This document shows, piece after piece, positions 1 through 64,000 of a stretch of DNA of 64,000 bases (its first letter is position 1; the number at the start of each line of letters is the position of its first letter). The notes beneath the pieces were generated by a model. It made no database searches. It saw only the letters and a list, made by a program, of their open reading frames with translations, and was not told the origin of the DNA. Source of the DNA: Brooklawnia propionicigenes (lineage in GTDB: Bacteria; Actinomycetota; Actinomycetes; Propionibacteriales; Propionibacteriaceae). The position numbers and the translations under genes were made by a program. The DNA is taken from positions 2,242,939 through 2,306,938 of the forward strand of contig NZ_AP028056.1 in the NCBI RefSeq assembly GCF_030297015.1, in the 5' to 3' direction.

Positions 1-816
1 ACCACCTCGGCTCAGGCTGATCAGGGACGCTTCGAGGCCACGGGTGATGCGCTGGTATTCGCCGAAGTCGCCGCGATCGACCGCCACCTCACGCACCGCA
101 GCGGGCCCATCTTGCACGATCGCGAGAAGATCAGCCAGCACGGGTGTGTGGGTGGCTTGGTGGTCGAGGACCCGCAGCGCCTGGTCGAGGACGGATTCTT
201 CGACGTCGCTGGGGGGTTGTTTACGCAAGATGGTGAGCAGGGCGCTGACCATGGTGAGGCGTCGGGCGTGGGCGTCGGCTTCGACTTCTTGGGCTTGTTT
301 CTCGTAGCCAGCATCACGGAGCCGGCGGGCTGCGTGTTTGGCTTGTCCGGGGTCGAGGATGTTGAGGTGGCCGCGGCCTCGTCCGAGGGTGATGACTTGT
401 CCGCCGAGGGCGGTGACCATGTCGATGTAGTCGGGTTTCAGGTCACCGAGCACGATCGGGAGGACGCCGTATCCGGCGAGTCCGGTGGCCATCCGGCGTA
501 CGGCGGTGGACTTGCCGAGACCGGTGAGGCCGAGGAAGAAGACGCTGGGGTTGCGGATCAGTTTCGCGCGTTGGAACCAGCTGATGGGGTCGCAGCACAA
601 GGTGGCGCCGGTGATGATGTGGCGTCCCAGCGGGACACCGACCATGGGTGTTCCGGAGCCGACGACCCACGGCCATAGCCCGCACACTTGTACGGTGGTG
701 CCGCGGAACTCGGATGCCGGGTCGATGAGGATGGCTTCACCTCGATCGCGTCCGGGCCAGCCTTTCGGCCCGGGCCTGCGGGGTGCCGGCGCTGCCGGCT
801 TCTGGTGACGGCTCAT
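1..816 (-). CDS. VirB4/TraC-like conjugation ATPase, N-terminal part (runs off window)
   Basis: The protein opens with a Pro-rich basic segment and carries a clear Walker A, GLTGLGKST, at residues 96-104. Further on come VLGDLKPDYID and a glycine-rich strand as in HerA/VirB4-type ATPases. Such ATPases energise pilus assembly and substrate transfer in type IV secretion and sit at the inner face of the membrane. The ATG overlaps the stop of the upstream SCO6880-like gene by 4 bases (ATGA), so translation is probably coupled. The 3' end, including Walker B, lies left of base 1. It could be the coupling ATPase instead, but its position next to SCO6880 favours VirB4. Confidence 0.82.
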   Translation of the reverse strand, partial: MSRHQKPAAPAPRRPGPKGWPGRDRGEAILIDPASEFRGTTVQVCGLWPWVVGSGTPMVGVPLGRHIITGATLCCDPISWFQRAKLIRNPSVFFLGLTGLGKSTAVRRMATGLAGYGVLPIVLGDLKPDYIDMVTALGGQVITLGRGRGHLNILDPGQAKHAARRLRDAGYEKQAQEVEADAHARRLTMVSALLTILRKQPPSDVEESVLDQALRVLDHQATHTPVLADLLAIVQDGPAAVREVAVDRGDFGEYQRITRGLEASLISLSRGG

Positions 817-2318
817 AGTTTGTCCTTGAATGCGGTGATGGACGACACGAGTTGGGGTAGCAGGATTCCCAGGGGCAGGCCGGCCGCGAAGGCGGCGTCT
901 TGGGAGCCGTAGCAGGGCCGCACGCGTAGACGTGCGGTGGCGGACAGCATGTCGACTGCGGCGCGGGCTTCGGGTAGCCGTGCGGGGTCGGTCACGGTCG
1001 CGGTAATCAGGGCTCCGAAGTTGACCAGTCCGGCGCCGGCTGCTTCTTCGGCGGCGGTCGCCTCGGCCGAGCGGGTGTCCAGGATCGACCGGGCGGTGGG
1101 CCGTTCGGTCGAGGTCGCTCGGAAGCTCGCCGCCCGGACGTCGGCTTCGACCATGGCCGCGGCGACCGCGGAGTTGATGGGCCGGTACAGCAGGGTGACG
1201 CGTTTGCGGGCGATGTCAGGGTGAGGGGCCAGCAGCCGGGCCAGCACCGAGGATTGCACGTTGCCGCGCGGGGCGCTGCTCATCTGCCAGGTCACCGAGC
1301 AGGCCGAGTCGTGGCGGTACACGTCCCAGCCGGCTTGGTGGGCTGCCGGGCCGACATCGGTCCAGTCCAGGTCGACGGGCTCGTTGTCGGCGTGGGCACC
1401 CGCGATGAGATCCGCGGTTGGGGGGTCGTAGGCGACCCGGACGATTTCGCACAGCTCGGCCGCGTCCACCAGCCGGGTCGCGCCGGCACCGGTGGACCCC
1501 AGGGTGCTCATCAGCCCGGGGAGGCGAGCGGCAAGGTCCCGGCCGACCTGTTCGGGTGTGCGTTTCTTGCCGGAGCTGTTCGCGGCGGTGAAGGTGATGG
1601 TGACCCAGGCGTGGATGGTGGAGGAGCCGGCCGGGTAGGCCTTGACGATCTCGGTGAGCATGGCACGGGCGAACGCGGGTGCGTTGGGGTCGATGGCGCC
1701 CCCCACTTCGTGAGCGAGCCGGTGGCCGGAGTCGGGTGCGGTTTCGATGGTGACGGCTGCTGCTTCGATGCCGGGTTCGTCGCCGAGGTTGGTGAGCCAT
1801 TGACCCCAGTCGGCGACCCAGGAGTCGATCTGTGGCTGGTCGACCAGGGCGGCCCCGTCGGGTTCGGACGCGATGACGACGGTGTGGGTGGCGGTCGAGG
1901 GTGCGGAGATCAGCGCGAAGGGTCGGCCGTAGGCGTCGAGGTGTTCGCTGAGCCGTAGGCAGGCGGCCAGGCCGGGCAGTTGGCAGGTGCCCCAGGGGAC
2001 TGTTCCGAGGGGGCCCGATCGGTACAAGGTGAGGCCACGCTGGGCGGCCAGCTGGTAGGTGATCTTGGCCGAGGCCCGATCCAGCAGGCTGGAGCCGTGC
2101 TCGTCTCGCACGGCTACCGACGCCAACACGACCGCCAAGGCCGTGAACGCGATCGCGCCCCACCCCAGTCCGGCGATCATGACGACGAGCACGACCAGGA
2201 TCAGTCCGGCGAGTAGCACGCCGGTGCCCCACGAGCCGAGGCCGAGCAGGCCGGCCGTGGTGGGACGCCGGAAGTTGCCGTAGGTGCGGATCTGAGTGAG
2301 TTCACCGCTGCGCTCCAT
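813..2318 (-). CDS. SCO6880-family conjugal transfer membrane protein
   Basis: A 501-residue protein starting MERSGELTQIRTYGNFRRP, followed by two adjacent hydrophobic segments (about residues 25-70) and a long soluble domain. This layout matches the SCO6880 family, which is found almost only in actinobacterial conjugation operons beside VirB4. Its biochemical role is unknown; a PrgI-like inner-membrane position is assumed. A longer in-frame start exists at 2369, but the start at 2318 has an AGGAG-type ribosome-binding site and overlaps the upstream stop by only 17 bases. Confidence 0.8.
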   Translation of the reverse strand: MERSGELTQIRTYGNFRRPTTAGLLGLGSWGTGVLLAGLILVVLVVMIAGLGWGAIAFTALAVVLASVAVRDEHGSSLLDRASAKITYQLAAQRGLTLYRSGPLGTVPWGTCQLPGLAACLRLSEHLDAYGRPFALISAPSTATHTVVIASEPDGAALVDQPQIDSWVADWGQWLTNLGDEPGIEAAAVTIETAPDSGHRLAHEVGGAIDPNAPAFARAMLTEIVKAYPAGSSTIHAWVTITFTAANSSGKKRTPEQVGRDLAARLPGLMSTLGSTGAGATRLVDAAELCEIVRVAYDPPTADLIAGAHADNEPVDLDWTDVGPAAHQAGWDVYRHDSACSVTWQMSSAPRGNVQSSVLARLLAPHPDIARKRVTLLYRPINSAVAAAMVEADVRAASFRATSTERPTARSILDTRSAEATAAEEAAGAGLVNFGALITATVTDPARLPEARAAVDMLSATARLRVRPCYGSQDAAFAAGLPLGILLPQLVSSITAFKDKL

Positions 2319-3942
2319 CTGGACCCTTCTCCTCTCCCATGGATTCGTTGATTCCACGACGCGCGCCATCGGCTAGCGTCATGCCGGCCGCTGCGACCGT
2401 CCCTACGGGTGTAGCTCCGCTCGCCGTGTGGGCTACCCCAGCACCGGGCATACCGGTCGACGCCGGAGCTCCTGGTGGGGGACTTCCCGTGGCCGGCGCG
2501 GCAGGGTGTTGGCCTGGTCCGCCCGGCCTCGCCGCGCCTGGCTGGGGCGCATTACCACTTGGCGGTGGCGGATTGCCGCCTGGACCTGACGGTGGGGGAC
2601 TGCCCGGTCCGGGATTGCTTGCTCCGGTGCTAGGTGGCGTGCCGCCGCCGCTGCCGGCGGGACCGCCGGACTGGTGGGTGGTGACGCCGGTTGGTCCGGT
2701 GGGCCCGGGGGTGCCGCCGGTGGGGGCTGCCGGGGTGCCGGATGGTCGGCGTTGGGCGGACATCGCGCCGGTGGGCAGGGCCATCGCGGCCATCGCGGCG
2801 GTGCCTGCGAGGCCCCCGCCGGAGGCGACCGCGGAGGTTGCGGGCACGATCAGCGACATCAGCGCGGGAAGCGCGACCAGCGCCATCGTGATGAGGGTGA
2901 GTCCGGTGATGGTCGACAGCACGGGATCGTCCGAGCGGTCACCGACGAGCATGAACGCGGTCGCGTAAACCACGGCGGCTGCCGGCTTGTAGAGGATCAT
3001 CCCGAGCAGCCAGCCGGCGGTCTTCTTGAACATCTGGCTGCCGACTGCCGTGTTGGTGGCTGCGGCCGAGATGGGCAGCATCCCCGACAACACGACCAGC
3101 ATCGCGGACCGCACGATCATCAAGATGATCTGCACGATCACGGCCAGGACCGACAGCCCGCCGAGGATCACCGTGAGGAGACCGGGCAGCGTGATCGGGC
3201 CCGCCCCAGCGCCCTGGACAAGAAGGTTGCCCATGGCTTGGGAGAAGCAGGTGCCGCCCTCGTCCAGGCTGCAGCCCATCGCCCCGTCCAGGATCCACAC
3301 GGCGAACTGGTCGGCGGCGCCGGTGAGCAGCGCGACCGCGCTCAAGCCGGCGCCGGCGACCGCGGCCAGGGTGAGGATCGAGCGCAGCACGTCGAGCCCG
3401 GCCTCGGCGCGCTGCTGCCAGGCCATCTTCACCGCACCGGCGATGACTCCGACGATCGCGACGGCGAGCATGTACCAGTACAGGGACGCCTGAAGGTAGG
3501 CGACCGGCGCCGAGCCTTGCACGCTGGTCGCGGGGACCACGGCCGCGGTGATGCCGGTCGCGGCGGAGATGAGGATCGTGGCGACCAGCACGGTGCCGAT
3601 CCGTCCGACGTGTTGGGATGCGTCGCGGTGTGCCGTGCCCATCCGGACGCCGGCCGCGATCAACGCCAGCACCATGATCCCGAATGCGGTGTACATCACC
3701 CAGCCGAGCACGGTCTCGATGCCGTCGGCGCCGGGAGCGTGGTCACCGGCCGCGCGGACCGTCGATCCGCTGCCGTCGATGAGGATCGGTGTTTGGATAC
3801 GCACCCACGAGGTCGCCAGGGTGCCCATCAGGTCGCCGAGGGTCTCGGTGACCGCGATCGCCAGCCGGTCGATCGCGTTGGTGGCCAACGACGCGGCGCT
3901 TTCCTCGACGCGGCAGCCGATGTCGAACAAGGAGCACGACAT
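2302..3942 (-). CDS. TrbL/VirB6-like polytopic membrane protein
   Basis: A 546-residue protein starting MSCSLFDIGCRVEESAAS. It has at least six hydrophobic segments between residues 70 and 380 and a C-terminal tail of about 150 residues dominated by Pro, Gly, Ala and Thr. That combination is typical of the TrbL/VirB6-like channel component of actinobacterial type IV secretion systems. The start at 3942 was preferred over one 16 codons upstream because the preceding gene ends at 3945. Family assignment rests on topology and operon position, since sequence conservation is low in this group. Confidence 0.72.
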   Translation of the reverse strand: MSCSLFDIGCRVEESAASLATNAIDRLAIAVTETLGDLMGTLATSWVRIQTPILIDGSGSTVRAAGDHAPGADGIETVLGWVMYTAFGIMVLALIAAGVRMGTAHRDASQHVGRIGTVLVATILISAATGITAAVVPATSVQGSAPVAYLQASLYWYMLAVAIVGVIAGAVKMAWQQRAEAGLDVLRSILTLAAVAGAGLSAVALLTGAADQFAVWILDGAMGCSLDEGGTCFSQAMGNLLVQGAGAGPITLPGLLTVILGGLSVLAVIVQIILMIVRSAMLVVLSGMLPISAAATNTAVGSQMFKKTAGWLLGMILYKPAAAVVYATAFMLVGDRSDDPVLSTITGLTLITMALVALPALMSLIVPATSAVASGGGLAGTAAMAAMALPTGAMSAQRRPSGTPAAPTGGTPGPTGPTGVTTHQSGGPAGSGGGTPPSTGASNPGPGSPPPSGPGGNPPPPSGNAPQPGAARPGGPGQHPAAPATGSPPPGAPASTGMPGAGVAHTASGATPVGTVAAAGMTLADGARRGINESMGEEKGPDGAQR

Positions 3943-3944
3943 CG

Positions 3945-4664
3945 TCAGATCCCCGACCACAACACGAAGCCGACCAGCGAGGGCGGCCACGAATAGGTGA
4001 CGGCCATCTCCTGGGCCTCGCCCTCACCGCGCACACCGATACGCCAGTCGCCCTCATGCCACACGAGCTCGATCGTCGCGACCCCGTAGCCGCCGTTCTG
4101 GGCTTGCATTCCCAAGTTGACCGCCGTGGCCGTGCCGTCGTAGCTGACCATCTGGAACCCGCGGATCTGGGCGCCGCCAGTCGTGGCCGAGCTCGGCTCC
4201 GGGGTCGACAGCAGCCGGTCCCGCAGCGCCCCCGGCATCAACCCGTCGTCCGCAAGACGACCTGCCAGGGCAGGGTCGGAGCCCATCGCCGCCAGATTGG
4301 CTGCCGCTGTGAGCGCCCCGAGCGGGGTGCGGGCGTAGCAGCGGCGGTACCCGTCGGGATCGATGGTCGCGGGGCCGGCCTCGGGCACCGTCGGGGCGAC
4401 CACCTTCCCGACCAGCGACCAGGTCGCCTCCGGTGCGAGCGTCACGGTGCCGGCCATCTCTATAGGCCCCGCGGGGCACTGTCCCTGGTCGTCCTGGGTG
4501 GACGTGGCCGGCGGTGTCTCGGGTGTGGCGGGGGCCGGGCGTGACGCGATCCGCCAAGACACCACGAGGGCGGCGGCGATGATGGCGACCGCTAGTGCGG
4601 CTGCCATCCAGGTCAGTGTTGCTGGTCGTCGGGGTGGGGGCGTCGTGTCGGGGTGCTGGTTCAT
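3945..4664 (-). CDS. Conjugation operon accessory protein with one N-terminal membrane anchor
   Basis: A 239-residue protein. A short polar N-terminus is followed by a single transmembrane helix (about residues 18-40) and a soluble domain containing two cysteines and the segment VATIELVWHEGDWRIGV. Bitopic proteins of this size with an NTF2/VirB8-like soluble domain are common in such operons, and the WHEGDWRI strand would suit that fold. The VirB8-like reading is an inference from topology only. It starts 5 bases after the stop of the pilin-like gene and ends 2 bases before the start of the TrbL-like gene. Confidence 0.65.
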   Translation of the reverse strand: MNQHPDTTPPPRRPATLTWMAAALAVAIIAAALVVSWRIASRPAPATPETPPATSTQDDQGQCPAGPIEMAGTVTLAPEATWSLVGKVVAPTVPEAGPATIDPDGYRRCYARTPLGALTAAANLAAMGSDPALAGRLADDGLMPGALRDRLLSTPEPSSATTGGAQIRGFQMVSYDGTATAVNLGMQAQNGGYGVATIELVWHEGDWRIGVRGEGEAQEMAVTYSWPPSLVGFVLWSGI

Positions 4665-4669
4665 GACGG

Positions 4670-4921
4670 TCACGCCCCGGCGATGAACGAGACGAGGCTG
4701 AACGCGGCGGAGGCGATGATGACACCCACGAGGACGCCGCCGATGCTGTTGACGTGCTCCGAGCCGTCGCCGTGGCGGTTGCTGGCGATGCCCATACGGA
4801 CACCAGCGAAGATCAGCGACACGACGAGCACGCCGAGGCCGATCCACTTGCCCCATCCGAGGATGGTGGTGAAAACGTCGAAGCCAGGAGGCATTGAGCC
4901 AGTACCGGGGTCGGGAACCAT
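4670..4921 (-). CDS. Small two-helix membrane protein, VirB2/TrbC pilin-like
   Basis: An 83-residue protein with two hydrophobic helices (about residues 22-45 and 62-82) separated by a short polar loop, NRHGDGSEHVN. There is no obvious cleaved signal. Size, topology and position inside the transfer operon match VirB2/TrbC-type pilin subunits or the small membrane proteins that replace them in Gram-positive systems. The start follows an AAGGAGAAAA ribosome-binding site. Confidence 0.65.
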   Translation of the reverse strand: MVPDPGTGSMPPGFDVFTTILGWGKWIGLGVLVVSLIFAGVRMGIASNRHGDGSEHVNSIGGVLVGVIIASAAFSLVSFIAGA

Positions 4922-4936
4922 GATCTTTTCTCCTTC

Positions 4937-5503
4937 TTATCGTGATGATGTCTGAGCGGGCGTGGGGGTGCTGGTGAGCGTTTGGAGGTCGCTGACCAGC
5001 GAACGAACGGCGACCGGGCTGGCGGCGAAGGCGGGTTCACCGCATCGCCACAGGTCGATCCAGGGCAGTCTCCAGGCGCGTGGTGCGCCGCCGGTCACGA
5101 CCTCGGCGAGTTCGCGCAGCGGGCGGGGGAGTCTGCCCGGCGCGTCAGCGATCAGGACCAGACCGAGCAGATCGACCTGACCGGCAGCGCCGGCAGCCCA
5201 CTGCTGGAGAGCCGACCGCGCCGATTCCAGGCCGGACGCCGACGTGCGGGCCACCAGCAGGCAGGCCCGAGGGGTGCCGAGCAGGGTCTGCGGCCAGCAG
5301 TGATCGGCTGCCGCCCACCCGTCGTCCAAGCTCGCGAGCGTGGACTCGCCGCTGCCGCCGTGGGCGCCGACCACCCACAGCGATCGGCCCATCCCGACCC
5401 GCCGCAACCTCAACGGATGCTCCGGCAGGCGCACACCGGGTTGCGGGACGGTGATCCCGCGCTCCGAGATGGATTCAGTCTTCTGGTCGAGGGTGGTGGT
5501 CAT
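4937..5503 (-). CDS. DUF6668-like P-loop-type protein of the transfer operon
   Basis: A 188-residue protein. Near residue 47 it has VVGAHGGSGESTLA, a Walker-A-like loop of the ParA/MinD type but with Glu where the invariant Lys is expected, so nucleotide binding is doubtful. Proteins of this kind (DUF6668) recur in actinobacterial ICE operons between the cell-wall hydrolase and the pilin gene. The ATG follows AAGGAG and overlaps the upstream stop by 4 bases. Function is unknown. Confidence 0.68.
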   Translation of the reverse strand: MTTTLDQKTESISERGITVPQPGVRLPEHPLRLRRVGMGRSLWVVGAHGGSGESTLASLDDGWAAADHCWPQTLLGTPRACLLVARTSASGLESARSALQQWAAGAAGQVDLLGLVLIADAPGRLPRPLRELAEVVTGGAPRAWRLPWIDLWRCGEPAFAASPVAVRSLVSDLQTLTSTPTPAQTSSR

Positions 5504-6915
5504 GACTGTGCTCCTTGGATCTGCACACCGTGCTGGTTGAGGAAGACAAGTGGGTCCACATAGCTGCCGGAGGTGAGGACCTCGAAATGCAGATGACATC
5601 CCGTGGAATCACCGGCGGTCCCCACCCGGCCGATCTGCTGGCCCGCTTGGACGACATCGCCAACGCGCACCAAGACCCCCTCGGTGAACATGTGACCGTA
5701 CGTGGTCACGACGTCCCCGTCGTGGGCGATCTTGATCCAATTCCCGTAGCCGGACGCGGGACCCGCGAACGTCGCCGTCCCCGACGCTGCCGCCCAGATC
5801 GGCGCATCACACGGCGGGGCGAAATCCGTGCCGTAATGCATCCCGCCAGCCCGCGGGCCGAAACCCGACGAGATCGGCCCGGACGCCGGCGCAGACCATC
5901 CGCCGGCGGTGACCTGACCCTGCTGGTTCGTCGCACCGCAGCCGGCCGACAGGGCCGAGCTGCCGTCACCGGTCAACGACAGATGAACGTGGTCCATATG
6001 GTTTTGTGTGGGGCTTCCCCGATCCTCCATCAGCTGCCAGCCCTCTGCTGCACGCGACGCTGTCCAGATCCGCTGCTGCCAGATGATGTAGGACACCCCC
6101 AACTCGGCGGCGTGAGCAATCAGATAATCGGCCAGCCGATCACCGGTCGCGACACCATCGGGGATATCGCTGATCATGAAATCCAGCGCCAACCCGGCCG
6201 GATGACCGTTCGGGTCGTAGACCTCCGTCGCAGGATCACGCCACCCGCCGACCGTGGCGATCCCGAACATGGGGCCGATCGTGTTCGCCACCACCGCGGT
6301 CTGCGGCTGCACCGGACCCAACTCGTACACCGACGACGACATGGCCGGCTGCTGGGCGGTGGTGGTGCTGCCGGCCAGGGCCTGCACGATCTCACCGGCC
6401 GGGTCCCAGAACCGGGCGTAGTAGTACGGGTCGGCGTTGCGCTGGACCGCATTCGCCACCAGGGTCGGCTCCATCGAGTCTCGGCCGTCGACCTGGACCA
6501 GGACGCGGAAAAAACTCAACGCCGACTCATACGGGTCCATCCGCTGGGCCAGCGTGCCCCACGCGCCGTTATCGCGCTGCTGGAACAGCCCGCGGGAATC
6601 CGGGCCCGCAGCATCGCCATACTCCAGCACCCGCAGCGCGGATTCACCGATCGCGGTCATCACACCGATCTGCTGATCCCGCACCGTCAACCCCATCGAC
6701 GCCGCCGCAGCCATGATGTAAGCGGCATTCACCAGCTGCTCACCAGAAAAACCCGCCACCGGCCCGGCCGGCACCGAGCCCGGATCCACAACGACAGCCG
6801 CCCCCGCAGGAATGCAGGCGGCCTGGTCCTCATCGAACAACAAGAACCCCAGCAGGGCGGTGATGAGCGCCACCGGCAGGACGATCCCGGCTGCTGCGAG
6901 TTTCGCCCGGTTCAT
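5500..6915 (-). CDS. Conjugative cell-wall hydrolase: transglycosylase-like region plus M23 endopeptidase
   Basis: A 471-residue protein with an N-terminal signal/anchor helix (residues 8-27). A lysozyme/transglycosylase-like region with ESALR and SRGLFQQRDNGAWG follows. Next is a segment with HMDHVHLSL, resembling the extra domain seen in conjugation hydrolases. It ends in an M23 peptidase domain with the zinc ligands HYGTD and HLHFE near the C-terminus. It would open peptidoglycan locally for the transfer channel. Both its start and its stop overlap neighbouring genes by 4 bases. Confidence 0.87.
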   Translation of the reverse strand: MNRAKLAAAGIVLPVALITALLGFLLFDEDQAACIPAGAAVVVDPGSVPAGPVAGFSGEQLVNAAYIMAAAASMGLTVRDQQIGVMTAIGESALRVLEYGDAAGPDSRGLFQQRDNGAWGTLAQRMDPYESALSFFRVLVQVDGRDSMEPTLVANAVQRNADPYYYARFWDPAGEIVQALAGSTTTAQQPAMSSSVYELGPVQPQTAVVANTIGPMFGIATVGGWRDPATEVYDPNGHPAGLALDFMISDIPDGVATGDRLADYLIAHAAELGVSYIIWQQRIWTASRAAEGWQLMEDRGSPTQNHMDHVHLSLTGDGSSALSAGCGATNQQGQVTAGGWSAPASGPISSGFGPRAGGMHYGTDFAPPCDAPIWAAASGTATFAGPASGYGNWIKIAHDGDVVTTYGHMFTEGVLVRVGDVVQAGQQIGRVGTAGDSTGCHLHFEVLTSGSYVDPLVFLNQHGVQIQGAQS

Positions 6916-7502
6916 GACAGCACCCCCGGTGCGATGAACCGCTCCACCCGCCACACCGGATCGGCATCGCTGCGAGACACAACAACCAGATAGCTACCGA
7001 CATCGGTTGGCACACTGACCCGCGCCACCTCCGGCGTCGTCCACCCCGGCAGGCCCGCCGGCCCACTCACCTGACGCACCGGGATACGCGCCGGATCCAC
7101 CGTCACATAAGCCGCAGTTCCCCGCGCCGACAACACCGGCTCCAGATCGGCCCACCACACCTCGTACGGCACGTCAGGACGCGCAAACAACCCCATCGCA
7201 GTCTCCGCCAACTCCAGCGCCGCCGACCGGCTGGCCTCATCCAACCCAAGACGGCCGGGCGAGGACGCCGCAGCAGAGGAGCCGTCCGACCAGACGACGC
7301 CCTCTGTCGGCGCCATGCCCGTAGATGCTGATGGCGAGGGGACCGGACTCGAGGCGTCAGATGCGACCTGGCCGACACAGCCGGCGAGTACGGCCAACGC
7401 GATGAATGCCGGGACAGCAGCGACGCAAGGCACGGTTAGCCTCCTGAATCGAACGCGGGATGCTCGATGCGTCAACGAAGCTTCGTGCGGAGCTGTGATC
7501 AT
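6912..7502 (-). CDS. Predicted lipoprotein of the transfer operon
   Basis: A 196-residue protein with a basic N-terminus, a hydrophobic stretch and a lipobox-like LAGC at about residue 42. A Ser/Pro-rich linker and a compact C-terminal domain ending PVWRVERFIAPGVLS follow. It is probably exported and lipid-anchored beside the M23 hydrolase. The start overlaps the upstream stop as ATGA. No enzymatic motif is visible. Confidence 0.68.
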   Translation of the reverse strand: MITAPHEASLTHRASRVRFRRLTVPCVAAVPAFIALAVLAGCVGQVASDASSPVPSPSASTGMAPTEGVVWSDGSSAAASSPGRLGLDEASRSAALELAETAMGLFARPDVPYEVWWADLEPVLSARGTAAYVTVDPARIPVRQVSGPAGLPGWTTPEVARVSVPTDVGSYLVVVSRSDADPVWRVERFIAPGVLS

Positions 7503-9163
7503 CTCTCGTCCACCCCCAACTGCCTGCGGAGCACGTTCAGGCCGATCTTCATGTGGCGGTTGACAGTCGAAGGGCTGACATTGAGACGCCGGCTGATCTG
7601 GTCAAGTGACAATGGCTCGCCGGCGCGGGCAATGCCCATGGCCTCGCGCAGAATCTGGTTGCTGGGCCACGAGAGCCGATCAATGAGCTGGGCTGCGCGT
7701 TCTCCGTCGACGGTGTTCGTCGCAGTGTCTGCCGGATCTGGCAAGCCACTGACCAGATACTTGTGGTCGACGCCTTGATAGCTGTGCTCGCAGTACGTAT
7801 CGGCCATCTGGACTGGGATCGGCAGCTTCGCGCTCGCGTGACGATGCCTGGACAGAGACCAGTCCGACACCTGAATCGCATAGGTCAGCCAGCGAGCTCT
7901 CTGTGGGTTCCACCGGTGCACCGACGCCGAGACCTCGGCTGCCGCCACGGCGAACCGTTCGTCCCGATCATGAGGTGCCGCTCCGACGCGCGACCAGATC
8001 GCCAACTGCACGCTGGCAACGAGCACCCCGACCGACTGCCGGCCCTCCCAACTCAGCCGCATGAGCTCTTCCGAGGAGGCGCCGTCCATCAGGCGCTTGG
8101 CACTCGGAACACCATCCAAAGCAGCCTGTGCAGCGACGCCAAGATCGCGCCGCCGTGCAAGCTCTTGTTCTATTGCCGGGGTGAGCCGCACCGATTCAAC
8201 AGATGGCGGCTCCGCCGATGCAGGAGATAGCCGCCGGGTTCTCGCACTCGGGGTCACGACCGGCATCGCTCTCACCGACCCCTGCTCGGGAAGAGAGTTC
8301 GCAATGACGTTGAGGTGCGATGTGCTATGGCTGAGCCGAGCCGTGAGCTGGTCCAGTTCCTGGGCCGAAGCCAGCAGCTGGTCAAATGATCCTTGCGATG
8401 CCGCAGCAGCCGTCAGGAGGTTGCCGCCGACACCCGTTCGGATGAGGATCTGAAGAGTCTCAGACGATTCGCGATGCGACATTAGTGCGTCTCTGGTACT
8501 CACGGCGGCCATCGACAGCGCCGTCGCCTGAGCACGCGGCACGGTTCGCTGATCACTGCTGGACTGCCAGGTGCCGGTCGCTTCACGCCAGCCTTGGGTG
8601 CAGGCGGCCAGACTCTGTCGCAGGCGCGGGATGCCGATCTCATCGGCCAGCGGTGATTCAGCCTTCGACGCGAGGTGACTGGTGATCGCCAACAGCGCGA
8701 TCTGTTGTCGGGCAACTGCGGTTAGCAGCTGGGGACCGGCGTCCAGGCTGGTTTGGGCAACTATGGCCGGCCACCTGCGCAGGGCCTCCTCAAGATCGTT
8801 GACTGGCGGGCCAGAGGCCGCATCAAGGGCTGAGCGTTCAACCCCGGCGAGCAACCCATCCCACCTGCCAGACTGGCCGCGACGAGAAGCGTGAGTAGCG
8901 ATGGCCAACATCGTCCGTACTTGTTGCGCGTCCGGATTGCGCCCAGCGCTGAGCGCCTCCACGATGGGATGAATTGTCGCGTCTCTTCTTGGATCGACGA
9001 GTTGACTGACCGCGGCGGCGAACTCCACCGCCTGATCACGGATCCCGCCGGCCGCCAGTGTCGCTCGACTGGCGCGGGCAATCTGGGCCCAATCAGCCAA
9101 GGCAAGCGGATCACCGGAATTGAGCACGGTGATCGACCATCTGATCGCGTCCGAGGTACTCAT
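7499..9163 (-). CDS. Large ICE protein with sigma-70-like C-terminal region
   Basis: A 554-residue protein. The first 390 residues are helical and match nothing I recognise. The C-terminal 150 residues contain VHRWNPQRARWLTYAIQ, which resembles region 2 of sigma-70 factors. They end in LSLDQISRRLNVSPSTVNRHMKIGLNVLRR, a sigma-region-4 or LuxR-like helix-turn-helix. It may be an element-borne sigma-like regulator of the transfer operon. The start at 9163 overlaps the previous stop by 4 bases; an upstream alternative at 9280 would add 39 Arg-rich residues and overlap the neighbour heavily. Confidence 0.65.
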   Translation of the reverse strand: MSTSDAIRWSITVLNSGDPLALADWAQIARASRATLAAGGIRDQAVEFAAAVSQLVDPRRDATIHPIVEALSAGRNPDAQQVRTMLAIATHASRRGQSGRWDGLLAGVERSALDAASGPPVNDLEEALRRWPAIVAQTSLDAGPQLLTAVARQQIALLAITSHLASKAESPLADEIGIPRLRQSLAACTQGWREATGTWQSSSDQRTVPRAQATALSMAAVSTRDALMSHRESSETLQILIRTGVGGNLLTAAAASQGSFDQLLASAQELDQLTARLSHSTSHLNVIANSLPEQGSVRAMPVVTPSARTRRLSPASAEPPSVESVRLTPAIEQELARRRDLGVAAQAALDGVPSAKRLMDGASSEELMRLSWEGRQSVGVLVASVQLAIWSRVGAAPHDRDERFAVAAAEVSASVHRWNPQRARWLTYAIQVSDWSLSRHRHASAKLPIPVQMADTYCEHSYQGVDHKYLVSGLPDPADTATNTVDGERAAQLIDRLSWPSNQILREAMGIARAGEPLSLDQISRRLNVSPSTVNRHMKIGLNVLRRQLGVDER

Positions 9164-9507
9164 GGCATGCGAAGCAGGTCGGAGATATCCAGCACGAGCT
9201 GTGCACCCGCACGCAGCGTCTCGCGGTCCAGCGCGTCCCAATCCCAAGCGGCTAGCTCGGCGTCTACGTGGACGAGGCACAGATCAGCGCTGGTGCAGGA
9301 TGCGAGCTGCGGGCAGTCCGGAGGCTGGTCGGTTGGGGACTGGGGAAAGGCCGCCTGAAGAATCAAGAGTTGAGCCGGAAGCGTGCTGGCCGCAAGCTGC
9401 CACCAGACATCACCGCTGCGCCGATCGGAACCAGAGTCCACGTGCTCCAAGGCGCGATTCACCAAGGCCGACATCCGGGCAATCGATGTAGCTAGGTCAA
9501 TGTTCAT
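9160..9507 (-). CDS. Hypothetical protein of the ParA operon
   Basis: A 115-residue, mildly acidic protein with no recognised domain. It contains three cysteines in the middle (CPQLASCTSADLC), which could bind metal or be incidental. The ATG at 9507 has a good GGAGGTG ribosome-binding site and overlaps the end of the ribbon-helix-helix gene by 11 bases. The stop overlaps the following start by 4 bases. It is co-transcribed between the partition pair and the sigma-like protein. Confidence 0.55.
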   Translation of the reverse strand: MNIDLATSIARMSALVNRALEHVDSGSDRRSGDVWWQLAASTLPAQLLILQAAFPQSPTDQPPDCPQLASCTSADLCLVHVDAELAAWDWDALDRETLRAGAQLVLDISDLLRMP

Positions 9508-9901
9508 CGCTTTCACCTCCACACTCGATGTGCTGGCCGTCGGTCACAGGGGAAGATCCGCAGAGTCGTCCTTTGGGGATGGTGTCGACGCCGAGAGGCG
9601 CGAACTGCTGTCCGCCGTTGCAGCTGGCTTCGGCCTGGATGACCCGGTCTTCAAGCACGGCTGCGACCCAGGCCGACAGGCTCGTGTGGCCGGACGGCAG
9701 GCCTTCCGCTACGAACGCTGCCCGGACACGACCAAGAAGGTTCCGATCCAAGCGGACGGTCAGCTTGGTCAGCCGATTGCTGACCGCGGACGCATGTGAT
9801 GGCCGTGCGGTGATGCCTGCGACCACGGGATCGTCCACGGGTTGCTTCATGGCGGCGATCGCCTGCGGATCTGGCCTGCGCGGTTGGGGGATGGGCTTCA
9901 T
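9497..9901 (-). CDS. ParA-partner DNA-binding protein, ribbon-helix-helix type
   Basis: A 134-residue protein. Residues 43-88 contain a beta strand, TKLTVRLD, followed by two helices ending LSAWVAAVLEDRV, the pattern of a ribbon-helix-helix DNA-binding fold. It lies directly downstream of ParA with a 4-base overlap, so it is probably the centromere-binding partner (ParB/ParG-like) that stabilises or regulates the element. Identification is by context and secondary-structure pattern. Confidence 0.65.
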   Translation of the reverse strand: MKPIPQPRRPDPQAIAAMKQPVDDPVVAGITARPSHASAVSNRLTKLTVRLDRNLLGRVRAAFVAEGLPSGHTSLSAWVAAVLEDRVIQAEASCNGGQQFAPLGVDTIPKGRLCGSSPVTDGQHIECGGESDEH

Positions 9902-10677
9902 TTCGGGCTCTCGATCCCCAGCTGGTCGGCTAGCGCAGCGACTGCGGACATGACCTCAATGCCCGCTCCTTCGCGTGGGACCGGTAACCGGTTCGTTGCG
10001 GCGACGCTGACGATCTCCCGGTCCGGAACTGGCGGATTCAGCAGCCATTCCCGGTAGTCCGCTGTGAGCACCTCGAAGTGCGCGCGTCGATCAACTCGGG
10101 TCTGTGTCCACCGATTTACGACAATGCCGGCCAACTCCAGGCGCGGGTTGTAAAGGGTTCGGACTGACGCGATGGTCTGCAAGATCTCAGCGATCGCGTT
10201 GACACTCGACGAGCGCGGCTCGGTCACGATCAGTGCCATCGAAGCAGCCGTCAGCGCGTTCACCGTCAGCATGTCCAACGATGGCGGGCAATCGACCAGC
10301 ACCGCGACATAGGTGTCAGAGAGAGCGGCGATCACATCGCGCAGGCGTGACTCACGCCCGAGGCTTTGATCGAAGGCTCGATCCGCCAGACCGCGTTCGG
10401 CAGGAATCACGTCCACAGGACCCCAGGCATCTGCCGCGGGAGCCGTCGCGAGCCGCACCGCCCCGCTCAGATGGGCAGGCCGCGCCGGCGCGAGTAGGTC
10501 CGCTAGCGTCACACGGCCGTCGCTCTCGATACCGAGGATCGTTGACGCATTCGCCTGGGGATCGGCGTCGATCACCAGAACTCTGCCGCGCGCTGACAGC
10601 ACATTCGCCAAGGCCGTGGTCAACGCCGTCTTGCCCACGCCACCTTTCTGGTTACAGATCGCCACCACCGGTGTCAT
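9898..10677 (-). CDS. parA: ParA-family partition ATPase
   Basis: A 259-residue protein starting MTPVVAICNQKGGVGKTALT, with the deviant Walker A motif KGGVGKT of ParA/Soj proteins. VLVIDADPQAN (Walker A') and VLVDCPPSLDMLTVNAL (Walker B region) follow. It uses ATP-dependent DNA binding to partition or position the element. The start at 10677 is supported by AAGGAGGACACG just upstream; an alternative ATG 5 codons earlier lacks a site. It is the first gene of the long leftward transfer operon. Confidence 0.9.
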   Translation of the reverse strand: MTPVVAICNQKGGVGKTALTTALANVLSARGRVLVIDADPQANASTILGIESDGRVTLADLLAPARPAHLSGAVRLATAPAADAWGPVDVIPAERGLADRAFDQSLGRESRLRDVIAALSDTYVAVLVDCPPSLDMLTVNALTAASMALIVTEPRSSSVNAIAEILQTIASVRTLYNPRLELAGIVVNRWTQTRVDRRAHFEVLTADYREWLLNPPVPDREIVSVAATNRLPVPREGAGIEVMSAVAALADQLGIESPK

Positions 10678-11065
10678 CGTGTCCTCCTTCATTTGCCTTC
10701 ACTGGTTATGAGTGCGTCCAGACAGTGGAATGGATCGATATCCACAGGGCTTCTTGTGAGAGTCCATCTGACGCACCCGCCAGCGATGCCGGACCCGCTG
10801 GCATGAGTGGCGTGCACATGCAGGCGCACAGGCCGCCACGGAGAGAATCGAAGGTCTTTGGCCTTAGCTGCGCCGCGGAGCGAGTTCCGTACGAAGATCG
10901 GAGACGCGGGAGAGCTAGCACCGGTCGATCTCGGTCGTGCATCGGCAGAATCGTGTGCCCGAGTAGCCTGCGCAGAGGATTGGGCGTGGAATCAACCTGA
11001 GATCTACATTCGGACTGGGAGATTCACCATCCTTCGGTGCGTCGGCGAACTCAGGAAAGAGGAAA
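10678..11065. promoter_or_regulatory. Divergent intergenic region between parA operon and GIY-YIG gene
   Basis: This 388-base stretch separates the leftward parA/transfer operon from the rightward GIY-YIG gene and should hold promoters for both. An AT-richer segment and a strong AGGAAAGAGGAAA ribosome-binding site precede the gene at 11066. I see no convincing gene or large repeat here. Confidence 0.4.
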
Positions 11066-11773
11066 ATGATGGAGCACTTTGGTCTTAGAGTGCAGAAGGG
11101 TAGCAAGTACGGCTTGTCTATGACGCGTGACACTTACGCGCAGATCAATAAGCGATCGTCGCTTTGGCTGCCACGGGAGGCTGATCCTGAGTTGTGGAAC
11201 GCGCGGTCCGCTGACTACGAGGACGAGGATCATCGCTTCTACACCGATGCTTGGTGTCTCCGGCAACAATCTGCAGCGCTCCGAAATTACGACCTCAACC
11301 TGGCATACTTTGCATCCCTCGATCATGATGAGTTTGACCAAGCACTGGGGAAGGTTATCGCCGTTCACGGAGAGCTGGTCGCGGTTGCGGACCTACGCCC
11401 CTGGGATGGCAAGCGGGGCCTGTATGTCCTCGTGCTCGATCGGTATTGTCAGGCGTACGTAGGCGTCACTACCGCAGCAGGTGGCATCAAGGCGCGCGTA
11501 AGACAGCACTGGTCGGCCAGTAGGTCCTTCGACCGGCTGATCTGGGGTGGGGTGGATACGTCAGTGCTTTCGATTGATAGCTTCCGCGCACTGGACACGA
11601 CCAGGATATTCGCCGCAGAGACTGCCCGCCCCGAGCTGCTTGAGGATGCTGTGATTAATGCGCTTCCGGACAAGTTCGTGTTGAATCGCACGATCGGAGG
11701 AGGGGGTGATGCCGTGAGGCACGCTCTCTTGGCCGGAGTTGACGTCGTGAAAACGAGGTCACTAGTTGAATAG
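11066..11773 (+). CDS. GIY-YIG-fold protein, ICE cargo
   Basis: A 235-residue protein whose C-terminal half carries the ordered signature of the GIY-YIG nuclease fold: GLY (118-120), YVG (131-133), an Arg in IKARVRQH (144/146), a Glu in ARPELLEDAV (about 190-193) and an Asn in VLNRTIGG (207). The N-terminal 110 residues are unrecognised and probably recognise a partner or DNA. It is transcribed opposite to the transfer operon and sits between parA and the integrase, where ICEs often carry cargo. It could be a homing-type or defence nuclease; the target is unknown. Confidence 0.6.
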   Translation: MMEHFGLRVQKGSKYGLSMTRDTYAQINKRSSLWLPREADPELWNARSADYEDEDHRFYTDAWCLRQQSAALRNYDLNLAYFASLDHDEFDQALGKVIAVHGELVAVADLRPWDGKRGLYVLVLDRYCQAYVGVTTAAGGIKARVRQHWSASRSFDRLIWGGVDTSVLSIDSFRALDTTRIFAAETARPELLEDAVINALPDKFVLNRTIGGGGDAVRHALLAGVDVVKTRSLVE

Positions 11774-11982
11774 CTCCGAGCGACACTTGTCGCGCTTCCC
11801 TTGCCACGTCTCGACCCTTACTTTCAATGACTCTGGACTGGAATGAGCGCACAAGACACTGAGCGAGGCGCGAGCACACTTCATGAGTTCGCACGGGCCG
11901 AGTGCGTCGTTGGGCTGCCTACTGCTGACGAAGAAGGCTGAGGCACTCGTCTGTACCGGTCACGGTCCCGTTCCTGTTGCAG

Positions 11983-12852
11983 CTAGGCGACAGCGGCAGC
12001 CGCTGCTGCGCGTAGCCTGTCCTGCCCCAGCAGAACGTAGCCCTGGGTTGTTGTTGGGCTCGTGTGCCCCATGAGTTGCTGCGTAGACAGGAGGTCGCCT
12101 GTCTTGCCGAAGACCGTCGTGGCGAAGCGATGGCGCAACTGGTGAGCTGACCATTCGCCATCGGCAGCGTCCTTGATTAGCCTGCCGACCCTGTCCGCTG
12201 TGAGGTGCTGTCCCTCGTCGTCCGAAGGAAACACCCAAGTGGTCGCTTCCAGAAGTCGCCTGGCAATGTCGTCCGGAAGAGGCAGTATCCGGTCCTTGCG
12301 CCCTTTCCCGTGGACGATCAACGACCACCCAACAAGATCTTGAATCAGATCGTCGCGATGCACGCCGGCGATCTCGGCGCGGCGCAGCCCGAGTTGAGCT
12401 CCCAGATCGATCATCAACTGCACACGCGGTTCCGAAGCCGCGCGGGCAGCCTTCCAGATTTCATCAGGAACCGGCCGCGGGCAGGGTCCAGGTCGTCTGA
12501 CGGCTGGCAGATTCTCGGCCGGGTCAGCCGTGCAGTAGCCGTACTTCGTAGCCCAGGTGAAGAAGGTCCGCAGGAATGTTCTCATGCTGCGCCTGGTCTC
12601 GGAGGCCCATCTGTTTGATGCGAGCCAGTTCTCGAGCGCGAGCTCGGACACGGAGCGTGGCCCGGCCGGAAAGGCGCGTGCGAGACGGTCGAGCTGATGC
12701 ATCCGCGTCTTGATCGTCTCATCAGACCGATCGGCCGCGACCAAGTGGGCTTCAAATCCGGACGCCGGCGTTGCCCATACATCAGAAAACGCAACCATGA
12801 AAAGAACCATCGCACCGGCGGAAACGCCAAATCCGGTTATCCACAGACGCAA
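11983..12852 (-). CDS. int: Tyrosine recombinase (integrase) of the ICE
   Basis: About 289 residues. An N-terminal SAM-like DNA-binding domain (TIKTRMHQLDRLARAF onward) is followed by a catalytic domain. It has the first Arg in GLRRAEI, the Lys-containing beta hairpin HGKGRKDRILPL, HQLRHRF (His-x-x-Arg), the second His in LMGHTSPTTT and the nucleophile Tyr in QGYV. It integrates and excises the element at the adjacent tRNA-end site. The first 14-20 residues are hydrophobic and unusual, so the true start may be the Met at 12810 or further in. Confidence 0.88.
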   Translation of the reverse strand: MRLWITGFGVSAGAMVLFMVAFSDVWATPASGFEAHLVAADRSDETIKTRMHQLDRLARAFPAGPRSVSELALENWLASNRWASETRRSMRTFLRTFFTWATKYGYCTADPAENLPAVRRPGPCPRPVPDEIWKAARAASEPRVQLMIDLGAQLGLRRAEIAGVHRDDLIQDLVGWSLIVHGKGRKDRILPLPDDIARRLLEATTWVFPSDDEGQHLTADRVGRLIKDAADGEWSAHQLRHRFATTVFGKTGDLLSTQQLMGHTSPTTTQGYVLLGQDRLRAAAAAAVA

Positions 12853-12910
12853 TCTTCAGCTCTCAATATCGCGCCACGTTTGCGTCGCCAGTCGGAGAGC
12901 CTCACGACGC

Positions 12911-12956
12911 TACTTGAACCTTCGGGTCCAGGGTTCGAGCCCCTGTGGGCGCACCA
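12911..12956 (+). other. Attachment site: 3' fragment of a class II (Leu-like) tRNA gene
   Basis: The stretch contains a variable-arm-like hairpin (ACC TTCG GGT), a T arm (CAGGG TTCGAGC CCCTG), a 3' acceptor strand TGGGCGC, the discriminator A and an encoded CCA ending at 12956. The 5' portion of a tRNA is absent or degenerate: bases 12871-12877 pair only partly with the acceptor strand, and no proper anticodon arm is formed. An ICE that inserts into a tRNA 3' end leaves such a fragment at its distal end, next to the integrase. The intact tRNA gene should lie beyond the left edge of the window. Confidence 0.7.
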
Positions 12957-12990
12957 TTGCTCGGGCGACATCGGCTTACGCGGACGAGGC
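12949..12990 (+). repeat. 42-bp repeat, copy 1 (end of tRNA fragment plus flank)
   Basis: It begins with GCGCACCA of the tRNA fragment and continues through TGCTCGGGCGACATCGGC to GACGAGGC. The reverse complement occurs at 16553-16594 with 41 of 42 bases identical. The pair marks the bounds of a 3.6-kb block of ordinary genes. Confidence 0.85.
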
Positions 12991-13144
12991 TCGGTCTCGA
13001 AACCCATGAGCCTGCACAGGAATGTTCCGTGAACCCAGCACTCAGATCGACGAGGCTAGCGAGCACATGCTCGCGCTCAGCGCTGCTCTCGCCCGGACGA
13101 TGAGCTACGCAGAAGCCGCCCGGCACGCGATTGAGTACACCAGA

Positions 13145-13567
13145 TCATTTCTGGTTGTCGGCACTGCCACCGCGCAGCCGGCGTAGCACGACGGTGGTGA
13201 CCGCTGTGCAGACAGCGGAGGCCACCACGCCCCAGGCGATGTCGGTGATCGTGATGAAGAAGGGGACTTCGCGCAGTACCGCGGCGGCAGTCAGGGCCCA
13301 GGTGCCGTAGGTGCACGCCCCATAGAGCGCGCCATCCCGGACTCGGACGGGCAACGCGACATCTCGTCCGGGCTGGACTCCGAAGTGCACTAGGCCGGCG
13401 ACGAAGCCGAGGTAGAACACGACGGCCGCCACCAGGTTGAATTGGCTGGCCAGCAGCGGTCCGATACCGGAGCGGTAGATCGGCTGCGCGACGAGTGGTA
13501 TCCACACCCCGTCGAGCACCAAGAACACCGCCAACGCGATGCCGTAAGCCGACCACCAACGCTTCAT
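13145..13567 (-). CDS. DUF2177-family membrane protein
   Basis: A 140-residue protein with four hydrophobic helices: near the N-terminus (YGIALAVFLVLDGVW), FNLVAAVVFYLGFVAGLVHFGV, LYGACTYGTWALTAAAVLR and a last one around ITDIAWGVVASAVCTAV. The sequence LDGVW and the TYGTWALT segment are typical of DUF2177 proteins, which are small inner-membrane proteins of unknown role often beside lipid genes. The start may also be the ATG at 13579, four codons upstream. It lies just downstream of the acyl-CoA ligase on the same strand. Confidence 0.75.
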   Translation of the reverse strand: MKRWWSAYGIALAVFLVLDGVWIPLVAQPIYRSGIGPLLASQFNLVAAVVFYLGFVAGLVHFGVQPGRDVALPVRVRDGALYGACTYGTWALTAAAVLREVPFFITITDIAWGVVASAVCTAVTTVVLRRLRGGSADNQK

Positions 13568-13583
13568 GTCGTCCACCATCGAG

Positions 13584-15458
13584 TCATGCGGGCAGTCCTT
13601 CGCCGTGGTAAAGGCCCTCCACGATGTCGGCGACACCCGCGGTGAACGCGGCACGCTTCAGCTTCATGGTCGGGGTGACGACCCCGCCCGCCTCGCTGAG
13701 GTCGGCCAGCAGAACGGCGAAGCGACGAGCTTGTTCGGAGCGGGCCAGCCGCGCGTTGGCCGCCTTCACCACTCCGGTGATGGCGTCGGCCAGCCGGTTG
13801 TCGTTGATCGACAGCGCCCCGGTCAACGGAGGCTTCAGGCAGCCCAAGTCACCGATGCCGCGACGCGACGCCCAGTCACGGACGGAGTCGGGGTCGAGCA
13901 GCACCAGCCCGTTCAGATACGGCTTGCCCTCGCCCACCAACACAGCGTGGGCGACCAGCGGATTCGACTCGACCGCCTGTTCCCAGACCGCCGGCGAAAC
14001 CGTCTTGCCACCCGAGGTGACGATGACATCCTTCACCCGACCGGTCAGCGTGAGGTGCCCGTCCTCGTCGAGGCTGCCCAGGTCCGCGGTGCGGAAGAAC
14101 CCGTCAACAGTGAATGCGTCGCGGTTGTCGGCCTCATGCAGGTAACCGGGAAACACTCCGACACCTTTGACGAGCACCTCACCGTCGTCGGCGATCCGGA
14201 CGGTGGCGCCGGGGATCGGCACGCCGACCGTTCCCGAGCGAATCGCGCCAGAACGGTGGCCGGTAATCGGCGCGGTGGTTTCGGTCAGTCCGTAGCCCTC
14301 GATTACCGGGATGCCTGCGCCCCGCAAGAACAGCGACAGCTCGGCGTCCAGCGAAGCCGCGCCTGACAACAGGTAGTCGATCCGGCCACCCAGTTTCTCG
14401 CGCAGCCGAGTGTAGAAAAGCGTGTCGAACAGCCCGTGCTGCAGCCGCAGCCCGAGCGGGGCGCGTGGTGCTGCCCCGCTGGTCGGGCCAAGGACGGCCG
14501 CGTCGCGAGCCTCGGCGAAGCGCCCCCATTCGACGCCGGTGCGCCGGGCCACCTCCCACAGCGCGCCGAGGTGCTTCTCCTGGGCAGCGGACGCGGCAGC
14601 CGCGTCGATCTTCTGCAAGACCCGCGGCGTCACCACCAAGAAAGTCGGACGCAAAGCTGGCAGGGACGAGATCACCTGTTTCGGGTCGGACAGGTGCGCG
14701 ATCCGCATCCCCTTGGCCAAACAGATCAGCTGCAGGCCGCGGGCCAGCACGTGGGCGAGCGGCAGGAAGATCACGGTGTTGCCCCGGTCGTTCACCACCT
14801 CGGTGTAAGCGGCCGCGACGGCCAAGACCTCCCCCACGAAATTGCCGTGTGTGATCACCGCCGCCTTCGGGGCGCTGCTGGTACCGGAGGTGTAAACAAT
14901 GGTCGCGATGTCGTCGAGGGTGGCCCGAGTGCGCCGAGCCTCGATCTCGGCATCCTCGATGGTCGCTCCGAGAAGCACGAGTTCGGAGAGGTCTGCGCCG
15001 GGCCGGGCGTCCATCGACCAGACACCGAGGGTGCGCAAGCCACCTGCCTGGAAGCCTTTTGTGAGCGCCTCCACGTGGGACGCGCTGCCGCCGATGCCGA
15101 GGCGCACCTGCGCATCTGCGAGCCGGGCAGCCACCTGTTCGTCCGAAGATGTCTCGTAGATCGGCACGACCACGCCGCCGGCGAACCAGATGGCGAAGTC
15201 GGCGATCGCCCATTCGTAGCGGGTGGGTGCCATCAGGGCCACCCGATCGCCCGGACGCAGACCGGCGGCTACCAGACCCTTCGCGACACCCATCACCTCG
15301 GCATGGAAAGCGGCCGTGGTGACCGGACGCCAGGCCGGACCGTGCGCGACGTCAAAAGCGATGTGGTCGGGATGACTGCGCACCCGCCGCACCAGCAGGT
15401 CGGTGACATTCGCGCAACCCTCGGTATCGACCCGCTCCTCGTTCGTGTACTCCTGCAC
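13584..15458 (-). CDS. AMP-forming long-chain fatty acid-CoA ligase
   Basis: A 624-residue member of the ANL superfamily. It has the P-loop-like motif TIVYTSGTSSAPKAAVITHGN, the GYGLTETTAP motif and TADLGSLDEDGHLTLTGRVKDVIVTSGGKTVSP at the C-terminal hinge. It activates fatty acids to acyl-adenylates and then acyl-CoA, as in FadD15-type actinobacterial enzymes. A GTG at 15458 behind GGGGGGAC is the most likely start; an ATG 14 codons earlier has no ribosome-binding site. The DUF2177 gene follows closely. Confidence 0.88.
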   Translation of the reverse strand: MQEYTNEERVDTEGCANVTDLLVRRVRSHPDHIAFDVAHGPAWRPVTTAAFHAEVMGVAKGLVAAGLRPGDRVALMAPTRYEWAIADFAIWFAGGVVVPIYETSSDEQVAARLADAQVRLGIGGSASHVEALTKGFQAGGLRTLGVWSMDARPGADLSELVLLGATIEDAEIEARRTRATLDDIATIVYTSGTSSAPKAAVITHGNFVGEVLAVAAAYTEVVNDRGNTVIFLPLAHVLARGLQLICLAKGMRIAHLSDPKQVISSLPALRPTFLVVTPRVLQKIDAAAASAAQEKHLGALWEVARRTGVEWGRFAEARDAAVLGPTSGAAPRAPLGLRLQHGLFDTLFYTRLREKLGGRIDYLLSGAASLDAELSLFLRGAGIPVIEGYGLTETTAPITGHRSGAIRSGTVGVPIPGATVRIADDGEVLVKGVGVFPGYLHEADNRDAFTVDGFFRTADLGSLDEDGHLTLTGRVKDVIVTSGGKTVSPAVWEQAVESNPLVAHAVLVGEGKPYLNGLVLLDPDSVRDWASRRGIGDLGCLKPPLTGALSINDNRLADAITGVVKAANARLARSEQARRFAVLLADLSEAGGVVTPTMKLKRAAFTAGVADIVEGLYHGEGLPA

Positions 15459-15580
15459 GTGTCCCCCCGGTAGTCGCAGTGTCGACCAACTGTGTCCCAC
15501 TTACTCAACCCAACTATGGTTCAACCCATTCCCCCTTCGAATGGAATACTGGCGGTATCCGCGTGGATGGAAGGGTCGGA

Positions 15581-16447
15581 ATGTCTGAACAGAGCCGGAA
15601 AGCTGCGGTGGTGATCCCGATCGTCGTGCTGATGGGGGCGGGACTGGCCTGGGGCGGCAGTACGCATAGCCCGCAGGTCGCCGGGCTGCCGTTGTTTTGC
15701 TGGGCGGTGGCGGCCGCATTTGTGATCCAGTGGCTGGTGTACGTTCCGTCCCTGGTGCTGCGGACAGAGCGTTTCTTCGACCTGACCGGCAGCCTCACCT
15801 TCATCATCGTCACGGTGCTGGCGGCCGTGCTGTCTACCGACCTCGACCCGCGCGCGGGCCTGCTGGCGGCGATGGTGGTGATCTGGGCGGCCCGACTCGG
15901 CAGCTTCCTGTTCATGCGAATCCGCCGGGCCGGTGCCGACGACCGCTTCGACGAGATCAAAACCAACCCGCTCCGGTTCCTGCTGACCTGGACGCTGCAG
16001 GGGCTGTGGGTGGCGATGACGTCCGCGGCGGCGTGGATCGCAATCACCTCGGTCAACCGCGTCGGTCTGGACGCCTTCGCCATCATCGGGCTGGCGATCT
16101 GGCTTTTCGGATTCGGATTCGAGGTCGTCGCCGACCTCCAGAAATCTGCCTTCAAGGCCGACCCGGCCAACGCCGGGAGATTCATCAGCACCGGGCTGTG
16201 GGCGAAGTCGCGGCACCCCAACTACTTCGGCGAGATCGTGATCTGGACCGGTGCGCTGGTAGTGGCCATCCCCGTGCTGCGAGGCTGGGACTGGATCGCC
16301 CTGGCCTCACCGGTGTTCGTCGCCCTGTTGCTGACCAAGCTCAGCGGCATCCCGATGCTAGAAGCGAAAGCCGACTCGAAGTGGGGCGGCCAGCCCGACT
16401 ACGAGCAGTACAAAGCCCGAACGCCGATCCTAGTGCCGCGTCCGTGA
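15581..16447 (+). CDS. DUF1295 / isoprenylcysteine-methyltransferase-like membrane protein
   Basis: A 288-residue polytopic protein with about seven hydrophobic helices. The C-terminal portion contains GLWAKSRHPNYFGEIVIW, the signature of DUF1295 and related steroid 5-alpha-reductase/ICMT-fold proteins, followed by LEAKADSKWGGQPDYEQYKARTP. The family is thought to act on lipid or isoprenoid substrates using NADPH or SAM, but the substrate here is unknown. The ATG at 15581 follows GGAAGGGTCGGA. It is divergent from the acyl-CoA ligase. Confidence 0.82.
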   Translation: MSEQSRKAAVVIPIVVLMGAGLAWGGSTHSPQVAGLPLFCWAVAAAFVIQWLVYVPSLVLRTERFFDLTGSLTFIIVTVLAAVLSTDLDPRAGLLAAMVVIWAARLGSFLFMRIRRAGADDRFDEIKTNPLRFLLTWTLQGLWVAMTSAAAWIAITSVNRVGLDAFAIIGLAIWLFGFGFEVVADLQKSAFKADPANAGRFISTGLWAKSRHPNYFGEIVIWTGALVVAIPVLRGWDWIALASPVFVALLLTKLSGIPMLEAKADSKWGGQPDYEQYKARTPILVPRP

Positions 16448-16552
16448 GGCGGTCGGGACCAGGATCGGGCGGTGCAGGCAACGGCCTTCAGCCGTTGGCG
16501 CCGGCCTGATGACGCTATTGTGCCGGGTCGCGGCCGCCTCGGGTTCTGCTCT

Positions 16553-16594
16553 GCCTCGTCCGCGTAAGCCGATGTCGCCCGAGCAGTGGTGCGC
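16553..16594 (-). repeat. 42-bp repeat, copy 2 (inverted)
   Basis: The reverse complement of this segment matches 12949-12990 at 41 of 42 positions, including the GCGCACCA that ends the tRNA fragment. Upstream on the same strand, GGCTCGAGCC resembles a decayed T arm. It lies in a 301-base gap (16448-16748) in which I see no gene. Confidence 0.82.
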
Positions 16595-16748
16595 ACCCTA
16601 TGCACAAGGCTCGAGCTTTCGATCGATGACTCATTGGTCGAGGTTCGGGCCTTGTCGTTTGTGCTGGCCCGGATGAGCGCGTCGGCGTGAACCATCACGA
16701 AGAGGGCAGGATTGACTCGTCCGTTTCCTATGCGTAGAGGACTGATTG

Positions 16749-17351
16749 ATGACCGCCAGCATGATGTGGCCCGTTGGCTCCGGAGAGCCGGACGTGGTCA
16801 TCGTTCCAGGTTTCGGGGACTCCGGGGCGGGACACTGGCAGACGCGATGGCAGGATCAGAACCCACACCTGGTTCGCATCAGTCCAGCGTCGTGGACGGA
16901 GCCCGATCTCGGGGACTGGCTTTCGGCTCTTGAGCGGGCCGCCGATCATCGCCGGCCCGTGCTCGTAGCGCACAGCCTCGGCTGCCTGCTTTCGATCGAA
17001 TGGGCGCGACGAAATCCGCAAGCTGTGGCCGGGCTGTTCCTGGTCGCCCTGCCGGATCCGGTTGCAGCGTCGTTCCCTCTCCCGGACTCGCCATTCGCGC
17101 GGATCGATCTGGAGCATGCTCTGCCGGTGCCCGCTCTTGTCATCGCAAGCGAGAATGATGAGTACTGCGGGTCGGAGCGTTCCGCCGAGATTGCGAGGGC
17201 TCTCGGAGCGGGGTGGATCTCGCTGGGGCCAGTCGGGCACATCAATGCCGACAGCGGACTTGGGCCTTGGCGTCAGGGCCGTGACCTGCTCACGGCGTTT
17301 GTCTCCGGCTTCGATCGCCAGCCGGAACCGCCATCGACAGTGCGGATCTGA
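16749..17351 (+). CDS. RBBP9/YdeN-family serine hydrolase
   Basis: A 200-residue alpha/beta-hydrolase of the small RBBP9/YdeN type. It starts with VVIVPGFGDSGAGHWQTRW and carries the nucleophile serine in VAHSLGCLLSIEWA. A probable catalytic Asp is in ASENDEYC and the His in GPVGHINADSG. The length fits the family. The physiological substrate is unknown. The ATG at 16749 directly follows an in-frame TTG. Confidence 0.85.
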   Translation: MTASMMWPVGSGEPDVVIVPGFGDSGAGHWQTRWQDQNPHLVRISPASWTEPDLGDWLSALERAADHRRPVLVAHSLGCLLSIEWARRNPQAVAGLFLVALPDPVAASFPLPDSPFARIDLEHALPVPALVIASENDEYCGSERSAEIARALGAGWISLGPVGHINADSGLGPWRQGRDLLTAFVSGFDRQPEPPSTVRI

Positions 17352-17543
17352 CGCCCGACCGGAGATGGCGCCCGAAAGATGGCGGCCGTGCAGGTAGCGC
17401 CGCACAGGCTTGTGGATGCGCTGCCGGTACAACCGCTGGGTGTGCGCTAGCACCTCGCCGACGGCCAACAATCGGGATCATCTTTCTGGTCTGGAGGGTG
17501 GGAGGCTGGGATGCGGGCTCAACAAGGTCGACGCCGATCGCCG

Positions 17544-17762
17544 TCACTGGTGGTCTTGGTCGTGGTCACGTCGCGCCTTCAGACCGAAGCTGGTCAGGTC
17601 CGAGGTGGCCCACCCGGCGTGGGCAACTTTCGTCCAGGCGCGCGTGGACGCGGGATCTAGCTCGTGGCGCCTGCGGTCGATGCCGTCAATGTCAGCGACA
17701 TACGTGCGCAGCGCCTCCATGCGTTTGCGCAGGAACGACTGCGCCTTGAGTAGCAAGCTCAT
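17544..17762 (-). CDS. Small hypothetical protein
   Basis: A 72-residue basic, helix-rich protein starting MSLLLKAQSFLRKRMEALR and rich in charged residues, with RDHDQDH at its end. An AAGGGAG ribosome-binding site stands 6 bases before the ATG. I recognise no family. It is isolated between the hydrolase and the ubiquitin-like operon. Confidence 0.4.
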   Translation of the reverse strand: MSLLLKAQSFLRKRMEALRTYVADIDGIDRRRHELDPASTRAWTKVAHAGWATSDLTSFGLKARRDHDQDHQ

Positions 17763-18052
17763 CGACGGGCTCCCTTCGGTTCTGCAAGGGGTGTAATGGC
17801 CCGCGTGCACGGCGCGGCGAGCCGATTCCGCGACAGCTTGGCTGTCAGACCCCGATGGTCAGACCCGGGCTGTGGCCGCTCGTAAGAGAGCGCCCATGGT
17901 GGTTCCCCCGCGGGGTATGACATCGCGATGTCTGAATTGCAGGCCGTTCCGAGGCTCGATCGAGTGCGGGCTGATCGTGGCCCAATCGCCTGGGAAAAGC
18001 CGAACACGACGGTCGGCCGTCGGCGGAGGAGATGGCTTCTTGGTCCGGTGAA

Positions 18053-19513
18053 TTACCTGATCCGGGAGATCCGTCGTTGCAGGAAGTTCTCGACGGCGGC
18101 AAGGGCGCGGAGCCGGATCTGGGCCTTGCTGGTCGTGCGTTCGTGGACGATGGCGCGCCAGTCGTCGCGATGCTCGGCGATCGGGGTGCGGGCATCGCCG
18201 ATGGCCGTCCGAGTCTCGTAGGGGCAGTACTGGCCGGAGCTCGCGATGGAGTGCTCGAGGGTGTGGGTGGATAGGATGTATCGGAGCGGTGCCGGGGTGC
18301 CGCGTCCGCCTGGATGGGCGGTAAGGCTGACGAATTGCGCCAGGAGCGCTCCGCTGACGCTTGCGGAAAGCGCAGCGACGTTTTGACGGGAGGGTGCATC
18401 CCGGTTTGCTCCTAAGATGTACTCGGGATCATCGAGTAGTCCCTCCTTGTCAAGGGGAATATCGCCGACGACGAGTTGGCCTAAGCAGGCCATGCACGGA
18501 GAACCGGGGACCAGAGTGTGTGCGCGCCATATCCCATTGCGCATGCGCCCGTCCGGGAAGGTGTCGAGCGCGATGCCACCGTCGATGACCGGGATGAGGT
18601 CCGAGTAGGCAATTGCGTTGAGCACCGCGCGCGGCCAGGGCCGGTCGACACAAGAGAAGATGACGTCGTAGTCCAGTGCAGTGCTCACTCCGACGGGGTC
18701 GGTGATGCTGACCTCGTGGCGCAAGACCTCGAATGGCTCTGCAGTCGCGGATGACTTCATCAGACGTGCGGCGACGTCAACCTTGGGTCGCCCGAGCGCG
18801 GCGTCGAGGCGGGTCGCGCCGATCATGCGATCCAGGTTCACCGCTTCGACTGCGTCATAATCCATAACGCCCACTGTCGCGAGGCCCGTCGCTGCGAGAC
18901 GCTGCGCGACATCGAGACCGACGCTCCCGCTGCCGACGATCAGAACACGCAATCGCGCGATCGATGCCTGCGTCCGTTCTCCCCACGACGAAACAGTGCG
19001 TTGCTGCGAACGCGTCACGCGGGGAATCTGACGAAGCTCGTCGTTCCATGTGACAGCGAGCTTCGGGGAGACCGCCCGCACGGACTCCGCCCATGTCGGC
19101 GTGCTCTTGTCGAACCAGAAGCGAGCTGACCATGAAGTGTCGCGTCCGGCGAGCGTCATGCCTAGGAGCGGCATCTTGGTGATCCTCCGTGCGACGCGCT
19201 CGTACTCTGACTCGGTCTCCCAGTCCATGCGGCTGAGCCCCTGCCAGCCGAGAGCACCAGGGTGGGAATGGAGGACCGCAACTCCATCACCGAGGGTCTG
19301 CGCTTCGCTTGACGCGCGAAGTACATACCTGCTGGTGAACGACGCGTTGCCGTGCACGTGACGGTCGTGTTCGTCGGGGAAGATCACGGACCGGATGAGA
19401 GCCGTCGTGCGTTCGGCGCCCGTGGAGAGTCGGTACGATGCGATGAGCACGTCTTCCTGCCCGTCGTCGCGGATGAGGTGCTTCCGCATGGCCGTCTCAA
19501 TCTCCTCAGTCAT
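18053..19513 (-). CDS. JAB peptidase-E1 (ThiF) fusion of a bacterial ubiquitin-like system
   Basis: A 486-residue two-domain protein. Residues 20-135 form a JAB/MPN metallopeptidase domain with zinc ligands HSH (82-84) and SRMD (94-97). Residues 185-450 form an E1/ThiF adenylyltransferase domain with GSGSVG (194-199), MDYDAVEAVNLDR (218-229) and a Cys-containing SPCMACLG segment. The E1 part would adenylate the C-terminus of a ubiquitin-like protein; the JAB part would trim or remove it. It is the third gene of the operon, 19 bases after the E2-like gene. Such fusions are known from predicted prokaryotic ubiquitin systems. Confidence 0.87.
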   Translation of the reverse strand: MTEEIETAMRKHLIRDDGQEDVLIASYRLSTGAERTTALIRSVIFPDEHDRHVHGNASFTSRYVLRASSEAQTLGDGVAVLHSHPGALGWQGLSRMDWETESEYERVARRITKMPLLGMTLAGRDTSWSARFWFDKSTPTWAESVRAVSPKLAVTWNDELRQIPRVTRSQQRTVSSWGERTQASIARLRVLIVGSGSVGLDVAQRLAATGLATVGVMDYDAVEAVNLDRMIGATRLDAALGRPKVDVAARLMKSSATAEPFEVLRHEVSITDPVGVSTALDYDVIFSCVDRPWPRAVLNAIAYSDLIPVIDGGIALDTFPDGRMRNGIWRAHTLVPGSPCMACLGQLVVGDIPLDKEGLLDDPEYILGANRDAPSRQNVAALSASVSGALLAQFVSLTAHPGGRGTPAPLRYILSTHTLEHSIASSGQYCPYETRTAIGDARTPIAEHRDDWRAIVHERTTSKAQIRLRALAAVENFLQRRISRIR

Positions 19514-19532
19514 GGCTACCGAGTACCGCACG

Positions 19533-19913
19533 TCAGACCGTCTCCGAGGTCGCGATGGATATGAAGCCGCGCACATGCCGGAGCCATGCGAGAGCGGGCG
19601 GCACGGACATGTCGGTGTAGACGAATTGGCGGGAGTGTCGTTTCCATCCGGGAGGGCAGTCGATGTTATCCGTGTTCGTCTGGGCGAACTTGATTGAGTC
19701 GTGCAGGTGGATCCAGTGAGGCGGTACTGCGGGCCAGCTCTGTACCTCGGACACGCTTACCCCGGTTGTCACCATCTGTCCCGCGAGCGCGCCGTCCACA
19801 GCCTTGACGCGGTAGAGGACTTGCGGACCGTCGATCCAGGCCGGAGCGCCCGCAGCAGTCATGTCCTCAAGGAACTGGAGGAGCGCTCCGGTCGGGATGA
19901 GCGGGTCGCTCAC
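19533..19913 (-). CDS. E2-like (prokaryotic UBC family) protein
   Basis: A 126-residue protein lying between a multi-ubiquitin gene and an E1 gene. The central segment VPPHWIHLHDSIKF and the C-terminal PPGWKRHSRQFVYTDM with a following amphipathic helix resemble the prokaryotic E2 family E. It has a single cysteine, Cys86, in NIDCPPGW, which is the obvious candidate for the thioester-forming residue. The start overlaps the upstream stop by 4 bases. Assignment depends strongly on operon context. Confidence 0.72.
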   Translation of the reverse strand: MSDPLIPTGALLQFLEDMTAAGAPAWIDGPQVLYRVKAVDGALAGQMVTTGVSVSEVQSWPAVPPHWIHLHDSIKFAQTNTDNIDCPPGWKRHSRQFVYTDMSVPPALAWLRHVRGFISIATSETV

Positions 19914-20347
19914 GCGACACCACCAACGTGCTTGGCAGTAACGAATTCGTTACCGTTTGTGATCTTCACGATCGTCGCGTCCCGGAATGATTCTGTGCCG
20001 CCCGTCGGCAGGATCCGAGCGAGGTCGTAGTCAGCGGGATCGACTCCGGCGAGACGGAGGAGGGCGGCCGCGGTCTGGTCGTCGTCGTAGGTGTTGTATG
20101 GCTCGCCGTCGATGGTGAATCGGATCTTCTGCCGGGAGACGAATCGCTCGCCATCTTTGAGGTTGACGATCTGGCCGTCACGAATCTCGTTCTCTACACC
20201 ATTCCGTTTGACGAGGAAGAGGTCGAAGATCTTCGGATCGCGCCCGGCGAGTCGGAGCAGTGCCGCGGCTTCTTGGTCCTCATCCTGAGTGGTGAATGCC
20301 TTGCCGTCGATGAAGATCTGCAGAGGCGCTGGGGTATTGGGGGCCAT
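19910..20347 (-). CDS. Multi-ubiquitin protein, two Ub-like repeats
   Basis: A 145-residue protein made of two ubiquitin-like repeats, about residues 9-71 and 75-137. Both share the pattern I-DG----T-D-DQ-AAALLRLAG-DP----D, then a -RD--IV--- strand and -FV at the end. The C-terminus is HVGGVA, a diglycine at 142-143 followed by two residues. This is the known multi-ubiquitin family. It is the substrate expected for the E1 and E2 partners downstream. The start follows AAGGAGGGCC. Longer upstream starts lack sites and would cross the operator region. Confidence 0.9.
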   Translation of the reverse strand: MAPNTPAPLQIFIDGKAFTTQDEDQEAAALLRLAGRDPKIFDLFLVKRNGVENEIRDGQIVNLKDGERFVSRQKIRFTIDGEPYNTYDDDQTAAALLRLAGVDPADYDLARILPTGGTESFRDATIVKITNGNEFVTAKHVGGVA

Positions 20348-20405
20348 TTGGCCCTCCTTCCTTATTGCGTGTCGCTGCCCCGCTGACCTGTAAGCGGGTA
20401 GCATG

Positions 20406-20458
20406 TACCTATCTGGTAAATCCACCATAGCACAAGTACTGTTTACCAAAGAGGTAAA
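20406..20458. promoter_or_regulatory. Two operator palindromes in the divergent promoter region
   Basis: Site 1 at 20406-20418 reads TACC-TATCT-GGTA. Site 2 at 20442-20458 reads TTTACC-AAAGA-GGTAAA. Both are perfect inverted repeats around 5-base spacers with 38 bases between centres. Site 2 overlaps the ribosome-binding site of the HigB-like gene. They lie between the ubiquitin-like operon and the toxin/antitoxin pair. The HTH of the HigA-like protein is the natural candidate to bind them, silencing its own genes and perhaps both directions. Confidence 0.65.
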
Positions 20459-20461
20459 GCT

Positions 20462-20815
20462 TTGCAGTTCGCGTGGCTCGACGCTCAGCTCCAAGGCTGT
20501 TGCGCCTCCAAGGGCCTTCTCCGCTCCGCCGCCGGGGCGCAGGCTGAGGCGGCGGAGGATCTGCTTTGCGTTGTCTCGCAAGCCCCGCGGCTCGAAAGCC
20601 TCGCAACGTTCCAAAGCGTTCGAATCGACGTCAAGGCGGGAGACCTGACTCTCTCGATCGAGGAGGTTGACATGTACGCAAGACCGCTCAGCTCCGACGG
20701 GGTGCCCTGCACCCTTATGGACCGAGCGTCATTGCTTGATCACGCTCTCACACAAGCGCTCCTTATCCGGGACCTACGCGTTCGCGGCCAATCGATCCTT
20801 CGGTGCACGAGCTGA
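20462..20815 (+). CDS. HigB/RelE-like toxin
   Basis: A 117-residue protein reading from a TTG preceded by AGAGG. The order of segments LQFAWLDAQLQGCCASKGLLRSAAG, QAEAAEDLLCVVSQAPRLESLATF, VRIDVKAGDLTLSIEEV, ARPLSSDG and ALLIRDLRV parallels HigB-like proteins that precede HigA-type antitoxins. Members cleave mRNA at ribosomes. The match is by pattern, not by strong identity, and the TTG start is unusual. It ends 10 bases before the HigA-like gene. Confidence 0.55.
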   Translation: MQFAWLDAQLQGCCASKGLLRSAAGAQAEAAEDLLCVVSQAPRLESLATFQSVRIDVKAGDLTLSIEEVDMYARPLSSDGVPCTLMDRASLLDHALTQALLIRDLRVRGQSILRCTS

Positions 20816-20825
20816 ATCGAGACTC

Positions 20826-21929
20826 ATGACCAGATATACCGCTTCAGATGCCCACTTCGACTTCGCACCCCGGCCAGGTCGTCTGCTCCAACGAGAACTT
20901 GACGCGCGCGGCATGAGCCAAGCTCAGCTCGCCGCGCGCACCGGGCTGAGCCCAAAGCACATCAATCTCGTGATCAAGGGAACAGCGTCACTTTCGCCTG
21001 ATGTTGCAGTCACCCTGGAACAGGTCCTCGGCACCTCTGCGGAGACCTGGCTCCGCTCAGAAGCGGCGTACCAGGCGCAGGAGGCACGAATCGAGAAGCG
21101 CAATGCGCTCGCTGGCTTCGTCGACTGGGCCGGATCCTTTCCTCGCCAACTCCTTGTCGACCGCAAAGTAATTGACACGACAGATTCCGGTACCGAGGTC
21201 GCGGAAAAGCTCCTCGCCTTCTTTTCTGTGGCATCGCCTAACGCATTTGCACGAACCTGGCTCGAGCCTCAAGCCTCGTACAAGAGAAGTCAGGTCTATC
21301 CGATTGATCCGAACCTCACGGCCCTCTGGCTTCGGCTCTCGGAGCTGCACGCGTCTGAACTCATCGCCAATGCTCCGACCTACGACCCGGTGAAACTGAC
21401 CGCCGTCGCCGCACTCATTCCCAGGCTCACTGTCAATGATGTGGGCAGTGCGTTCCAGGAAGCGCAGAGTCTGCTGCTCAGCGCCGGTGTCGTTCTCGTA
21501 TTCGTACCAGAAATCCCGGGTACTCGAATCAGCGGCGTGTCTCGCTGGATCAGCGGGACTCCAATGATTGCTGTGACAAGCCGATACAAGTCGCTTGATG
21601 GCCTGTGGTTCACGATTCTGCATGAGATCGCTCACGTTCTTCTTCACCCGAAGAGAAGCACTTATGTAGATGTCTCGTGCAAGGCGAAGGATGACGCTGA
21701 CCTGCACGAGACGGCCGCAAATGCATTCGCTGAGGATCTTCTGATTCCTCCTGCCTACCAGGCGACCCTCGTTGAGACGACCACGCCGCAGGGAATTCTC
21801 TCTCTGGCAGAGACACTCGGCGTCTCGCCGAGTCTGGTTGCGGGCCAGTGGGCTTTCCGGACCAACACTTGGGGTGGGCCAATCGCGAAGCTGCGAAGCA
21901 AGGTTGATCTCGCGGAGGTGCTCACGTAG
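20826..21929 (+). CDS. HigA-like antitoxin/regulator: XRE HTH fused to ImmA/IrrE-type metallopeptidase
   Basis: A 367-residue protein. Residues 20-75 are an XRE helix-turn-helix (LDARGMSQAQLAARTGLSPKHINLVIKG). Residues 210-330 are an ImmA/IrrE-type zinc peptidase domain with HEIAH at 266-270 and a third ligand Glu in ETAANAFAEDLLIP. Such proteins pair with HigB-like toxins or act as cleavable repressors of mobile elements. The ATG at 20826 lies 10 bases after the toxin-like gene. It is well placed to read the TTTACC/GGTAAA operators and so to govern the adjacent ubiquitin-like operon. Confidence 0.85.
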   Translation: MTRYTASDAHFDFAPRPGRLLQRELDARGMSQAQLAARTGLSPKHINLVIKGTASLSPDVAVTLEQVLGTSAETWLRSEAAYQAQEARIEKRNALAGFVDWAGSFPRQLLVDRKVIDTTDSGTEVAEKLLAFFSVASPNAFARTWLEPQASYKRSQVYPIDPNLTALWLRLSELHASELIANAPTYDPVKLTAVAALIPRLTVNDVGSAFQEAQSLLLSAGVVLVFVPEIPGTRISGVSRWISGTPMIAVTSRYKSLDGLWFTILHEIAHVLLHPKRSTYVDVSCKAKDDADLHETAANAFAEDLLIPPAYQATLVETTTPQGILSLAETLGVSPSLVAGQWAFRTNTWGGPIAKLRSKVDLAEVLT

Positions 21930-22077
21930 ACAGGGCAGTAATCTCTGAACCTGCCCATCACCCCGGAATCGCATTCGGGAGGATCAAAATCCGGAACAAC
22001 CAGGCACAGCGCCTGATTCCCATCGGTGGAGCACCTTGCTCTGTCTGCTCCTGGATGTGGGGCTTGGCTGCCGACTG

Positions 22078-25000
22078 TCATCTCGACTCCGAGGAGCCGA
22101 GGACCTCGGCTTGTTTGAGAATGAGCTCGGTTGCCGCGGGGGCCTTGTCCGGCGGGTAGCCATGCCTGAGCAGCAGCCGTCTGATCGTCGAACGTAGCTT
22201 GGCGCGCACTTGCTCCTTGACCGCCCAGTCGGTCTTGGCGTCGCGGCGGACGATCTCGGTGAGTTCGTGGGCGATCTGTTTCATGACGTCGTCCTGTAGT
22301 GCTTCGACCGCGGATTCGTTGGTTCGCAGGGCGTCGTAGAAGGCGAGTTCGTTGTCGGATAGTCCGGTCTGCTGCCCACGGTTGCGTTCAGCGGTTAACG
22401 CTTGCGCGAGCCGGACGAGCTCTGCCACGACGGCGGCGGTGTCGAGGCTGCGGTTCTGGTAGCGGAGCAGGGATTCGTTGAGCATGTCGGAGAATTCGCG
22501 GCCCTTGACGATGTTGCGTTTGGCGATGGCCTTGATCTCGGCGTTGAGCAGTCGTTTCAGGGCTTCCATCTGAACGTTGGGGCGGTCGGATTGGGTGATC
22601 TTCTTGACGAAGGCATCATCGATCAGCGAGATGTCGGGGTTCGCGATCCCTGCTTCCGCGTAGATGTCCACCACGCCAGTGCCGGTCATGTTCTCCGACA
22701 CGATCTGTCGGATGGCGGTGTCGAGTTCCGCGGCGGTGTCGGTGGCGCCGCGCCCCGCGTTCTCGATCTTGGCGATCGCGGCGCGGACGGTGTCGAAGTA
22801 GGCAACGTCGTCGCGGATGCGGGTCGCCTCTGGGGTGGCCGGGACGAGCGAGAAGAACGACCGCAGTCGCTTGGTGTGCTCCACGAAGCGCTGCTTGGTC
22901 GTCAGGGGCTTCTTCTCCTCGTCGGTGGTTTCGACACCTTCCAAGGCGTCTTCGACGTGTTCTTGGTCAAGCAGCCACTCCACACAATCCATGACGGCAT
23001 GGAGGAACGCCTTAGGGCCCTTGTCTGCCAGCAGGGGCCGCCAGCCGAAGCCGGCCAGGATCGAGACTACGATGTCGTGTTCCTTGAGCATCTCCGGGAT
23101 GGCCGTTTTCTCGATGTCGGCACCGACCTGGCCGTTGTCCTGGTCACGTTTGGTGTAGTCGGCAAGCGCCTCTTTCAGGTCTTCAGCGATACCGATGTAG
23201 TCCACGATCAGCCCGGCGGGTTTGTCCTTGAACGTGCGGTTCACCCGGGTGATGGCCTGCATCAACGACACACCGCGCATCGGCTTGTCGACATACATGG
23301 TCGTCATCGCGGGCGAGTCGAACCCGGTCAACCACATGTCCCGGACGATGACCATCTCCAGGGGATCGTCGGGGTCGGAAGCTCGCGCCTTCAACGCCCG
23401 CATCTGCGCTTTGTTCCGGATGTGTTCCTGCCAGGACTCGGGATCGGTCGCCGACCCCGTCATGACGACCTTCATCCGGCCCTTGGTGTCGTCCGGGTCG
23501 TACCAGTCGGGACGCAGCGCCTTGAACTTGTCGTGCAGGGCGACCGCGATCCGCCGCGACATCGTGACGACCATGCACTTGGACTGCGGCATCAGCTCGT
23601 GACGGGCCTCCCAGTGGGCCAGAATGTCGCGGGCCAACTCGTCCAGCCGCTCGTCTGCGCCGACGATAGCCTCGACCCGTGACCAGCGCGACTTCAGCCG
23701 CTCCTGGGCTTCCTCCTCAGTACCCGAGACGGCGTCAGCGAACGCGTCGTCGATGTCGTCGAATGCTCCTCCGGGCAGGCGCACCTTCGCCAGGCGGGCC
23801 TCGTACAGCACCTTGACCGTGGCACCATCCTCGACCGCCTGAGTGAGGTCGTAGGTGTCGATGACATCACCGAACACCGCCGTCGTGGACCGGTCCTTCA
23901 CCTCGATGGGTGTACCGGTGAAGCCGATGAAGGTGGCGTTCGGTAGGCCGTCGCGCAGGTGTCGGGCGAACCCGTCGATGAAGTCGTAGTTCGAGCGGTG
24001 GGCCTCGTCCACCATCACGACAATGTTGGTGCGTTCCGACAAGACGGGGAACTGGATGCCGGCCTCGCGTTCGTCCTTGGACAGTCCGAACTTCTGGATC
24101 GTGGAGAACACGATGCCGCCCGATTGGCGACCGGTGAGGAGGTCCTTCAAGTCCTGCCGGGACTCGACCTGCACCGGCACCTCCGGCAAAGGTGCGCCGG
24201 GCCTGGTCGCTGCGAAGGTCTCCTCGAACAGTTGATTGTCCAGATCGTTGCGGTCGGTCAGCACCACCAGCGTCGGGTTGTCCATCGCCGGGTGCCGCAT
24301 CAGTTTGCCCGCATACCAGGCCATCTCGAACGACTTGCCCGAACCCTGCGTGTGCCACACGATCCCGGCACGGCCATCGCCCTCGACCGCCTCGATCGTC
24401 TCTGCGACCGCTTTGGTGACGGCCCAGTACTGGTGGTACTTCGCGCCGATCTTGGTGGCCTTCTCGCCGTCACCGGTGAACGCGATGAAATTGTGCACCC
24501 AGTCCAGGAACACCTCAGGGCGTAGGTAGCCCTCGACCATCACCTCGATCTCGGGCCGGTACTTCGGCGCCAACGACTGGCCGTCGACGGTCTTCCACGT
24601 CTGGAAATGGTTCGCAGGGGCCGTGAGCGTGCCCATCCGGGCCAAGATGCCATCCGAGAGCACTACGCCCTGATTCCACGTGAACAGGTCGGGAATCTGA
24701 GCCTTGTAGGTCTGGATCTGTGCGTATGCTCCGGCGAGGGTGGCGTTCTCCTCACCCGGCTTCTTCAACTCCAGCAACCCGAGAGGCAGGCCGTTCACGA
24801 ACAGCACCACGTCCGGACGCCGGTCTTTCTTTGGCCCCTGAATGGTGAACTGGTTAACCGCTAGTAGATTGTTCGCGAGTGGGTTCGCCCAATCCACGAG
24901 TTGCGCCCGCGCATTTCGTAGGACGCCCTCGGCGTCGCGGTATTCGACCGGTACGCCGAAGATCAACAACTGGTAGGCGCGCCAGTTCTCGGTTTGGATG

Positions 25001-25239
25001 ACAGCCGATTCGGGACGGATCGCCGTCTTGATGGCATCCTCGACAGCATCCGAGGGGAGCTCGGGATTGAGCTCGATGATCGCGCCCCGCAGCTGTTCCA
25101 CAAGCACGACCTCGCGGTAGTCCGAGCGTTCTGCGCCGGGCATTCCCGGCGCGATCTCAGGGCCGTGGAGCGTCTGCCAACCGTGGCCGGCCAGCATCTC
25201 CAATACCCAGTCCTCCAAGTCGGACTCCGCGACAGCCAT
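22078..25239 (-). CDS. hsdR: Type I restriction endonuclease subunit R
   Basis: A 1053-residue protein. The N-terminal nuclease motif is DRRPDVVLFVNGLPLGLLELKKPG (PD...ExK). The SF2 translocase motifs follow: HTQGSGKSFEMAW (I), VVMVDEAHRSNYD (II), ATFIGFTGTP (III) and DMWLTGFDSP further on. A C-terminal helical region contacts the methylase core. It cuts unmodified DNA after ATP-driven translocation. The start lies 3 bases after the hsdS stop, and the whole hsdMSR set is one leftward operon. Confidence 0.95.
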   Translation of the reverse strand: MAVAESDLEDWVLEMLAGHGWQTLHGPEIAPGMPGAERSDYREVVLVEQLRGAIIELNPELPSDAVEDAIKTAIRPESAVIQTENWRAYQLLIFGVPVEYRDAEGVLRNARAQLVDWANPLANNLLAVNQFTIQGPKKDRRPDVVLFVNGLPLGLLELKKPGEENATLAGAYAQIQTYKAQIPDLFTWNQGVVLSDGILARMGTLTAPANHFQTWKTVDGQSLAPKYRPEIEVMVEGYLRPEVFLDWVHNFIAFTGDGEKATKIGAKYHQYWAVTKAVAETIEAVEGDGRAGIVWHTQGSGKSFEMAWYAGKLMRHPAMDNPTLVVLTDRNDLDNQLFEETFAATRPGAPLPEVPVQVESRQDLKDLLTGRQSGGIVFSTIQKFGLSKDEREAGIQFPVLSERTNIVVMVDEAHRSNYDFIDGFARHLRDGLPNATFIGFTGTPIEVKDRSTTAVFGDVIDTYDLTQAVEDGATVKVLYEARLAKVRLPGGAFDDIDDAFADAVSGTEEEAQERLKSRWSRVEAIVGADERLDELARDILAHWEARHELMPQSKCMVVTMSRRIAVALHDKFKALRPDWYDPDDTKGRMKVVMTGSATDPESWQEHIRNKAQMRALKARASDPDDPLEMVIVRDMWLTGFDSPAMTTMYVDKPMRGVSLMQAITRVNRTFKDKPAGLIVDYIGIAEDLKEALADYTKRDQDNGQVGADIEKTAIPEMLKEHDIVVSILAGFGWRPLLADKGPKAFLHAVMDCVEWLLDQEHVEDALEGVETTDEEKKPLTTKQRFVEHTKRLRSFFSLVPATPEATRIRDDVAYFDTVRAAIAKIENAGRGATDTAAELDTAIRQIVSENMTGTGVVDIYAEAGIANPDISLIDDAFVKKITQSDRPNVQMEALKRLLNAEIKAIAKRNIVKGREFSDMLNESLLRYQNRSLDTAAVVAELVRLAQALTAERNRGQQTGLSDNELAFYDALRTNESAVEALQDDVMKQIAHELTEIVRRDAKTDWAVKEQVRAKLRSTIRRLLLRHGYPPDKAPAATELILKQAEVLGSSESR

Positions 25240-25242
25240 CGC

Positions 25243-26433
25243 TCAGGCCACCCCCTCCACCTCAGACACTCGCACCCGGCCCGACATCAGCAGCGGAAGA
25301 AGCTCGTCACGTTGACGAGCCAGCTCCTGTGCTTCGAGGCGGAGCTCTAGTGCGGCCGACCAGATCGGTTCGATGGCAGGGCCGAGGCGGGCGATGGTGT
25401 CCGGATTAAGCCCTGTCATTGGTACATCGAGATTCGCACGCTGGATGTGGCCCATCGTCGTCGCCTTGTCCTTCGCCAGACTGACGAACCAGGGCAACTG
25501 TGCCTCAATGAGGGCGAAAACGTACCAGTCTGGCACCTGGTTGGGGATCACCTTGAAGACATGCTGGTTGACCAGTCCGTCCGTGTAGATCCAGCGGTTG
25601 ACCATCAAGGAACCAGACCAAACGAACAGGATGTCTCCGACGCGGGCAATTCGGCCGTCATCGGCGACGGCAACCGAACTCCAGACAGTGTTTCCACCTG
25701 GTCCAGAACGAACCTCGGGGGTCCTGATCACGGGCCGGCCAGTGCCATCAGCGCCGTTGGTGAAGTTGCGTCCGTTCACGAACGAGGCGACCTCGTTAAG
25801 GCTAGTAGTGACTGACGATGCGGCGAGGGCACCAGAGACCCAAGTCCTGCGTAGGGCGTCCAGCTGCTCCGCCAGCCGTCGATCCGTCCTGATGAGGTCA
25901 TCGAAGGCCCCGAGTACATCCGCGATGCGCCGTTGCTCGTCACTAGGGGGAAGGGACACTGGAATGCGTTCAAGAATCTCCTGATTGAGCGATGCCATCG
26001 TCGAGCCGCCTGCCTGCTGAACAAGCCAACGACGGATGAAGGGGCTTGCCACATGGTACGCAAGGAACCGACCGCAAACGTCTTCACCAACCCGGATGCG
26101 AAGGGCATCGGATCCGAGAAACCAACCGTCCTCTGTCGAAGACACGTAGCAGTTCCGTTCAACACCACCCTTGCGAGCGAAGACCACGTCTCCTTCACGT
26201 AGTCGAAACTGGGGTAGTCTCTCAAGGGTCGCTTCACCAACTCGAGGGGTGCTCGAGGAGATTCGGAACTCCCCGTGGCCTATCTCCCCTGTCGAAATCA
26301 ACGGGACGCCTTCCGATACGTACTCCGCTGCCTTCAGCATCGTGCCGAAAGGGCCGGTCTTGATGTCACATCTCCCCTTGGCGCACAGGTCTCGTAGCGT
26401 CAACGCCGGCCAACTATCCACGATTGACCACAT
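25243..26433 (-). CDS. hsdS: Type I restriction-modification specificity subunit S
   Basis: A 396-residue protein with two target-recognition domains. The first ends around QQAGGSTMASLNQEILERIPVSLPP and is followed by a conserved helix, DEQRRIADVLGAFDDLIRTDRRLAEQLD. The second half begins FVNGRNFTNGADGTGRPVIRTPEV and ends in a second helix, EAQELARQRDELLPLLMSGRVRV. It sets the DNA target of both the methylase and the nuclease. The ATG overlaps the end of hsdM by 20 bases. Confidence 0.92.
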   Translation of the reverse strand: MWSIVDSWPALTLRDLCAKGRCDIKTGPFGTMLKAAEYVSEGVPLISTGEIGHGEFRISSSTPRVGEATLERLPQFRLREGDVVFARKGGVERNCYVSSTEDGWFLGSDALRIRVGEDVCGRFLAYHVASPFIRRWLVQQAGGSTMASLNQEILERIPVSLPPSDEQRRIADVLGAFDDLIRTDRRLAEQLDALRRTWVSGALAASSVTTSLNEVASFVNGRNFTNGADGTGRPVIRTPEVRSGPGGNTVWSSVAVADDGRIARVGDILFVWSGSLMVNRWIYTDGLVNQHVFKVIPNQVPDWYVFALIEAQLPWFVSLAKDKATTMGHIQRANLDVPMTGLNPDTIARLGPAIEPIWSAALELRLEAQELARQRDELLPLLMSGRVRVSEVEGVA

Positions 26434-28024
26434 CCAGTGTGTCTAAGGCGCGTTCAATCTTCTCGTGTATCTCTGAACGTCGTGTCAGGTCGGCGCGAAT
26501 CCCGGCGACTAGCCCACCGATCCTCTCCTCAGTTGACACACCGTCGTCCTCCTCCAGTGCTGCGCCGACGTAGCGCCCCGGGCTGAGGGCGTAGCGCGCG
26601 TCCGCGACCTGGCAGATCTCGGCAGAAGCGCAGAAGCCGGGCACATCCTCATAGGGCTGAAGGTCCGGAGTGCCACGCCATGCGTTGTACGCGTCAGCGA
26701 TTCGCGCCACGTCCTCGGACGCGAGGTTGCGGTGGGTGCGTGATTCCATGTAGCCCATGTCGCGAGCGTCGATGAACAGCACCTCGCCCTTGCGGTTCCG
26801 CTGTGGTCGTTCAGACCCCACCTTGCGTGCGGTCTTGTCCTTGGTGAGGAACCACAGCGATACGGGAATTTGCACGGAGTAGAACAGCTGCGAGGGCAAT
26901 GCGACGATGCACTCCACGACGTCGTCCTCGATCATCTTGCGGCGAATGTCTCCCTGTCCGGACGAGTTGACCGTGAGCGAGCCGTTGGCCAGTACCACGC
27001 CCATCGTCCCTGTGGGAGACAGGTGATGGAGCATGTGCTGTAGCCAGGCGTAGTTGGCGTTGCTGGGTGGTGGGGTTCCGTATTTCCAGCGCTTGTCATC
27101 GGTGAGGCGTTCGCCGCCCCAGTTGGAGATGTTGAATGGTGGGTTGGCGAGGATGAAGTCTGCGCGTAGGTCGGGGTGTTTGTCGTCGTGGAATGAGTCG
27201 CCCCATTCCGGGCCGAGGTTGGCTTCGATGCCTCGGATGGCGAGGTTCATCTTCGCGAGCCGCCAGGTGGTGGGGTTCTGTTCTTGGCCGAATACGGAGA
27301 TGTCGTTGCGTGCGCCGCCGTGGGCGGTGACGAAGTGTTCGGCTTGGACGAACATGCCGCCTGAGCCGCAGCAGGGGTCGTAGACGCGTCCGTTGAAGGG
27401 TTGGAGCATCTCGACCAGCAGCGAGACCACTGAGCGGGGCGTGTAGAACTCGCCGCCGTTCTTGCCTTCGTTGGAGGCGAACTGGGCGAGGAAGTATTCG
27501 TAGACGCGTCCGAGGACGTCGGTTCCTTGGTGTTCGGCTGCGGCGAGGTCGTCGCGGGAGAAGGTGTCGATCAGGCCCGCGAGCGTGCTGGGGGTGAGTT
27601 CGCGGCGGTTGAAGTTCTTTGGGAGTACGCCCTTCAGGGATGGGTTCTCCTTCTCGATGGCCTCCATCGCGGCGTCGATCCGGGAGCCGATGTTGGGCTG
27701 TTTCGCGGCCTTGCGGAGGTCGCTCCAACGGTGGCCTTCGGGGACCCAGAACACGCCTGCGGCGGTGTACTCGTCTCGGTCGTCCAGGACCATCTGTCGG
27801 GCGGCGGCGGTGGGCATGAAGTAGTCGCTCGTTTCGTCTTGTACAAGTGCTTCGAGCTCTGTTCGGCGGTATTCGAACTTGTCCGAGACGTACTTCAGGA
27901 ACAGCAGCCCCAAGACCACGTGTTTGTACTCGGCTGCATCCATGTTTGAGCGGAGCTGGTTGGCGGCAGCCCAGAGGGCGTCCTCCAAGCCGAGGGGAGC
28001 GGTCTTCGTACCGCGAGGTGCCAT
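26414..28024 (-). CDS. hsdM: Type I restriction-modification methylase subunit M
   Basis: A 536-residue N6-adenine methyltransferase. The N-terminal helical domain (residues 10-140) contains LWAAANQLRSNMDAAEYKHVVLGLLFLKY. The SAM-binding motif is VYDPCCGSGGMFVQ and the catalytic motif IV is NPPF in ILANPPFNISNW. It protects host DNA as part of M2S. It is the first gene of the leftward hsdMSR operon. Confidence 0.95.
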   Translation of the reverse strand: MAPRGTKTAPLGLEDALWAAANQLRSNMDAAEYKHVVLGLLFLKYVSDKFEYRRTELEALVQDETSDYFMPTAAARQMVLDDRDEYTAAGVFWVPEGHRWSDLRKAAKQPNIGSRIDAAMEAIEKENPSLKGVLPKNFNRRELTPSTLAGLIDTFSRDDLAAAEHQGTDVLGRVYEYFLAQFASNEGKNGGEFYTPRSVVSLLVEMLQPFNGRVYDPCCGSGGMFVQAEHFVTAHGGARNDISVFGQEQNPTTWRLAKMNLAIRGIEANLGPEWGDSFHDDKHPDLRADFILANPPFNISNWGGERLTDDKRWKYGTPPPSNANYAWLQHMLHHLSPTGTMGVVLANGSLTVNSSGQGDIRRKMIEDDVVECIVALPSQLFYSVQIPVSLWFLTKDKTARKVGSERPQRNRKGEVLFIDARDMGYMESRTHRNLASEDVARIADAYNAWRGTPDLQPYEDVPGFCASAEICQVADARYALSPGRYVGAALEEDDGVSTEERIGGLVAGIRADLTRRSEIHEKIERALDTLDVVNRG

Positions 28025-28128
28025 GTGATGGAACTCACTTCCTTGTCAGGGGTCGCTCCGTTCATCCTAGAGCTTCGCACCGACGTGCCCTGCCCTGACG
28101 GAGAGGCGACTTGCGGAGAGCAAGCTAG

Positions 28129-28204
28129 GACTTAGCCGGGCTAAGTCGTGGGTGCTGTGCACCGGTGATTTCACACCTGTGGTGAGCCCACCCGGCCGGG
28201 TGGG
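28129..28204. other. Candidate origin of transfer (oriT) palindromes
   Basis: Two strong palindromes lie in the 218-base gap before mobC. One is GACTTAGCC-G-GGCTAAGTC at 28129-28147. The other is the 18-base perfect palindrome centred on GGCC at 28187-28204 (CCCACCCGG/CCGGGTGGG). Between them is CACCGGTG. Relaxase nick sites usually lie beside such repeats immediately upstream of mobC and the relaxase gene. The nick position cannot be named from sequence alone. Confidence 0.5.
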
Positions 28205-28242
28205 GCGCTGCGCTGGGCGTTGGGTCCGGAGGGGGTGCGGAG

Positions 28243-28638
28243 ATGGTGGAACCGGGCGGTCTACGACGGCTGTCTCGCCGGCGGGCACGCAACGTGACCG
28301 GCGGGCGTCCGTTCAGGCATGAGGTGAAGGTTTCCGAGGCCGAGGAGGCGCAGCTGGTGGTTCTTGCGGCCCGGCACCGAGTGACGATCCCGCGGTTGTT
28401 GGTGATGTCGACGTTGGAGCGTTCGGACGAGATCACGGCGGCGGATAAGCGTGAGCTGCTGACGGAGTTGTTGGTGATTCATCGTTTGCTGGGGAACGTG
28501 GCGAACAATGTCAACCAGATCGCTAAGGTGGCGAACTCGACACGGGAGTTGCCGCCGCAAACCGACGCGGTGCTGTCCGCGGCCTGGTCGACACTGCACA
28601 GGATTGACGGTCAGATCGAACGGTTTGGTCTATCGTGA
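28243..28638 (+). CDS. mobC: MobC-like mobilisation accessory protein
   Basis: A 131-residue basic protein. A ribbon-helix-helix-like part (FRHEVKVSEAEEAQLVVLAARHRVTIPRLLV) is followed by the MobC helix LLVIHRLLGNVANNVNQIAKVANST. MobC proteins bind oriT and help the relaxase open the strands. The stop overlaps the GTG start of the relaxase by 4 bases. It is transcribed rightward from the candidate oriT. Confidence 0.85.
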   Translation: MVEPGGLRRLSRRRARNVTGGRPFRHEVKVSEAEEAQLVVLAARHRVTIPRLLVMSTLERSDEITAADKRELLTELLVIHRLLGNVANNVNQIAKVANSTRELPPQTDAVLSAAWSTLHRIDGQIERFGLS

Positions 28639-30308
28639 TCCCGAACGTGCGGCGTGGCCAGGACATGGTCCGGCTCATCAAGTACCTGGTGGGCCCGGGG
28701 AAACGCAATGAGCATACGGATCCGCATTTGGTGGCGGGCAGTTCGTGGCAGATGGCCTGGCACAGCGACGCGGAGCTTTCGTATGCGGACGCGACCGCGA
28801 TGGGCAACGATCTGGAGGCTCCCACCAGGGCGTTCGATGTCGAGGTGCCGCGTGGGCATGTGTGGCATTGCTCGTTGTCGCTGGATGCTGCCGAGGGACG
28901 GCTGGCTGATGATGAATGGGCCGAGATCGCCGAGCAGTTCATGACCCGCATGGGGTTTGTCACCGATGACCTGGAGCAGCCGTCGTTGCGGTGGGTGGCG
29001 ATCCGTCACGGGGTGTCGAGCAACGGCAACGACCATATTCATCTGGCGGTCAACTTGGTGCATGAGGACGGGTCGGTGGCCGATGTGTTTCGGGATTGGA
29101 AGCGTGCCCAGTCGGCGTGCCGCGAGCTTGAGGCGCAGCATGGCCTGCGACAGGTGGGCATGAACGGATGCTCGTGCATCGGATACAAGCCCGGCGAGAT
29201 CGAGGCCGAGGCCCGCCGTAGGGCCCGTGCCGCGCACGCGCGAGCACACGAGGCCGGACGAGAGCAGCGCACCTGGGGCGAGATCCCGAAGGCTGAACGG
29301 CACGCGATCGTCGCGCATTACACGCCGGCCGAGGCGGTGCGGTGGATGCTGGCCCGGCAGGTGCGGGCGGCCAGCACGGCGGCGGCTGATGAGGGGGAGT
29401 TCGTCCGCCGGGTTCGCCGGCAGGGTTTGTTGATCAGGCCGCGGTTCGCGCGGGGTACTCAGGATGTGGTGGTCGGCTATCGGGTGGCGGCGCGTCCTCG
29501 GTACGGGGAGCGTCCGATCTGGTTCGGCGGTGGCCACCTCGCCCATGATCTGACGCTGCCCAGGTTGCGGGAGGCGTGGCCGGACACACCCCAAACCAGC
29601 TTGGCGGCATCGGCGGAATGGCGTGCCGCATGGCGTGGTATCCGGGTCGCAGAGCCGGGACGCGAAACTCGCGAACCCGCACCCGGCCTGCCGCAGAAGC
29701 TGACCGCCGATCTGGACGCCATGCGCGCACAGCTGCACGCGATTCCACCCAATGACCTGGCCGGGTGGGGGCGAGCAGCGGGGCAGGTGTCGGGCGCGCT
29801 GTCGGCGTGGTCAGTGGCCACCGAACCCGCCCCCGGTCCGTTGGCGCAGGCCGCGGACGCGATCGCCCGCTCGGCCGAACTGCGTCGCCCGCCGCTGCCG
29901 CGACCGGACCGGGTGTCCGGGATGTCGTCGATCGCCGGGCTGATTCTGGCCGGGGTCGGGAAGGGACGCAAGACCCAGGAGATGCTCACCCGGACGCTCC
30001 TGTTGCGGCAGTTGCTCGCTCTCGGTAGGGCGGTCGCGGAGGCGCACCAGGCGGTCGGGGAGCTGCGCCGGGCTGAGCAGATCAACCGCGTCTTGAACAC
30101 CCGGCTGGCGCCGATGCTGCAGCAGTTGGAGGCATCCATGCCGCGAGCGCACGGCACCGATCGGGTGCCGGCGCCAAGTGATCAGCAGTCGGTGGTGGCT
30201 GCTGCGTTCAGCCGGCCTGCAGGGTCGGTGACCCCACCGAGCCTGCCCGCACCACCGACGCCGGCGCGGCGTCCTGACCGCACGACCCCGGCCGGCGCCG
30301 AGCGATAA
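28635..30308 (+). CDS. Relaxase, MobA/VirD2 type (MOBP-like)
   Basis: A 557-residue protein from a GTG start. The N-terminal relaxase domain contains the metal-binding motif NDHIHLAVNLVHEDG (His-x-His with a preceding His-containing strand IRHGV). A basic Arg-rich linker and a helical, Ala/Arg-rich C-terminus ending in a Pro-rich tail follow. It nicks oriT and pilots the strand to the recipient. The gene looks intact. Its last 250 bases are duplicated in decayed form at 35755-36010. Confidence 0.87.
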   Translation: MIPNVRRGQDMVRLIKYLVGPGKRNEHTDPHLVAGSSWQMAWHSDAELSYADATAMGNDLEAPTRAFDVEVPRGHVWHCSLSLDAAEGRLADDEWAEIAEQFMTRMGFVTDDLEQPSLRWVAIRHGVSSNGNDHIHLAVNLVHEDGSVADVFRDWKRAQSACRELEAQHGLRQVGMNGCSCIGYKPGEIEAEARRRARAAHARAHEAGREQRTWGEIPKAERHAIVAHYTPAEAVRWMLARQVRAASTAAADEGEFVRRVRRQGLLIRPRFARGTQDVVVGYRVAARPRYGERPIWFGGGHLAHDLTLPRLREAWPDTPQTSLAASAEWRAAWRGIRVAEPGRETREPAPGLPQKLTADLDAMRAQLHAIPPNDLAGWGRAAGQVSGALSAWSVATEPAPGPLAQAADAIARSAELRRPPLPRPDRVSGMSSIAGLILAGVGKGRKTQEMLTRTLLLRQLLALGRAVAEAHQAVGELRRAEQINRVLNTRLAPMLQQLEASMPRAHGTDRVPAPSDQQSVVAAAFSRPAGSVTPPSLPAPPTPARRPDRTTPAGAER

Positions 30309-30315
30309 CGATCTG

Positions 30316-30600
30316 ATGGTGAGCGTCCGCGAGCAGATGCGGGCGCCGCCCCCTGCTCACCGTCCGGCTGACCGCCGCCGCGAGCTCAACCTCGCTGTCT
30401 CCCCGTGGCCGGCCGCACCCCGGCACGCCAAGGCGATCTGCGCCCACTGCCGCAAACCGATTGCCCAACAAGTCGGTCCCGTTCGCGATCCTAATGGCCT
30501 TCAGGAAGCTCGTGCGTCCCAGCTGATATCGGCGAAGCTCGCGGGTCCGAGGCGATCAGTCAGCAGCCGCGAGCCACTGGGAGCAATAGTCAAGACCTGT
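30316..30600 (+). other. Possible truncated ICE gene start after the relaxase
   Basis: Immediately after the relaxase a reading frame begins MVSVREQMRAPPPAHRP and contains ICAHCRKPIAQQ, a CxxC pair that may bind zinc. After about 60 codons it loses protein-like character and runs into the IS256 remnant. It may be the 5' stump of the next transfer gene. Evidence is weak. Confidence 0.25.
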
Positions 30601-30611
30601 GGATGGGCGTG

Positions 30612-30874
30612 TCACGCGGCTTGTGGTTCTCCGCCGGGTTTGTCGGGGCGTTCGATAAGTTTGCCTTTGTCGAAGCGGGCGTCGGCGCGGACGAGGGCGA
30701 CGAGCTGGGGGCCGTTCATGACACGCCATCTGGCTTGGGCTGACTCGATCAGCCTGAATGCCATAGCGACCCAGCGGCTCGGGAGCCGGGTCCCTTGGTG
30801 ACGCGCTGGCGGAGCCGGACGGTGGCGAACGTCGACTCGATCGGGTTGGTGGTCCGTAGATGGATCCAGTGCTC
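30612..30874 (-). pseudogene. IS256-family transposase C-terminal remnant
   Basis: In reverse, the sequence encodes EHWIHLRTTNPIESTFATVR, then after one frameshift AMAFRLIESAQARWR and DARFDKGKLIERPDK before a stop. The NPIES-TFATVR-R motif is characteristic of the C-terminal part of IS256 (mutator) transposases. The catalytic region is gone, so this is a dead fragment. It lies between the relaxase gene and the CRISPR leader. Confidence 0.75.
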
Positions 30875-30875
30875 G

Positions 30876-31217
30876 CTACTTCGACATCAGATCATCCTCG
30901 GGAAGGTGCGCCCGTTCACGTCACCCGGCCGAGGGCCATCCACATGTTCTGATCATTGCTCGGTTTGCACGTCAATGCGTCAACTGCTGGGCACAGTTGG
31001 GTACGCTGGGACAAACCAAGTCACCAGAAAAGGTGTTGTTCTGGTCTGTGTGATTCTGTCCTGCGAGTCGTCATCGCTGGGCGGGTGCGTGCATGTGTTT
31101 GACTAGGTTAAACGCACCAAAGTTGGTGCAGAGGGGAGGTCTTGACGTAGTCTGTCGCGAGGTGCGTGCAATGCACGTCCATCACCGCTTGTGGAAGGCC
31201 ATATTTCGAGGGGTAGG
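30876..31217 (+). promoter_or_regulatory. Probable CRISPR leader region
   Basis: This 342-base stretch has no gene and is less GC-rich than its surroundings. It directly precedes the first perfect CRISPR repeat. The opposite end of the array carries the degenerate repeats, so the leader should be on this side, with transcription rightward. No cas gene is present. Confidence 0.5.
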
Positions 31218-32940
31218 GTTCCGAGGAACCTCGCGCGTCAAAGCGCATAGAAACTTTCTGCACGGTTACATCACGCCAGATTTGTTGTAATGGTTCCGAG
31301 GAACCTCGCGCGTCAAAGCGCATAGAAACTAGGTCCAACCACCTCCCTCGGCCGAAACAGCTGGACCGTTCCGAGGAACCTCGCGCGTCAAAGCGCATAG
31401 AAACCCGAGGTCAAGCCGCCCCCGCGCTCCCACGTGGCGGCAGTTCCGAGGAACCTCGCGCGTCAAAGCGCATAGAAACCGCATGAGGTAACCTAAACGA
31501 TCATCAATGCCAGTTCCGAGGAACCTCGCGCGTCAAAGCGCATAGAAACCAGTAACACGAGCTTGTTGTTCGGCGACCTCAAGCATGAGGTTCCGAGGAA
31601 CCTCGCGCGTCAAAGCGCATAGAAACTTGCCTGAGGTCGCCGAAGGAGCGGTAGACGACGACAGTTCCGAGGAACCTCGCGCGTCAAAGCGCATAGAAAC
31701 TCGTCATCTTCAGCCCATGACGCCGCCAGCGGCGTCGTTCCGAGGAACCTCGCGCGTCAAAGCGCATAGAAACTTGAGTAGCTCGTTTGCCTTGACTCGG
31801 GCGGCGTTCTGGTGTTCCGAGGAACCTCGCGCGTCAAAGCGCATAGAAACCACCTCGCTGGTTTGCTATGGCGGCGAGAACAGCCGTTCCGAGGAACCTC
31901 GCGCGTCAAAGCGCATAGAAACTAGGGTTCCGCCAGCTAAAGGCAACTTCCGTCGGTTCCGAGGAACCTCGCGCGTCAAAGCGCATAGAAACCAACAGAC
32001 GAGCAACCCCACCCAAAACGAGCGACCCGTTCCGAGGAACCTCGCGCGTCAAAGCGCATAGAAACACGGCACCTCCGGTGCGGGACGGAACAGCAGGATG
32101 CCGCGTTCCGAGGAACCTCGCGCGTCAAAGCGCATAGAAACAGGCTGGAGGTGACGTCCACGACAACGCAGCCGGTTCCGAGGAACCTCGCGCGTCAAAG
32201 CGCATAGAAACCCCCATTGAGAAGCTCAGCCACAAGCCCCTACTTGCGTTCCGAGGAACCTCGCGCGTCAAAGCGCATAGAAACGGTCGCAGACGACCGC
32301 CTGGACTTTTTGGGCTGTTCTGAGGAACCTCGCGCGTCAAAGCGCATAGAAACCCGCTATTTGCTAGCCTCGCCGGCAGACGAGGCTCCAGTTCCGAGGA
32401 ACCTCGCGCGTCAAAGCGCATAGAAACCGTGAGCCGTTCTACCAGCTCTACAATTGCGGGCAATTGTTCCGAGGAACCTCGCGCGTCAAAGCGCATAGAA
32501 ACACGACGGCGCTTGCGCCTATCAGACACATGAACGTGCCTAATGTTCCGAGGAACCTCGCGCGTCAAAGCGCATAGAAACCAATGTGACCTCCCCGCCG
32601 TTGAACTGGGCGGTAGTTCCGAGGAACCTCGCGCGTCAAAGCGCATAGAAACCGGACGAGGGCCCGCCGTATTCCCGGGTCTACCCCTGGGATTCCGAGG
32701 AACCTCGCGCGTCAAAGCGCATAGAGACGTTCATGTACGCACAGTTGTTGAACGACACCTTGTTCCGAGGAACCTCGCGCGTCAAAGCGTATAGAAACTC
32801 GCGCGGTGTTCGCTCAGCCAGTACAGGTACCAGCCGGTTCCGAGGAACCTCGCGCGTCAAAGCGCATAGAAACATCCCCGAATAGCCGTGTGCAACTTTG
32901 GCTGCATTGGTTCCGAGGAACCTCGCGCGTCAAAGCGCTA
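31218..32940 (+). CRISPR. CRISPR array, 24 repeats of 37 bp and 23 spacers
   Basis: The 37-bp repeat begins GTTCCGAGGAACCTCG and ends CAAAGCGCATAGAAAC. Repeats start at 31218, 31293, 31368, 31443, 31513, 31590, 31664, 31737, 31814, 31886, 31956, 32029, 32105, 32175, 32248, 32317, 32391, 32466, 32545, 32616, 32692, 32762, 32837 and 32910. Spacers are 32 to 42 bases. Repeats at 32317, 32692 and 32762 carry substitutions, and the last is complete for only 29 bases. Degeneration at that end puts the leader at the left. The GAAAC end and variable spacer length recall type I or III arrays other than I-E, but the subtype cannot be set without cas genes. Confidence 0.98.
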
Positions 32941-33117
32941 GATGTGTGTGATCGACTTTTCTTGAGCCGTTTCAGCGCTTGGTTTTGAGCCGGGCCAGCC
33001 CGGCGATCGAGGCGTGCTCACGACGGACCTGCTCGGCACGGCTCGGGCGGTCAGCAAGGCCCGCGGTTGGGCGACTTGGTCGTCCTGCTCGGGGAAGGAC
33101 CTCGTCGAGAAGGTTCC

Positions 33118-33423
33118 TCATGCCGCGTCTCGGGTGAGGGCGGCGTTCTCGTAGTTGATCGGGCTATTCATGTCGGCACTCGAGTGGCGCCAGCCGTGAT
33201 TGCAGAACCCGTAGTACCAGTCCATCACGACGGCCTGGGCTTGGCGGGTGCGTCGGGACAAGACTTCCCATTCGAGGCTGCTGAAGAAGGCTTCGGCGGC
33301 GGCGTTGTCAAAGCACGACCCGACCCGGCCCGTGGACGGGCGTATGCCCTGCTGGGCGCTCAGCTTCGTGAATGCGTTCGCCGTGCGCGTTGACCCGCGG
33401 TCGGTGTGCCTGTGTGGCGCCTA
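33118..33423 (-). pseudogene. IS3-type transposase (OrfB) C-terminal remnant
   Basis: The reverse strand encodes HTDRGSTRTANAF, GRVGSCFDNAAAEAFFSSL and WYYGFCNHGWRHSS before a stop at 33118. HTDRGS holds the second Asp and DNAAAEAFF the Glu of the DDE triad of IS3-group integrase domains. The first half of the gene is missing. It lies between the last CRISPR repeat and the ClpP-like gene; 32941-33117 has no gene I can support. Confidence 0.75.
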
Positions 33424-33424
33424 G

Positions 33425-34414
33425 TCACGGCCGTGGTTGCAGCTCCCCGAGAAGTCCTTGTGGTGGGGCTCCTTGGGGGGGTATGCCTTGCGGTACCTGC
33501 TGAAGAACCATTTGGCCGCCATGCTGAACGTACCTGCGTCCCATGTGATTCTCGATGATCTTCACGGCCGTGGACATCGTGAAAGTGTGGGTCGCCATGT
33601 GGAATACCGACAATACAGCGTCTTGAAGGTCTTGGTTATCCTCAAGCGCAGTAACACGAATCCCGTGATCAATGAGTTGTTCACGGGTGATCGGACGACT
33701 GTGCGACAGGTGCTCCTTGTCGTTCGCCAACCATTCCGCAGCCCGCTCCGCTTCATCCGAATTGTCTTTCAGCATGTACTGTCCGAGCCACTCCGTAACC
33801 AATTTCTTGGACAGCTGCGTCGCCGATTCGCAAAAATTGAGCAAACCGGGTGGATACTGTTGGAGCGTCGGCAACCAACCGGTTATTCTCTCTGGGCTTT
33901 GGGCGCATTCGTCAATCGCGCCCTTAAATTGCTCAATGAGAGCCCCCGCAGGCATCTGGAGGCTGTTGCCCAACGTAACCTGGGGATCAATGGGGCCAAG
34001 CTGTGAGTGCTTCCCCATGATGATTTCGTCTGCAGCCATTGCCCACATCGTCCCTGCCGACATTGCCGCGAACGGGACAATTACTCGCAAGGTGCTGAAC
34101 TTCGAGCGGATGTACCGAACAATACGCTCTGTCGCTTCAGCCTGCCCACCGGGAGTGTGCAGAATTAGGTCGAGTCCGGGCCCTTTGAGCCCTCGCATGA
34201 CCTCCATGAAACCCTGTAGATCTTGAAGATTGATGGCGGTTTGAATGCCGCCTGCACTACCAAGGAAATCGGTGGCGTACAGAACGACATCATTGTCTGT
34301 ACATTCCTGTACACGACGCAGGTGGGCGCCCCTCATGTCATCGAGGTTGACAAGACCCCCATGGGCTTGTGCCTGGTCGTTGATGTCCGCGAGCAGCTCG
34401 CCCCATGAAGGCAC
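33425..34414 (-). CDS. ClpP-fold serine protease (SDH/SppA-like)
   Basis: A 329-residue protein from a GTG start. LDLILHTPGGQAEATERIV and VPFAAMSAGTMWAMAADEIIMGKHSQLGPIDPQV are the two blocks of ClpP/crotonase-fold proteases. The probable nucleophile is the Ser in AAMSAGT, with a following Lys/His region. Proteins with this layout are bacterial Clp-fold serine proteinases without a classical signal peptide. The tail is rich in Pro, Gly and Gln. It follows a small gene by 6 bases. A defence role is possible given the neighbourhood but is not shown. Confidence 0.8.
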   Translation of the reverse strand: MPSWGELLADINDQAQAHGGLVNLDDMRGAHLRRVQECTDNDVVLYATDFLGSAGGIQTAINLQDLQGFMEVMRGLKGPGLDLILHTPGGQAEATERIVRYIRSKFSTLRVIVPFAAMSAGTMWAMAADEIIMGKHSQLGPIDPQVTLGNSLQMPAGALIEQFKGAIDECAQSPERITGWLPTLQQYPPGLLNFCESATQLSKKLVTEWLGQYMLKDNSDEAERAAEWLANDKEHLSHSRPITREQLIDHGIRVTALEDNQDLQDAVLSVFHMATHTFTMSTAVKIIENHMGRRYVQHGGQMVLQQVPQGIPPQGAPPQGLLGELQPRP

Positions 34415-34420
34415 GATGCT

Positions 34421-34603
34421 TCACCGGGCCGCTTGGCTGGTTGTCGTGGTGCTGAAGAATACCTTGCTGCTGCTGACATAGACAGGTGGGTGAACCCATC
34501 GAGAAGCGAGCTTGACTAGCCTGATGCCGGTCGCGACATTATTGTTCGACTGTCCCCTGCTCAACAGCTCAAGGCGGCTGCGCTCCAAGTCATCATTGGC
34601 CAT
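34421..34603 (-). CDS. Small protein coupled to the ClpP-fold protease
   Basis: A 60-residue protein, MANDDLERSRLELLSRGQS and onward, with a basic middle and a Ser/Thr-rich end. GGAGGAG stands at good distance before the ATG, and the stop is 6 bases ahead of the protease start, so the two form an operon. I recognise no family. It may be a partner or substrate of the protease. Confidence 0.5.
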   Translation of the reverse strand: MANDDLERSRLELLSRGQSNNNVATGIRLVKLASRWVHPPVYVSSSKVFFSTTTTSQAAR

Positions 34604-34846
34604 GTGACGCTCCTCCATCCGAGTAAGCCGATCCTAGCTCGTCTCAATCGCCACGGCGCGGCGCGGCGGTCGGCAAGCCGAGCACAGCCAGCGGAACGCG
34701 CCCCAACAACCGTTCGTGAGACATTCTTGGCGAGGTTGACACGGCGGCTGGGGTGCCCACAGCTCGGGGGAAAGCAGCGATTGTGACCTGCGGGCGTTGG
34801 TTCACTGATCCCCGGTCGCCCTGAACGTGAGTCCGGGTCACGGGTT

Positions 34847-35692
34847 CTATCGGCCCCGGTCACCGACGACCCGGTAGCGCGGGTGTGGCTGGTGTGGTCC
34901 GCGGGAAGAGCGGCGTCCACGGCTGGGTCGCGCGCGGGTCGCATACACCGCGGGGAACGCGTTCCCCTTGTCGGCGAGGATGCGTGCCTCGGTGGCGCGC
35001 TGGTTCCCGGATCCGGCGTATCCCTCGGCACGGACTTGGCGCTGTTCGGCCGAGTCGTACCCGTCCTCAGCTTCCTGATCGAGGCTATCGGCCCGCTTTC
35101 GGGCCTGTTCGACCTCACCCACCTGGTCGGTACCGGCCTCCGTTTCGGATAGCGGCGTCGGGTCTTTGGCGCCTTGGGTGTGCCTGTCCTCATGGTCCGC
35201 TTTATCCTCGACGGTCCGGGCCCTGCTGCGGTCACGTCCGGCGCGGCGGACTTCGTCGCGCTCTTGTTGCCAGCCGCGTTCGGCTTGCTCTAGGAGCCGA
35301 CGGACCGCGGCCGCATCCAGGTCCGGTTCGGGCGTGACACCCCATCCGGTGGCGATCCCGCGGGCCATGACCTCGCGGGCCGCATCCACATCCGGGTGGC
35401 CTCGGTAGGCGTCGGCGATCTTCCAGGTATCGCCGACCTGCGGGATGGTCGCGGCAGCCCACCAGCTGGGGTCATGAACCAGCCGCAGCCGTGCCATCGC
35501 AGCCTGCTCCTGTGCAGCGGCCTGCCGCATCCGATCCTCGGCCTGCGTGGACGCCGCCGTCACGGCGCGTTCCTGGTCGATCGCGTGTTGTTGGGTGGCG
35601 CGGGACTGCGCTTCTCCGAGGCGGGCCAACATCCCAGCGGTCAGTTGGGCAGCGTTGCGCAGCGCGTCGTCGATACCGTCGTTGTCGGACAT
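34847..35692 (-). CDS. ICE-associated hypothetical protein (relaxase-downstream gene)
   Basis: A 281-residue highly charged protein. The N-terminal 90 residues are Ala/Gln-rich and likely coiled coil (LTAGMLARLGEAQSRATQQHAIDQERAV). A conserved-looking core, SWWAAATIPQVGDTWKIADAYRGHPDVDAAREVM, and a long Glu/Arg/Asp repeat-like tail follow. It has AAAGGAAC before its ATG and follows a decayed relaxase tail, the order expected in the intact element. The last 30 residues (SRGPHQPHPRYR) recur in a fragment at 39663-39775. Function unknown. Confidence 0.6.
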   Translation of the reverse strand: MSDNDGIDDALRNAAQLTAGMLARLGEAQSRATQQHAIDQERAVTAASTQAEDRMRQAAAQEQAAMARLRLVHDPSWWAAATIPQVGDTWKIADAYRGHPDVDAAREVMARGIATGWGVTPEPDLDAAAVRRLLEQAERGWQQERDEVRRAGRDRSRARTVEDKADHEDRHTQGAKDPTPLSETEAGTDQVGEVEQARKRADSLDQEAEDGYDSAEQRQVRAEGYAGSGNQRATEARILADKGNAFPAVYATRARPSRGRRSSRGPHQPHPRYRVVGDRGR

Positions 35693-35754
35693 CATCAGGT
35701 TCCTTTCCTCGCCGACGATGTGGCATCCGGCGTGCACCACCCCGAGCGTCACTG

Positions 35755-36010
35755 CTCCTCCCCGACACCGGCCGGGGTCGTACGTTCGGAACGCCGCGCC
35801 GGCGTCGGCGATACGGGCCGGCTCGGTGGGATCACCGAGCCGGCAGGCCTGTTGAACGCGGCCACCACGACCGACTGCTGCTGATCACTTGGCGCCGGCA
35901 CCCGATCAGCCCCGCCGGTCGCCGGCAGTTGAGGCGTTGCAGCATCGGCGTCAGCCGAGCGTTGAGGGGCTTCTGTGCATCGGGTAGTTCGTCACGCCAA
36001 GGTCGTGAAG
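35755..36010 (-). pseudogene. Decayed relaxase C-terminal fragment (second copy)
   Basis: On the reverse strand this stretch is a diverged copy of the last 250 bases of the relaxase gene at about 30060-30308. Shared runs include CGGGTGCCGGCGCCAAGTGA, GACGCCGGCGCGGCGT and GGCTGACGCCGATGCTGCA-type sequence. The rest of the gene is absent, cut off near the IS110 fragment. It shows that a related ICE, in the opposite orientation, once lay here. Confidence 0.72.
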
Positions 36011-36052
36011 GCCTCGAAGGGTTGATTCGAAATCGTCTTTACCACCGGTTGG

Positions 36053-36847
36053 TTAGGCGGCGGGTGTAACGGTGTAGCCGGCGGTGTCGAGGTCTCGGAT
36101 CTTGCGGCGCACGCTGGCGGCATTGGCGGGTCGGGCGTAGTAGGTATCACCTAGATCGTAGTAGAACTCGCCGGTTGTGAACTTGTGCCAGATGCTGGTG
36201 ATCATGGAGCGCTCGGTCACCACCAAGGCCCTGGAGTAGCCGAGTCGAGCAGTCAGCCGCTTGAACCTGATGTTCAGGAAGGACCCCTTCTTCCGAACAG
36301 CAGCTATCGCCGCGATCCCCAGGGTGCGTTTGATGTAGTGGTTACCCGGAGGAGTCGCAACCCGCTTGTTGGTCCCGGCAGACTGGTAGCTGCCCGGAGC
36401 CACCCCTGCCCACGAGGCGAGTGCTGCGGGTGTGGGGAACACGTTCATGTCGACGCCGATCTCGGCGATGAGTTCCTCAGCACCTCGAGGACCGATCCCG
36501 GGAATGCTGACCAGCAGGTCGCGGGCGCTGGTCCACCCTTCGGCCTCCATCAACGCATCGACCTCACGATCGAGGGCGTCGATGTCGGCGGTGGCCTGCT
36601 GGATCCGTCGGAGCCGGAAGTCGATCATGAACCTGTGGTGATCGTTAACCCGGCCGGTGAGGGCGTCGGTCAACTCATCCAGACGGGACCGCAGCTTGCC
36701 TTGGGCGAGACCAGCCAACACGGCGGGATCGTCTTCTCGACCCACGATCCCCCTCAACATTGCGGTCGCGGACTTGCCCTGCAGGCCCGACACCACAGCA
36801 GCCAACTTGATACAGGCGTCCTCCAACTCCTTCTCCAAGCGTTGCAC
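36053..36847 (-). pseudogene. IS110-family transposase, N-terminally truncated
   Basis: 264 residues remain of a protein that is normally about 400. The C-terminal transposase domain is clear: LVSIPGIGPRGAEELIAEIGVDMNVFPTPAALASWAGVAPGSYQSAG and NHYIKRTLGIAAIAAVRKKGSF. The frame continues upstream to about 36890 as PARRQQLRCEVPQIRG, but the N-terminal DEDD catalytic domain is missing. The break coincides with the truncated end of the next gene. Not active. Confidence 0.85.
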
Positions 36848-36866
36848 TCCACGGATCTGGGGGACC

Positions 36867-37646
36867 TCACAACGGAGTTGCTGACGCCTGGCCGGCGCCC
36901 CTAATTCCGGAGTCCTGTCTGCATGCGGTGGTGGCTCTAGTGATGAGGGACTGAAGCTCGGTGAGGAACGTTGGGCCGCACGACACTGCGTCGATGGTGG
37001 CGTTAATTGAGGAAGGAGAGTCGGCTTCGGGCGTGTAGCGTTGACCTACGACCTTGGCCGATTCGACGAAGCGTTGTCTTAGCCAGCCGTCGGTGATATC
37101 CACCCCCCCGAACCAGTACTCGCGACGGCCAGCGTGCTCCTTCATCGTCAGCCTCGCCGTGATGTCCCCGGCGCGAATCGTTTTGAACTCGATCTGGCTT
37201 GCTGCCGGGAAGTCGGTTCGCCATCGAGCGACCGCATCATCCCAGCGATCTTGGCCGGTCTTGTTGTTCGCCGTGCCGGAGTCCGTGAAGTCGTACGGGA
37301 GGACAAAGGTCAACTTCGTCAATTTCGGTCGCTTGGTGCAGACGGCCTTCAACGACTCGCGCATGCCACCCAGCGCATCTTCGAGGGTGGCATGGAACTT
37401 CGCTTGAAATCCCTCCCCGGGTCCATCGTCGTAGACCTCGTACCACTCCACGCCGGCATCCGGGGCCCGGGTCTTCCGTGTCTCGACGTGGTGAACACCA
37501 GCCGGTGGGCGCAATTGGTAGGTCAGTTCTTCCCACGCCCGTGCTTGGCTGCCCTCGTGTGACCTGATCTCCCGTAAGCGGATCTCCGCACCTCTGTGGT
37601 TGGGGGCCGTCAGGCGACAACCTGCCCGCGGGTCTTCCGAAATCAC
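36867..37646 (-). pseudogene. N-terminal fragment of a large nuclease-domain protein (Avs-like cap type)
   Basis: The readable part starts near IRLREIRSHEGSQARAWEELTYQLRPP. GVEWYEVYDDGPGEGFQAKF follows, a Mrr-like PD-(D/E)xK pattern with the ending Q-x-K, and then RPKLTKLTFVLPYDFTD. This N-terminal module is seen on large NTPase-containing defence proteins. Coding stops at the IS110 fragment, so the body of the protein has been lost. A possible GTG start is at 37646; no good ribosome-binding site is visible. Confidence 0.55.
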
Positions 37647-38199
37647 CTTGAAGACTCTAGTCAATGAACACCGCAGGCGCAGGGCAGAAGCCGGCCTGGG
37701 ACATGGTCGGCGGGCGGGGCGGGCGGCGGCCCCGCGGAACGAGATTGTCGGCAACCAGATCAGCGTCCAGCACCTACACGACCTTGCCGTTGGGATGCAA
37801 CGCCACACTCCAGAGGGACGATCACGCTCGTCAGCGCGAGCGCGAGGCCACGTCCACCCACGGCGACGTCCGCGACTGGGCAGTTGAGTGTTGTCACGAT
37901 CATCGGCATGGTCGTCCGCGCTGACCGCGGCATGAGAGTGCGCGACGTGCAGCACCGCACAGCCCATCCAACGTTCCCGATATCGGCACGACTGACGCCA
38001 CGTGAAGACGTTCCCGCGGGAACGCGCGGAGGACGTTTGGGATCGCGCAGATCCGGCGTTCAGCCAAGAGAATCGATCGCCCGGGGTGCGGCAAGTGCGG
38101 TCGCGTCCTGGGATGCTGGCCAAGGCGCTCCCCGACCGACATGATGGGTCTGTGACTCATCCGGATTGGCGCGAGACGGTTCGACGACTTCGCGTAGCG
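37647..38199. other. 553-base gene-poor stretch
   Basis: No gene with convincing start, composition or family signal is visible. Reverse-strand bases of about 37855-37950 belong to a dispersed repeat that also occurs near 39420-39530 and 45430-45560. Confidence 0.4.
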
Positions 38200-39333
38200 T
38201 TAGTTGGAGTCAAGGGGCTGGACCTCCGATCCGATGGCGGGGTCGTTTACCATCCACCAGACCGGTGGCCACTCGGCGAGGGGCAGGGCACCGCCGCCGT
38301 GATTGACGAGCTTCCATCCGGCATCGGTCTCGCGCATCAAGAACGTTAGGGATCGCGGCAGGACCGTAGCGCTGGGCACGTAGTACCCTCCTGAATCGTG
38401 CACTGGCGCCAGAATGATGAGCTCAGTGTCTCTGCTCATGCGGCGCCGAGTGGTACCTGCCCCTACCTCGCCGAAACCCTTCCACGCAGATTCAAAGTCC
38501 TTCCCTTCGCTCACCACGAAGGCATCCCACACCTCAGCCGGCTTGTGGACCATTTTAAGACTGCTCAATAAGGGCTCAAGTTTCTCTTCATGGAACACAT
38601 TGATCAGGTAGTTGTTCCAGAGCCAACTGCGCAGCCGGCACTCCAGCCAAAGAGGATCTGCGAATTCTAGCGCAGCACCGAAGTTGCCTGCCTGCAAAAA
38701 CTCGAAGACTCGGAGCGCAACGCCAGCTACTCCAGTCGAGGCGAAACGCGACTCGTCGGCTTTTGTGCTCAGCGTGGCGACCGCAGCGGCAATCTGCTCC
38801 ACGGCGACGTCACTCTTGAATGGTACTGCTCCTGTCGGTAGGGCGTCGTCTGGAGGAATCTCGCGATTGGCGAGCATGCCTAACACGCTGACGCCGAATA
38901 GGACAGAGATAAACCCAGGGATAAGCGAATACCAGACGAAACCGCTTGCGTTCAGCATGTATGTCCACACGCCCAGCCCAGAGGCCAGGATCGCTGCCAG
39001 CGCCGCACTTCCCCACGGAACAGGCTTCTTCCGCGCCCCGAGGGGAGTGCCAGTCAACTTGGCAATATCTAGAATGATCTTTCCGTGTAGCCATGCAGGC
39101 GCGCCCGTGTGACTGTTGAGGATGTCGTTCTTCTCTACGCGGGCCAGCAGCTCCAGTTCGCCTACGATCTGCTCCCTCAGGGCTTTCTGTCTTTCGCCCC
39201 ACTTGAACAACGCAAGAATGGAGACAACCAGAGTTCCCAGCGTTCCGAATATGCGAGTCCAATCCAACGCTGACACCGCCCCCCATAACGCGCCCCAATC
39301 CACCGAAGGAGCATATCCCTCAAGAGCGATCAC
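38200..39333 (-). CDS. Hypothetical membrane protein
   Basis: A 377-residue protein, probably from a GTG start. It has one hydrophobic segment near the N-terminus (IFGTLGTLVVSILALFKW) and a pair around residues 108-155 (ALAAILASGLGVWTYML, WYSLIPGFISVLFGVSVLGML). A soluble C-terminal domain of about 220 residues, with Trp-rich patches, ends VWWMVNDPAIGSEVQP. I recognise no family. The lower GC and the position among defence-type genes suggest horizontal origin. Confidence 0.6.
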   Translation of the reverse strand: MIALEGYAPSVDWGALWGAVSALDWTRIFGTLGTLVVSILALFKWGERQKALREQIVGELELLARVEKNDILNSHTGAPAWLHGKIILDIAKLTGTPLGARKKPVPWGSAALAAILASGLGVWTYMLNASGFVWYSLIPGFISVLFGVSVLGMLANREIPPDDALPTGAVPFKSDVAVEQIAAAVATLSTKADESRFASTGVAGVALRVFEFLQAGNFGAALEFADPLWLECRLRSWLWNNYLINVFHEEKLEPLLSSLKMVHKPAEVWDAFVVSEGKDFESAWKGFGEVGAGTTRRRMSRDTELIILAPVHDSGGYYVPSATVLPRSLTFLMRETDAGWKLVNHGGGALPLAEWPPVWWMVNDPAIGSEVQPLDSN

Positions 39334-39662
39334 AGCAGCTCACCCCCGGTCTACTGGCCGACCACCCCAGCTCGCCCCGACAGTAACTCGGCTCATGAGT
39401 GAGGTCACGCCCTTCTAGGTCGAGGTCCGTCCAAGGGCAGTTGAGGGACGTCACGACCATCGGCAGGTGTGGGAGATCACGTCCACCGACATGGACGTCC
39501 GCACATCGGATGAGAACGGTGGCACCGAGCGTGCGTTCCTTTGCCACATCACAAAGTTGTAGGGGTTGCACAAGTGCGTTGGGGTGTACACCAACCCGAC
39601 CGGCTCCAGGCTGTCGGTAAGCGTCGCTATTGAGTCCCAGCCGAACCAAAGCAACACTCATG

Positions 39663-39775
39663 CTACGAGGTCTAGACATGGCGCAAGACGGCCAACCGGC
39701 CCGGCGAAGCCGTCGATGCCGACTCTCCCGTGGACCACACCAGCCACGCCCGCGTTACCTGGACGACAAGTGCCA
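39663..39775 (+). pseudogene. Fragment of the ICE hypothetical gene C-terminus
   Basis: The frame QPARRSRRCRLSRGPHQPRPRYLDD resembles the C-terminus RPSRGRRSSRGPHQPHPRYR of the protein at 34847-35692, with matching DNA around GGACCACACCAGCCACGCCC. It is cut off by the resolvase gene. It marks a third trace of the same element type in the window. In the gap 39334-39662 I see only the dispersed repeat. Confidence 0.5.
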
Positions 39776-39780
39776 CCCTC

Positions 39781-40356
39781 TTACGCCGCCGCGTATCGCC
39801 CGTTCCCGTTGAGCGCTGAGTGGAGCGTCTGCCGGCTCACCCCGAGATCCCGGGCCACACGAGCCTTTGGTACGCCGGCCTCGACCCGCTCCCGGGCCGC
39901 AGCGATCTTCGCGGCATCGAGCTTGGGCGCCTTGGCGTACTTGCCCGCAGCCTTGGCGAGAGCGATCCCGTCGAGCTGCCGCTCGCGGATGGACTCGCGC
40001 TCCAGCTCTGCGAACGCAGCGAAGATGGTGATCATCGCTCGACCCTCCTTGGTCGAGACGTTGAGCAAGGGAGAGTCGATGAACTCCAAGGCCACCCCCT
40101 TACTGGCCAGTTCGTCGACGATACGCAGCAGGTCGCGGGTGTCGCGCGCCAGCCGGTCGATCGACTTGGTCCTGATGGTGTCCCCAGCCTGCGCAAAATC
40201 GATCAGGGTCCTCAGTTTGGCACGATCGGCGAAGGTCTTCCCCGAGACCTTCTCTTCGACCAAGACGTCGACGCCGGCCAGCGCCTCACGTTGCCGGTCC
40301 AGGTTCTGGTCCTTCGAACTGACCCGAGCGTAGCCGTACAATCGTCCACTCACCAT
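39781..40356 (-). CDS. Serine resolvase/invertase
   Basis: A 191-residue site-specific recombinase. The start LYGYARVSSKDQNLDRQ carries the nucleophile Ser. TIRTKSIDRLARDTRDLL, STKEGRAMITIFAAFAELERESIRERQLDGI and a C-terminal helix-turn-helix, KARVARDLGVSRQTLHSAL, follow. The length fits Tn3-type resolvases. The start at 40356 follows GGGAGGTCTCA. No Tn3 transposase is present, so it may be a stranded resolvase or part of a plasmid/ICE maintenance module. Confidence 0.9.
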   Translation of the reverse strand: MVSGRLYGYARVSSKDQNLDRQREALAGVDVLVEEKVSGKTFADRAKLRTLIDFAQAGDTIRTKSIDRLARDTRDLLRIVDELASKGVALEFIDSPLLNVSTKEGRAMITIFAAFAELERESIRERQLDGIALAKAAGKYAKAPKLDAAKIAAARERVEAGVPKARVARDLGVSRQTLHSALNGNGRYAAA

Positions 40357-40543
40357 TGAGACCTCCCGTCGCTTCCGTCGACTGACCATTGTGATGACTT
40401 CATCCTACGCAGCGGTCCTGGCCCTTCTTCGGGGGGATCGAGTACACCCTATTGGACGAATCAGAAGCTCCGATCCGAGAAGTGTGGTACCCGGCACATC
40501 CACGGGACGACCGGTGCTAGATCCATCGCAGTCATTCCACGTG

Positions 40544-40568
40544 ATTCTGCTCTCCTGGAGAGCAGAAT
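40544..40568. promoter_or_regulatory. 25-base palindrome over the ribosome-binding site of the AlbA_2 gene
   Basis: Arms ATTCTGCTCTCC and GGAGAGCAGAAT pair perfectly around a single central T. The right arm supplies the GGAGAG ribosome-binding site of the gene at 40575. In RNA the hairpin would hide that site; in DNA it could be an operator. A transcription terminator is unlikely because no T run follows. Confidence 0.6.
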
Positions 40569-40574
40569 GGCTTC

Positions 40575-41639
40575 ATGTCACTTGCTGACCACTCAACCCG
40601 ACCTCTATCTGACGATCAGTCGTGGATCGAACTGGTCAGAGCGATCTCCGCTGCCAAGGAAGTCGATGAGACGCTGTGGCTGGAATGGAAGTCGCACCTT
40701 GACCTAGCCGCCAAGGTAGATCAGTTTGCTCTGGCGAAGGAGATTCTAGCCATGGCTAACCGCGATGTGCGGGCCGCTTCTGTCTACTGCGAAGGATGGG
40801 CATACATTGTGGTGGGCGCTTCAGAAGAAGGCATCGGCGGGATAGAGCCTCAGGCGTCGGCTAGCCTTGAGCAGAAGCTTTCCAGATATCTTGGAACAGG
40901 GAAGGAAGCCCCCCGCTGGCATCTCCACAACGTCACAGTCGACGACCGAAATGTGTTGATCATTGAGGTGGAGCCGCCGAAGGATGGTGACCGCATGTAT
41001 ACGCTTCACAGGGACTCACCTACCGGCGCAAGAGCCGGAACTGTGTTCACCCGGATCGCTGAGAAGTCGGAGCAGGCCAGTCCTGCGCAGATCGTTATGC
41101 TGGAGGACCGCCTAGTTGATGGCGGCTTCGAGGAACGCATTATGGAACGGGTGGCTCTCGTGTGCACCACGCTGGACGCGCACGTGGACTTCGACGAGAG
41201 TAATGCCGCGCAACGGTTGTTTGCCGTCATCACGGACCAGCCAGCAATTTCGGTTGCACCATCTGTCAGCGTTTGGCTGCACCCTGTTCCTCGCCTGAGG
41301 TTCTCGGCCAGTATCCCGGGCGGACCGTCCACCTTGTGGCCGCCGCGCACCACGCATATGCTCGCAGTCTACCCAGCCGGATATGACCTTCGAACAGCAT
41401 ATTCTGACGTTCGCGACACAATGAAGGCACTAAATCGGCCCTACGCTATCTCTGATCACAACACGCCAGAGCCGGGGAACCTTATTGCAGTCTGCACGGA
41501 GAGCTTTGGAGAATTGCACTCCGCCGTCAAGTTGCTTCTGCGAGCAGGGCCGGCAGGCAGCATCGGAATGCACTCCAGTATCCAGGCAATTCGAATCCAA
41601 ACATGCCCCGATACCTTCGACTACAAGGTAAGCATCTAG
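40575..41639 (+). CDS. AlbA_2/Schlafen-like domain protein
   Basis: A 354-residue protein. The N-terminal 150 residues contain WLEWKSHLDLAAKVDQFALAKEILAMANRD and YIVVGASEEGIGGIEP, the AlbA_2 domain found in Schlafen-type proteins. FTRIAEKSEQASPAQIVML follows, a common boundary. The rest is unrecognised. Such proteins bind nucleic acid or are linked to defence; here no nuclease partner is seen. A palindrome overlaps its ribosome-binding site. Confidence 0.72.
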   Translation: MSLADHSTRPLSDDQSWIELVRAISAAKEVDETLWLEWKSHLDLAAKVDQFALAKEILAMANRDVRAASVYCEGWAYIVVGASEEGIGGIEPQASASLEQKLSRYLGTGKEAPRWHLHNVTVDDRNVLIIEVEPPKDGDRMYTLHRDSPTGARAGTVFTRIAEKSEQASPAQIVMLEDRLVDGGFEERIMERVALVCTTLDAHVDFDESNAAQRLFAVITDQPAISVAPSVSVWLHPVPRLRFSASIPGGPSTLWPPRTTHMLAVYPAGYDLRTAYSDVRDTMKALNRPYAISDHNTPEPGNLIAVCTESFGELHSAVKLLLRAGPAGSIGMHSSIQAIRIQTCPDTFDYKVSI

Positions 41640-41788
41640 CTAGCCGGCAGCGTCTTGCCTCCGCCAATGGGTCATTGGTTCGTGCACTCCCATACGCTTG
41701 GCAGCTCTAAACCCGTGTCTTCGCATAGCTGCATGTAAGGCCAGATCGGTTGCGACAAGGCTTCAGAGATCATTGAAGGCCTAACACA

Positions 41789-42091
41789 GTGAGAACTCCT
41801 GACAGCATTTGGGACGAACTGGTGCCTCCACCAGGTCGACGCCCTGACGTGTGCGAGACATGCCAAACATGGAATGATCAGCCAACGGAACTGGAATGCT
41901 CCAACTGCCACGACATTCGCCGCGATCTCCAAATGCCGGCGCTACCCATCAGCGTGCTGAGTCTCTACAAGCAGCCGTCCTTGTTGCGCGACTGGCTCAG
42001 CTACTACAAGGGACGACCTGAAGAGGGCGTTGCACCAGTAGAGACGTATAGGGACGTCATCCGAGGTATTCTCGCAGACTATCTTCGATGA
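41789..42091 (+). pseudogene. ComF-like protein, zinc-finger N-terminal half
   Basis: From a GTG start, 100 codons contain CETCQ and CSNCH, a four-cysteine zinc site like that at the N-terminus of ComF-type phosphoribosyltransferases. KGRPEEGVAPVETYRDVIRGILADYL follows. The frame closes at 42089, but the neighbouring frame reads on as FDEHWARLVRELGNVDALTVVPST, so a one-base shift separates the two halves of one original protein. Confidence 0.6.
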
Positions 42092-42104
42092 GCATTGGGC
42101 GCGA

Positions 42105-42408
42105 TTGGTGCGCGAGCTCGGAAACGTCGACGCCCTCACGGTCGTTCCGTCGACCACACACCCGGGTCCTCATGTACTTGAATCGGTGGTGGCGAGCTTC
42201 GGGTTGCCGATTCCCTGCCTCCAGTTGCTTACGCGTGGTCATGGCGCGCTTGGGTTCAGGCAAGCTAGCAAGGACGGATTCATCGCGGCCTTGCCCTATC
42301 GTTCCCTCCGGGTTCTGGTTCTGGATGACGTCCACACGACAGGTGCCCGTCTAAACAGCGCAGCTGAGGCGCTACGGCTGGGCGGAGCCGATGTCGTCAA
42401 CGCGCTAG
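42105..42408 (+). pseudogene. ComF-like phosphoribosyltransferase half, split by IS630
   Basis: It encodes VRELGNVDALTVVPST, then YRSLRVLVLDDVHTTGARLNSAAEALRLGGADVVNAL. LVLDDVHTTG is the PRPP-binding motif of type I phosphoribosyltransferases. The IS630 element begins after CTAG at 42405-42408. Removing the element and one CTAG joins the frame to 45352-45389, giving NALVAARWLKKGRVA and a stop. The gene is therefore disrupted. Confidence 0.75.
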
Positions 42409-42435
42409 TGGGCATCTCCGTTAGTTCGTCGGGGG

Positions 42436-43682
42436 TCAGGCTGCCTTTTGGGTCGGTTCGGTGGTGTCGTGGCGGCGGAGTGGGGTGAGGTAGCCGTTGA
42501 GGTCGCCGCGGGTGTATTTCCAGTCGAACGGGCTGGCGGTGGTGTTGTAGCGCTGTTGGAAGGCGAGGATTCGCGCGGCGAGGTCGTCGAGGTTCGCGAA
42601 GTCGCCGGTGCTGATGGCTTTGCGTTGCAGGATCGAGAAGTAGATCTCGACCTGGTTCAGCCAGGAGGCGTGCACGGGCAGGTGGACGAGGGTGGCGATC
42701 GGCCATGCTTGCCGCATGCGTTCGACCGAGCGGGCGCCGTTGTGGGACGAGCCGTTGTCAACGACCCAGAACACGCGGCGGGCCGAGGCGTAGGGTTCGG
42801 TGGTCATCACCTGGTTGACGAGTTCGGTGAAGGGTTCGATGCCGGTGTTGGGGCGATGGTGCCGATCACGTGGGCGTGGTGGACGTCGTAGGCGGCGAAG
42901 TAGGCCAGGGTTCCGCCGCGGCGGTACTCGAACTCGACCCGGCGGGTTCGTCCGGGTCCGGGGGCCAGGTCGGGGTGGCGGCGATGCAGTGCCTGCAGTT
43001 GGGATTTCTCGTCGGCGCTGATCACGTAGTCGTCGGCGCCGAGTTCGGCGCCTTGCCAGCGGCGGTCGTAGAGGTCGAGCACGATGCCGGCTTTGGCGGC
43101 GAAGTCGGGGTCGCGGGGGAAGATCCAGGACCGGTGCTGCCAGGGTTTGATCGCGCCGGCGGTCAACCAGCGGCTGACGGTGCTCGGACTGACCGAGGTC
43201 ACCATGGTCTGGCTCACGGCCTGGACGGCCAGTTCGGCGGCCGACCAGCGGGCCAGCGGCACATCACTGTCGGCCGGTGGGGTGCAGGCCAACGCCTTGA
43301 CCTGGGCGACCTGGACCGGCGTGAACACCGGTGGCCGTCCGGATCTGGCCAGGTCTTGCAGCCCGGCCAACCCGTTGTGGGCGTAGCGATTGCGCCATTT
43401 ACGGACGGTGTCGACGTGCAGGTCCAGGTCGGCGGCGATCGCCGCATTCGGGTGGCCCTGGGCGGCGGCGAGGATGATCCGGGCGCGGATCACCTGGCGA
43501 TGCTCGGCGCGCCGGGAGTTGGCCAGGCCGGTCAAGGCGGTGAGGTCGGCGGGGTCGGGGACGATGATGAACGGGGAAGTGGTCACCATGACCCCCAATT
43601 TGGGACGTTCCCCGTCCGACAGCCGGACGCCACGCCGTGCGGGCGCGAAGAAGGGCAAGGTCAGTGGGTCATGATGGGGCAA
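42436..43682 (-). pseudogene. IS630-family transposase in two frames
   Basis: The first part (43682 to about 42855) carries HTH domains (AAIAADLDLHVDTVRKWRNRY) and ISADEKSQLQALHRRHPDL with the first Asp. After a one-base shift near TCGCCCCAAC the second frame (to 42436) holds FWVVDNGSSHNG, PVHASWLNQVEIYFS and the final Asp/Glu region. IS630 enzymes are normally one chain of about 350 residues, so this is either a mutation or a programmed frameshift. The likely internal start is the Met in MVTTSPFIIVP at about 43589. Confidence 0.85.
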
Positions 43683-43834
43683 TGGCCAAGATCCCCGAAT
43701 CGACGAAGAACTCGTTGGAGTCCCGGCTGACCATCCGTGCCCGAGAACGCTGGCCCGCCCTCACCCGGGTCCAGATCCGCTTCCGTGCCGGGTTCGCCTA
43801 CGTCGACGGCGTCCTCGCCGACGGTGAGTGGAGT
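43682..43834 (+). pseudogene. IS630 passenger reading frame, 5' part
   Basis: It encodes MAKIPESTKNSLESRLTIRA, then a segment around RWPALTRVQIRFRAGFAYVDGVLADGEW, and is then cut by the IS3 element. The apparent continuation is at 45090-45318 (LCRLRYAGYANQWGFAIYRAS and onward). It starts divergently from the transposase inside the IS630 ends. Function unknown. Confidence 0.55.
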
Positions 43835-43858
43835 GTTCCCGATAAAGTGGATAGCTGT

Positions 43859-44743
43859 TTAGGCTGCGAGTTCAAGTATGTTTCTGTAGCCTAGCTCATA
43901 TTCTTGCGGTGTCAAGTATCCGAGCGTTGAATGGCGACGAGTCTGGTTGTAGTATTCCTCAATCCAAGAAAACGTGTACTTCTTCAGAGTCTTGAGATCT
44001 GGCCAAGGCCGGGTATGGATGAGTTCCTTCTTGTAGGTCGCGAAGAACGATTCCGCGACGGCGTTATCGTAACAAATCCCGGTACGGCCCAATGATCGAC
44101 GAATCTTGTGTTTCCGACAGTACTTAGCAAAATCCGTCGACGTATACTGCGTCCCACGGTCCGAATGAAAAATCACGCGTGTCCGAGGCTGGCGATGAAC
44201 CCGAGCCATATCTAAAGCATCAGTGACCAACGAGGTACGCATATGGTCATCGACAGCCCAGCCCACCACCTTCCTGGAATACAGGTCGATCACCGTCGCC
44301 AGATAAGCCCAACCATTCCACGTCTTCACATACGTGATATCACCGCACCACTTCTCGTTCGGTGCCGACGCCTCGAACCTTCGACCGATCAGGTCCGGGG
44401 CTGGCACCGGATGCTCGCCAGCCACCGTGGTTCGCCGCCACGCCGCGGGATGACGGCCCTGGACACCCAGCGCCCGCATCAGCCGCCACACCCGCTTGCG
44501 CGATACCCGGTGCCCGCCAGCAGCGAGTTCGGCATGAATGCGTCGGACCCCAGGCTGGCCCGGGCTGCTGGCGTAAAAATGTCGAATCAATCCCATCAGC
44601 AGATCGTCTTGGTCGTGCCTGGCCGAAACCCGATGACTCCGCCACTTGTAATAGCCCGAGGTCGACACCTGGAGTTCCCGACACATGAACACCACCGGAT
44701 AAACACCCTGATCAGCCCAGTCCGCGATCGCAGCAAACTTCAC
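43859..44743 (-). CDS. IS3-family transposase OrfB
   Basis: A 294-residue rve-domain transposase. HTH_21-like RRIHAELAAGGHRVSRKRVWRLMRALGVQG precedes the DDE core: WCGDITYVKTW (Asp), IFHSDRGTQYTS (Asp) and YDNAVAESFFATYKKEL (Glu). It ends HSTLGYLTPQEYEL. The gene is intact. It overlaps orfA by 4 bases; in IS3 elements the active enzyme is usually an OrfAB product made by frameshifting. Confidence 0.93.
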   Translation of the reverse strand: MKFAAIADWADQGVYPVVFMCRELQVSTSGYYKWRSHRVSARHDQDDLLMGLIRHFYASSPGQPGVRRIHAELAAGGHRVSRKRVWRLMRALGVQGRHPAAWRRTTVAGEHPVPAPDLIGRRFEASAPNEKWCGDITYVKTWNGWAYLATVIDLYSRKVVGWAVDDHMRTSLVTDALDMARVHRQPRTRVIFHSDRGTQYTSTDFAKYCRKHKIRRSLGRTGICYDNAVAESFFATYKKELIHTRPWPDLKTLKKYTFSWIEEYYNQTRRHSTLGYLTPQEYELGYRNILELAA

Positions 44744-45060
44744 TGCTGGTCTTTCGCGAACCAGGTCGCCACTTTTTTTGCGAAACTGGCCTGCATCTGG
44801 AGATGAGCGTTTTCGTCCAGCAGCCTCTGGTAATCCGCGCGGAGCTGTTCGAGCTCGGCCCGTTCCGAGCGGGTCAAAGGCTCGTCCGGGTCACGCTGCT
44901 CATCGCGCAAGTCTCGTTCTTTCTTCACCCATTTCCCTAACGTCTTCTCGAGGACGCCGATATTCCGTGCCGCCTCAGCGATCGACCGCCCATCATCCAA
45001 CACCAACGCCACCGCGTTAGCTTTATACTCCGCCGTGAAATGCCTCCGCGTAGATCCCAT
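44740..45060 (-). CDS. IS3-family transposase OrfA
   Basis: A 106-residue protein. HTH_Tnp_1 helix-turn-helix RRHFTAEYKANAVALVLDDGRSIAEAARNIGVLEKTLGKWV is followed by a leucine-zipper-like coiled coil, RAELEQLRADYQRLLDENAHLQMQ. It binds the IS ends. It lies upstream of orfB with ATGA overlap. Confidence 0.93.
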   Translation of the reverse strand: MGSTRRHFTAEYKANAVALVLDDGRSIAEAARNIGVLEKTLGKWVKKERDLRDEQRDPDEPLTRSERAELEQLRADYQRLLDENAHLQMQASFAKKVATWFAKDQQ

Positions 45061-45089
45061 AATCAGCTCCCCTTCACCCTATCGGGAAC

Positions 45090-45318
45090 CGCAAACCTCA
45101 CCAGTGTCCACCAAACCGGGAACGGTCCAGAGGTCCTCAAACTGTGCCGGCTCCGCTACGCCGGCTACGCCAACCAGTGGGGATTCGCGATCTACCGGGC
45201 CAGCCACGACGGCTACGAAGACTCATTCCTGCCCACCGGGGTCATGAGCGGCCCAGCAGAAGACGCCCTCGACACCGCCTGCGGCCTCTACCTCAACGAC
45301 CCCACAGCCTGGATCTGA
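45090..45318 (+). pseudogene. IS630 passenger reading frame, 3' part
   Basis: It encodes VLKLCRLRYAGYANQWGFAI, YRASHDGYEDSFLPTG and EDALDTACGLYLNDPTAWI with a stop before the right IS630 end. It is the probable remainder of the frame that begins at 43682. The two parts do not join in frame with the IS3 borders I infer. Confidence 0.5.
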
Positions 45319-45351
45319 ACCCCCCGACGAACTAACGAAGATGCCCACTAG

Positions 45352-45389
45352 TCGCCGCCCGGTGGCTGAAGAAGGGACGCGTCGCCTGA
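45352..45389 (+). pseudogene. 3' end of the IS630-split ComF-like gene
   Basis: After the second CTAG the sequence reads GTC GCC GCC CGG TGG CTG AAG AAG GGA CGC GTC GCC TGA. It joins in frame to the phosphoribosyltransferase part ending at 42408. Confidence 0.7.
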
Positions 45390-45409
45390 CCGCGCGAGCA
45401 CCCGCCTCC

Positions 45410-45580
45410 ATGCCGACCCACGCGATGCTGGCGGGTGACCCGATCGCGGACCCATCTATCGGCGGCCGCCGACGCCGAGGGCGTGACTTCACCCACATGC
45501 CGATGTCGTGACATCACTCACATGCCCAGAGTCGGACATCGGCCTCGATAGGCGTCACCTCACCGACATGTCGAGAGTCT
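45410..45580 (+). repeat. Tandem ~25-base repeat block, related to two other segments
   Basis: Three consecutive units share the form GGCGTGAC-TCAC-CACATG: starting near 45480, 45506 and 45551 with CGTGACTTCACCCACATGCC, CGTGACATCACTCACATGCC and CGTCACCTCACCGACATGTC. Similar sequence is on the reverse strand at about 39380-39530 and 37850-37960. Multiple short terminal repeats of this kind are known at ends of IS21-type elements; no such transposase is here. The gap to 45803 holds no gene I can support. Confidence 0.55.
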
Positions 45581-45803
45581 TGAGCGAGCATACCCATGAT
45601 GGGCTCGATGTCGTCACGAACTGGCTAGTGCGCCTTGTCGCCGAGCGGGACCACGCTACCCCCACGAGTTCACCGTTGTCCATCCCTGTTTGGTCCCCGC
45701 CGACTACCCGGAGAGATGAGTAGCCTGACTTCTAGGCAGTAACACCCCCTCAAGGGCACTGAGGGGCCAGGGCCTTGAACGCAGTCTAGTTGTCGGGGGT
45801 GAA

Positions 45804-46675
45804 ATGCTTTCCGTTGAGTATTTGGAGCACGAAATCGGCCTGAGCGCGAATGAGATGATCAAGGTACTACAATCTGCCGACTCGACGAGAATCCAGCAGG
45901 CTATTGGCGCCAAGCTCGATTCAGATTCAGCCAAAGCCATTCATGAGAAGATACGTGCCTATGGACTCGAGCGGGAGGACAACGACTACCTGATCAGCGA
46001 ATTGTCCCCGGGCGTATTTGACTCCGATTTCAACTACGCCACTGGGCATAGCGGAGTTGGGGGCGCCCCACCCCGAGGAGGCGCCTCGATCCAGCACATT
46101 CGACATACACTCCTCTATGCTCATCGCATTTACATGAGTGACCCGCTCGAAAGTTGCCTGTGGAACTTCTACGAACCATATGGAGACTTTCGCCTCTTGG
46201 TTCTGCTCCAGTCCCTGATCGAGTGGGAATTCATCCGCCCGCTGGTCAAGAAGGGGGTTATCAGGCTGCGATATGGTTGGAGTGGTGACGGGCTCGTCGT
46301 GCGCGACTTCGTCGATGAAGCCTTCGCTGACCCGGTCTTTCTCACACAACTGCTGGAGATTGGTGCTTGGCGCTCGCGACCGGAGCACCCCGTTAGCGCG
46401 GCCATGTATCGAGCCGCAAGAGAGCGCGATGACGTACGTGAGATGCTGCAGTTAGCTTGGTGGGATGACTCTTTCTGCGCCCCCAGTTGGGATGACGATC
46501 TGGTGCGGGCCATCCGGAGCGCGCAGCAGCCTGGGGCGGACTTGTGGCTCCCGTCTTGGAGACACGCGAAGATCCTCCAAGCTTTGGCCGGACGGGGGTC
46601 CGGGTTAACCGCCCCGACAGTCGGCGACGTTGAGTTGTTGTCGACGCTAGTCGAGATGGAAGTTCCGTCCATCAC
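45804..46675 (+). pseudogene. Hypothetical protein, 5' part, split by an ISAs1-type element
   Basis: It encodes MLSVEYLEHEIGLSANEMIK and onward, with an acidic N-terminal helical region and a middle part with several Trp residues. The frame is interrupted after VEMEVPSI by the IS at 46676. Deleting the IS and one 10-base duplication restores a 428-residue protein ending at 48406. No family recognised. Confidence 0.7.
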
Positions 46676-47981
46676 CAGGGCCCCGGAAAGGTCGGTTGAT
46701 GGGCCTGTGACTTGGGAGAACGTGGGGGTGTGACCGGCGTGGCGTGTGGGACGGGTGTGGCCTGTGGGGCTGGGATGGGAGTTGCCATACAACCTTCCCC
46801 GACCCAGGACCACACCCGCCGATGCCATCTTCCCCGACAGTCGGCGCGAGCAGGATCGAACGCGCCGGTGACCTGATGACCGCCTTGAACCATGTTCCCG
46901 ATCCCCGAGACCCACGCGGGGTCCGCTACCCGCTGGCCGGGATGCTCGCCGTCGCAGTGTGTGCGGTGCTCGCCGGAGCGCGCTCGTTCGCAGCGATCGG
47001 GGACTGGGCGCTGGATCTCGACGCTGGGCACCTGGACCGGCTCGACTTGGAACGCGCGCCGGTGGAGTCCACACTGCGCAAACTGTTCGCCCGGATCGAC
47101 GCGGCCGCTCTGGATGCTGCGCTGGCGGTGTTCGCCTGGTGCCGGGTCCGCCACATCGCAGGCCGTCGGGTTGTCGCGATCGACGGCAAGACGGTGCGGG
47201 GTGCACGCTCCAAAGCGGGCAGCGCACCGCATCTGATTGCCGCACTCGACCACGCCACAGGCGTCGTGCTCGGCCAGCACGCGGTCGAGGCGAAGAGCAA
47301 TGAGATCCCTGCGGTGCGGGATCTGCTCGCCGGCTTTGACCCGGCTGACTTGGCCGGATGCGTGATCACAGCCGATGCGATGCACACCCAAGACGACACC
47401 GCCAAGGCCATCATCGCTGCCGGCGCGGACTATGTGTTCACCGTCAAGGCCAACCGCCCCACCCTGCTGGCAGCGCTCAAAGCGCTGCCCTGGAACAAGG
47501 TGCCCGTCGGATCGACCTCGACCCAGCACGGCCACGGCAGGCGCGCCACGCGAACCATCAAGGTCATTGAGACGCCCACCCTGCCCGGCTGGCCGGAGTT
47601 CACCGGCGCGGCCCAGGTCGCCCAGCTACGCCGCACAGTCACCAAGAACGGGAAGAAGACCGTCGAGGTGGTGTACCTGATCACCTCCGCCGACCATCAC
47701 GACGCGCCACCGGCGACCCTGGCCGCCTGGGTCCAAGGGCACTGGTCGATCGAGAACGCCCTGCACTGGGTCCGCGACGTCACCTACGACGAAGACCGCT
47801 CCCACGTCCGCACCGGCCACGCCGCCCATGTCATGGCCAGCCTGCGCAACACCGCGATCTCGATCCTGCGACTCACCGGCTGGGACAACATCGCCACCGC
47901 CCTACGCCACCACGCCCGCAACCCCGAAAGAGCCATCACATGCGCCCTCACAAGCTGAAACAAGACCTTTCCGGGGCCCTG
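46676..47981 (+). mobile_element. ISAs1-family insertion sequence with 10-bp target duplication
   Basis: 1306 bases bounded by perfect inverted repeats CAGGGCCCCGGAAAGGTC / GACCTTTCCGGGGCCCTG and flanked by the direct repeat CGTCCATCAC (46666-46675 and 47982-47991). The clean duplication and intact transposase suggest recent insertion. Confidence 0.96.
46822..47958 (+). CDS. ISAs1-family DDE transposase
   Basis: A 378-residue protein. DUF4277-like N-terminus LMTALNHVPDPRDPRGVRYPL, then VVAIDGKTVRGARSK (first Asp), VITADAMHTQ (second Asp) and HWSIENALHWVRDVTYDEDRS (Glu) make the DDE set of H-repeat/ISAs1 transposases. Length is normal and no frameshift is seen. An earlier in-frame start at 46744 would add 26 odd residues. 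Confidence 0.94.
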   Translation: MPSSPTVGASRIERAGDLMTALNHVPDPRDPRGVRYPLAGMLAVAVCAVLAGARSFAAIGDWALDLDAGHLDRLDLERAPVESTLRKLFARIDAAALDAALAVFAWCRVRHIAGRRVVAIDGKTVRGARSKAGSAPHLIAALDHATGVVLGQHAVEAKSNEIPAVRDLLAGFDPADLAGCVITADAMHTQDDTAKAIIAAGADYVFTVKANRPTLLAALKALPWNKVPVGSTSTQHGHGRRATRTIKVIETPTLPGWPEFTGAAQVAQLRRTVTKNGKKTVEVVYLITSADHHDAPPATLAAWVQGHWSIENALHWVRDVTYDEDRSHVRTGHAAHVMASLRNTAISILRLTGWDNIATALRHHARNPERAITCALTS

Positions 47982-47991
47982 CGTCCATCAC

Positions 47992-48406
47992 TAACCTAGA
48001 CGCGAGGACACTGGCTGCCATTCGCATGGATTCGGAGGTTTTCGAGGAATGGCGTACTGAACTGAAGGCAGCGCTCAGCTATCTCAACGATCATGACTCT
48101 GCTGATTCAGCCAAAGAAGCCGTTAAGTCATCAATGCGTGCAGTAGCTGATCGGGTCCGGATCAAGTTGCGGCGAGAGCGCACTTCGATCCTGGCCGGGG
48201 GGCTCCGCGCTTTCGCAACGGGCTTCGCTGCCTTTGGTGCAACGGGGCTGTTTGTCGGAACGGATTCATGGGTTCCGACTTTGGCTGGATCGATTCTAAC
48301 TGGAGTTGCTGACTCCGTATGGCAGACTGGTGAAGGAGTAACCCGGAGACGTTCGATCGAAGCCGTCGGAAAGCACGCGCTAATACTGAGCGAGCAGGCG
48401 GCTTAA
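47992..48406 (+). pseudogene. Hypothetical protein, 3' part, after the ISAs1-type element
   Basis: It continues the frame of 45804-46675 as (PSI)TNLDARTLAAIRMDSEVFEEWRTELKAALSYLN. It includes two hydrophobic helices, GLRAFATGFAAFGATGLFVG and WVPTLAGSILTGVADSVW, and ends at 48406. The intact protein would have a soluble N-terminal part and a C-terminal membrane hairpin, a layout seen in pore-type defence effectors; this is inference only. Confidence 0.65.
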
Positions 48407-48507
48407 TCCATCGGAGCCGACTGACGGTCTAGCCTGAGGCTAGTTATCGTGCGGAGGGTAAATCCGGGCCACTCCCAGGCCGCGGCCAATTTTTTTGCAG
48501 ATGCAGC

Positions 48508-49276
48508 ATGAACAGCCGTACGACATTCGAACGAGTCCCCACATTTCAGGAGCGACCAGTGGCCAAACTCGCTGACGCATTAAGTGAACACTTGCTGGGT
48601 CGCGGCGTAGAGACCACCGAGCTGCTGTATACAGAGCGGGCGCCCTCGTTCCGAGGGAGCAGCGTTTCGGCTGCTGCGAGTGAAGTTACGGCAAGTGCAA
48701 GGCGCCGCCACCTCGACGAGGGATACGGATTCTGGGAACATGTCGTCGCCGAGGCCGCCGGGTTGGACACTGCTACCTGCTACCCGACAGGCGCTCTTTG
48801 CCGGCGCCATTCGGCACAACGCCGTGCCCGAGCGAAGCGAGCGCCTATCAGTCACCCAGCTCCGCCAACGACTCTTGAGAGGCACTTGGGAAGGGCTGTC
48901 CGGGCGTCGACTCGTTAGCTTGAGTTCGCGCGTCTGGACAGAGAAAGGCGCCTTGCGTCACCTCGTAATGATGGACTTCGGAATCCCAGCGTCGGGTGCA
49001 CGTTCCAAAGAGGCAGTTGCCGCGGCCCAGGAGGTTCTAGGGCTCCACGGGTTGCTCGTCCTTTCGGGCAACTCATACCACCTGTACGGAGACCGCCTCG
49101 TCGAATGGCCCGATCTCGTCCAAGTCCTCGCCCGGTGTAGCTTGCTCAGTCAAGTCCGGTCATCGACGCCCGATGGGTGGCCCACCAGATCGTCGATGGC
49201 CGAGCGGCACTTCGCTTGTCCACAAGTCTTGAGCGACAGGAGATATCTCCGGTACCCGCGGGTCCAGTCGAGTAGA
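48508..49276 (+). pseudogene. Primase-like (PrimPol-type) protein, two frameshifts
   Basis: Three consecutive frames carry one protein. Frame 1 runs to about 48770: AKLADALSEHLLGRGVETTE and HLDEGYGFWEHVVAEAAGLD. Frame 2 runs to about 49150: ATRQALFAGAIRHNAVPERS, DFGIPASGARSKEAVAAAQE and NSYHLYGDRLVEWPDLVQVL. Frame 3 goes to the stop: PVIDARWVAHQIVDGRAALR. The order DFG...S-NSYH-YG...D-RWV...ALR resembles primase-like proteins. Two breaks mean it is inactive unless the sequence has errors. Confidence 0.5.
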
Positions 49277-49732
49277 AACGCAGGCTGAGAGTGTTGCATC
49301 GGGCACTATGTCGCAAGACAAGAGCCCGGGGTCCTTATGCCAGGGCAAAGAGGCGGTGTCCAGCAGGTCCCAGAACTGCACGACGCGAGAGTTCAAGGAC
49401 CAGCATCATCCGCTGGTCCTCATGACGCATTGGCATGGGCTTGGCCTCGGCGATCAATGGCCGGTGCCGTTTCCCGGAAACAAGAGGGCCTTTGGGCTCC
49501 GAATCGTGAACGGGCGTGTCACCGCCAAGATCCACGAATCACCCCGAATCTGAGACGCTCGAGAGACGCGGTGCCACGTTTGGGGCTACGGCGTACCGAA
49601 AGTGCGATGTGACCTGCCGCGGGGATGCCTGGACTCGCTGGCCCTTCGCAACCTTGCTTCACCATGCGCGCTGATGTCCGCGTCGGTGGAAGTGCAGTGG
49701 AGAGGTCTTAGCACCATGCCGATCGGTCACTG
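49277..49732. other. 456-base stretch without a firm gene
   Basis: A forward frame at 49308-49553 (MSQDKSPGSLCQGKEAVSSR and onward, 81 codons) is the only candidate. It has no good ribosome-binding site and no family resemblance, and I do not count it as a gene. Confidence 0.3.
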
Positions 49733-49888
49733 TCAGGGCTTCTGTCGGTCGTCGGTCTTCTTTCGGGGAGCATTCGCAGGCGGTTTCGGCGGGACGGGGT
49801 GATTTCTCCACTCCGACTCGCGGAATGGACTCGGCCTCGTTGGCGCCGGGGATGGCGGAGGAAGGGCGGGCTTGGGGTTCTCGGGCAT
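49733..49888 (-). CDS. 51-residue proline-rich protein
   Basis: The frame MPENPKPALPPPSPAPTRPS runs to DRQKP with 15 prolines. Its ATG overlaps the stop of the membrane-protein gene as TAATG, a classic coupling arrangement. Too short for certainty, but the overlap supports expression. Confidence 0.45.
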   Translation of the reverse strand: MPENPKPALPPPSPAPTRPSPFRESEWRNHPVPPKPPANAPRKKTDDRQKP

Positions 49889-50424
49889 TAGACTCCAATT
49901 AGTCGGGCGGTGAGGATCACGATAGTGAGAGCGAACATGAAGAGGCAGACCATGTGCAGGTGCGTCAGTCGATCCAGCTGCTTCTTATTTGCTTCGTAGG
50001 CATCCTCGTAGTGAAGCGCGAGATTGCGGGCCGCTGTGTCGGGCAGGTCGCCTTCGTCGGCCCAGACGATCAGGTCGACTGGTCGGACTCCTGGGGTGAC
50101 TTTTCTCGGCCAAGCTCCGACAACCACGCAGATCGCGAGAATGCCGAACGCGACTGCTGCTGCGATGAGAAGCTTTTGCTGATTCGCGCCCATCGGTTGC
50201 CCCGTTGCGATGACGAGCACTGAGAATGTGACGCCGCCCGATGCGAGGAGCCCAGTCATCGTGGTCCGGACGCGTGTCATTTGAGTCGCCTGTTCGTCGA
50301 AACCGCGACGCGCCTCAGTGAGTGCGAGGTCGTACCTGCTGCTGGAGACATCGTTGCTTGGCGCGGTCGCAGCGGTCAGGGTCGCGACCGCTGGTGGAGA
50401 GGACCGTCTTCTTGAGAAGCGCAC
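49888..50424 (-). CDS. Three-helix membrane protein
   Basis: A 178-residue protein. A soluble N-terminus contains LTEARRGFDEQATQMTRVRT. Two helices follow (MTGLLASGGVTFSVLVIATG and LLIAAAVAFGILAICVVVGAW). A cytoplasmic helical segment, LPDTAARNLALHYEDAYEANKKQLDR, precedes a last helix, MVCLFMFALTIVILTARLIGV. A GTG at 50424 behind GGAGG was chosen. No family is certain; the layout recalls small-TM effector proteins and ICE entry-exclusion candidates alike. Confidence 0.55.
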   Translation of the reverse strand: MRFSRRRSSPPAVATLTAATAPSNDVSSSRYDLALTEARRGFDEQATQMTRVRTTMTGLLASGGVTFSVLVIATGQPMGANQQKLLIAAAVAFGILAICVVVGAWPRKVTPGVRPVDLIVWADEGDLPDTAARNLALHYEDAYEANKKQLDRLTHLHMVCLFMFALTIVILTARLIGV

Positions 50425-50552
50425 CAGAGCGGACCTCCTCCCCTTTGGCGCCAAGCCTAGCGACTCCCACAGACAGATCCCGGCGGCAGACGCGATGTGC
50501 TCAGTCCGTTAGTCTGGTCTGACGCCAAGACGCGCGGTTGACTCAAGGGCAA

Positions 50553-51044
50553 TCACCCAGTTGGTTCGGCGCGGACGTCAGGGAACAGTCCAGGGGGTGG
50601 CGCGGTGTAGGGGAGGTGGCCGTTGACGGTGGCGGTATCTCTTGAGCTGGCGAAGGGTCCGGTGGGGCTCATGAGGACGCTGAGGTGGTAGTCGGCGTGG
50701 TCGCGGAGCCAGGTGCTGATGCCGGTGGCGGGGTCAAGGCGGGCTTGTTCCCAGGATCGCCACATGGCTTCGAGGCGGATGACGGCTTCGGCGGATTCCC
50801 ACCAGCGGGCTGACCAGCGGTACTCGGCTCGTCCGGCTTCGCCGACGGTGCGGCGGAAGACCGGGCAGACAAATTCGCGGACGAATTCGTCGGTGCTGCC
50901 GAAGTACAGCTCTGGGGGCGGTTCCGTCTCCGGGGTCGCGTCATTGTCGGCTTCGTCCACCGCTTCAGAAGTCTCCGATTGCGGGGTCGTGGGATGGTCT
51001 GTAGGCCACTCAGGGTCGGTGGTCCAGTCGGGGATGCCGGTCAT
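50553..51044 (-). CDS. DUF4913-family protein
   Basis: A 163-residue acidic protein. The N-terminal third is disordered (DEADNDATPETEPPPE). The conserved domain reads YFGSTDEFVREFVCPVFRRT, then RWSARWWESAEAVIRLEAMWRSWEQARLDP and WLRDHADYHLSVLMSPTGPF, which is the DUF4913 pattern. The family is found next to coupling-protein genes in actinobacterial ICEs. The start overlaps the TraG-like stop by 4 bases. Confidence 0.8.
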   Translation of the reverse strand: MTGIPDWTTDPEWPTDHPTTPQSETSEAVDEADNDATPETEPPPELYFGSTDEFVREFVCPVFRRTVGEAGRAEYRWSARWWESAEAVIRLEAMWRSWEQARLDPATGISTWLRDHADYHLSVLMSPTGPFASSRDTATVNGHLPYTAPPPGLFPDVRAEPTG

Positions 51045-51703
51045 GTTGAGGTCTCCTGTAGTTGGGTGTCTCGGCTGGGGTCGTGGGCGTCGACGGATGC
51101 CCGGATTGCGGCCGCGTCAGGGCTGGTCATCCAAGGTTGGGTGGCGATGAGAGTGGGTCGGGCGCCAGACGCGAACACCACAGCTCTGCCGGGTGGCATG
51201 GCTGCGAGGTCGGCCGGGTCGAGGATGCGTTGTCTGTTGAGTTGTTGGGTGATGTTGCGGTGACCTTTGCCGACGGACACGGAGCGGGTGGTCTTGTCGT
51301 AGTCGCCGATCATGGTGGCGAGGGTGTCGAGGAAGTCGCGTTCTTTGACGCCGCCGCCGTAGATGGCGATGTTGGCTGCTGACCAGAGTTTGCGCATGCC
51401 GGATTCTCCCCAGACGTCGACGCCTTGGGACCAGGATTGGAGGATGGTCATCAGGATGATGCCGCGGGATCCGAAGTGGGAGTACAGCGCCGGTAGGTCG
51501 GTCCAGCGGCACACGTTGGCGGCTTCATCCAGGACACCGAGTAAGGGTGTGGGGAGCCGGCCGCCGGTGCTTTGGGCGGCGAGGGTTTCAGCGGCTTCGG
51601 CGATGGCGGCGGTGAGCGCGGTGACGAGAGAGGCCCGGCGGCTGAGGTGCCATCCTTGGGACAGGCTGTACGACGCCAGCGAGTTGGTCGGCGCGAGTTC
51701 TTA
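51041..51703 (-). pseudogene. VirD4/TraG coupling protein, C-terminal fragment
   Basis: The frame from about 51703 reads NSLASYSLSQGWHLSRRASL, PTPLLGVLDEAANVCRWTDL (Walker B, LDEAAN), SRGIILMTILQSWSQGVDVWG and WSAANIAIYGGG. These are typical of the C-terminal half of type IV coupling proteins. The N-terminal half with Walker A is missing; the frame ends abruptly at the junction with methyltransferase DNA. It can no longer deliver the relaxosome. Confidence 0.85.
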
Positions 51704-51709
51704 GTCTGA

Positions 51710-51751
51710 TTAATCGGGCAGGCGCTCGATTTAATCGGGCAGACGCTCGAT
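51710..51751. repeat. 21-bp tandem repeat at the methyltransferase stop codon
   Basis: Two adjacent copies (51710-51730 and 51731-51751) of TTAATCGGGCAG-CGCTCGAT differ at one base. The right copy is the real 3' end of the methyltransferase gene, including its stop codon. The left copy abuts ICE-derived DNA, as an attachment-site core or insertion duplication would. Confidence 0.75.
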
Positions 51752-52552
51752 GATCGCGGCAACCGTCGTGTAGTCGATCACGAGCGTCCCACCGACCGCG
51801 TCTATCGCCTCTCCCAGCCCCCGGAGAAGCACGTCGAGCTTGTCCTTCGGAAGGCGGTTGATGCCGCCGGCGGTCGAGGTCTGCTCAAGCCAGGCGTCGC
51901 GTCCGACCGTCGACTGCCAGTCGAAGGTCAGGCGCTCCACCGCCCCGAAGGCGCCGGTCGCGCGCAGGCCGTCGGCTGTCTGGTCGATGATCGATCCGTA
52001 GGGATCGGCTTGCGGCGAGGCGGTCCAGGGGTTGAAGGGGAGTCCCGTATCGAGCGACTCGAAGACCTTCGCGAACTCGGCAGCGACCTCCGGCGACGGA
52101 ATGGCTGCGTTCCAGAAGACCGCGAGTCGACCGCCGGGGTGCAGCACGATGGCGGCCTTCGCGGCGCCGGTGATCGGATCGACCCAATGCCAGGTCTGCC
52201 CGGCGATCACGCCGTCGAACGTCCGCCCTGCTGGATCCCAATCCTCGAATCGGCCGGCCTCGACCTCGAAACCCTTCTTGCGTGCGAGTGCGGCCATCTT
52301 CGGATCGGGTTCGACGCCGAGCACCGCGAACCCGCGGTCTCGGAAGGGCTCGGCCGAGATTCCGGTGCCGATCCCGAGATCGAGGAGCGTGTGGCCGGGT
52401 AGCCGCTCGGCGATGGCGTCGATGAGTGCGGCCGGGTACCGAGGTCGTGCGCGGTCGTACTTCTCCGCAATCGACCCGAACGCTTGGGCGATCTCGGGGT
52501 GACGGTGCGCGGCGTCATCCGCCGGAGGTGTCGGCGAGGCTGGAGTGACCAT
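51731..52552 (-). CDS. Class I SAM-dependent methyltransferase
   Basis: A 273-residue protein. FGSIAEKYDRARPRYP precedes motif I, TLLDLGIGTGISAEPF, and motif II, VLGVEPDPKMAALARKKG. AGQTWHWVDP and HPGGRLAVFWN follow. This matches UbiE/Methyltransf_11-type enzymes of unknown substrate. The ATG at 52552 was chosen; an earlier start would add an Arg-rich segment. Confidence 0.85.
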   Translation of the reverse strand: MVTPASPTPPADDAAHRHPEIAQAFGSIAEKYDRARPRYPAALIDAIAERLPGHTLLDLGIGTGISAEPFRDRGFAVLGVEPDPKMAALARKKGFEVEAGRFEDWDPAGRTFDGVIAGQTWHWVDPITGAAKAAIVLHPGGRLAVFWNAAIPSPEVAAEFAKVFESLDTGLPFNPWTASPQADPYGSIIDQTADGLRATGAFGAVERLTFDWQSTVGRDAWLEQTSTAGGINRLPKDKLDVLLRGLGEAIDAVGGTLVIDYTTVAAIIERLPD

Positions 52553-52983
52553 ATGCCCACTGTAGGTGGGGCGGCATTTGGTCGCCGAGCAGCGGGTCGG
52601 CCGCATGTTTGCCGACCGACGCGTCCGATCGCCGATGAGTCGTCCCGGATGGACTCCGTGCGCTGGCTGGGGCGTAACCGACTCCCGCCGCATTGGTCAC
52701 GCCGGGGGCTCCGACCAGTCGGCTAGCCGGTCGGGCAGGAGAAGGGGCGGCACAAGGGATCGGGCGCCCTCGTCCTGCTCGCTTCCTCGCGCGCCATGGT
52801 GGCGATTTGTCACGTAATGTAACGTATCGACATTGTCAGCGACGTCTCATATTGTTATCCACAACACGATTGCACAGTGGCAAGTGTTTGTGGTCGCCGT
52901 CTATTTGCTGTCCGGTCCTGTTTTTCAATCGAATTGGTTTAGCTCTTAATTGTCGGCTTTTAAATCATAATTGGGGGTGTTTC
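52553..52983 (+). promoter_or_regulatory. Upstream region of the alcohol dehydrogenase gene
   Basis: A 431-base gap. The last 160 bases are clearly AT-richer than the rest of the window, with TTATCCACAA and TTTTAAATCATAATT followed by GGGGGTG, the ribosome-binding site. A regulated promoter is likely. No gene is visible. Confidence 0.5.
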
Positions 52984-54063
52984 ATGAAAGCCTACGCAAT
53001 GACGCGGATCGGCCATACTGGCTGGGTTGACAAGCCTCGGCCCACATGTGGCCCGTTGGACGCCATCTGTCGTCCGATTGCCCTCGCCCCATGCACCTCG
53101 GACATTCACACTGTCTGGTCGGGGTCGATCGGCGAGCGCTTCGATCTGGTTCTGGGGCATGAGGCGGTGGGCGAGGTGGTCGAGGTGGGCGCGCTCGTCC
53201 GCGATTTCAAGCCGGGTGACCGGGTGCTGGTGGCTGCCGTCACGCCCGACTGGAGCTCACGGGAGGCGCAGGCGGGATTCGCGATGCACTCCGGCGGTCT
53301 GCTGGGCGGCTGGAAGTTTTCGAACTCCAAGGATGGAGTTTTCGCGGAGTTCTTCCACGTCAACGATGCGGACGGGAACCTCGCCCTGTTGCCCGCCGGA
53401 ATGGACCTCGCCGCCGCCTGCATGCTGTCGGACATGGTGTCGACCGGGCTCTATGGCGTGGAGCTGGCCGGGGTGGAGTTTGGCGATACCGTAGCCGTCG
53501 TGGGAATCGGTCCGGTCGGGCTGATGAGCGTGGCGGGCGCCGCGATTCACGGGGCGTCCGAGATCTACGCGGTGGGTTCGCGCCCGAACTGCGTTGCGCT
53601 GGCCAGGGAATACGGCGCGACGCAGATCATCGATTATCATGTGGGCGACATTGCCGACCAAATTCTTGCACTGAGCGGCGGAGTTGATCGAGTGATTGTT
53701 GCCGGCGGTGACGCTAAGACCTTCGTGCAGGCCGTGCAAATGGTTAAGCCCGGCGGATGCATCGGCAATGTCAATTACCTGGACGAGGGCGATCACGTGA
53801 TATTTCCGCGCCTCGAATGGGGTTGTGGCATGGGCAATAAATCGGTGCACGGCGGGTTGATGCCAGGGGGTCGGCTCCGCATGGAGAAGCTGGCCTCACT
53901 GGTGGTCACGGGCAGGCTCGATCCCGCGAGGCTGGTGACTCATCGGTTCACCGGCATCGAGGGCGTCGAGCAGGCGGTGATGCTGATGAAGGACAAGCCT
54001 TCCGATCTGATCAAGCCACTGGTGCTGCTGGACGACGCCGCGCCGGCACCGGTCGAGGTCTAG
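52984..54063 (+). CDS. Zinc-dependent secondary alcohol dehydrogenase
   Basis: A 359-residue medium-chain dehydrogenase. The catalytic zinc ligands lie in APCTSDIHT (Cys) and LVLGHEAVGEVVEVG (His/Glu). The Rossmann motif is VAVVGIGPVGLMSV. The presence of GGWKFSNSKDGVFAEFFHVNDAD and the lack of the four-Cys structural zinc lobe match the isopropanol/2,3-butanediol-type enzymes of clostridia. It interconverts a secondary alcohol and a ketone with NADP(H). The stop overlaps the convergent hydrolase stop by 4 bases. Confidence 0.9.
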   Translation: MKAYAMTRIGHTGWVDKPRPTCGPLDAICRPIALAPCTSDIHTVWSGSIGERFDLVLGHEAVGEVVEVGALVRDFKPGDRVLVAAVTPDWSSREAQAGFAMHSGGLLGGWKFSNSKDGVFAEFFHVNDADGNLALLPAGMDLAAACMLSDMVSTGLYGVELAGVEFGDTVAVVGIGPVGLMSVAGAAIHGASEIYAVGSRPNCVALAREYGATQIIDYHVGDIADQILALSGGVDRVIVAGGDAKTFVQAVQMVKPGGCIGNVNYLDEGDHVIFPRLEWGCGMGNKSVHGGLMPGGRLRMEKLASLVVTGRLDPARLVTHRFTGIEGVEQAVMLMKDKPSDLIKPLVLLDDAAPAPVEV

Positions 54064-55106
54064 GTTCGTACTGCCAGCCGCTGCATGAGGTCGACGAACG
54101 TGGCCGGTTTCTCGACGTGGAATCCATGACCGGTGGCCACGCGTTCGAGATGGCAGTCCCGCATGAGAGCACAGGCCCGAGCGGCATCCTCGTCGGTCAT
54201 GGCCCCCTCGAGGATGCCGGCTTCGGTGATTCGCCAGTTCGCATGCACGAGGATCGCGGGCTGGCGGACACGGCTCAGCGTTGTGGCCTGGTCGAAACCC
54301 TGCTGCCAGCTGAAGGTGTAGAAGGCGTCGGCGAACGCGGGATCGAACTGGTTCAGGTGGGCGAATACCTCGTTCGTTCTCGGTGGCGCGAACCAGAGAC
54401 TCAGTGCGCGATCCGGATGGGAGCGGCGGTAGTTCTTCGCGTAGGAGACGATTCGGTCGCGGCTGCGACCGAAGTACCCGATCCAGGCGTTGTGCTCCAG
54501 ATACCAGCTCGTGAAGTCGTGCTCGACCTCCTGGTGGACGAACTCGTGTGCCGGCGTCGCTAGGTCGACATAGTTGAACGTGCGGGGCGCGCGGTCGGGG
54601 TCGGTGGAGAAGAACGGCGGATCCTCGAACAGCAAGGCCTGCGCCAACTCGGGGAATTCGGCGGCGAGTTGTGCCGCGATGAGCCCGCCGGAGGAGTGCC
54701 CGGAGACGATCGCAGGCTGCCCGATGACCTGGCGGGCGAATTCGGCGACCTCCGCGGTGAGCGTGTGCACGTCGTATCCGGTGGGCGTGCGAGACGACGC
54801 ACCGTGGCCGGGCAGGTCGATCGCGAACACATGAAAGTCCCGCGCGAGGCCGGGCAGGACGCGGTTGTAGGTCTGCCATGCCGAGGTCTGCGCATGCAAC
54901 AGCAGGACGGGCGGCCCATTGTCAGGTCCCTCCGCGTAGGCCAGGTTGATGCCGCTGTGCAGGGTGTGCGACCGCTGCACGTATCCGGCGGCGTGCACCC
55001 GCGCGGCGTCGCGTCGCGCGTAGCTCGTGTTGTTCCACGCGTACCAGCCAAACGCTCCACCGGCGGCAAGGGTGACAGCCGCCGCGGTCGAGATCGCAAC
55101 CCTCAT
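54060..55106 (-). CDS. Membrane-anchored alpha/beta hydrolase
   Basis: A 348-residue protein. A hydrophobic N-terminal segment (TAAAVTLAAGGAFGWYAW) suggests export or anchoring. PPVLLLHAQTSAWQTYNRVLP, FAIDLPGHGASSR and the nucleophile elbow SGHSSGGLIAAQ are alpha/beta-hydrolase motifs, with a late His in ATGHGFHVEKP. The substrate is unknown. The start follows GGAAGGTGG. Confidence 0.85.
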   Translation of the reverse strand: MRVAISTAAAVTLAAGGAFGWYAWNNTSYARRDAARVHAAGYVQRSHTLHSGINLAYAEGPDNGPPVLLLHAQTSAWQTYNRVLPGLARDFHVFAIDLPGHGASSRTPTGYDVHTLTAEVAEFARQVIGQPAIVSGHSSGGLIAAQLAAEFPELAQALLFEDPPFFSTDPDRAPRTFNYVDLATPAHEFVHQEVEHDFTSWYLEHNAWIGYFGRSRDRIVSYAKNYRRSHPDRALSLWFAPPRTNEVFAHLNQFDPAFADAFYTFSWQQGFDQATTLSRVRQPAILVHANWRITEAGILEGAMTDEDAARACALMRDCHLERVATGHGFHVEKPATFVDLMQRLAVRT

Positions 55107-55280
55107 CTGATCCACCTTCCGTCGACAGCCCGGCCGGGCCATACCTCAGTGATACAGCTTCTTCAGTGCCACAGTTTCTTCAGGGCCACAGTCCTTTCAG
55201 TGCCACGGTCGTCGAGGATGAGAGATGAGCACTGACGGACGCAATGAGAAATGACGGACGCGGGGCCGCCGAACCCGACC

Positions 55281-55769
55281 CTATTGCAGCAGCTTCTCCA
55301 TCCTGAAATTCGTGAGGAGAACTCCATCCCTGACTGGATGCTGAACCTTCACCAGCCGAAAACCGCACCTTTCGAACAATGGCCGAGCCGTAATGCTCAC
55401 ATCGGACTGGAGACCCGGAGTTCGGGCTTCGCGAGCCTGCTGCTCAGCCTCAGCAAGAAGCCGTCGCCCGATGCCGATCCCCCGATGGTCAGGGGAGACG
55501 AACATCATGGCTATGTATCCATCTGGGGCAACATCCGAGAACCCCGCTACTTCGCCGTTGACCGTCGCGACGAAGCTGTTCCTGCTGCTCATGGCCAGAT
55601 GCCAGCTCGCGGGGTCCGTCTGCCCCGACCTGACCCAAGCCTCGATCTGCTCCGACGTGTAGTCAGCCCCAGCGGTCTGCGTTATGGCGGCAACAAGGAT
55701 GGCCAGCGTGGCAGCGGCGTCGAGTCTTTCGTAACGGCGGATCTGAATGCGCGGCGGGGCAGGGGACAT
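55281..55769 (-). CDS. GNAT-family N-acetyltransferase
   Basis: A 162-residue protein. FVATVNGEVAGFSDV, IAMMFVSPDHRGIGIGRRLLAEAEQQA (the acetyl-CoA pyrophosphate loop, HRGIGIGR) and ARPLFERCGFRLV show a GNAT domain of the ElaA/YafP type. The substrate is unknown. Confidence 0.88.
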   Translation of the reverse strand: MSPAPPRIQIRRYERLDAAATLAILVAAITQTAGADYTSEQIEAWVRSGQTDPASWHLAMSSRNSFVATVNGEVAGFSDVAPDGYIAMMFVSPDHRGIGIGRRLLAEAEQQAREARTPGLQSDVSITARPLFERCGFRLVKVQHPVRDGVLLTNFRMEKLLQ

Positions 55770-55836
55770 GCGTCCAATTGTTGTTGACACCGCAAGACTG
55801 TTGCGTAGTTACGGTCGCGCCGCACAGGATGGACGC

Positions 55837-56523
55837 ATGACGGATAACCCTTGGGATGGCAGTGACTCCGACACCGCGGGGCACGACCCAGGAGCGTGGC
55901 CAGAGATCGCGCCGGTCGACTTCTGGGAGGAACGCTATGCCGGCGCCGACCAAGTCTGGTCCGGCAAGGTCAATCAGGTACTCGCCGATATCGCCGGCAC
56001 GCTCGTCCCGGGCCGTGCCCTCGATCTGGGCTGCGGAGAGGGCGCCGATGTGATCTGGCTTGCGCAGCACGGCTGGCAGGCTACCGGTATCGACATCTCG
56101 GCCACCGCGATTCGCCACGCCACCGCGGCCGCCGAGGCGAGCGGCCTCGGACCCGACCGCGCCCGGTTTCTCGCCGCGGACCTCGCGACGGTACCCGCCG
56201 GCGCCTTTGACCTCGTATCCGTGAGCTTCCTGCACTCGCCCGTGGACCTGCCTCGCGAGAGCATCCTCCGCCAAGCCGCCGAACGCGTCGCGGCCAGCGG
56301 ATACCTATTGATCACCTCACATGCGGCGGCGCCACATTGGTCCGACGCGCCCCACGGACACGAGCATCGCTTCCTCAGCCCACGAGAAGAAGTCGAGCAA
56401 CTTCAGCTCGACCACGACGTCTGGGATGTCTTGCTTGCCGAGGTCCGTTCCCGGCAGGCCACCGCACCTGACGGTCAACCCGCGACCCTCGACGATGTGG
56501 TCGTGCTGATCCGCCGCCACTGA
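55837..56523 (+). CDS. Class I SAM-dependent methyltransferase (tellurite-resistance-like)
   Basis: A 228-residue protein. DFWEERYAGADQVWSGKVN is the usual opening of the group. RALDLGCGEGADVIWLAQHGW (motif I), VTGIDIS-type strand TGIDISATAIRHA and FDLVSVSFLHSP follow. The ending lists LDDVVVLIRRH. Related actinobacterial proteins are annotated as thiopurine/tellurite-type methyltransferases; the substrate is unknown. Divergent from the GNAT gene. Confidence 0.87.
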   Translation: MTDNPWDGSDSDTAGHDPGAWPEIAPVDFWEERYAGADQVWSGKVNQVLADIAGTLVPGRALDLGCGEGADVIWLAQHGWQATGIDISATAIRHATAAAEASGLGPDRARFLAADLATVPAGAFDLVSVSFLHSPVDLPRESILRQAAERVAASGYLLITSHAAAPHWSDAPHGHEHRFLSPREEVEQLQLDHDVWDVLLAEVRSRQATAPDGQPATLDDVVVLIRRH

Positions 56524-56604
56524 CGCTCAACGGTCTCACCGAAATGGCTGCCGAATCGAGCGCTGAGATCGTCTTCGCGAGCACCTAATCGGTGTCGTCC
56601 CGCG

Positions 56605-57846
56605 TCAGCGTCCCCGCGCGACGTCGCTGAGATCGCGGCGGGGGCTGGGGTTCGCGGCGCGTTCGGGGTAGCCGACACGAAACGCGAGCAGGCTCTGGCC
56701 AGCGGGGATGCCCGTGGCATGAGCCCAGCGCGCCGAGAACCGGTCGGGGTTGCCGAGGGCGGCGTCACGGGCGATCCGCTCGGTGACCTGGTTCATGTGC
56801 TGCAATCCGATGCCGGCCGCGGTCGCCGCCAGATGCGCGTGCTGAAGCAGCCGCCCGCCGGCCAGCCGCGCCCGGGGATCGTCGGTGTCTTCGACGCGGA
56901 CGATGCCGTACGCCCGGGCGGTGGCGGTGTGGGTGGTGCGCGCGGCTTTGACCCAGAAGGCGTCGCCGCTCCGGCGGGATTGGGCGGGCAGAAGCTTCGC
57001 CATGAACAGGGTGAATCCGTCGAGGCCCTGGCAGTCCAGGGTCAGCCCGTCGCGGTGGCGATCGATCTCGGCCCGGTCGTTGCGGAACCAGGAGAACGCC
57101 TCGATCGACACCTCCTCGTCGTCCACGATCGCCTGGGTGGCCTCCACGTACAGGTCAGCGAGCTCGCTCAGCGCGGCCGGTTCGGTGATCCAGACGAGTT
57201 CGGCACCATCGGGCGCATCGTCGACCAGCGAATCGAGCATGTCCTGCCCGACGGCCCTTGCGGCGTAGGGCCCGCGATTGGAATGCCGGGTGGAGATCGC
57301 CTGCGCCAGTTTCTGCTCCCGCTCGGTGGCAGGCGCGCCCGCCGCGATCTCGATCCGCGCGATGTGGTCGGGATCGCCGTCCGGCCAGGGCGTGACCTCG
57401 GCATCGCGTCCCTCCGAGCGAGCCGCGAGGATGATGTTGTGAATCGCGCAGCCGTATCCGGCGATCCGCTCGCGCCCGTCCGAGTCGTTCACCGGCATGA
57501 TGCGCCCCGGGTCCGCATACAGATCGATGCTGTCGCGGTCGACGACGAACGACCACGGCTGGATGTTGTGCGGGTTGGCCGCCAGCGTCCCGGCCGCGAC
57601 GAGCCGCACCAGGCCGTCGGTGTCCTGCCTGCTGTGCCACAGTTCGTACGGCTCACCCTGTCCCTGGTTCCACACGCCGTTGATGCCCCCTCGGATACCG
57701 ACGCCGGCCGCTCCGGCGATCACGAATGCGCCACCGCCGATCCCGGCCGCCTTCAACACCGCACGGCGGGAGATCCGCCGTTGTTGTCCCTGCGTCGCCT
57801 GCGGATCGACATCTGACCCATCCGGCACCGGCTGGTTGGTGGTCAT
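56605..57846 (-). CDS. Tat-exported nitroreductase-family protein (Acg-like)
   Basis: A 413-residue protein. The N-terminus has a twin-arginine signal, RRISRRAVLKAAGIGGGAFVIAGAAGV. The remainder contains AANPHNIQPWSFVV and ISTRHSNRGPYAARAV, and ends ATGIPAGQSLLAFRVGYPE, as in the Acg/Rv2032-like branch of FMN-binding nitroreductases. That branch is thought to bind or store flavin. Translation is coupled to the upstream TetR gene by a 4-base overlap. Confidence 0.82.
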   Translation of the reverse strand: MTTNQPVPDGSDVDPQATQGQQRRISRRAVLKAAGIGGGAFVIAGAAGVGIRGGINGVWNQGQGEPYELWHSRQDTDGLVRLVAAGTLAANPHNIQPWSFVVDRDSIDLYADPGRIMPVNDSDGRERIAGYGCAIHNIILAARSEGRDAEVTPWPDGDPDHIARIEIAAGAPATEREQKLAQAISTRHSNRGPYAARAVGQDMLDSLVDDAPDGAELVWITEPAALSELADLYVEATQAIVDDEEVSIEAFSWFRNDRAEIDRHRDGLTLDCQGLDGFTLFMAKLLPAQSRRSGDAFWVKAARTTHTATARAYGIVRVEDTDDPRARLAGGRLLQHAHLAATAAGIGLQHMNQVTERIARDAALGNPDRFSARWAHATGIPAGQSLLAFRVGYPERAANPSPRRDLSDVARGR

Positions 57847-58529
57847 GGCCGGTCTCCTTGTCGTCCGGGAGCCTCGCGTTGTCGCCTGGGAGCCTCGAGC
57901 GCACGTCGGCCCGCATCGGTGAGCAGCGGCTGCATCACGGCTCGGCCGTAACGGCGGGCATCGACCTGCTCGTCCTGAACCGCCTCGGCAAACGGGTACG
58001 CCGTCTCGGATATCAGCCACAGCAGGCTCACCATGTCCCGCACCGTGGTCGGCGGCTCGGGCGCCCGCAGCAGATCCGCGTCGACGAGCTGCTCCACGAG
58101 GACGACGAACTCGTCGCGGCGCGCGGTATACGCGTCGCGGAAGGCTTCGGCGAGCACTGGATCGGAGTGCAGCAGCGGAAACAGATCGCGCAGGAAAAAG
58201 GCGTAGTCGGGATCGGGTTGCGGCAGCTCGGTGATCCGATGCCACAGCATCCGCAGGACCCCGGGCAGATCGTGGGTCTCGGTGTCCGGGATGCGCATCT
58301 GCTCGCTCCATTCCGCGAACAGCGCGCGCACGATCTCGGTCTTCGACGCGAACCAGTAGTACAGGTTGCCCGGGCTGATTCCGGCCTCCTCGGCGATCCG
58401 GTTCGTCGTGACCGGACCGATCCCGTGCTCGGCGAACAGGCGCCGGGCGGTCTGCAGGATCGCCTCACGACGAGGCGCCGCCCGCTGCGGCACACGAGCA
58501 GCACCCGAGGTCGGGGAAGCATCAACCAT
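57843..58529 (-). CDS. TetR/AcrR-family regulator
   Basis: A 228-residue protein. The N-terminal DNA-binding part REAILQTARRLFAEHGIGPVTTNRIAEEAGISPGNLYYWFASKTEIV is a standard TetR helix-turn-helix. The C-terminal ligand domain resembles TetR_C of the YcdC/BetI type. It is the first gene of a two-gene operon with the nitroreductase-family protein and probably controls it. The ATG at 58529 is two codons after an in-frame GTG. Confidence 0.9.
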   Translation of the reverse strand: MVDASPTSGAARVPQRAAPRREAILQTARRLFAEHGIGPVTTNRIAEEAGISPGNLYYWFASKTEIVRALFAEWSEQMRIPDTETHDLPGVLRMLWHRITELPQPDPDYAFFLRDLFPLLHSDPVLAEAFRDAYTARRDEFVVLVEQLVDADLLRAPEPPTTVRDMVSLLWLISETAYPFAEAVQDEQVDARRYGRAVMQPLLTDAGRRALEAPRRQREAPGRQGDRP

Positions 58530-58656
58530 GGCCACAGCATAGCTCTAATAGAGTGAATCCTCTAACAACTCCGTGTCTTGTCCGCCGAGGGCACGACCGA
58601 GATCGCGAGATGCCAATGGCGGCCGGATGTGAACGCAGACTCCTGCCCCAGCGCGC

Positions 58657-59379
58657 CTATGGCTGGACCGACGCCGCTGCTCGCAATTGCCCCAGCAGCT
58701 CGTCCACTCCGGCCGTCCAGGGCGTCCCGTGACCGGGCAGCACCCAGCTCGCGCGAATGCCGTCGAGCCGGGTGAGAGAGTCCAACGCCTGCCGCGGCTC
58801 ATCGGTGAAGGGCGCCGGCTGCGGCCCCCGCCGCCCGGTGAGCACATGCCGCGTGGTCAACGCGTCACCCACGAACAAGGCGTCAACGGCCGGGACATGG
58901 ATCGCGATGCTGCCCGGCGAGTGGCCGGGCATGGCGATGATGCGGGGATTGCCCGGCAGGTCCAGCACCTGATCGTCGTGCACCTCGACCACGTCGGTGA
59001 GGTGGGTCGTCCGGCCCCCTCCCTTGCGCAGGGCATATCCGAAGAACCCCAGCGTCGCGCGCAGCCTCATCGGGGGTCGCGGGGTTGCCGGAGGCTTCTC
59101 GCCGCAGGCGCGCGCCGCGTCGGCTGTGTGGACGAAGACCGGCACGCCGTGGTCACGCCGCAATCTCTCCGCGAAGCCGATGTGGTCGCTGTCGCCGTGC
59201 GTGAGAATCAGTCCGCGGACGTCGTCCAGCGACCGGCCCATGGCCGCGAGCTCGGCGAGCAGTTCTCGCCAATGACCCGGAAGGCCCGCGTCCACGACAG
59301 TGACGCCCGCATCCGTCTCGACCAGATAGGCAGCGACGATGTCGTTGCCGATCCGGTGCAGTCCAGGTCCAAGTTTCAT
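58657..59379 (-). CDS. MBL-fold metallohydrolase
   Basis: A 240-residue metallo-beta-lactamase-fold protein. The metal motif THGDSDHIG (H-x-D-x-D-H), the later MPGHSPGSIAIH and a final LPGHGTPW give the ligands. The first position is Gly-Asp where many members have His, as in some lactonase and glyoxalase-like groups. It is divergent from the TetR gene at 59500 and is likely under its control. Confidence 0.88.
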   Translation of the reverse strand: MKLGPGLHRIGNDIVAAYLVETDAGVTVVDAGLPGHWRELLAELAAMGRSLDDVRGLILTHGDSDHIGFAERLRRDHGVPVFVHTADAARACGEKPPATPRPPMRLRATLGFFGYALRKGGGRTTHLTDVVEVHDDQVLDLPGNPRIIAMPGHSPGSIAIHVPAVDALFVGDALTTRHVLTGRRGPQPAPFTDEPRQALDSLTRLDGIRASWVLPGHGTPWTAGVDELLGQLRAAASVQP

Positions 59380-59429
59380 GGTCGCCCTCCCTTTGGTCGT
59401 GTGGTGTCAGGTCTGCGCTCTCGCTATGA

Positions 59430-59485
59430 TGGCTACGATACATAGCCAACATAGCTACGGTCAATAGCTATACGGACGATAGCCC
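59430..59485. promoter_or_regulatory. Operator-like repeats between MBL and TetR genes
   Basis: A perfect inverted repeat, TGGCTA-CGATACA-TAGCCA, lies at 59430-59448. It is followed by ATAGCTA, ATAGCTAT and GATAGCC half-sites up to 59485. This suits a TetR-family operator controlling both divergent genes. The binding protein is inferred from adjacency. Confidence 0.6.
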
Positions 59486-59499
59486 GCCAAAGGAGACTC

Positions 59500-60132
59500 A
59501 TGCCGACCCCAGCGCGCACCTCGCTCGACGACATCGTCCAAGCCGGCCGCGACATCCTGGCCTCCGACGGACTTCCCGCGTTGACGATGCAGGCCGTCGC
59601 CGACCGGGTGGGCGTGCGGGCCCCCTCCCTGTACAAGAGGGTGCGCAGCCGCGACGACCTCGTCCGCCTCATCGCCACGACCGTCGCCCACGAACTCGGC
59701 GATCAGCTCGATGCCCTGGTGAGCCGAGCTGGCGCAACATCGGACGCGCAGGCCCAGCTCACCGAACTCGCCCACGCAGTACGCGCCTTCGCGCGCGCCC
59801 GACCCGACGAGTACCGGCTCATCTTTGCTCCGACCTGCGAGGCGACCAGACCGGAGCCCGAAGCACTCACCCACTCGGTCGGGCCTCTGCTGCGGATCAC
59901 AACGGAACTCGCGGGACCCGACAGCGCACTCGACGCGGCCCGCACCGTCACCGCATGGGCGACCGGGTTCATCGGCATGGAGCTCGCCGGGGCCTTCCGC
60001 CTCGGCGGTGACATTGATCGCGCCTACGAGTTCGGGATCACCCGGCTGGCAGCGGCGCTGGCGAGCGTCCCCGGCACGCCATCGAATCAGGCGATGCATC
60101 GTGACCCGCACGATGGTCCGGACCACGATTGA
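59500..60132 (+). CDS. TetR/AcrR-family regulator with TetR_C_33-like domain
   Basis: A 210-residue protein. The DNA-binding part is DIVQAGRDILASDGLPALTMQAVADRVGVRAPSLYKRVRSRDDLVRL. The ligand domain contains LAHAVRAFARARPDEYRLIF and MELAGAFRLGGDIDRAYEFGITRL, as in a common actinobacterial TetR subgroup. AAAGGAG precedes the ATG. It likely represses the divergent MBL-fold gene. Confidence 0.9.
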   Translation: MPTPARTSLDDIVQAGRDILASDGLPALTMQAVADRVGVRAPSLYKRVRSRDDLVRLIATTVAHELGDQLDALVSRAGATSDAQAQLTELAHAVRAFARARPDEYRLIFAPTCEATRPEPEALTHSVGPLLRITTELAGPDSALDAARTVTAWATGFIGMELAGAFRLGGDIDRAYEFGITRLAAALASVPGTPSNQAMHRDPHDGPDHD

Positions 60133-60221
60133 ATAGTCGTCAGTCTGAGCCGGACGGCGGCTAGTGTCGATCTACCCAGGCCTATGGGACGAGGGGTTTC
60201 CACCACAGTCGGAGGAGCGCC

Positions 60222-61037
60222 ATGCTGAACCAAGTCGCTGAGGGCATTCTCGTGCACGAGAGCGCGACCATCCAGAGCAACGCTGTCGTTGTGCAAGGGC
60301 AAGCCGGCGTGTTGCTCATCGATCCCGGAATCACGAACGCGGAATTGGTCACCATCGCGGACGATCTCGGCGCGCTGGGCGGGCCGGTCGTGGCGGCGTT
60401 TTCCACGCATCCGCATTGGGATCATCTGCTTTGGCACCCCAAGTTCGGCGACGCGCCGCGTTACGGCACGGCGCGCGCGGCGGCCGTGGTCAAAGCCTTC
60501 TTGTCTAATCCGAACTGGAGGGACGACGTCGCCGAGGAGTTGCCGCCGGAGGCAGCCGAAGACATCCCGCTCGACCTGCTCGGCCACATTGCCGGTCTGC
60601 CCGCCGGAGCCACGCGCCTGCTCTGGGACGGCCCCGAGGCCAGGATCATCGAGCATCAGGCGCACGCCCCTGGCCATGCGGCGCTGCTGATCGAGGATCG
60701 CGGGGTTCTGGTGGCCGGCGACATGCTGTCCGATGTCCTGATCCCGATGCTCGACCTGAGCACGGCCGATCCGATCGGGGACTACCTGGCCGCGCTGCGG
60801 CTGCTCGATGCGGTGGCGGACGAGGTCGACGTCCTCGTCCCCGGTCACGGGTCGGTCGGCGACGCCGATCAGGTGCGCGCGCGAATCGACCAGGACCGGG
60901 CGTACCTGCAGGCCTTGCGTGACGGCTTTGATCCGGACGATCCGCGGATCGGCCCCTCGGCCAAGCCCGGCTGGGAATGGGTCAGCGACGTGCACGCAGG
61001 TCAACTGCACGGCCTGCGCGCGAGGCGCGGTGAATGA
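60222..61037 (+). CDS. MBL-fold metallohydrolase
   Basis: A 271-residue metallo-beta-lactamase-fold protein with STHPHWDHLLW (H-x-H-x-D-H), APGHAALLIEDRGVLVAGDMLSD and VLVPGHGSVGD as metal-binding strands. GGAGG stands before the ATG. The substrate is unknown. Confidence 0.88.
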   Translation: MLNQVAEGILVHESATIQSNAVVVQGQAGVLLIDPGITNAELVTIADDLGALGGPVVAAFSTHPHWDHLLWHPKFGDAPRYGTARAAAVVKAFLSNPNWRDDVAEELPPEAAEDIPLDLLGHIAGLPAGATRLLWDGPEARIIEHQAHAPGHAALLIEDRGVLVAGDMLSDVLIPMLDLSTADPIGDYLAALRLLDAVADEVDVLVPGHGSVGDADQVRARIDQDRAYLQALRDGFDPDDPRIGPSAKPGWEWVSDVHAGQLHGLRARRGE

Positions 61038-61089
61038 GCCCGCGTCGCGAAAGTTGCGTCAGGTCGCGGATGGAGGTTAGGCTGCCCCC

Positions 61090-61155
61090 ATGATCACGAT
61101 GCGCTTTGCAACCATGTGCTGTTGCCGTGCGTCGATGGCATGTCCGGCCTGCTGA
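61090..61155 (+). CDS. Cysteine-rich leader peptide (uORF) upstream of cysK
   Basis: A 21-codon frame reads MITMRFATMCCC and then RASMACPAC before TGA, with five cysteine codons including three in a row. It precedes cysK by 266 bases. Short Cys-run upstream frames regulate cysteine-pathway genes in mycobacteria and other actinobacteria by ribosome stalling when Cys-tRNA is scarce. The match in position and composition supports the same role. Confidence 0.6.
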   Translation: MITMRFATMCCCRASMACPAC

Positions 61156-61421
61156 CTGTTCCTTCCGAACGTTCGCACCCCAAGGCGATGCTTTGTGAGC
61201 ATTCGTCATGGGCGCTTCCACCCCGACATCTCAATCGTGATCCTTCACCATTGATTGCGCGCCCGTTGGTGCATGCAGACATCACATCGCCTCGACCCAG
61301 GTAGCAAACCTGCTAGTCATTGCGCATCTCATCCACAACCGCACAACCAGCTACAACCGCAACCATTTACACAACCGCACAATCATTTACACAACCGCAC
61401 AGTAGAAAGAAGGCAAGGCAA
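61156..61421 (+). promoter_or_regulatory. 5' untranslated region of cysK with short direct repeats
   Basis: No gene is visible. Just before cysK, ACAACCGCACA occurs three times (about 61338, 61372 and 61393), two of them in the longer form CATTTACACAACCGCACA-like. The stretch between the leader peptide and cysK is where an antitermination or start-hiding structure would lie. Alternative pairings cannot be resolved by eye. Confidence 0.4.
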
Positions 61422-62354
61422 ATGGCGTACTTCGAAGACGCGACCCAGCTCATCGGCCGCACACCCCTCGTCAAGATCAACCGGCTCTACGGCGATTCCG
61501 ACGCCACGGTGCTCGGCAAGCTCGAGTTCTACAACCCCGCCAACTCGGTCAAGGACCGCATCGGCGTGGCCATCGTCGATGCAGCCGAGGCCGACGGCTC
61601 CCTGAAGCCGGGCGGGACCATCGTCGAGGGCACGTCGGGCAACACCGGCATCGCGCTCGCCTGGGTGGGCGCCGCCCGCGGCTACAAGGTGATCATCACC
61701 TTGCCGGAGAGCTTCTCGAAGGAGCGCCGCGCTCTGCTGCGCGCCTTCGGCGCCGAACTGGTGCTGACCCCGGCCGCCGAGGGTGTTCCCGGTGCCAACA
61801 AGCGCGCCGAGGAAATCGCCGCGAACACTCCGGGTGCCATCCTGGCTCGCCAGTTCGACAACCCGGCCAACGTCGAGATCCACCGCAAGACGACGGCCGA
61901 GGAGATCTGGGCCGACACTGACGGCCGGGTCGACATCGTCGTGTCCGGTGTGGGTACCGGTGGCACCGTCAGCGGTGTGGGCGAGGTGCTCAAGAAGTAC
62001 AAGCCCGAGGTCAAGATCTACGCCGTGGAGGCAGCCGAGTCCCCGGTGCTGTCGGGTGGCCAGAAGGGCGTCCACAAGATCCAGGGCATCAGCCCCGGCT
62101 TCGTTCCCTCGATCTTCGACCGCGACGTCATCGACGGCATTATCCAGGTGACGTCGGAGGATGCGCTGGCCTGGGCTCGCCGCTCGGCCAAGGAGGAGGG
62201 CCTGCTGGTGGGCATCTCGTCCGGTGCCGCCCTGCGCGCTGCAGCCGATCTGGCGGCCGATCCCGCCAATGCCGGCAAGACGATCGTGGTGATCGTCCCT
62301 GACTGGGGCGAGCGCTACCTGTCCACTCCGCTGTACTCCGACCTGCTCGACTGA
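61422..62354 (+). CDS. cysK: Cysteine synthase A (O-acetylserine sulfhydrylase)
   Basis: A 310-residue PLP enzyme. NSVKDRIG carries the PLP lysine, [13 protein letters not shown] binds the substrate carboxylate, [20 protein letters not shown] binds the PLP phosphate and [11 protein letters not shown] follows. It makes cysteine from O-acetylserine and sulfide. Length and motifs are complete. It follows a Cys-rich leader peptide, which suggests control by cysteine supply. Confidence 0.96.
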
Positions 62355-62434
62355 ACGGCACGTCGCTGATCGATCGGCCGCCCCGGCCGGCGCCTGGCCC
62401 CCCATCGGTACTCCAGGCGTCCCGGGACGGCCGA

Positions 62435-62465
62435 TCGTTTTTGTCGTGATCGGCCGACGATTCTG
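62435..62465. terminator. Inverted repeat after cysK, possible terminator
   Basis: CGGCCGATC, then a T-rich loop with TTTTTG, then GATCGGCCG forms a 9-bp stem. An additional CGATCGGCCG copy lies at about 62370-62380, and could pair with the same arm to place TTTTT directly behind a stem. Either arrangement could end cysK transcription. Confidence 0.45.
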
Positions 62466-62516
62466 TCTACCCTGGTGACAGGCTCGTTCCTCGAAGTGCT
62501 TGTCGGAAGGACGATC

Positions 62517-63665
62517 ATGACACCGATGACGGTCGCTGGCCCGAGAACCCGCCCAATACGCCGGCGCTCCACCGCGCGGCGTGCCCGCGATCTCCTGGTC
62601 ACCGCGGTGGCCGCTGTCCTGCTGGCCTCCTGCACCGTCGAACCCGACCCCGGTATAGGCACAGCGGCGACGGACGCCACAGGCACAGCGGCCCCGGGCA
62701 CCACAGGATCGGTGAGCGGCGCGGTGGAGATCATCTCGACCGGTCTTGCTGCGCCCTGGTCGATCGCCTTCCTGGACGACACGCCCCTGGTCAGCGAGCG
62801 CGACAGCGGCCGCGTCCTCGAACTCGATGGCGAGGGGAACGGCCGCGAAATCGCCACCATCGCCGGCGTCGTGGCGCGTGGTGAAGGCGGGCTGCTGGGG
62901 ATCGCCGTGCACGACGGTTACCTGTATGCGTACTTCACCGCGAGCGGTGAGAACCGGGTCGAGCGCTTCGAGCTCATCGGCGAGCCCGGCTCGCTGAGCC
63001 TGGGTGAGGCCGAGACCATCCTGGATGGGCTGCCTGCCGCAGGCGTCCACAATGGTGGCCGCATCGCGTTGGGCCCGGACGGCATGTTGTATGTCACCGC
63101 GGGTGACGCCAATGATCGAGCCAGCGCCCAGAGCCTCGACGCGCTGTCCGGGAAGATCTTGCGGCTGACCCCGAGCGGGGACGTGCCCGACGACAACCCG
63201 TTCGCCGGATCACCGGTCTACAGCTACGGCCACCGCAATCCGCAGGGGATCGCCTGGGATGCCGAGGGCACCCTGTACGCCAGCGAGTTCGGCCAAAACA
63301 CCTGGGACGAACTCAACATCATCGAACCCGGGGGCAACTACGGCTGGCCGCAGGTCGAGGGCATCGCCGGACAGGAGGCGTTCATCGATCCGGTGCAGCA
63401 GTGGCGTCCCGCCGATGCCAGCCCCAGCGGTATCGCCATCGCAGGAGACACCCTGTATGTCGCCAACCTCCGTGGCCAGCGACTACGTGCAGTGCCCCTC
63501 GCCGATCCGAGCACCGCCACCGAACTCCTGGTCGGCGAGTACGGCCGTTTGCGCGATGCCGTGGCGGCACCCGACGGGTCGATCTGGGTACTCACGAACA
63601 ACACCGATGGACGAGGCCGCCCCGCCGCAGACGACGATCGCATCCTCCGCCTCCCGGTGGCCTGA
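62517..63665 (+). CDS. Lipoprotein, PQQ-dependent sugar dehydrogenase-like (GSDH family)
   Basis: A 382-residue protein. The N-terminal signal ends in the lipobox LLASC, followed by a Thr/Gly/Ala linker. The beta-propeller part contains GLAAPWSIAFLDDTPLVSER, LGIAVHDG, HNGGRIALGPDGMLYVTAGDAND and YSYGHRNPQGIAWD, the glucose/sorbosone dehydrogenase signature. It oxidises a sugar outside the membrane. GGAAGGACG precedes the ATG. Confidence 0.9.
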   Translation: MTPMTVAGPRTRPIRRRSTARRARDLLVTAVAAVLLASCTVEPDPGIGTAATDATGTAAPGTTGSVSGAVEIISTGLAAPWSIAFLDDTPLVSERDSGRVLELDGEGNGREIATIAGVVARGEGGLLGIAVHDGYLYAYFTASGENRVERFELIGEPGSLSLGEAETILDGLPAAGVHNGGRIALGPDGMLYVTAGDANDRASAQSLDALSGKILRLTPSGDVPDDNPFAGSPVYSYGHRNPQGIAWDAEGTLYASEFGQNTWDELNIIEPGGNYGWPQVEGIAGQEAFIDPVQQWRPADASPSGIAIAGDTLYVANLRGQRLRAVPLADPSTATELLVGEYGRLRDAVAAPDGSIWVLTNNTDGRGRPAADDDRILRLPVA

Positions 63666-63837
63666 GGCCGAACCGTCGCCGCGGATCAATGTCCGGGCTG
63701 CCGAGGTTGCGGCCGGGAGCCCTGACGCTGGGCGCCGGCCGGGAGCACTGGTGGCACGCTGCGGAACCGGGCGATCGGAATAACCACGCGGTGATGGCGT
63801 GTTTCCTGTCTACGTATCTGCGGAACGGAGACTCAAC

Positions 63838-64000
63838 ATGGCGAGCATCACGATCATCGGTACCGGCAATATGTCCAAGGCACTTCAGACACTGTTCGAG
63901 CGCAGCCGCTCACAGGTCCAGGTCATCAACCACAAGGAGTCCACCAAGGCACCGGTCGAAGGCGACATCGTCGTCCTGGCAGTGCCGTATACGGCGCTGT
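63838..64000 (+). CDS. NADP-binding oxidoreductase, F420-dependent NADP reductase-like (partial)
   Basis: The 54 visible codons read MASITIIGTGNMSKALQTLF and on to DIVVLAVPYTAL. The dinucleotide-binding GTGNMSKAL and the strand ending VLAVP are typical of the F420_oxidored/NPD fold. The gene continues beyond the window. CGGAACGGAG precedes the ATG. Confidence 0.75.
   Translation, partial: MASITIIGTGNMSKALQTLFERSRSQVQVINHKESTKAPVEGDIVVLAVPYTAL

Follow-up and report, generated by a model that had tools for sequence, protein, structure and literature searches.

A Bub-type ubiquitin-like operon divergent from a HigB-like/HigA-M78 gene pair on an island of Brooklawnia propionicigenes

In the window, which is the whole stretch of 64,000 nucleotides analysed here, a ubiquitin-like (Ubl) operon faces a HigB-like/HigA-M78 gene pair, and this observation is confirmed (Table 1). 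The coordinates and order of the genes had been given correctly by an earlier reading of the letters alone (the sequence-only reading). On the minus strand, the Ubl and E2 genes overlap by 4 bases and the JAB-E1 gene follows the E2 gene after about 20 bases; in the 367-aa protein of the divergent pair, the HTH is located at the N-terminus and M78 at the C-terminus. The explanation that we favor, and as a whole regard as reasonably probable, is a Bub-type operon whose expression is set by the divergent two-protein switch, with a retired HigB as the partner. The parts are of known kinds. What is new is the branch of operons (separate E2, Val-Ala tail of the Ubl, no DUF6527 gene), together with the HigB/HigA-M78 switch, in which the HigB motif has been lost repeatedly.

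Table 1. Features of the Ubl locus and its surroundings, in window positions
Feature	Position	Strand	Length or remark
JAB-E1 fusion, BubCD-like	18053..19513	-	486 aa
E2/UBC-fold protein, probably BubB-like	19533..19913	-	126 aa
Double beta-grasp Ubl, tail GGVA	19910..20347	-	145 aa
HigB-fold protein, TTG start, without C-terminal DYH toxin motif	20462..20815	+	117 aa
HigA-type HTH fused to M78 (ImmA/IrrE) metallopeptidase, HExxH...E intact	20826..21929	+	367 aa
Operator near Ubl gene, TACCTATCTGGTA	20406..20418	.	kept in 14/14 window-type loci
Operator directly 5' of HigB-like start codon, TACCAAAGAGGTA	20444..20456	.	kept in 14/14 window-type loci
Region absent from same-species genome	17356-47900		
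Type I restriction-modification (HsdR, HsdS, HsdM)	22078-28024		
Relaxase	28635-30308		
IS110-type transposase	36053-36847		
Schlafen AlbA_2 protein	40575-41639		

The assignment of the three operon products as Ub, E2 and JAB-E1 proteins was supported. The Ubl protein matches PF14452 (Multi_ubiq) in two stretches (E = 2.5e-13). The JAB-E1 protein matches the solved Citrobacter BubCD over query residues 20-426 of 507, which span JAB and E1 (E = 5.7e-22; profile match, E = 1.8e-27), and its next best solved relative is MoeB (3.8e-12). It has the JAMM residues H82, H84, S94 and D97 and a match to the ThiF adenylation domain, and the Pfam JAB profile gave no match for it. For the E2 model, BubB tops both structure lists with weak scores; the E2 alignment, searched as a profile against the PDB, gave no match, and the E2 and Ubl profiles match the Citrobacter Ubl-E2 protein weakly.

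Like the operon studied here, Bil (BilABCD) has Ubl, E2, E1 and JAB within one operon, but its JAB (BilC) and E1 (BilD) are separate genes. Membership in Bil was rejected: JAB and E1 are fused in one ORF here, and the nearest solved relative is BubCD, not BilD. The sequence-only reading, which named Bil systems as related, is corrected on this point. The Ubl profile matches BilA and a multi-ubiquitin protein only at E = 0.12-0.13, too weak to count. By sequence relationship the operon is Bub-type, not Bil, and shares with Bub (Gong 2025, Ye 2026; Iyer 2006, row 6e) a Multi_ubiq Ubl, a probable E2-fold domain, a BubCD-homologous JAB-E1, an island or plasmid setting and adjoining damage-type regulators. 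It differs in having the E2 as a separate gene, which is fused to the Ubl protein in the Citrobacter plasmid, in the Val-Ala tail of the Ubl, in three E1 cysteines that are absent from Citrobacter, and in lacking the DUF6527/metal-binding gene, a frequent 6e companion for which phmmer, run on 58 loci and window positions 1-40000, gave 0 matches at E 10 or better.

The family survey comprises 55 loci: 45 genome-contig loci with a recognisable Ubl, 9 plasmid loci and the window. The contig scan yielded 51 loci, of which L048, L071, L074 and L075 (partial E1) and L076 and L077 (weak matches) were left out; 9 of the 10 plasmids at ≥50% identity were included, with NZ_AP022623 left out. Near-copies among the 55 loci are L026, L027, L032, L033 and L051. 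The Ubl and E2 genes precede E1 in every locus. When regulator classes are assigned from the best phmmer matches, HigB/HigA-M78 is found beside 22 loci (14 of the window type and 8 of a second type) and CapH+CapP-like regulators in 10, including L041 at a contig edge, which shows the HTH only, with no peptidase visible. A sigma-like protein with a ~310-aa protein and an SMC-like ATPase is found in 12 loci, an ECF sigma with a ~222-aa protein and M78 in 8, an HTH with a protein kinase in 2, and another M78 in 1. M78 is visible in 40 of the 55 loci. A tree of E1, built by a quick method from 51 rows, needs 13 changes of regulator class, whereas shuffled classes needed 31.1 on average and none of 200 shuffles came as low; for each HigBA type at least three changes are forced. 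The pair is therefore recurrent, and its presence here only by chance is excluded. Of 197 genomes of the family, 9 gave Multi_ubiq matches that lie outside this branch. Among more distant Ubl operons, L005 has HigB/HigA-M78, L006 HigA-M78, L004 a CapH/CapP-like pair and L003 M78; in L007 no such regulator lies within the 1.2 kb examined.

Several other modules were observed in the survey. In L024:2822-5054, L045, L046, L058, L063, L065, L066 and L069, the ECF-type sigma gene, the gene for the ~222-aa protein (without Pfam match) and M78 run co-directionally into the Ubl operon, possibly as a peptidase-controlled sigma/anti-sigma switch. A sigma-70 region 4 protein, the ~310-aa protein (also without Pfam match) and a RecF/RecN/SMC-type ATPase adjoin the operon in L057:1642-5140, L059, L061, L062, L073, L025:7678-11194 and six more, and this module is a candidate for an undescribed DNA-damage regulator. 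An HTH gene, a protein kinase and a TPR protein are divergent from the operon in L034:2029-5037 and L035, which are nested on the tree among the HigB-pair loci. The L027 contig, 4.4 kb long and assigned to a Spirochaetia MAG, matches the window E1 with 100% identity over 483 residues; it is probably of actinobacterial origin and mis-binned.

The 114-bp gap between the divergent genes contains two TACC-N5-GGTA palindromes with a spacing of 38 bases, and the one next to the HigB-like gene overlaps its likely ribosome-binding site, as read from the sequence. The two matching operators noticed in the sequence-only reading recur at the same places in all 14 window-type loci, one beside the HigB-like start and the other some 40 bases further. 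They are missing from all 8 second-type loci; seven of these eight, judged by eye, carry a TCACC/GGTGA palindrome instead. Since several flanking columns are also invariant in the window-type loci, part of the operator conservation is general conservation. Both sites are kept in L043 though its HigB-like protein is only 31% identical. A promoter scan found no sigma-70-like site and, in the interval that separates the operators, nothing promoter-like. The plus strand has a terminator-like hairpin (20339-20356) that overlaps the Ubl start codon.

The facing genes are, as had been proposed, a HigB-like/HigA-M78 pair. The larger protein matches TIGR02607 (54.6 bits; cut-off 47.7), PF01381 and PF06114, as well as PD-Lambda-2_B (PDLC03982, E = 9.7e-32). 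Its M78 residues H266, E267, H270 and E295 do not vary in any of the 35 aligned regulators, which come from all classes and represent 35 of the 40 loci with visible M78 (five near-copies omitted), and 31 of the 35 pass Pfam M78 at E 0.001. As background, the 3.2 Mb of the own genome contain only 6 M78 matches. In one related locus, a M. abscessus plasmid (L020:3430-4530), the publicly annotated HigA-M78 gene begins within the HTH, at 4383; its frame stays open as far as 4530 and, read from there, covers the whole HTH.

The model of the 117-aa protein has a fold resembling HigB and a C-terminus without the DYH motif; Pfam HigB gave no match for this protein, and a Foldseek search with the model ranked unrelated proteins first. 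The C-terminal DYH motif of HigB toxins has a role in the toxin, and Y91A and delta-H92 occur in PDB titles. The C-terminal His is absent in 21 of the 24 Ubl-linked HigB copies, whereas it is present in all 19 scored unlinked copies; four unlinked loci (L089, L097, L103 and L105) were unscored, having no HigB ORF that met the rule. This loss in linked copies against retention in unlinked ones is new here. In L097, a HigB-like frame lacks the motif at its end, and a frameshift may be the cause. The HigB-like gene family of the window is found only beside the Ubl operon (2 of 2 plasmid records; among 194 genomes, the own genome only). The term toxin/antitoxin-type regulator used in the sequence-only reading is thus right by descent, with the HigA-type antitoxin domain in place, but the HigB copy here is without the usual C-terminal toxin motif.

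It is improbable, in our view, that the pair is a plain addiction module, a HigB toxin and HigA-M78 antitoxin that retain the island and adjoin the conjugation operon by chance. The same type of pair does occur alone in many genomes, and the operon lies on a variable island. However, the repeated linkage (22 of 55 loci, with the forced changes on the E1 tree), the head-to-head layout with paired operators and the loss of the HigB motif in linked copies argue against such a module, as does the observation that the pair is swapped for other regulators and not for other toxins. We give the same low standing to a defense pair like PD-lambda-2, in which the HTH-peptidase would be a toxic effector inhibited by the HigB-like protein, with the Ubl operon acting either as a third component or as a separate defense system. 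PD-lambda-2 A and B (Vassallo 2022) likewise pair a HigB-like gene with a downstream gene for a HigA-peptidase fusion, and the larger protein here matches PD-Lambda-2_B as given above; according to the available text of PMC9519451, PD-lambda-2B is toxic when overexpressed alone and PD-lambda-2A rescues. Unlike PD-lambda-2, the pair here is divergent from a Ubl operon and its HigB has lost the C-terminal motif. Moreover, no third PD-lambda-2 gene (component C) was identified in a PADLOC scan of seven window proteins, and the operators and the exchange with CapH+CapP-like pairs point to regulation. The His is lost in linked HigB copies, and the HigB-like protein of PD-lambda-2 neutralizes its toxic HigA-peptidase; motif loss and precedent together suggest that a toxin has been turned into the regulator's partner. 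We found no published account of a HigB pair beside Bub operons, and the available part of PMC13373217 has 0 mentions of HigB or ImmA; this is a weak negative, the main Bub papers (Gong 2025, Ye 2026) lying outside its coverage.

The closest parallel for the switch is CapH+CapP, in which an XRE-type HTH and an M78 peptidase are likewise divergent from an immune-type operon; the M78 active site is intact here, and CapH+CapP-like pairs are predicted to control relatives of this Ubl operon. Unlike CapH+CapP, the HTH and the peptidase are in one protein, with a HigB-fold partner in addition. In the accessible text of the 2026 paper (PMC13373217), 219 of 544 Bub operons adjoin CapW or CapH+CapP. 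PprI is an M78 protease that is activated by ssDNA and cuts an HTH repressor, and the paper on it describes CapP in the same way (PMC10904395, as far as its text was available). The sequence-only reading had suggested a sensor of damage or phage; since the same type of operon carries CapH+CapP-like or sigma-plus-M78 modules, and in view of the Bub survey, this part is plausible.

The conjugation chemistry can be addressed from the conserved residues. The Ubl tail is not di-glycine, because it ends in Val-Ala in 53 of 55 loci and reads GGVA in only 17. Nothing follows the conserved tail, and therefore no maturation cut would be needed; deconjugation is a more likely role of the JAB domain than maturation. 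With Citrobacter set aside, C340 and C343 of E1 occur in each of the 53 members, and C430 in 52. Near-universal in the branch and all three missing in Citrobacter, they look like a branch-specific metal site, not a shared catalytic cysteine. Cys86 of the E2 is present in 29 of 55 loci (25 of 50 without near-copies) and absent in 26, and the His-Ser pair (H93-S94) is present in all 55. Given these counts and the Val-Ala tails, a cysteine-thioester E2 is unlikely and was set aside; the single E2 cysteine pointed out in the sequence-only reading lacks conservation, and the Ubl is probably carried by another residue. Bub enzymes reportedly conjugate via oxyester intermediates, without cysteine thioesters, and the Cys86 and His-Ser counts would fit such a mechanism. 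Least likely is that no protein is conjugated, the E2 being inactive and only binding Ubl while E1 and JAB serve other chemistry, such as sulfur transfer or Ubl assembly: Iyer 2006 judged the 6e E2 domains inactive for want of the cysteine (PMC1779556, available text), which is also missing from the 26 loci above, but later Bub work (Ye 2026) is said to report conjugation.

The locus lies on an island, and the E1 tree points to an actinobacterial host. A same-species genome matches at 99% up to window position 17,355 and then stops though its contig continues; beyond this point and through 47,900, same-species matches are only short repeats. With its restriction-modification, relaxase, transposase and Schlafen genes (Table 1), the island is a defense-like mobile setting, consistent with a defense role and no proof of one. 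The Ubl protein has no match in 50,697 phage records, the E1 alignment has no relative in viral contigs, Rfam gave no match in window positions 12000-48000, and the window contains no tRNA. Bub operons are so far without demonstrated phage protection, according to the available text of PMC13373217.

Regulation, conjugation and defense are the roles that we infer for the locus, and each step from operator binding onward is proposed here as part of that inference. The HTH-M78 protein would bind both TACC-N5-GGTA sites and repress both directions. A stress signal, most likely ssDNA from damage or phage as in CapP and PprI, would activate the M78 site, and either the repressor itself or a partner subunit would be cleaved, so that repression is lost and Ubl, E2 and JAB-E1 are made. 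E1 would then adenylate the C-terminal Ala of the Ubl and hand the Ubl to the E2, where the acceptor is probably a residue other than cysteine, for instance Ser94, and the JAB domain would reverse the conjugation. The HigB-fold protein would no longer be an RNase toxin and may restrain the HTH-peptidase or tune its DNA binding.

More tentatively, Ubl operons may repeatedly have domesticated a HigB/HigA-peptidase pair as a switch, HigB having lost its catalytic end in all but a few cases to become the inhibitory or sensing subunit of the peptidase-repressor. If this is true, the state of a retired toxin would decide whether a tagging pathway may run. Bub operons were described recently, and the present one is compact, with three genes, a defined promoter region and a switch of two proteins, so that a single construct could address both the inducer of Bub pathways and the residue that carries the Ubl in an E2 poor in cysteine. 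Should the degenerate HigB be the partner of the regulator, the locus would show clearly how toxin-antitoxin parts can be turned to the control of an immune operon, and more than once on the tree.
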